Origin: Candidatus Auribacterota bacterium
Lineage (GTDB): Bacteria > Auribacterota > JAFGBW01
Length of the DNA: 24,496 nt
Direction: 5' to 3'
Assembly: GCA_016932965.1 (NCBI GenBank)
Contig: JAFGBW010000112.1
Coordinates: 1 to 24,496, forward strand
How positions within the stretch are numbered: position 1 is the first letter of the stretch; each line of letters opens with the position of its first letter. The position numbers and the translations under genes were made by a program. Shown here one piece after another: positions 1 to 24,496 of this stretch. Under the pieces are notes generated by a model. That model was given only the letters and a program-made list of their open reading frames with translations, searched no databases and was not told the origin of the DNA.

Positions 1-29
1 CTAAAGAATATCTGGTATCACTCCAATGA
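1..29 (+). CDS. possible 3' tail of an upstream gene (partial)
   Basis: One frame is open from the left edge and ends with TGA at 27-29, encoding a short tail reading KEYLVSLQ. That stop would overlap the ATG of the next gene in an ATGA arrangement, the same junction seen several times later in the window. Only eight codons are visible, so neither family nor reality can be established. It is listed only because the overlap style is consistent with an operon continuing from the left. Confidence 0.3.
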
Positions 30-1324
30 AAATCTCCTCCCCACTTCTTTCAGCAATTGTTTCCGCATACAATTCTGAACGTTTTATCAAAGGCTGCCTC
101 TCTGATCTGATCAATCAGACCCTTTATAAGAAAGGGCTTTTGGAAATTATTGTGATCAACAGTGGTTCAGAGCAAAATGAGGACATCCTAATTAAAGAAT
201 TCCAAAAAAAGCATCCAAATCTCTGTTATATTAAAACCAGGCGGGAGCCGATATACAAGGCTTGGAACCGCGGAATACATGCCGCAAAGGGCAAATACAT
301 CACCAATGCCAACACGGATGACCGTCACAAAAATGACGCGCTGGAAATCATGGTGTATTATCTGGAAAAACATCCGGACATAGATCTTGTTTATGCCTGG
401 CAATGGATCTCTAACATCCCGAATGAATCATTTACGGATTTCATCAGATTAAATCCCATGAAATGGAAAGAAGAACACAGAAATAAAATGCTCCAAGTCC
501 TGAAAGAGCCAGTTATTCATTCGCTTATAAAAGGACAAGAAAAAGGATTTTATTTTCACTGGCCCAGATATTCCCTTCCAAGCCTTCAGGAAAACAGCCG
601 GATAGGCCCTCAACCGGTTTGGAGAAAAATGATTCATGAAAAGCTCGGATATTTTGATCCGAAAATGGAAATCGCGGGTGACTGGGAATTCTGGCTCAGG
701 ATGGCCAAAGCCGGCTGCAGATTCGGCAGGATACCTAAAAGACTGGGAGTATTTTATCTGGGGGAAACCAATAAGGAGTTTGAAAATCACACCGGCCTAT
801 GGAAAGAATTTTTAAAGATTTACGACCGTTATATAGCACCACAGAGAAAGGAATTCCTTTTTCATGTTTTATACCATCTCATCAAATTACCACCCATTAA
901 TAGAAAGTTCTACCAGCGCATGAAAAAAGTATTTGAGACATTACCCCAGGATCATGAATCCCGTCTCATGATGGCTGAAATCCATCTGCATATGAAAAAC
1001 CGACTCAAGGCGGCCATACTCATAAAAAAGATGGGAAAAGCAGGCAAAATCGTTTCCCCGCTTTTCCTTTACCGAACTGCTTCCTGTTACCAGAAGATGG
1101 GAAATTCTTCCTGTGCACTGCGCTGGTTTGAAAAAGTCCTGCACCACTCCTCCTCGTCGAACCTCAAAGCAGGAGCCTGTTACCATCTCGGGGAAATCCT
1201 GATGCATTCCGACAGACGGCTGGCAATGAAATACTTCACCAAATGCCTGAATCTATCCCCGGACCATCAAAAAGCCAAAAGAAATCTGGAAGCAATCTCA
1301 ATAACAACTCAACATGCTGATTGA
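26..1324 (+). CDS. family 2 glycosyltransferase with C-terminal TPR-like module
   Basis: Predicted 432-residue GT-A fold glycosyltransferase that would transfer a sugar from a nucleotide donor to a growing surface glycan at the cytoplasmic membrane face. The N-terminus has the GT2 opening strand (SAIVSAYNSERFIKGCL), an acidic metal/donor motif NTDD at residues 96-99, and the acceptor-side GDWEFW motif at 218-223. No membrane helix or signal peptide is seen. Roughly residues 300-430 are helical and resemble tetratricopeptide repeats, ending in a GACYHLGEIL...YFTKCLNLSPDH unit that recurs at the end of the next gene. The ATG follows no clear Shine-Dalgarno sequence, so translational coupling to an upstream gene is likely. 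Sugar specificity cannot be read from sequence. Confidence 0.85.
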   Translation: MKISSPLLSAIVSAYNSERFIKGCLSDLINQTLYKKGLLEIIVINSGSEQNEDILIKEFQKKHPNLCYIKTRREPIYKAWNRGIHAAKGKYITNANTDDRHKNDALEIMVYYLEKHPDIDLVYAWQWISNIPNESFTDFIRLNPMKWKEEHRNKMLQVLKEPVIHSLIKGQEKGFYFHWPRYSLPSLQENSRIGPQPVWRKMIHEKLGYFDPKMEIAGDWEFWLRMAKAGCRFGRIPKRLGVFYLGETNKEFENHTGLWKEFLKIYDRYIAPQRKEFLFHVLYHLIKLPPINRKFYQRMKKVFETLPQDHESRLMMAEIHLHMKNRLKAAILIKKMGKAGKIVSPLFLYRTASCYQKMGNSSCALRWFEKVLHHSSSSNLKAGACYHLGEILMHSDRRLAMKYFTKCLNLSPDHQKAKRNLEAISITTQHAD

Positions 1325-1333
1325 TTTTCTCCT

Positions 1334-3133
1334 ATGAGATCTATTTCACTTACTATAGGTATCCCCACACGAAACAGATTACTCCCCCTCTTAAATTTGC
1401 TGGATTCACTGCTGCGCCAGACTATTAAGCATTATCACTTGATCATTTCGGATGACGGTGACTTGTATGACGTCACATACTGGATCAAAAAGAAATTTCC
1501 TGGATTAACCTATCAATACATTAAAGGCCCTGGTATCAATGCCCCGTTAAACCGGCAAACCATCCTGGAACATACAAAAACCCCCTATCTCTTACTATGC
1601 GACGACGACCATTACTTAAAGGATGACTGCACAGAAAAATTATTGAGAACTATTCAATCTTCTAGAAAAATCGGACTAGCTTCATCTGTCTGGCCTGAAG
1701 GAAAAGGTGAATGGCTGGATTACAGAAAAATTAAAGATCATCCTGAATACCGGCTTGATCTCAATGATTTGAATTCTTCTTCACACTATCACTGGAAGCG
1801 GGGGGATCAGTTGTTCTTTTATTTTCATAAGAATCCAAAATTAATCGAATCCCAGCATGCGGGAGGCGGATGTGTCATTTACAGCAAACAATCCCTCCTG
1901 GATGCCGGCGGATTCCCTTATGAATACAGTTCCTTGAGTTTCCGGGATGACACTGACATCTCTCACCGCATCCATTTAATGGGGTACCGTGTTCTCATTC
2001 AACCTTTGGCCATTGCCTATCACAGGCCTTATTGTCTGGGCGGAATCAGGAATGATGAACGGTCTGAATCATTCAGAAAAAAAGACGGAGAACTCTTTTT
2101 AAAAAAACTGGAAAGATGGAGAAAACAAAAGGAATCCGGCAAGGCCATTGATTCCAGCAGTTATGCTGCTGAAAGAGAGCATTTTTTGAGGCAATATAAA
2201 AATAATATGATCAAAAATCATCAACCAATAAATGAACCTCTCACCAAAATGAAGAAACGCATGATCGAATCTGTTTTTAATAATCAGCTCGAACAGGCTC
2301 TTTTCCTTGCATCCCAGGCAGCGAAGGCTCACGGCCCTTCTTTATTTTTCCAGTTCTTCTATCGGCTGTTTGAAATTATGTTTTCAGTTTCGGCTGCGCA
2401 ATATATCAGAGAAGACAATCCATCTCTCCCCTTGTCTTTAGATTCAATCCGGCAGACGATCAGGAAACTCGATCGTCTAATTAAAATCCCCTTGTTTCCT
2501 GCTGATCTGAGAGCCGGGACATTTCTTCTTATGTCTAATCTGGCAAAACGCCTAAAACTGCATAAACAGGCTATCCAATTCGGCTCGCAAGCCGTGAATC
2601 TGCTTTTTAAAAAACGAAAAAAAACACTTCAGGAGGAATACCGCATAGCCGTCCTTTATCAGCAGATCAGTGAAGATAAAAAGGCGGAAAAAATATGGGT
2701 TCATCTGATCAAAAAATGGCAGACAAATCCCAAAAAATTCCCGCCAAAACTCATTGAGAATATCTTTATCCATCTTATGCAGATGAGGAAAAAAATGCAT
2801 TCCCAATCTCTCGAGGCCTATTACTTTCTTGCCATGGAATATGCAAAAAAAATGTCTTCATCGGATGATCAGGAATTGTATCAGAAAGCTTCATTTTATG
2901 AAAAACTCGGGGAAATCCAGTCCGCTCAAAAATTGTTTTTTCAGCTCTTGCACCAATCAGACAAGACGGCATTCAAAACCAGTTCCTGTTTTCATCTGGG
3001 TGAATTGATGCTGATTCAAAATAAAATCAGGGAGGCCAAAGCCTATTTTCACAGGTGCTTGAAATCCGCGCCCAATCATCAAAGCGCTTTTCAGTATCTA
3101 AAGAGAATAAATAAGATTATAAAAACAAAATGA
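1334..3133 (+). CDS. family 2 glycosyltransferase with long C-terminal TPR-like region
   Basis: A 599-residue protein whose first ~270 residues form a GT2 domain: TIGIPTRNR at the N-terminus, the DDDH donor/metal motif at residues 90-93, and a later FRDDTDISHR segment typical of the acceptor side. The remaining ~300 residues are strongly helical and basic, with TPR-like units; the last one (SCFHLGELML...YFHRCLKSAPNH) is clearly similar to the C-terminus of the preceding gene. The two genes are 9 bases apart and on the same strand, so they are probably co-transcribed and may have arisen by duplication with growth of the helical part. The likely role is glycan assembly (surface polysaccharide or protein glycosylation). 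The TPR part may hold a partner protein; that is inference. Confidence 0.85.
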   Translation: MRSISLTIGIPTRNRLLPLLNLLDSLLRQTIKHYHLIISDDGDLYDVTYWIKKKFPGLTYQYIKGPGINAPLNRQTILEHTKTPYLLLCDDDHYLKDDCTEKLLRTIQSSRKIGLASSVWPEGKGEWLDYRKIKDHPEYRLDLNDLNSSSHYHWKRGDQLFFYFHKNPKLIESQHAGGGCVIYSKQSLLDAGGFPYEYSSLSFRDDTDISHRIHLMGYRVLIQPLAIAYHRPYCLGGIRNDERSESFRKKDGELFLKKLERWRKQKESGKAIDSSSYAAEREHFLRQYKNNMIKNHQPINEPLTKMKKRMIESVFNNQLEQALFLASQAAKAHGPSLFFQFFYRLFEIMFSVSAAQYIREDNPSLPLSLDSIRQTIRKLDRLIKIPLFPADLRAGTFLLMSNLAKRLKLHKQAIQFGSQAVNLLFKKRKKTLQEEYRIAVLYQQISEDKKAEKIWVHLIKKWQTNPKKFPPKLIENIFIHLMQMRKKMHSQSLEAYYFLAMEYAKKMSSSDDQELYQKASFYEKLGEIQSAQKLFFQLLHQSDKTAFKTSSCFHLGELMLIQNKIREAKAYFHRCLKSAPNHQSAFQYLKRINKIIKTK

Positions 3134-3510
3134 AAATCCAACATTTTTATATTTTTACTAGTCTATTCCTTTGTCTTTTCTGCGCCTCCTGCAGATCCGG
3201 CGTGAATTCGATTGTAGCAATGAGTTGGGAGAACGTCCTTGATATTTTAAAAAAAAATCTCGCCAAAGAAGAGATATTCCCAAAAGAAATTAAATCTAAA
3301 AAGTCTGTTTTGTTGAGTTATTACGAACCGGTAAATATAAATAAAGCGGACGAAATCCATATCCTGATAGAACCGAGGGAGGACAAGCAAACCAAAATCG
3401 CGGTGTCCATCATCCGGCAGGAGAAACAATTTTTAACGCTTTATTCCAGCAGTAAAAAAGACCGGGAAAATGGACTATTACACATGCTTCTAAAATGGCT
3501 GAATCAATAG
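3130..3510 (+). CDS. small putative lipoprotein, function unknown
   Basis: A 126-residue protein whose ATG overlaps the TGA of the upstream glycosyltransferase (ATGA), so it is probably translationally coupled. The first ~20 residues are a basic start plus a hydrophobic stretch ending FCASC, which resembles a lipobox with Cys21 as the lipidation site, although the -3 residue is Cys rather than the usual Leu. The mature part is short, charged, and has alternating beta-like segments (DEIHILIEP, KIAVSIIRQ, FLTLYSS). I do not recognise a family. Placement inside the glycan cluster suggests an envelope role, but nothing in the sequence proves it. Confidence 0.6.
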   Translation: MKIQHFYIFTSLFLCLFCASCRSGVNSIVAMSWENVLDILKKNLAKEEIFPKEIKSKKSVLLSYYEPVNINKADEIHILIEPREDKQTKIAVSIIRQEKQFLTLYSSSKKDRENGLLHMLLKWLNQ

Positions 3511-3614
3511 CTGCTCCTGTATCAAGATATATATATATTCTCTAATCTAGCTCTTGAGACCTTGATCAGATAGCCTCATTCAAAAGAATACATAACACTC
3601 TCTTCCAGGATCAC

Positions 3615-5144
3615 ATGAAACAAACATCCTCTCAAACCGGCGTCAATATTTTTGGTCATATAGACGGCGGATTCGGACTCGCAAAAGTGCCCAAATACTT
3701 CATGCACGCATTTGAAAAATGCCGCTTGCCTTTCTGTGTGCGAACGGTTGAAACATCGAATTCCCTCAAGGAATCCCATTCCTTTAACAATTCCCACCAA
3801 TTGGACCATCCTTTCAATCTGTATTTCGTCAATCCGGATTCCATCAAAGGAATGAAGAGAAAGCTATCTCCTGCAGATTATCTAAAAAAATATGAAATCG
3901 CGATTTGGTACTGGGAACTGGAAAAATTCCCTGATTTCTTTTATTCAGCTTTTTCTGCAGTAAATGAAATCTGGGTCAATACGAATTTTGTACGACAGTC
4001 TCTAGCAGCCGTATCGCCGGTTCCTGTGATGACCATCCCCCTGCCCTATTCCCCCCCTGTATGGAAAAAAACACAGCCCCCGTTTAAAAAAGAACATTTT
4101 ACGTTCCTTTATATCTTTGATTACAACAGTGATTTTGAAAGAAAAAATCCTCTGGGCGCAGTCCGTGCTTTTAAAAAGGCTTTCCCCAATAATTTCGATG
4201 TCCGGCTCATCCTTAAAAGTTCCAACAGCCACTCCTTTCCGGAATGTAAAAAGATATTGGAAAATGAAACATCTGGTGATCCGCGAATCTTTCTAATGGA
4301 TCGTCCATTGCCTAGGTCGGAACTCTATGATCTCATTCATGCCTGCGATGCTTTTGTTTCTCTTCACCGGTCTGAAGGGTTTGCCCTGAATGTCTTGGAT
4401 GCTATCAGCCTTGGGAAACCGGCAATCACAACCGGATACGGCGGAAACATGGATTATATGGATAGAGATTATCCTTTCTTAGTCAGTTATAAAAAAATCA
4501 AGGTGAAAGCGCATTTGGAATTCTACCAGATCGACTGCGAATGGGCTGATCCGGATCTAGCGGATGCGGCTCATAAAATGAAGTTCATCTATGAGCACTA
4601 TGAACAGGCAAAAATAGCATCTCAATTGGCAAGAGATAAAATTTTATTGAATTTTAATCCGGATAAAACAGCCCGTGCTGTGAGGAATAGATTAAACGAA
4701 ATCCAAACTCTGGGTCTTTTTAAGAGAGCGATCACAATCAAAAAACCTTTTGAAGATGAATTTTTTAGACTGCGGCATCTTATTAAAGAAACTAAAGGAC
4801 TATGTATTCTTTTATTTTATACCGTGCGGAAAGAACGGCTGTTAAAAATCCTTCACTGCATTAAAGAAACAGATTCCTCTATTCAAGTGCATATTTTTGG
4901 TCGTGAAGATACCGGCTTGGCCAAGGCAGCAGATGATTACTATATCTATAAGGACAAAGGATTTTATGAAGCAGGCAAGGTGGACAAAAAATGGTTTAAA
5001 AATAAAAAATACGATTTTTGTCTTATCCCTTTTTATAACTATCGGGGCAGCACCTATCAAAATGTATTTGAAATTCTGCAGGATTTAAAAGTAAAAAATA
5101 TCATCGGTCTCGGCATCGAAGGCGATATTTTCAGGGTCTCTTAA
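3615..5144 (+). CDS. GT4-type glycosyltransferase with extra C-terminal domain
   Basis: A 509-residue GT-B fold glycosyltransferase. The C-terminal nucleotide-sugar half of the GT4 core carries the usual retaining-enzyme signature: SLHRSEGFALNVLDA followed by LGKPAITT and GGNMDY, with the EGF glutamate as the donor-binding residue. The N-terminal acceptor half includes IAIWYWELEKFP and the NEIWVNTNF strand seen in related GT4 proteins. The GT4 core ends near residue 370, and about 130 more residues follow (from roughly KGLCILLF to the end) that I do not recognise. An AGGA lies shortly before the ATG. It is preceded by a 104-base gap without a gene, so it may have its own promoter. The next gene starts one base after its stop. 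Confidence 0.82.
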   Translation: MKQTSSQTGVNIFGHIDGGFGLAKVPKYFMHAFEKCRLPFCVRTVETSNSLKESHSFNNSHQLDHPFNLYFVNPDSIKGMKRKLSPADYLKKYEIAIWYWELEKFPDFFYSAFSAVNEIWVNTNFVRQSLAAVSPVPVMTIPLPYSPPVWKKTQPPFKKEHFTFLYIFDYNSDFERKNPLGAVRAFKKAFPNNFDVRLILKSSNSHSFPECKKILENETSGDPRIFLMDRPLPRSELYDLIHACDAFVSLHRSEGFALNVLDAISLGKPAITTGYGGNMDYMDRDYPFLVSYKKIKVKAHLEFYQIDCEWADPDLADAAHKMKFIYEHYEQAKIASQLARDKILLNFNPDKTARAVRNRLNEIQTLGLFKRAITIKKPFEDEFFRLRHLIKETKGLCILLFYTVRKERLLKILHCIKETDSSIQVHIFGREDTGLAKAADDYYIYKDKGFYEAGKVDKKWFKNKKYDFCLIPFYNYRGSTYQNVFEILQDLKVKNIIGLGIEGDIFRVS

Positions 5145-5145
5145 C

Positions 5146-6261
5146 ATGACCAAAACATCTCATCTCCATTTTTTCGCTTTACGCTTCACACTGGGATACG
5201 GAGTGGACCTTGTGGTAGCGGAACAAATCGAATATTTTCTAAACAAAGGATATCGGGTTTCACTCACCGTGCTTGTCCAGGATGATTTCTATCACAAACG
5301 ATTCGAGTTTTTTATCAAAAACGGTTCATTCCTCATCCGGATAGTTTCAAAACCCGAAGAAGCCCTGGAATTCATCAAAGCAGATCCGCCAGATATGATT
5401 CTGATCCATACCCCCCCTTTTTATTCCCTTCTTCCATCTATCCCGGATGGGATAATAAAAGTGTTTTATGATTATGGAGAGCCGCCTGCGATTTTGTTTC
5501 CGAACAAAGAAGAAAGACAAAAATGGAGAGAAGATAAGATCCATCTTGCTCCCTTAGCGGATCTTCGGGTCAGTATTTCCAAGTTTATTCAGAAAGATTC
5601 CGCTATTTCCGACACCTGGGTCAATTTTTTAGGAAATGATCATCTATTAAAACAATTTCCCCGTCCTGAATCGCTGGCTCAAAATTTTAGAAAATCCATT
5701 CACCTCCCTGATTCCTTCCTTGTTTTAAATGTTTCCCGTTATTACTGGGGAGACCGTTTGTATAAAGGGATTGATGAATATATTAAAGTTAAAGACGCTC
5801 TCTATGAGCTTTATCCTGAAACAAAAGATAAGATCAGATTTATTCTTGCCGGGCACAGCGGAGAAAAAGACCGTGCCTGGGCGGTTGATAAAGGACTGAT
5901 TGCCCTATCCAATTTAACGGACGAGGAACTGGTGAGCGCTTACCAGGATTGTGATTTTTATCTCTCCACGTCGCAGTGGGAAGGCTATAACCTGGGACTC
6001 GGACAGGCTCTATCTTTCGGCATGAACGCCGCTGCTTCAGACAAAGGGGCGCATGGTGAATTTGGGATTCACGTCAGCAATAATCCGGATGATCTGGCCC
6101 GATGCATTCACGAATCCTTTCGCAGGTCACTAATGCTGAATCCATTAAAACGGATAAATCTTCAAAAAATATTCACTTGGGATGCTTCGAACCATCGTTT
6201 GCAAAAAAAAATGCTCTTGATTAGGGCTGGTCAAAGAAAAGCCAATCAAGTAAATAAATAA
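5146..6261 (+). CDS. GT4-type glycosyltransferase
   Basis: A 371-residue GT-B fold protein starting one base after the stop of the preceding GT4 gene, so co-translated with it. The N-terminal half has the glycine-containing acceptor loop (FTLGYGVDLVVAEQIEYF). The C-terminal half has the donor-site pattern STSQWEGYNLGLGQALSFG, where the glutamate of QWEGYNL corresponds to the conserved GT4 donor-binding glutamate, and a FLVLNVSRYYWGDRLYKG strand that begins the second Rossmann domain. No transmembrane segment is visible. It probably adds a sugar to the same glycan as its neighbours; linkage and sugar are unknown. Confidence 0.82.
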   Translation: MTKTSHLHFFALRFTLGYGVDLVVAEQIEYFLNKGYRVSLTVLVQDDFYHKRFEFFIKNGSFLIRIVSKPEEALEFIKADPPDMILIHTPPFYSLLPSIPDGIIKVFYDYGEPPAILFPNKEERQKWREDKIHLAPLADLRVSISKFIQKDSAISDTWVNFLGNDHLLKQFPRPESLAQNFRKSIHLPDSFLVLNVSRYYWGDRLYKGIDEYIKVKDALYELYPETKDKIRFILAGHSGEKDRAWAVDKGLIALSNLTDEELVSAYQDCDFYLSTSQWEGYNLGLGQALSFGMNAAASDKGAHGEFGIHVSNNPDDLARCIHESFRRSLMLNPLKRINLQKIFTWDASNHRLQKKMLLIRAGQRKANQVNK

Positions 6262-6263
6262 CC

Positions 6264-7061
6264 ATGCCACACTTTCTACATTTTCATAATCCCTTAAAAC
6301 GATTATTCCGGGGTATCTATAAGCACAAGGAATCTTTCCTGACACAGGCATTCAAGGAAAAAAACCGAGTCATTTCATTCCTGCAGGATCCCAGGCATTT
6401 CACTGTAATCCGCTGGAGACACTTCCTGGATCAATGTTATGTGCCTAAAATTTTTTATGACATTGGGGCCAATGATCCATTTTCAGTTGAAGGACAACAA
6501 ATATTGTTTAAACCCCTTATGCCTCACACCCAATTTTATTTATTTGAAGCCATGTCGAAACATGAACCAGCACTGATACGCTCCGGGGAACCCTATGCGA
6601 TTGTCGTACTCGGTGAGCACGATGGAGCCATAAAAACCTTTTACGAAACCAAGGCTTCCCTCATAGGGACAGGAGATTCCTATTATCTTGAAAAAACTCC
6701 CTTCTATTCATCTGATTCCATGATAATGACTCAGCATTCAACTAAAAAGCTTGACACTCTTGTTAAAGAAAAAGGATGGCCCTTTCCTGATTTCATGAAA
6801 CTAGACACCCAGGGTTCGGAATTAGATATTCTGCGCGGAGCTACGAGATGTCTTGCGAATACCAATGCCATACAGATTGAATCAAACATTCAGCAATATA
6901 ATGAGGGAGCCCCGCTATTTCAGGATGTTCTGGCTTTCATGCAAACAGCAGGTTTCTGCTTGTACGACCTAGTTCAATTTCATTTTAATCCACACGGAGT
7001 ATTGTTTCAAACGGATATGATGTTTATCCGACATCATCTGTTGATGAAGGGTAAACATTGA
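6264..7061 (+). CDS. FkbM-family SAM-dependent methyltransferase
   Basis: A 265-residue protein with class I methyltransferase features of the FkbM family: the SAM-binding loop FYDIGAND (DIGAND at residues 66-71), an acidic strand end LFEAM, and the FkbM hallmark FMKLDTQGSELDILRGA (Asp181 in LDTQG). FkbM relatives O-methylate sugar hydroxyls in antibiotics and surface glycans. Its place two bases after a GT4 gene fits methylation of the glycan made by the cluster, perhaps as a capping step; that role is inference. It is the last + strand gene of the cluster and is convergent with the HIT gene 38 bases away, with no convincing terminator between them. Confidence 0.85.
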   Translation: MPHFLHFHNPLKRLFRGIYKHKESFLTQAFKEKNRVISFLQDPRHFTVIRWRHFLDQCYVPKIFYDIGANDPFSVEGQQILFKPLMPHTQFYLFEAMSKHEPALIRSGEPYAIVVLGEHDGAIKTFYETKASLIGTGDSYYLEKTPFYSSDSMIMTQHSTKKLDTLVKEKGWPFPDFMKLDTQGSELDILRGATRCLANTNAIQIESNIQQYNEGAPLFQDVLAFMQTAGFCLYDLVQFHFNPHGVLFQTDMMFIRHHLLMKGKH

Positions 7062-7099
7062 GCATGATTCTTAACATATCACCGAGTGCAAAAGCGGGA

Positions 7100-7438
7100 T
7101 TACCCCGGCGGCCAGGTAAAGAGGCGGCCGCTGAGAAGGTGAAGATGAATATGGAAAACGGTTTGTCCCGAACCTCTGCCGTTATTGATGATGATCCGGT
7201 AGTCTGAAAGCTCCTTTTCTGAAGCGATATTTTTAGCTGCTAGAAGCATTTCACCCAAAAGCGCCTGATCAGCCGCTGCGGCATCTGACAAAGAAGGGAT
7301 ATGCTTCTTCGGAATGATCAGAATATGAACCGGACTGACAGGATGGATGTCCTTAAAAGCCAACAGGGTGGGAGAGTCATATACCTTTTGGGACGGAATT
7401 TCCCCCTTAATGATTTTACAAAAGATGCAATCGTTCAT
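7100..7438 (-). CDS. HIT-family (histidine triad) nucleotide hydrolase
   Basis: A 112-residue protein of normal length for the HINT/HIT branch. It begins MNDCIFCKIIKGEIPS, with two cysteines that in many relatives help bind zinc. It carries the histidine triad H96-I-H98-L-H100 in GQTVFHIHLHLL and ends in the usual WPPG. HIT proteins hydrolyse nucleoside phosphoramidates or dinucleotides through the central histidine. It is the last gene of the - strand operon, about 120 bases after the SDR gene. The family is certain; the substrate is not. Confidence 0.92.
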   Translation of the reverse strand: MNDCIFCKIIKGEIPSQKVYDSPTLLAFKDIHPVSPVHILIIPKKHIPSLSDAAAADQALLGEMLLAAKNIASEKELSDYRIIINNGRGSGQTVFHIHLHLLSGRLFTWPPG

Positions 7439-7558
7439 TTTATCTTTACCTTTCCAAGCTATTTTCTATTGAAAATTGACTATCCATATATCCAAAAAAC
7501 ATCAAATATTGATTGTCATTCACCCGAGCTAGAATACCACAAAACACATATCCCAATC

Positions 7559-8338
7559 TCAAAACCCGGCATAAGCCAGAAACCCGCCGTCCACGATTAC
7601 TGAAGTACCAGTGACAAAGCTGGAACTATCGGATGCTAAAAATAAAGCGGCGGAAACAATCTCCGGCAAACGGCCAAAACGTTTTAACGGGGTATGATGT
7701 AAGATGTTCTCAGCGCGATTCCTGTCCCTGAGTGCTTTTTCATTCAGATTTGTTTTAAAAACTCCCGGCAAGAGAGCATTCACTCTGACCTGATATGGGG
7801 CCCATTCAACGGCAAGGCATTTGGTCAGCATCTCCACCCCGCTTTTACTGACATCATACGCCGTTGTATTGGAAAGCGCCACCCTGGAACCCAGAGAAGC
7901 TGTATTGATGATACACCCCTTTCTTTGCTCCAGCATTTTTTTCCCGAATAGAATATTCGAGTAATAAGTCCCAGTCAGGTTTGTCTCCAATACCGTCCTC
8001 CATTGGCCGGGGGTCATTTCAAGTGCGGGACTCTTTAAATATGTCCCGGCAGTACAGACAAGAATATCAACGGAATGAAATTGCTTCAAAACGAATCCAA
8101 CACAACGACGAACCGAATCATATGAAGTCACATCAACCGGACAGGAAATCAATTCCGAAAGCCCTTCTTTTCTGAGCACTGAGAGTGCCTTTTTGAGTCT
8201 TGAAACTGAGCGGCCGCTGATGCAAACGTGGGCTCCGTGAGTTAAAAATCCCCTGGCGATTTCCAATCCCAATCCGGAACTACCGCCGATGATCACGGCA
8301 TGTTTACCCTTGAATGTTCCTGAATACAGGCAGGACAT
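7559..8338 (-). CDS. short-chain dehydrogenase/reductase (SDR)
   Basis: A 259-residue classical SDR using NAD(P)H. Visible features are the cofactor-binding glycine motif GGSSGLG near residue 18, an NTASLGS strand with the catalytic serine, the catalytic Y161-x3-K165 pair (YDVSK), and the C-terminal FVTGTSVIVDGGF typical of the FabG/glucose-dehydrogenase-like branch. An arginine after the second strand (ISGRS) suggests NADP preference, as inference. A GGAG ribosome-binding sequence lies within the last codons of the upstream response regulator, indicating operon expression. The substrate cannot be named; context gives no lipid or sugar pathway. Confidence 0.9.
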   Translation of the reverse strand: MSCLYSGTFKGKHAVIIGGSSGLGLEIARGFLTHGAHVCISGRSVSRLKKALSVLRKEGLSELISCPVDVTSYDSVRRCVGFVLKQFHSVDILVCTAGTYLKSPALEMTPGQWRTVLETNLTGTYYSNILFGKKMLEQRKGCIINTASLGSRVALSNTTAYDVSKSGVEMLTKCLAVEWAPYQVRVNALLPGVFKTNLNEKALRDRNRAENILHHTPLKRFGRLPEIVSAALFLASDSSSFVTGTSVIVDGGFLAYAGF

Positions 8339-8347
8339 GGATACGGC

Positions 8348-8734
8348 CTATTCTCCATCAGAAGGAAGCATTTTTTTTATCTGAAAAAGCAAACGCGCTG
8401 GCAAAATCGGTTTGGTTATGAAATCTTTGGCGCCTGCCGAAAGCACTTCTTTCTTATCTTCTTCAGAGACCTTCCCAGTCAAAACCAGGACAGGAATAAT
8501 GGAGGTGTTTTTATTGGCTTTCAATATCTTAATGGTTTCAGTCCCGGTCAATCCTTCCATCATCAAATCCATGATAATGAGGTCCGGCTGAAAAGATTCC
8601 GCCGTTTTAATCGCTACCGATCCGTCAGGGGCGCTTTGAATCTCGTATCCCTCTTCTTCAAGACGGAGCTTGATCATATCCACAACGTATTCTTCATCGT
8701 CCACGATCAATATTTTTTTAGGAGTCGGGTTCAT
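8348..8734 (-). CDS. receiver-only response regulator (CheY-like)
   Basis: A single receiver domain of 128 residues from the ATG chosen at 8734. An upstream in-frame ATG at 8797 would add a phenylalanine-rich leader not seen in this family, so the shorter form is preferred. The phosphorylation site is complete: acidic pair D12-D13, phospho-acceptor D56 (IIMDLMM), the LTG threonine, and lysine in TKP. There is no output domain, so it must act by protein interaction or as a phosphorelay intermediate. It heads a - strand operon with an SDR and a HIT gene and is divergent from the FHA kinase pair, which could be its cognate kinase (inference). Confidence 0.88.
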   Translation of the reverse strand: MNPTPKKILIVDDEEYVVDMIKLRLEEEGYEIQSAPDGSVAIKTAESFQPDLIIMDLMMEGLTGTETIKILKANKNTSIIPVLVLTGKVSEEDKKEVLSAGAKDFITKPILPARLLFQIKKMLPSDGE

Positions 8735-8990
8735 GGCGATTCTTTTATCATTTATTGTTTTAAAAGTAAAAAATAAAAATAAATGAAAACTGGACAACCA
8801 ATCTATTTCGTATTATGATATTTTTTAACCATTAACAAATATTCTTAATCCTATAGACACGAAAACAACCTCAACCAGCCAGGGGACATCAACATAATCA
8901 ATTCGTCCCAAGCGGTTTTAACAAGAAATGATTAATCTTAGGCATGTTAGAAGGAATTTTTAAGGTTTAACCATATTATACGATTTAAAT
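8735..8990. other. divergent intergenic region, AT-rich
   Basis: About 256 bases separate the - strand receiver gene from the + strand TPR gene. The stretch is AT-rich and must hold the promoters for both directions. There are -10-like elements (for example TATTAT at 8974-8979 on the + strand), but I cannot pair any with a convincing -35, so no promoter is called. No open frame with gene character or RNA gene is seen. Confidence 0.4.
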
Positions 8991-9503
8991 ATGAGACGAT
9001 TTTCTTCAACGTATTTAACAGCCTTTTTTACTCCTGTTTATCTGGAGATATCAAAAAAACAATATTTCCAGGGTTTCATGATTTTCATCCTATTGTTTTC
9101 ACCCATTTATCTTTTGAAATTAGAGTATTTTCCCGTTTATTCAGAAAACGAAAAATGGCCCCTCTTCCTCTGGACCGCCTTTCTTGCCGGAATCATATGG
9201 CATTCTATCAATGTCATTGCCGCAAAAAATATTTTACCCCCTGTTGAATCAAATGAGAAGCTTTATGAAAAAGGACGCCTGGCTCTTCTTCGCGGCAATT
9301 TTGAACTGGCAGTTCTTTGTTTTCAATGGCTTGAAAAATTGAAACCAGATGATGAGGATGTACTTTACCAGTTGGGTAAAACCTATCTGGAATGGGGGGA
9401 AAAAAAACAATCTTTTTTCTATTTTAAAAAGTATCTCGAAGGAGGAAAAACCAAATGGAAAAAAGAAATTGAAGCACTGATTGAGGAGAAAGAATTGCGA
9501 TGA
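8991..9503 (+). CDS. membrane-anchored TPR protein
   Basis: A 170-residue protein with two hydrophobic helices (roughly residues 27-46 and 56-78) followed by a soluble region of TPR-like repeats (about 88-155: EKGRLALLRGNFELAVLCF, then VLYQLGKTYLEWGEKKQSFFYFKKYL). The topology suggests a cytoplasmic TPR domain tethered to the inner membrane. Its stop overlaps the start of the FHA kinase gene in an ATGA junction, so the two are translationally coupled, and the TPR domain may scaffold the kinase at the membrane (inference). The start at 8991 has no strong Shine-Dalgarno sequence. Confidence 0.75.
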   Translation: MRRFSSTYLTAFFTPVYLEISKKQYFQGFMIFILLFSPIYLLKLEYFPVYSENEKWPLFLWTAFLAGIIWHSINVIAAKNILPPVESNEKLYEKGRLALLRGNFELAVLCFQWLEKLKPDDEDVLYQLGKTYLEWGEKKQSFFYFKKYLEGGKTKWKKEIEALIEEKELR

Positions 9504-11122
9504 AACTCGAAGTCCTAAAGGGATCGGAAAAAGGACGGATTTACAATTTAGATGAAAAAAATGAAATCCTGATTGGAAGAGATAAAAACTGCCCCGTGTG
9601 CTTAAACGACGCAAAAAGTTCAAGGCATCATGCAAGGATTTTTTCTGAAAACGGGCATACCATGCTGGAGGATATGGGCAGCACTAACGGTACCACCCTG
9701 AATGGAAAAACGATCTTTAAATATAAATTATGCGAAAATGATGAGATCATCATCGGTAATACTCTTTTCTTAGTCAGGGAGCTAGAATCATCCGCTTCCA
9801 CGAATTCTTCCACTTCTATCCAGATTCACGACGGTTCCTCCACGGTGATTCTTTCCACACTCCCCCACAAGGAAGCGGATCTTTTGAAGGGCAGCATGCC
9901 GATGGTCACTGCCGATGAACTTCTCCTTGAGAATAAAAACCTGAAAAGAGTCTGTGAAATCAGCCATTTATTCGTCACTCACCGGGATGACATGACCATC
10001 ATCAATCAGGTTCTACAAACCATGCTGGAAATCCTTGCCGCTGATACCGCATGTATCCTGAGTCTTCCCCCGAACGAAAAAAACTGGGTAACTCGTGCCA
10101 TCATCACCAGTACGGGGAACGCCAATCTTGTTCAGGTAAGCCGTACCATTATTCAGCAGGCTTTAAATGAGGGCGTGGCTGTCTTGACGTCAGATCCTTT
10201 GACAGATGCCCGTTTTGATCCCAGTATCAGCATCATTTCACAGGGAATTTCATCAGCCATATGCGCTCCCATTAAGGTAGAAAACCGGTTCCATGGCGTT
10301 CTATTTTTCGACCGAAGGCGGAAAACGGAAGTTTTCAATTCCATGGATCTCAGATTAGGCGCCACCATAGCCAACATTTTAGGACTATTTTTAGAAAAAG
10401 AAAAACTGGAAAATGAAGCGAGAAAAAAAGAGCGAATGGCGGTCATCGGCGAAGTCATGGCCGGGCTGGCCCATCACACCAAGAACATTTTAACGGGTCT
10501 CAAATTCAGCATCAATGCACTGGAAGTCGTGGTCCAAAAAAAGCACATGGACTCCATTTCCAAGTGCTTAAAGGCCATCTCGGCTCAGGAGAAACGCATT
10601 TCCGACCTGGTGCTGAACATGCTCTCTTATTCGAAAGACCGGACACCTGTCCGTTCGGAAGTTAATTTAAAAAATTTGATCGAAGATGTCACCGGACCCT
10701 ATCAATCCCATTTCGAAGAAAAGAAAATCACATTTAAATTGAATTACAACGAAAAGACCCCTCTTATTCAGGCTGAAGAACCAGCGCTTCACCGCGCCTT
10801 ATTAAATTTACTGGTCAACACAATGGATTCTTTTAAAAATAAATCTGAAAGTCTCCCGGAAACAATCTCCATCACCGTCTATCCTTCTCCTGATCAGGAG
10901 AAAGTCTATCTGGAATTTTACGATACCGGATGCGGTATTTCTCCAGGAAATCTAGAAAAATTGTTCACTATTTTTTACTCCACCAAAGGCTCCGAAGGTA
11001 CCGGTCTTGGCCTGGCTGTGGTCCAAAAAATCATTCAGGAACATGGGGGGCATGTATCCGTCGACTCCCAGGAAGGAAAATGGACAAAATTCACTCTTGA
11101 ACTCCCTGTCAAAAAGGATTAA
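9500..11122 (+). CDS. FHA-GAF sensor histidine kinase
   Basis: A 540-residue soluble histidine kinase with no membrane helix. Order of domains: FHA at residues 1-90, with phosphothreonine-binding signatures GR (26-27), SSRHH (40-44) and GSTNG (60-64); a spacer; GAF at about 150-300 (VLQTMLEIL...ISSAICAPI...GVLFFD); an H-box with the unusual double histidine AHHTKN (H325, H326); and the GHKL ATPase with N-box N440, G1 DTGCGI and G2 GTGLGL. It would sense a small molecule or redox cue through GAF and dock a phosphothreonine protein through FHA, linking Ser/Thr and His-Asp signalling. No response regulator lies downstream; the divergent receiver gene at 8348-8734 is a candidate partner. Confidence 0.9.
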   Translation: MKLEVLKGSEKGRIYNLDEKNEILIGRDKNCPVCLNDAKSSRHHARIFSENGHTMLEDMGSTNGTTLNGKTIFKYKLCENDEIIIGNTLFLVRELESSASTNSSTSIQIHDGSSTVILSTLPHKEADLLKGSMPMVTADELLLENKNLKRVCEISHLFVTHRDDMTIINQVLQTMLEILAADTACILSLPPNEKNWVTRAIITSTGNANLVQVSRTIIQQALNEGVAVLTSDPLTDARFDPSISIISQGISSAICAPIKVENRFHGVLFFDRRRKTEVFNSMDLRLGATIANILGLFLEKEKLENEARKKERMAVIGEVMAGLAHHTKNILTGLKFSINALEVVVQKKHMDSISKCLKAISAQEKRISDLVLNMLSYSKDRTPVRSEVNLKNLIEDVTGPYQSHFEEKKITFKLNYNEKTPLIQAEEPALHRALLNLLVNTMDSFKNKSESLPETISITVYPSPDQEKVYLEFYDTGCGISPGNLEKLFTIFYSTKGSEGTGLGLAVVQKIIQEHGGHVSVDSQEGKWTKFTLELPVKKD

Positions 11123-11201
11123 TAAAAACTCTTCATCATACTGGGTGAATTTATATTCAGTATCTCTTTAATAAAATAAGATAGATACTCCAGGATAAAC
11201 C

Positions 11202-11609
11202 ATGCCGAATCACACTTCTTTTTTCAGTTTTAAATTCTCCATGAAAGAAACCGGCCTTTATCTGGTGTGCAGTGTTTCACTTTCAGCCTGGCTGCTCCTC
11301 ATAGCTTTATGGGGTGCCATACCCATAAAGATCATGCGACTTTGTCCGGAAGGTCTGACCCATATCCCTTTTTATATTCAATATATTCTCCTGGTGCCTT
11401 TATTCATAAAAATCATTACTGGATCATGTGTAGCAGTTATCCATCCTATTCTGATGAAACTGGCGAGCATTAAATACTCGGAAAAAATGCTGATTTATAT
11501 TTTATCACTCTCCATGGCCATAGCCATCATCGTTGCAGGCTACTCATCCATTGTCACTCCTATCATGAAATACCAACTCTCAATCAAATCAGCCTTCTCT
11601 TCCATCTAA
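11202..11609 (+). CDS. small three-helix membrane protein, unknown function
   Basis: A 135-residue hydrophobic protein with three predicted membrane helices (about residues 17-40, 57-82 and 95-118) joined by short loops. An AGGA sequence sits at normal distance before the ATG. I recognise no family. It lies 79 bases after the FHA kinase on the same strand and just before the Rex promoter, so it could be the last gene of the kinase transcript. Conserved catalytic or metal-binding residues are not evident. Confidence 0.6.
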   Translation: MPNHTSFFSFKFSMKETGLYLVCSVSLSAWLLLIALWGAIPIKIMRLCPEGLTHIPFYIQYILLVPLFIKIITGSCVAVIHPILMKLASIKYSEKMLIYILSLSMAIAIIVAGYSSIVTPIMKYQLSIKSAFSSI

Positions 11610-11641
11610 GTCCTTATATACTTCCTATTTTAAACTAAATT

Positions 11642-11663
11642 AAGAATATTAATTCTTTTTTTT
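11642..11663 (+). terminator. weak candidate intrinsic terminator
   Basis: A short inverted repeat, AAGAAT then a four-base loop then ATTCTT, runs straight into a tract of eight T residues. Position and polarity fit termination of the transcript ending in the membrane-protein gene at 11609. The stem is only six base pairs and mostly A/T, so it could equally be AT-rich promoter-upstream sequence for the rex operon. Confidence 0.3.
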
Positions 11664-11664
11664 A

Positions 11665-11693
11665 TTGATTTATTGTGAAAAAAATCACATAAT
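11665..11693 (+). promoter_or_regulatory. candidate sigma-70 promoter of the rex-hyd operon
   Basis: TTGATT at 11665-11670 (four of six matches to TTGACA) and CATAAT at 11688-11693 (five of six matches to TATAAT) are separated by exactly 17 bases. They lie 43 bases before the rex start codon and point into rex. The spacer is occupied by a Rex-type palindrome, which supports it as the regulated promoter of this operon. No transcript data are available. Confidence 0.6.
11673..11690 (+). promoter_or_regulatory. Rex operator (ROP-type palindrome)
   Basis: An 18-base inverted repeat, TTGTGA-N6-TCACAT, closely matches the known Rex operator pattern TTGTGAA-N4-TTCACAA. It sits wholly within the -35/-10 spacer and first half of the -10 element of the candidate promoter, so bound Rex would block RNA polymerase directly. 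Known Rex proteins bind when NAD+ dominates and release when NADH rises, so the operon would be induced under reducing conditions. It lies immediately upstream of a rex gene, as expected for autoregulation. Confidence 0.75.
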
Positions 11694-11735
11694 AAAGTAG
11701 TTTATTATAAAAATAAGTGAAAAAAGTGATTAAAA

Positions 11736-12365
11736 ATGAATATAGCTAAAAACTGTGTTAGTCGTCTTTCCAGTTACAAAAATGCCCTGACTAAATTAAA
11801 AAATCTCGGTTTCACCAGAGTCTTTTCCGATAATCTGGCTGACTTAATCAGCGTGACTTCTTCACAAGTGAGAAAAGATTTCTCATTATTCGGCATTTCA
11901 GGAAACAGAAAAGGCGGCTACAATATCGAAGAATTATTCAATCAGATCAATCATATTCTTGGAAAAGATATCGTCCACAACATCATCATTGTTGGCGCAG
12001 GTTATATCGGCAAAGCGCTGATGAAATATAAAACCTTTGAAAAAGAAGGCATCAAAATTAGAGCCGTTTTTGATTCTGACCCTGCAAAAATCAACCGTGA
12101 ATCTTCCATTCCTATTCTGCCGGTAAAAGAGCTGAAAGAATTTATTCAGGCCCAAAGAATAAAAATCGGAATCATCACTGTCCCTGAAAATTCCGCCCAG
12201 CTCGTTTTGGATCAAATGATCGATGCGGGCATCCAAGGGGTACTCAATTTTGCCCCGATCAATTTAAAAGAGTATCCGGGAATCATCATCAATAATGTGA
12301 ATATCGAGCTGGAGCTGGAAAATGTGATTTATTACACGCAAACCATGGAAAATAATAAAAAGTGA
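11736..12365 (+). CDS. rex: redox-sensing transcriptional repressor Rex
   Basis: A 209-residue protein of the usual Rex length. The N-terminal winged helix includes LGFTRVFSDNLADLISVTSSQVRKDFSLFG, matching the Rex recognition-helix region. The C-terminal Rossmann domain has the NADH-binding loop VGAGYIG (G87-x-G89-x2-G92), an acidic strand end (VFDSDP), and the FAPI motif of Rex dimers. It represses fermentation and hydrogenase genes until NADH accumulates. It is first in the operon, preceded by its own operator-like palindrome, and its TGA overlaps the GTG of the kinase gene, so sensor and hydrogenase genes are co-transcribed. Confidence 0.93.
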   Translation: MNIAKNCVSRLSSYKNALTKLKNLGFTRVFSDNLADLISVTSSQVRKDFSLFGISGNRKGGYNIEELFNQINHILGKDIVHNIIIVGAGYIGKALMKYKTFEKEGIKIRAVFDSDPAKINRESSIPILPVKELKEFIQAQRIKIGIITVPENSAQLVLDQMIDAGIQGVLNFAPINLKEYPGIIINNVNIELELENVIYYTQTMENNKK

Positions 12366-14206
12366 AAATCAGTTCCATCAAGACGAAATTATTGTTCAAT
12401 TGCCTTGCTGTGATACTTGTACTGGGCATCTTGATATCCGGTCAGGGATATTACGTGATCAAGAAAGATATCATAGACCGGGCACAAAAACAGGTAAAAA
12501 ATGATCTGGGAGTGGCACGACTCGTTTTTTACAGCGAATTGCTTTATCTCCAAAAAACTTTTTCCGTGATTCGTTACCTCACGGATATTGAAGAATTAAA
12601 ACAGCGACTCAACTTAGATTACCTGTTTGTCGTGGACATCAGGAATCAGGAATCCATTAAAAGCGACATCGCAAAAGAAGCCATCTCCAGAAAACAAGGC
12701 CTGGGAGGAGCCAGAATCATAGAAGCGGATGAATTGAGTTTGATCAGTAAAGAACTATCCGAACGCTGTATCATGCCCATCCGGTATACTCCCAAAGCCA
12801 ATCCAACAAACAGAAAAATGCTTGAACAAGCTATGTCGTTAGAATACGCGCGCCCTTTTCTTGATCCGGACGGAAAACCAAACAAGGTCATGTATGGAGG
12901 CATCATTCTCAATAAGGATTTTACGCTGGTTGATAAAATCCGGGACCATGTATTTGAAAATCGGATGTATGAAGGAAAACCCATAGGAACAGTCACTATC
13001 TTTTTGGACGATACCAGGATTACCACTAATGTCCTGGATGATAACGGCCAAAGAGCCGTCGGCACCCGAGTGTCCAGCAACGTGTATAAAAAACTATTAC
13101 AAGAAGGGCGTTCCTGGTTTGACCGGGCATTTGTGGTGACTGACTGGTACCTGACAGCCTATGAACCCATTAAAAACATACATGATAAAATCATCGGAGC
13201 GCTGTATGTCGGAACCCTGGAAAAACCCTTCGACGATTTACAGAGGAATATCTTTCTGTTCTTTGTCGGCATCATCCTGTTCAGTATTTTTCTGGGAACC
13301 ATTCTTTCTCTTATTCTGGATGGCTCTTTTTCGAGACCTTTTCGACTATTGATTGAAGCGACCCGCTCCGTGGCAGAAGGAAATTTGAAACATCGTATCC
13401 CGACCCGCTCTTCAATTTCAGAATTGAATGAATTAGCCGAATCATTCAATAAAATGGGAGAAAAATTAAATGAAAGGGATTTGAATCTCAAGGAAACCAA
13501 TGAAAAACTCGCTGCCATGAATCAAAATTACCTGGATCTCATTGGTTTTGTCTCTCATGAATTGAAAGGCATCCTCGGATCCACCGTCATGAATATTTAT
13601 TCCATCAAAGAAGGTCTGCTGGGACCTTTGAATGACAAACAGCAGAAAGCCGTCAATGCCACTGCCAAAACTCTGGATCACTTTGAGACGATGGTTAAGA
13701 ATTATCTCGACCTTTCTCATATTGAAAAAGGTGAAATGGAATTGAAATTAAAACAAATAGATTTGAATGAAGATATCATCAAGCCAGCTTTTTCTCATTT
13801 TGAAAAACAGATCCATGAAAAAGGCATGCTCATTGAAAATAACGTATCTCCAGGATTGACCCTGGTGGCTGACAAAAATCTGATGCTGATTGTCTGTGAT
13901 AATCTATTGAGTAATGCCTGTAAATACAGCGCATCCAAGGGGACCTTAAAAGTGGAAGGTCGTTGCGACACCTCCCATGTTCATTTCAGCTTATACAACG
14001 ATGGATCCCCAATCCGGGAGGAAGAAAAAGGACACCTTTTTAAAAAATTTTCACGGCTTCCCGGAACAGAAAAAATAAAAGGAACCGGTATCGGTTTATA
14101 TATCACCAAGGAAATCATCGAAAAACATAACGGAAAGATCACCGTGGAATCCCTCCCACGAGGCAATCAGTTTTTAATCACCCTACCGAGAGGAACAATC
14201 AGATGA
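12362..14206 (+). CDS. cache-HAMP sensor histidine kinase in the hydrogenase operon
   Basis: A 614-residue membrane sensor kinase starting at a GTG that overlaps the rex stop. Helix 1 (about residues 10-32) and helix 2 (about 296-319) flank a ~260-residue extracytoplasmic region that looks like a cache-type ligand sensor (LFVVDIRN..., GTVTIFLDDTRITTNV, GALYVGTLEKP). Then follow HAMP (about 320-375), HisKA with phospho-acceptor H399 in FVSHELKG, and the HATPase domain with N-box SNACKYS and GTGIGLYITKEI. The family class is clear; the ligand is unknown. Its place between rex and hydB, with an ATGA overlap into hydB, implies it controls or tunes the hydrogenase, probably through the receivers encoded downstream. 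Confidence 0.88.
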   Translation: MKISSIKTKLLFNCLAVILVLGILISGQGYYVIKKDIIDRAQKQVKNDLGVARLVFYSELLYLQKTFSVIRYLTDIEELKQRLNLDYLFVVDIRNQESIKSDIAKEAISRKQGLGGARIIEADELSLISKELSERCIMPIRYTPKANPTNRKMLEQAMSLEYARPFLDPDGKPNKVMYGGIILNKDFTLVDKIRDHVFENRMYEGKPIGTVTIFLDDTRITTNVLDDNGQRAVGTRVSSNVYKKLLQEGRSWFDRAFVVTDWYLTAYEPIKNIHDKIIGALYVGTLEKPFDDLQRNIFLFFVGIILFSIFLGTILSLILDGSFSRPFRLLIEATRSVAEGNLKHRIPTRSSISELNELAESFNKMGEKLNERDLNLKETNEKLAAMNQNYLDLIGFVSHELKGILGSTVMNIYSIKEGLLGPLNDKQQKAVNATAKTLDHFETMVKNYLDLSHIEKGEMELKLKQIDLNEDIIKPAFSHFEKQIHEKGMLIENNVSPGLTLVADKNLMLIVCDNLLSNACKYSASKGTLKVEGRCDTSHVHFSLYNDGSPIREEEKGHLFKKFSRLPGTEKIKGTGIGLYITKEIIEKHNGKITVESLPRGNQFLITLPRGTIR

Positions 14207-17200
14207 ATGCTACCCCCATGCAACTATTATTGAAAGCCAGACAAAACGCGATTCATAAAAACCTCGCCAAATGGTTTTCTGTTACCCGTATTTCTGTCGG
14301 CATGTCCACCTGCGAAATTGCAGCGGGCTCAAAAATTGTCTGGAATGCCTTTGAAGAAGAAATTAAAAAAAGAAAGATCAAGGACGTTTATTTGACGCGC
14401 AAAGGATGCGTCGGGCGGTGCCACCTGGAACCCACTGTCGAGGTTTATCAGGCAGGTAAAGCCCCTTTTAAATATGAAAATGTGGACGAAGCGAAGGCCA
14501 GAAAAATCATTCACGATCATCTGATCAAAAACAACGTCCCCTGCCCCAGCACTAAAACGAATTTTAAGGAGATGAGCCGTGATATACTGACCGACAAATC
14601 GAAATTCATTTTTGGCGATATCAGCTATTTTAAAAAGCAAAAACGCATGGCTCTTCGTAACTGCGGTGTGATTGATCCTGAAAATATTCATGATTATCTG
14701 GCCATTCGCGGAGGAGAAGCGCTGGCAAAGGTCCTGACGGAATATACGCCGGAGAGAGTGATTGATGATATCATCAAATCCGGTTTACGCGGACGAGGTG
14801 GAGGAGGTTTCCCGACCGGTATCAAGTGGCGTTATGTGGCTGAACAAAATAATCCGAAAAAATATCTCATCTGCAATGCTGACGAAGGCGATCCCGGAGC
14901 CTTCATGGACCGGAGCATAATTGAGGGTGATCCTTTTTCCGTTCTGGAAGCCATGGCCATAGGCGGTTACGCTATCGGGTCCAGCCACGGGATCATCTAT
15001 ATCCGTGCCGAATATCCCCTGGCTGTAGAGCGATTGAATATCGCCATCAAACAGGCCAAGGAACACCATCTCTTAGGACACCGCATCCTCGGCACTTCCT
15101 TTTCATTCGACATCACATTAGTCCTTGGAGCAGGGGCCTTTGTCTGCGGGGAAGAAACCGCCCTCATTCATTCCATCCAGGGAGAAAGAGGCATGCCCAG
15201 AAATAAACCCCCTTACCCTGCAGTCAAAGGACTATGGGATGCCCCGACCTTGATCAACAATGTGGAAACTTGGGCCAATATCCCAGTGATCATCTTGGAT
15301 TCTTATGAATCTTTCGCATCCATTGGGACAGAAAAAAGCAAGGGAACCAAGGTATTTGCCCTAGCAGGAAAAGTTAATAATACCGGCCTCGTCGAGGTGC
15401 CAATGGGGACCACTTTGGGAGAAGTAATTTTTGATATCGGAGGAGGAATCAAAAACGGATTGAAATTCAAAGCAGCACAAACCGGAGGCCCCTCCGGAGG
15501 CTGCCTGCCGTCCCAATTTTTAAATACACCTATTGACTATGATTCTCTTATCAGTGCCGGCTCCATCATGGGGTCCGGAGGGCTGATTGTGATGGATGAA
15601 AAGGATTGCATGGTGGATGTGGCAAAATACTTTCTGGATTTCACCCAGGACGAATCCTGCGGCAAATGCACCCCCTGCCGTGAAGGCACAAAAAGAATGC
15701 TGGAAATATTGAACCGTATCACGACCGGACACGGAAAAATGGAGGATTTAGACAAACTCCAAAAATTGGGGGAAACGATCCAAAAGACCGCCTTGTGCGG
15801 ACTGGGTCAGACAGCGGCCAAACCGGTCCTTTCCACCTTAAAATTTTTTCGCGATGAATATCTGGCTCATATCCTCGAAAAACGCTGTCCGGCAGCTGTA
15901 TGCGGTGAACTTTTCGTCTCATCCTGCCAGCATACCTGTCCGGTGAATATCGACATACCGGGTTTTATCGGTTTGATTCATGAAAAAAAATACAAGGAAA
16001 GTCTGGAATTAATCCTCGAAAGAAATCCCTTCCCTTCGGTTTGTGGAAGAGTCTGTCACCATCCTTGTGAATCCAACTGTAGACGAGGTAAAATGGATGA
16101 ATCTGTTTCCATCATGTCCCTCAAACGTTTCGCGGCTGATGCATACGAAAGCCGTCACGTAAAATTAGCCAGCTATAAAGGCAAACTGTGCAAAGAAAAA
16201 GTGGCTGTCATTGGAAGCGGACCAGCCGGTTTATCCTGTGCATGGCAGCTTGCCAAACGAGGATACCAGGTGACTGTTTTTGAAAAGCAGTCTGTTCCTG
16301 GCGGAATGCTGACTTTAGGAATCCCCGAGTACCGTCTTCCAAAAAAAATCGTGAAAAAAGAAATCCAACGAATACTGGATACGGGAGTGGTCATCAAAAC
16401 AAACACGGCATTGGGAAAGAATTTATCGATCCCTCAACTCCAGAAACAGGAATTCAAAGCGATCTATCTGGCAGTAGGAGCATGGAAGGACAGCCCCTTG
16501 AACGTTCCCGTATCCGGATCTCCAACTGTAATGGGCGCCCTGGAATTTCTAAGAAACTATAATCTCCACGGCCTGAAAAACATACCCATAAAGGGTAAAA
16601 AAATCGCCGTGATCGGAGGCGGTAATGCCGCCATGGACGTTGCCAGAACATCCCTTCGCCTCGGTGCCAAAGAAGTCCATGTAATATACAGAAGAACAAG
16701 GGAAGCCATGCCCGCCATTTCTGAAGAAGTGGAGGAGGCAGAAAAAGAAGGGATCCAGTTCCATTTCATGATGATCCCATCTGAAATCAAAAACAACAGT
16801 CTCTCCTATCAACTGGAATGCATTCTTGCCAAAGAAGGCGAATTCGATCTTTCAGGTAGAAGAAAACCTGTTGCTTCAGAAGAAAAAAAGAGCATTGATG
16901 CTGATATCTTCATTAGTGCCATCGGAGCCAAACCGGATTTACCTGACGAAATCAAACAGGGAATTGATTTTTCAAATCCAGGATCCTGCAAAGTGAATCC
17001 CCTAACGTTAGAAACTTCGATACCCTGGATTTTTGCCGGAGGCGACGTGGTGAGAGGAGGGGGAACTGTGATCGAAGCCATTGCTGACGGGGAAAAAGGA
17101 GCTGTTTCCATTGACCTATATTTACAGGGAATGCCTCTTGACGAAAACCGCTTTGTCATCAAAAGCGAACGAAAAAAAGTGGCCTACTTTGACCCTTCTG

Positions 17201-17349
17201 CTCCGGTAGAAAAAAGAGGAAGGCCAGAAAAATCCACGCTTCGGATGAAAAAAAGGCGGACTTGTTTTAAGGAAGTCGAATTGGGTCTATCAGAAAAAGA
17301 AGCGATAAGAGAAGCTTCCCGTTGTTTAAGATGTGACCGCAAAGAGTAG
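14203..17349 (+). CDS. hydB: HydB-type NuoF subunit fused to GltD/NfnB-like flavoprotein
   Basis: A 1048-residue fusion. Residues 1-~120: thioredoxin-like 2Fe-2S domain with C37, C69 and C73 visible. About 150-545: NuoF core with the FMN/NADH loop RGRGGGGFPTG (196-206), NADEGDPGAF, and the 4Fe-4S ligands C486-x2-C489-x2-C492 and C532. About 560-640: cysteine-rich ferredoxin-like segment (C562, C567, C575, C579, C614, C618, C622, C626). About 665-1000: GltD-like reductase with FAD loop GSGPAG (671-676), NADPH loop GGGNAAMD (805-812), YRRTREAMPA and GGDVVRGGG. The end carries CLRC. The usual HydB C-terminal ferredoxin is replaced by this module. It should accept electrons from or pass them to HydA/HydC and offers two flavin/nucleotide sites, allowing bifurcation or NAD/NADP coupling (inference). 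Confidence 0.92.
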   Translation: MNATPMQLLLKARQNAIHKNLAKWFSVTRISVGMSTCEIAAGSKIVWNAFEEEIKKRKIKDVYLTRKGCVGRCHLEPTVEVYQAGKAPFKYENVDEAKARKIIHDHLIKNNVPCPSTKTNFKEMSRDILTDKSKFIFGDISYFKKQKRMALRNCGVIDPENIHDYLAIRGGEALAKVLTEYTPERVIDDIIKSGLRGRGGGGFPTGIKWRYVAEQNNPKKYLICNADEGDPGAFMDRSIIEGDPFSVLEAMAIGGYAIGSSHGIIYIRAEYPLAVERLNIAIKQAKEHHLLGHRILGTSFSFDITLVLGAGAFVCGEETALIHSIQGERGMPRNKPPYPAVKGLWDAPTLINNVETWANIPVIILDSYESFASIGTEKSKGTKVFALAGKVNNTGLVEVPMGTTLGEVIFDIGGGIKNGLKFKAAQTGGPSGGCLPSQFLNTPIDYDSLISAGSIMGSGGLIVMDEKDCMVDVAKYFLDFTQDESCGKCTPCREGTKRMLEILNRITTGHGKMEDLDKLQKLGETIQKTALCGLGQTAAKPVLSTLKFFRDEYLAHILEKRCPAAVCGELFVSSCQHTCPVNIDIPGFIGLIHEKKYKESLELILERNPFPSVCGRVCHHPCESNCRRGKMDESVSIMSLKRFAADAYESRHVKLASYKGKLCKEKVAVIGSGPAGLSCAWQLAKRGYQVTVFEKQSVPGGMLTLGIPEYRLPKKIVKKEIQRILDTGVVIKTNTALGKNLSIPQLQKQEFKAIYLAVGAWKDSPLNVPVSGSPTVMGALEFLRNYNLHGLKNIPIKGKKIAVIGGGNAAMDVARTSLRLGAKEVHVIYRRTREAMPAISEEVEEAEKEGIQFHFMMIPSEIKNNSLSYQLECILAKEGEFDLSGRRKPVASEEKKSIDADIFISAIGAKPDLPDEIKQGIDFSNPGSCKVNPLTLETSIPWIFAGGDVVRGGGTVIEAIADGEKGAVSIDLYLQGMPLDENRFVIKSERKKVAYFDPSAPVEKRGRPEKSTLRMKKRRTCFKEVELGLSEKEAIREASRCLRCDRKE

Positions 17350-17360
17350 GAGAAAATATC

Positions 17361-19139
17361 ATGCATAAAATGCTGAACATAAAAATAGACGGAAAGCCGG
17401 TTAAAGTTCCGGAAAACCACACCATTCTCCAGGCCGCAGATGAGGCAGGGATCCATATTCCAAGACTGTGTTATCATCCCAAATTACCCGCCATTGGAGC
17501 ATGCAGAGTCTGTATCGTGGAAGTAGAAGGAATGAAACAATATCCTCCTGCATGTTGCACAAAAGTGAATGAAGGAATGAACATCAGAACCAATACACCC
17601 AATATCCGCATGGCACGTCGCGATATTGTCGAACTCATTTTAGATAATCATCCCAGGAATTGCCAGATTTGTGAAAAAAATAATAACTGCGAATTGCAAA
17701 GCCTGGCCAACACACTTGGTGTCAGAGAATTTCGGTATGAAGGTGAACGAAAAAAATACAATGCGGATTCTTCCTTTTCTCTGACACGGGATCCGGAAAA
17801 ATGCATCCTATGCGGAAAATGCGTGAGAGTCTGTGCCCAGATACAGGGAGTGAATGCATTGACTTACGCCTATAGAGGGTTTAAAAGCACCGTGATGCCT
17901 GCCTTCAATCTACCCATCCAGGATAGTGTATGCATCAACTGCGGACAATGCACCCTGTTTTGCCCCACGGCAGCATTAATGGAAAAGGATTCGACGGAAG
18001 AAGTGTGGAAAAATCTCCATGATCCGGAAAAAACCGTGATTGTTCAGATTGCACCGGCTGTCCGCGTAGCTATTGGAGAAGCATTCGGACTTCCTCCCGG
18101 AACAGATAAAACCGGAGCAACTGTCACGGCACTTAGAATGCTCGGATTTGACGTGATATTTGACACGCAGTTTTCAGCAGATTTGACAATCATGGAAGAA
18201 GGACATGAACTGATCGAGCGCATCAAACAAAATGGAAAACTTCCCATGTTTACCTCCTGCTGTCCCGGATGGGTCAAATTCTGCGAACATTTTCACCCGG
18301 ACTTTCTGGATAACATCTCCACATGTAAATCCCCCCAGCAAATGATGGGCGCCCTGATCAAAACTTATTATGCCAAAAAATCGACCATTCCTAAGGAAAA
18401 AATCTACAGTGTGAGCATCATGCCATGCACTGCTAAAAAATTCGAAGCAACCCGTCCGGAAATGAATTCAAGCGGTTTTAGGGATGTAGACGCAGTCCTG
18501 ACGACGCGGGAATTGATCAAAATGATCCGTCAGGCCGGAATTCAATTCGAAAAATTGGCGGATTCTGAATTCGACGACCCCTTGGGAGAATCCACAGGAG
18601 CAGCAACCATATTCGGTGTGACAGGAGGTGTCATGGAAGCGGCCCTGCGAACCGCTTACGAAGTATTGACCTGCAACGAACTTCCGGGAATCGATTTCAA
18701 ACCTGTCAGAGGAATGGAAGGAATCCGTGAAGCAACAGTTGAGATCAATGACATGAAAATTAATGTGGCTGTTCTTTACAGCCTATCGAATGTTAATAAA
18801 ATTCTTTCTGAAATCAGGGCGGGAAAAAGGAATTATCACTTTATAGAAATCATGGCCTGCCCGGGAGGTTGCCTGGGTGGCGGAGGGCAACCTTATCCAC
18901 AGGGAGCAACCGATCCTCTGGATAAACAATTTTATCAACAAAGGGCCCAGGGTCTATATCATATTGATCAAAACAAGAAATATAGAAAATCACATGTGAA
19001 TCCACAAATCAGCAAAATCTATCAGGATTTTTTAACTCAACCCTTGGGCTCAGTTTCCCATGAGTTGCTGCATACCCATTATCATGTCCGAACACCCAGA
19101 GGAATCACTCATATTTCAGAAGAAACCGTGAGTCTTTAA
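17361..19139 (+). CDS. hydA: [FeFe] hydrogenase catalytic subunit HydA
   Basis: A 592-residue catalytic subunit that reduces protons or oxidises H2. All expected clusters are present. N-terminal 2Fe-2S: C37, C48, C51, C65. Next, the His-Cys 4Fe-4S site: H97, C101, C104, C110. Two 4Fe-4S ferredoxin sites follow: C148/151/154/158 and C191/194/197/201. The H-cluster motifs are intact: L1 TSCCPGW (C300), L2 MPCTAKKFE (C356), and L3 MACPGGCLGGGGQP (C500, C504). The small-subunit tail follows (SHELLHTHYHVRTP). It lacks the extra C-terminal domains of the longer Thermotoga HydA. AGGAGA lies seven bases before the ATG and the gene follows hydB by 11 bases. Nothing is missing, so it should be functional if matured. 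Confidence 0.96.
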   Translation: MHKMLNIKIDGKPVKVPENHTILQAADEAGIHIPRLCYHPKLPAIGACRVCIVEVEGMKQYPPACCTKVNEGMNIRTNTPNIRMARRDIVELILDNHPRNCQICEKNNNCELQSLANTLGVREFRYEGERKKYNADSSFSLTRDPEKCILCGKCVRVCAQIQGVNALTYAYRGFKSTVMPAFNLPIQDSVCINCGQCTLFCPTAALMEKDSTEEVWKNLHDPEKTVIVQIAPAVRVAIGEAFGLPPGTDKTGATVTALRMLGFDVIFDTQFSADLTIMEEGHELIERIKQNGKLPMFTSCCPGWVKFCEHFHPDFLDNISTCKSPQQMMGALIKTYYAKKSTIPKEKIYSVSIMPCTAKKFEATRPEMNSSGFRDVDAVLTTRELIKMIRQAGIQFEKLADSEFDDPLGESTGAATIFGVTGGVMEAALRTAYEVLTCNELPGIDFKPVRGMEGIREATVEINDMKINVAVLYSLSNVNKILSEIRAGKRNYHFIEIMACPGGCLGGGGQPYPQGATDPLDKQFYQQRAQGLYHIDQNKKYRKSHVNPQISKIYQDFLTQPLGSVSHELLHTHYHVRTPRGITHISEETVSL

Positions 19140-19165
19140 TTTAAATATCCCAGGAGGAAAACACC

Positions 19166-19741
19166 ATGACCATAACCGTAAAAAAAACTGAAATCACCCC
19201 GGAGATGAAAAAAAAATTAGGTCAATTGGCCGCATTCATCAAGTCGCAGACTCCCCTGCATGACAATCAAAGCCTGCTCATGTCGGTTTTGCATTACATC
19301 CAGATTTTATTCGGATTTTTGCCCAGAGAAGCCATGGAACTCGTTTCAGAGCAATTGCACATACCCACCGCCCATATTCATGGCATGGCTACTTTCTATA
19401 ATTATTTCACCTTGAAACCCCGGGCGCCTTATCAGATTTTTATGTGCAAAGGAACTGCCTGTTATGTTGCGGGTGGAGCCAGAGTTTTGGATAAACTGAA
19501 GGAAGTATTAAAAACGGATATTGGAGAAAATTCCCCTGATGGGCTTTTCAGCCTGAATATCACCCGTTGTCTGGGCTGTTGCGGGCTATCACCGGTGATG
19601 CAGATAAACGAAGATATTCACGTGCGGATAGTTCCGGAAAAAATTCCTGAAATCATTGAGCATTATAAACAAAAGCACAAAAAGAAAAACATTGAATCAA
19701 CGCAGACCGAAATCGGAGGTTTTGAACATCCGGCGCAGTAA
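19166..19741 (+). CDS. hydC: NuoE-like hydrogenase subunit HydC
   Basis: A 191-residue thioredoxin-like 2Fe-2S protein of the NuoE/HydC family. Ligands are visible as C94-x4-C99 (CKGTAC) and C135-x3-C139 (CLGCC), with the family segments LGFLP-like FGFLPREAM and HIHGMATFYNYF. It would transfer electrons between HydB flavin and HydA. A strong Shine-Dalgarno AGGAGG precedes the ATG. The tail (KHKKKN...GGFEHPAQ) extends a little beyond the usual end. The gene order B-A-C differs from the C-B-A order of Thermotoga. Confidence 0.93.
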   Translation: MTITVKKTEITPEMKKKLGQLAAFIKSQTPLHDNQSLLMSVLHYIQILFGFLPREAMELVSEQLHIPTAHIHGMATFYNYFTLKPRAPYQIFMCKGTACYVAGGARVLDKLKEVLKTDIGENSPDGLFSLNITRCLGCCGLSPVMQINEDIHVRIVPEKIPEIIEHYKQKHKKKNIESTQTEIGGFEHPAQ

Positions 19742-19789
19742 ATCCACCCGGACGAACTCAAACCCGTACGGTCTTTATCGTGGGTTAAC

Positions 19790-20188
19790 ATGATCCAAAA
19801 AATACTCATCATTGACGATGATACGGATTTTATTGATGCCTGCAGAAACATGCTAGAGGCAAAAAATTATCAGGTTATCTCCGCTTCACGATATGATCAG
19901 GTATTCCCCGCCATTGAGGATGATCTTCCGGATTTGATTCTGCTGGACATCCTGATGGATCATAAACCCGCCGGCTTTGAGATCGCTGAAAAACTCTCAA
20001 AACATCCAACATGGTGTTCCATAGCGGTTGTTTTTCTGACTGGCTATTTCATGAGAACAGGATTAAAAGACCTGCAAAATGAGGTGATCAAAAAATGGCC
20101 CAATATCAAATTTGTTCTGGATAAACCCGTCAAACCCGACTTATTGCTCGAAACCATCATTAAGATTTCCGATAGAATAACCGAATAA
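19790..20188 (+). CDS. receiver-only response regulator, hydrogenase locus copy 1
   Basis: A 132-residue lone receiver domain with acidic D9-D10-D11, phospho-acceptor D53 (LILLDILM), threonine in FLTGY and lysine in DKPVKP. It is very similar in plan to the receiver at 21366-21743, sharing the unusual LLD-x-MM/LM-x-HK-x2-GF-x-IA segment after the phosphorylation site and a KPVKP-x2-LL end, so the two look like duplicates. No DNA-binding or enzymatic output is present. It sits 48 bases after hydC and 62 before hydE on the same strand. Phosphorylation by the operon's cache-HAMP kinase is an inference from context. Confidence 0.88.
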   Translation: MIQKILIIDDDTDFIDACRNMLEAKNYQVISASRYDQVFPAIEDDLPDLILLDILMDHKPAGFEIAEKLSKHPTWCSIAVVFLTGYFMRTGLKDLQNEVIKKWPNIKFVLDKPVKPDLLLETIIKISDRITE

Positions 20189-20250
20189 AGGCTGCAACCG
20201 AACACCTATCCGTTTTACATTTAATTCAAAAGGAAAACTGTCCCATCAGC

Positions 20251-21330
20251 ATGAATAAACAGATCACCGACACACTCAACCGGGTACATAACGCTTTGAT
20301 GCCCAAAACCGCTGATTTGACTTTTCTTCTTTCCCTTAAAACGAAAGAAGAACAGCAAATACTTTTCCGTTTTGCTGATCAAGTCAGACAGAAACATTGC
20401 GGAAAAGGAATCTTATTGCGGGGAATCATCGAATTTTCAAATCGTTGCGCTAATCCCTGTCCTTATTGCGGACTTTCCTTCCATAATCATTCCCTTAGCA
20501 GATATCAGTTATCTAAGAATGAAATCCTGGATACAGTTGACCGCCTTCATCATCAGAAAATCCGAACCGTTATCCTTCAATCAGGTGAAGACCCCCAAAT
20601 GGATCCCGACTGGCTGGCAGATGTGATCAGAAGCATCCGTGCCAGATTTGAAATGGCTATCACTCTTTCCGTGGGGGAAAAAAGCCTTGAGACTTACCGA
20701 TGCTGGAAAAAGGCCGGGGCAGACAGATATCTCTTAAAAATAGAAACCGCCAGCAGATCCATATACGATTCACTTCATCCCGGAATGAATTTTTCAAAAC
20801 GCATCCTGTGCCTGAAAAATTTAACAAAACTGGGTTATCAGGTTGGATGCGGAAACATGATCGGTTTAATAGGACAAACGACTGCTACCATTGCCCGCGA
20901 TATTCAATTCTTTAAAAAAATGGATTTTGACATGATCGCGATCGGCCCGTTCATTCCTCATAGCAAAACCCCTCACGGCCAGGAAAAACCCGGCGACCCT
21001 GAACTTGTATTAAGGACTCTTGCCCTGACCAGAATTGTAACAAAAAACAGTCATCTGCCGTCTACCACTGCTTTGGCCAGTTTTGGAAATGATCTTAAGA
21101 ACCAGGGCTTCCTGGCAGGCGCCAACGTATTGATGCTGAACTTCACACCCCCTTCTGTCCTGAAAGATTACGACATTTATCCTGGCAGAAAATACACGTA
21201 TTTGGATGAGAATGATTCCTCATCCAGTCTGCATGCATGGGCAGACAGTTTGAATCGAATAATTGATTATTCCATAGGAAATAGTTTAAAATCAGCTACA
21301 ACCCAAACCGTAAACCAGCAATACATTTAA
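20251..21330 (+). CDS. hydE: [FeFe] hydrogenase maturase HydE (radical SAM)
   Basis: A 359-residue radical SAM enzyme of HydE length. The SAM-binding 4Fe-4S triad is C66-x3-C70-x2-C73 in FSNRCANPCPYCG, as in HydE and biotin-synthase relatives. HydE features include LQSGEDP, the ITLSVGE strand, the LKIETAS segment, MIGLIGQT and FIPHSKTP near the C-terminal half of the barrel. HydE works with HydG and HydF to build the 2Fe subcluster of the H-cluster, acting on the HydG product to form the dithiolate bridge. Reading frame and motifs are intact, unlike hydF downstream. A biotin synthase or PylB identity was considered, but the hydrogenase context and motifs favour HydE. Confidence 0.92.
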   Translation: MNKQITDTLNRVHNALMPKTADLTFLLSLKTKEEQQILFRFADQVRQKHCGKGILLRGIIEFSNRCANPCPYCGLSFHNHSLSRYQLSKNEILDTVDRLHHQKIRTVILQSGEDPQMDPDWLADVIRSIRARFEMAITLSVGEKSLETYRCWKKAGADRYLLKIETASRSIYDSLHPGMNFSKRILCLKNLTKLGYQVGCGNMIGLIGQTTATIARDIQFFKKMDFDMIAIGPFIPHSKTPHGQEKPGDPELVLRTLALTRIVTKNSHLPSTTALASFGNDLKNQGFLAGANVLMLNFTPPSVLKDYDIYPGRKYTYLDENDSSSSLHAWADSLNRIIDYSIGNSLKSATTQTVNQQYI

Positions 21331-21365
21331 ATGCATCATTCAAAACAAAACTGAAGGAGAAAAAA

Positions 21366-21743
21366 ATGAGCAAGAAAATATTGATAGTCGATGATGATCC
21401 GCAATACCGTGAAGCCACTACAACCATGCTTGAAGCAAAAGGGTATGAAGTCTTCACCGCAAAAAACGGCCAGGAAGGTTTTGACAAAGCAATACAAATC
21501 ATGCCTCACCTCATTTTATTGGATGTGATGATGACGCATAAGTCTGAAGGTTTTGATATTGCGAGAAATCTCCGGCAAAGCGAAGCCAAAAATATTCCCG
21601 TCATCATTGTAACCGGCGTACGGAAAGAAATGAGCCTTCCCTTTGGATTTCAGCCCGATGATGATTGGCTGCCTGTCAAAGCTGTCCTGGAAAAGCCTGT
21701 TAAACCGGAAATGCTTCTGGATGCTATTTCTCAGCACATTTGA
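21366..21743 (+). CDS. receiver-only response regulator, hydrogenase locus copy 2
   Basis: A 125-residue lone receiver with D9-D10-D11, phospho-acceptor D53 (LILLDVMM), threonine in IVTGV and lysine in EKPVKP. A GAAGGAG ribosome-binding sequence lies just upstream. It shares the HKSEGFDIA-type segment and the C-terminal KPVKP-x2-LL pattern with the copy at 19790-20188, so the pair flank hydE as probable paralogues. A 14-residue stretch (FGFQPDDDWLPVKA) before the conserved lysine is longer than in a typical CheY. The output is unknown; it may bind a maturase or hydrogenase protein, or belong to a relay with the operon kinase. Confidence 0.88.
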   Translation: MSKKILIVDDDPQYREATTTMLEAKGYEVFTAKNGQEGFDKAIQIMPHLILLDVMMTHKSEGFDIARNLRQSEAKNIPVIIVTGVRKEMSLPFGFQPDDDWLPVKAVLEKPVKPEMLLDAISQHI

Positions 21744-21798
21744 ACACCGTACTGATAAATAGTTTTGCCGGATTGAACAATTTCTTAGGGATGATTTC

Positions 21799-22659
21799 AT
21801 GCTGCAAACTCCCAAATCACTCCGTTTGCATATTGAAATTTTTGGACGAACCCATGTTGGAAAAGCGATTTTTTTAATTTAGTCGCGGGACAGGATATCG
21901 CCATCACCTCAGAGCATCCTGGAACCACGAAAGATGTCGCACAAAAAACATGGAATTGCTCCCCATAGGCCCCGTTGTTTTTCTGGACACCGCAGGCCTC
22001 GATGATTTCAGCATGTTGGGAAGCCACCGGCCACCGCATCGCCAAAACACGAAAGATATTCAATCAAACAGATGTGATTTGGATCATCATGGTTCTGCCA
22101 TGGTAACCAAAGAGAACGAATATTTGTAGGTACTAAAAAGGTTGAATATGAAACCGGATTTGGTTGTCTGTGATTCCCAGGTAGTGGACCGGATGGTTTT
22201 GGAAACACCTGCCGATATTGTTTGCACTACTTTTTCGATTCTATTCACACGATTTCGAGGAGATTTGAATGAAATTGTTTGGGGTGTCCTCCGGATTAAA
22301 GATTTAAAAAAGGGTTACAAGATTTTGATTGCCGAAGCTTGCAGTCACCATCCACTAGAAGATGACATAGGCCGTGTTAAGAGTCCAAAATGGCTAAAAG
22401 GATACTCAGGAGCAGAACTGGATATCACAACCTGTTCCGGAGCTGATTCTTCGGATGACCTCAGTCTTTATAGACTGGTCATCCATTGCGGCGGATTCAT
22501 GATCAATAAGAAACTCATGCTTTCACGAATACAGGATGCAAAGAGACACAGGTCCCAATAACAAAGTACAGTTTATGTATTTCGTATATTCAAAAAGTCA
22601 CTGAAAGAGTGCTGCAGCCCTTCCCTGAAGCCTTAAAAAAGTATCGTCTTTTCCCCTGA
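21799..22659 (+). pseudogene. hydF: decayed hydF (H-cluster maturation GTPase)
   Basis: HydF pieces can be followed in order across changing frames. ATG 21799 gives TPKSLRLHIEIFGRTHVGKA (P-loop with GKS changed to GKA), then TAG. A second frame (~21873-21949) gives NLVAGQDIAITSEHPGTT. A third (21950-~22030) gives LLPIGPVVFLDTAGLDD (the DTAG switch). A fourth (22035-~22104) gives RIAKTRKIFNQTDVIWIIM. After a probable deletion, VLKRLNMKPDLVVCDSQ begins the C-terminal cluster domain (open 22142-22561: FSILFTRFRGDL, EACSHHP, DDIGRVK). A last frame (22552-22659) gives VPITKYS...ERVLQPFP. The final HCGGC ligand motif reads HCGGF. Frames run 1-0-2-0-2-1 (modulo 3). HydF normally carries the 2Fe precursor to HydA; this copy cannot make a normal protein. 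Confidence 0.9.
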
Positions 22660-22668
22660 ATGATCTTC

Positions 22669-24135
22669 TTATTGGTTTTTTTTGCGCCCTAGAAAATACC
22701 GGGCTTCGGAATAAATTCTGCGTTTGATTTTTTTCCCTAAATTATACAGCGACTGCGTCCGGCATTTCCGATAAAACCAGGTCCATGCCTCACCTGTCCG
22801 AAACCTCATCCAAAGTTGCACATGATCCCTGATGTTTAAAAAATCCAGGTATGTTCTGTTGATGTCATGAGACGGATAATCAGGCCAGTTTACCACCGAT
22901 TTCTCACCGCCGTTGTAATCCTCAAACAATTCGGTAGCAAGATACCCCTTCTGTTTCAGCTGTAAAAAGACGGGAGTTCCTGGAAGAGGTGTAAAAATAG
23001 AAACCTGAACATGAGAAAGCCACCCCAGAACAAGATACTTCTTTATACAGGAAAGCGTGAAAAGATCTTTTTCGCGGGTGGAAGAAGGCAATCCCACTTG
23101 AAACGTGCCATATACATTGATTCCTGTCTTCCTGCACAGCAAAAGAAAAGATTCCAGTTTTTCTGCATCAATTATTTTACCGATGGCCCGCTGGATTTCA
23201 GGATGCAATGATTCGATGCCGATCCGGATCTGATAATAACCCGCTTTTTTCAAAAGAGGAAGCCATTGGGTCCGGATGCTGTTGAATCTTCCCAGCGCTT
23301 CAATTTTAAATCCGGATCTTCTTCTGATCAATTCGCTGCAAAAAGATTCGATGAAATCCGCGTTCCCGAAATGGTCTTCTTCGTCAAAAAAAAACCCCTC
23401 CACTTGAGGGTACTTTTTTTTCAAGTGAGCCATCTCATCTGCCACATCATGAAGGGCACGGCAACGATGGCCGCTTTTACGATAATAAATGTTTTTGGCT
23501 ACACAAAAAGGGCATTGTCCGACACATCCTCTCGAAGCATACATTTGAATCTCCCGGTATTGAGAGGAAGGTTCTCCCGGAACAGCATAATCCATCCTGG
23601 AAACATCCTCGTCTTCCGGCCAGGGATAACGGGAAAAAGGAATGGAATAATCGGAATAAAAAATCCTTTCCGTTCCCAGGTATTTTTTACTTTTGAAAAA
23701 AGAAAGCACGGCTCCCTCATATTCTCCCGTGAAAACATAGTCTATCCCGTCTGAGAGCGCACGTTCGGGATCATGAGTCACATGAGGGCCACCAAAAAGA
23801 AGCCTGGTACCGGCCTTTCTCTTTATAGCCAGCGCCAGCTGGAGATTCTCCCTGTAAAGGGTTGAATCCGTTTCCATGAATAAAAAAGCAGGCCGGACGG
23901 AAAGTATTTTTGCAAGATACTGATCAGAAGAAAGTTTTTCCAGACAACCGTCCATCATCTTGACCGTCAGCTTTGTTTCTCTTTTCATGAGAGCGGACAA
24001 AGAAGCAAGAAAAAAAGGATAGTAGGAAAAATGGCGGTCCGGTTCCATCACCGTCTCGGACCACCGGGAGGGAGAATGGATCGTTAATCGGCCGGATTGG
24101 GTCCGACCAAGACTATTGGCGATGATGAGATCCAT
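22669..24135 (-). CDS. B12-binding-type radical SAM protein
   Basis: A protein of about 488 residues from the ATG at 24135. An in-frame TTG at 24177 would add 14 basic residues and deepen the overlap with the upstream gene, so the ATG is preferred (no strong Shine-Dalgarno sequence at either). The N-terminal ~180 residues look like a cobalamin-binding Rossmann domain (LLFGGPHVTHDP, DYVFTGEYEG). The radical SAM triad is C204-x3-C208-x2-C211 (SRGCVGQCPFC), followed by FFFDEEDHF, IRIGIESLHPEIQ and FTPLPGTP. Such proteins often methylate carbon centres or rearrange rings in lipids, glycans or cofactors. Substrate is unknown. It is convergent with the hydF remnant, 9 bases apart, and its C-terminus is rich in Arg/Lys and aromatic residues. 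Confidence 0.85.
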   Translation of the reverse strand: MDLIIANSLGRTQSGRLTIHSPSRWSETVMEPDRHFSYYPFFLASLSALMKRETKLTVKMMDGCLEKLSSDQYLAKILSVRPAFLFMETDSTLYRENLQLALAIKRKAGTRLLFGGPHVTHDPERALSDGIDYVFTGEYEGAVLSFFKSKKYLGTERIFYSDYSIPFSRYPWPEDEDVSRMDYAVPGEPSSQYREIQMYASRGCVGQCPFCVAKNIYYRKSGHRCRALHDVADEMAHLKKKYPQVEGFFFDEEDHFGNADFIESFCSELIRRRSGFKIEALGRFNSIRTQWLPLLKKAGYYQIRIGIESLHPEIQRAIGKIIDAEKLESFLLLCRKTGINVYGTFQVGLPSSTREKDLFTLSCIKKYLVLGWLSHVQVSIFTPLPGTPVFLQLKQKGYLATELFEDYNGGEKSVVNWPDYPSHDINRTYLDFLNIRDHVQLWMRFRTGEAWTWFYRKCRTQSLYNLGKKIKRRIYSEARYFLGRKKNQ

Positions 24136-24496
24136 GCGATGAAAAAAATTGCGGAGGCCGGCCTTTTTTCTTTTCAATGAGGCCCATCACTCCTTCTTTC
24201 CGGAACCGGCGATATATTTGATAAAAGGATTCCCGTGTAAAACCATATTTATTACTGATCTCGCATATATTGGGTTTAGACATCGTCGCCGCTTCTCTCA
24301 TCATTTCTAGCTTCTGCTGGACTTCGTCCTTAGAATGAATGAAATCATCTAAACTCATAACCTTCTTTTTTGGGAAAAAACGATGTGGAAAAAAATAATT
24401 CTTTGAAAGTTTTTCCGCATCCTTTTTCTTTAAAAGCCCAACGACCCCCCGAGCCTGAAACCGTTTCTCATAATTATAAAAATCCTGCCTGCTGTA
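24113..24496 (-). CDS. HTH-repeat protein, 3' part (runs off the window)
   Basis: The reading frame is open from the right edge through the internal ATG at 24358 to TAG at 24113, giving 127 visible codons, so the gene is truncated by the window. It contains two similar helix-turn-helix units: SRQDFYNYEKRFQARGVVGLLKKK at the edge (first residues split here as SRQDFYNYEK and RFQARGVVGLL) and TRESFYQIYRRFRKEGVMGL further on, followed by EKKKGRPP. This layout resembles the N-terminal DNA-binding part of IS-type integrases or a stand-alone HTH regulator. No catalytic core follows. Its end overlaps the radical SAM gene by about 23 bases. A transposase remnant and a small regulator are both possible. 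Confidence 0.6.
   Translation of the reverse strand, partial: YSRQDFYNYEKRFQARGVVGLLKKKDAEKLSKNYFFPHRFFPKKKVMSLDDFIHSKDEVQQKLEMMREAATMSKPNICEISNKYGFTRESFYQIYRRFRKEGVMGLIEKKKGRPPQFFSSHGSHHRQ

Follow-up and report, generated by a model that had tools for sequence, protein, structure and literature searches.

A hydF pseudogene in the [FeFe]-hydrogenase cluster of a Candidatus Auribacterota bacterium whose assembly carries an intact hydF on another contig

Maturation of [FeFe]-hydrogenases follows a standard pathway in which HydG forms the Fe(CO)2CN unit, HydE forms a diiron precursor, and HydF aids the synthesis of dithiomethylamine and its delivery to HydA. Published in vitro work on the strict need for HydF is mixed: activation without HydF has been described for extract-based reactions (PMC3457958), and the [4Fe-4S] cluster of HydF was essential in defined maturation reactions (PMC12752695). 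The aspartate ammonia-lyase gene (aspA) has been described as almost always immediately beside hydF, an arrangement found in many hydrogenase-bearing anaerobes, and its product can provide ammonia for making the dithiomethylamine ligand (PMC11736057). Among the loci examined, the hydABC clusters closest to the one described here were those of an Omnitrophota-labelled metagenome-assembled genome (MAG; locus L049, HydA 71% identical) and of Firestonebacteria-type genomes (HydA 66-70%).

The window, the whole stretch of 24,496 nucleotides that was analysed, is contig C179 of a MAG of 3.14 Mb in 300 contigs, which is 92.6% complete with 2.0% contamination. All genes of its hydrogenase cluster lie on the forward strand, in the order Rex, histidine kinase, hydB fusion, hydA, hydC, first response regulator, hydE, second response regulator, and hydF remnant. 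The Rex-type redox repressor (11736-12365) was assigned with NCBIfam NF003996, and the sensor histidine kinase (12362-14206) and first response regulator (19790-20188) by comparison with the clusters of relatives. The hydB gene (14203-17349), identified by Pfam domains and full-length relatives, is intact and fused to a GltD-like pyridine-nucleotide oxidoreductase; this fusion of 1048 aa, NAD(P) oxidoreductase part included, also occurs in many distant relatives. The intact hydA (17361-19139) encodes a group A [FeFe]-hydrogenase (NF040763, 894 bits against a cut-off of 765) and provides the single PF02906 match, and hence the only HydA found, in the assembly. Intact hydC (19166-19741; PF01257) and hydE (20251-21330; TIGR03956, 308 bits against a cut-off of 254.6) complete the set, and the second response regulator (21366-21743), which has homologues in the L049, L050, L189, and G001 clusters, lies directly 5' of the hydF remnant.

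A Rex-histidine kinase-hydBAC cluster with two response regulators in Firestonebacteria-type MAGs (L189, G061) matches the window in gene content and order, with HydA 69%, HydB 66%, and HydC 65% identical. In the window, however, hydE lies between the two response regulators and the hydF remnant follows the second, whereas L189 has neither gene at those places. In G001, a genome that belongs to the order of the window's organism, hydF lies right after a response regulator in its own cluster, so a hydF at the position seen in the window is not odd.

Frameshift-aware DNA-to-protein alignment with three intact HydFs placed the remnant from 21796 or 21799 to 22632 or 22647, and the lesions agreed across all three alignments. 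In place of an uninterrupted HydF frame of ~400 codons, six pieces were recovered on the forward strand, collinear with HydF (TIGR03918) from residue 1 to ~404. The N-terminus and P-loop lie in frame 1 (21799-21867), the switch I region in frame 3 (21870-21947), the G3 region (MELLPIGPVVFLDTAGLDD) in frame 2 (21950-22015), a piece reaching residue ~96 in frame 3 (22023-22091), the end of the dimerisation domain with the tetramerisation/cluster domain in frame 2 (22094-22543), and a C-terminal piece in frame 1 (22552-22632). The TIGR03918 profile recovered the third and fifth pieces, and tblastn the fifth as well as the other four. The four small frame changes fall at ~21868, ~21948, ~22016-22022, and ~22535-22551; for the third of these, the frame-3 piece KTRKIFNQTDVIWIIM also matches HydF in tblastn, which showed this one piece beyond those of the alignments. 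The C-terminal part matches HydF with a tblastn E-value of 3e-51 and the profile with 187.7 bits, which excludes chance resemblance. On the opposite strand, a B12-type radical SAM gene (22669-24358) with weak matches to HpnJ and others ends no more than ~40 bases from the remnant, and its start is overlapped by a helix-turn-helix-like ORF near the contig end, possibly belonging to a mobile element.

Beyond the frame changes, the remnant contains a nonsense codon (TAG at 22127) and lacks ~125 residues (roughly HydF 97-222) between the piece ending at ~22091 and the next, from 22094. The missing segment comprises the end of the GTPase domain and part of the dimerisation domain, so that PF18128, which occupies residues 182-280 in the intact HydF of contig C229 (see below), is incomplete; no repeats of note that might explain the loss were found at the deletion edges. 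The P-loop GxxxxGKS reads GRTHVGKA, with Ser replaced by Ala, and is followed by a frame change. Of the cluster ligand motifs, CSH (CxH) is kept and HCGGC has become HCGGF, the last cluster Cys being replaced by Phe. Sites that do not vary in any of the intact HydFs compared are changed as well (N19H, N382K, and G384S in C229 numbering). The first-pass annotation, made from the window, had described a hydF pseudogene with multiple lesions and these same two motif losses beside undamaged hydA, hydB, hydC, and hydE, and this description was borne out throughout. Rex, the histidine kinase, HydB, HydA, and HydC each aligned to relatives as one uninterrupted segment, HydE exceeded its family cut-off without stops, and hydB and hydA retain the codon-position pattern of constrained genes. 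The hydrogenase genes beside the remnant thus give no hint of decay.

Homopolymers hold two of the frame changes (T7 at ~21868 and A6 at ~21948), which taken alone might be sequencing slips, as the remaining lesions could not. A working second hydF that merely looks broken through errors of sequencing or assembly is nevertheless highly improbable, since homopolymer slips do not explain the 125-codon deletion, the nonsense codon, or the loss of invariant residues for catalysis and cluster binding, and all neighbouring genes of the cluster are free of frame changes.

To assess loss of constraint, sites that never vary among 14 intact HydFs from the surrounding clade were compared with the remnant, in which 69 of them can be read. 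Ten of these 69 are replaced, including the Ser of the P-loop and the final cluster Cys; positions of the same kind are broken at 0-3 of ~70 sites in the nearest intact relatives and at 5-7 in the most divergent. Because third positions approach saturation over such distances, dN/dS was replaced by codon-position ratios. In the longest fragment (22094-22543), the ratio of first-and-second to third codon-position differences was 0.45-0.57, compared with 0.24-0.48 in pairs of intact genes. After the TAG, 139 codons remain open from a TTG at 22142, and the longest fragment, which holds most of this stretch, is 52-55% identical to intact HydFs, as might be expected if the stretch were kept as a small functional protein such as a HydF-like binding domain. 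We consider this very unlikely, given that the cluster motif in the fragment has lost its last Cys, the 27 C-terminal residues lie in another frame, invariant positions are replaced there as elsewhere, and the codon-position ratio is relaxed. With its collinear homology, disabling lesions, and relaxed constraint, the region is a HydF pseudogene, unable to make HydF.

The identity of the longest fragment to intact HydFs marks the remnant as an old divergent copy and no fresh duplicate; a recent duplication of the C229 hydF was rejected on the same grounds, identity being only ~49-55%. If the replacements at invariant positions are neutral, 14.5% replaced codons correspond very roughly, by our own estimate and not as a measured date, to 0.07 changes per base after the loss of constraint. 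The divergence from every intact copy found is far larger, and the decay therefore looks younger than the split of the remnant from the intact copies. In a first HydF tree, the remnant grouped with the HydFs of C229, G013, G001, and G036 (98/91), without any one of them being singled out as its closest kin. When the Firestonebacteria-type copies were added, the remnant was placed on a long branch, and neither a sister position to C229 (p-AU 0.37) nor one to the G001 copy (p-AU 0.33) was rejected.

The first-pass annotation had suggested searching the rest of the genome for a second hydF and for hydG, and a profile search of the assembly recovered both intact. The hydF (C229:12194-13378) scored 515 bits against a TIGR03918 cut-off of 325.6 and encodes the GTPase, dimer, and tetramer domains; hydG (C169:3967-5388) scored 438 bits against a cut-off of 312. 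Together with hydE in the window, a complete HydEFG set over curated cut-offs is therefore present in the assembly. Directly upstream of the C229 hydF lies aspA, a pairing that was also observed in G013, Smithella, G007, G014, G021, G053, UBA4795, and each of the eight hydF-bearing Firestonebacteria-type genomes, and by which the C229 copy looks like a normal, functional maturation gene. Firestonebacteria-type genomes carry one intact hydF, paired with aspA, which in at least four of them (G061-G064) lies on a contig other than that of the hydABC cluster resembling the one in the window. The C229 pair is likewise away from hydABC and otherwise shows nothing notable relative to the known aspA-hydF unit. 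Of the options raised in the first-pass annotation, that of another hydF serving the enzyme is very probably the right one; since all three maturases are present for the only HydA detected, HydF-independent maturation need not be invoked. Its third option, a locus that has just begun to decay, applies to the redundant hydF only and not to the hydrogenase genes, in which neither the alignments nor the codon-position pattern indicate decay.

As the MAG consists of 300 contigs, C229 and C169 are placed in the same organism by binning and composition, and the remaining doubt is mainly on the bin membership of C229. The comparison of tetranucleotide composition drew on 25 contigs or parts of contigs. 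(Contig C100 of genome G000, locus L163, consists of N at 10,437 of its 11,339 bases, a segment masked or withheld.) The signature of C229 correlated with the window at r = 0.70 and with the reference contigs at a mean of 0.60, whereas for nine stretches of other genomes the correlation with the window was 0.52 or less. The assembly's only nadA also sits on C229; it is not closest to the nadA of the nearest relatives in the order, which could mean that C229 is foreign or that nadA was acquired laterally. Were C229 a contaminant, an organism lacking a working hydF would either mature HydA without it or make an inactive enzyme, and the estimated contamination of the MAG, the type of nadA, and the partial hydrogenase activation without HydF reported from extracts (PMC3457958) all lean that way. 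We regard this as unlikely, because the composition of C229 fits the bin and not foreign stretches, the first tree places its HydF among those of the same phylum, it holds the sole nadA, the [4Fe-4S] cluster of HydF was found essential in defined systems (PMC12752695), and hydB and hydA show the codon-position signature of genes under constraint. The narrower case, a foreign C229 together with HydF-free maturation of an intact HydA under selection, is more improbable still.

Among relatives, no hydF was found in the assembly of G060 (Firestonebacteria RIFOXYA2_FULL_40_8, the genome of L050), in which hydA and hydG are present. All eight relatives of G060 that were searched have hydF, including the near-twin G061 (HydA 94% identical), so its absence from G060 is probably due to incomplete assembly. 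HydF-less relatives were accordingly rejected as support for HydF-independent maturation, G060 being the sole case.

As a separate observation, a HypC/HupF domain (PF01455) was found fused to a HydE-like radical SAM protein in genome G000 (contig C79, L135:1874-3169, forward strand), L050 (3143-4324), and L189 (~7951-7022). The radical SAM part of the C79 protein falls below the HydE cut-off, and its gene adjoins that of a HycI-type hydrogenase maturation protease; HypA- and HypB-like genes follow the L050 fusion. A limited literature search turned up no account of such a fusion. The anaerobic source of CO in [NiFe]-hydrogenase maturation is, to our knowledge, open, and the fusion protein may be a radical SAM factor of that maturation.

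Very probably, then, the hydF remnant is a decayed redundant copy at the end of the Rex-histidine kinase-hydB-hydA-hydC-response regulator-hydE-response regulator cluster, and the C229 hydF serves in trans. Expression of the C229 product and its role in serving HydA are inferred, as is the sequence of events. The hydF paired with aspA on C229 would make a working GTPase and scaffold, which, with HydE from the window and HydG from C169, would carry out the standard maturation of HydA in trans. Because it was dispensable, the copy within the cluster would have lost constraint and gained the frame changes, nonsense codon, 125-codon deletion, and active-site replacements. The remnant is an ordinary redundant pseudogene, and there is no evidence here for a hydrogenase maturing without HydF. 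The case cautions that a dead maturase gene in a hydrogenase cluster is uninformative on the enzyme as long as the remaining genome has not been searched, and it illustrates a hydF encoded apart from hydABC and paired with aspA.
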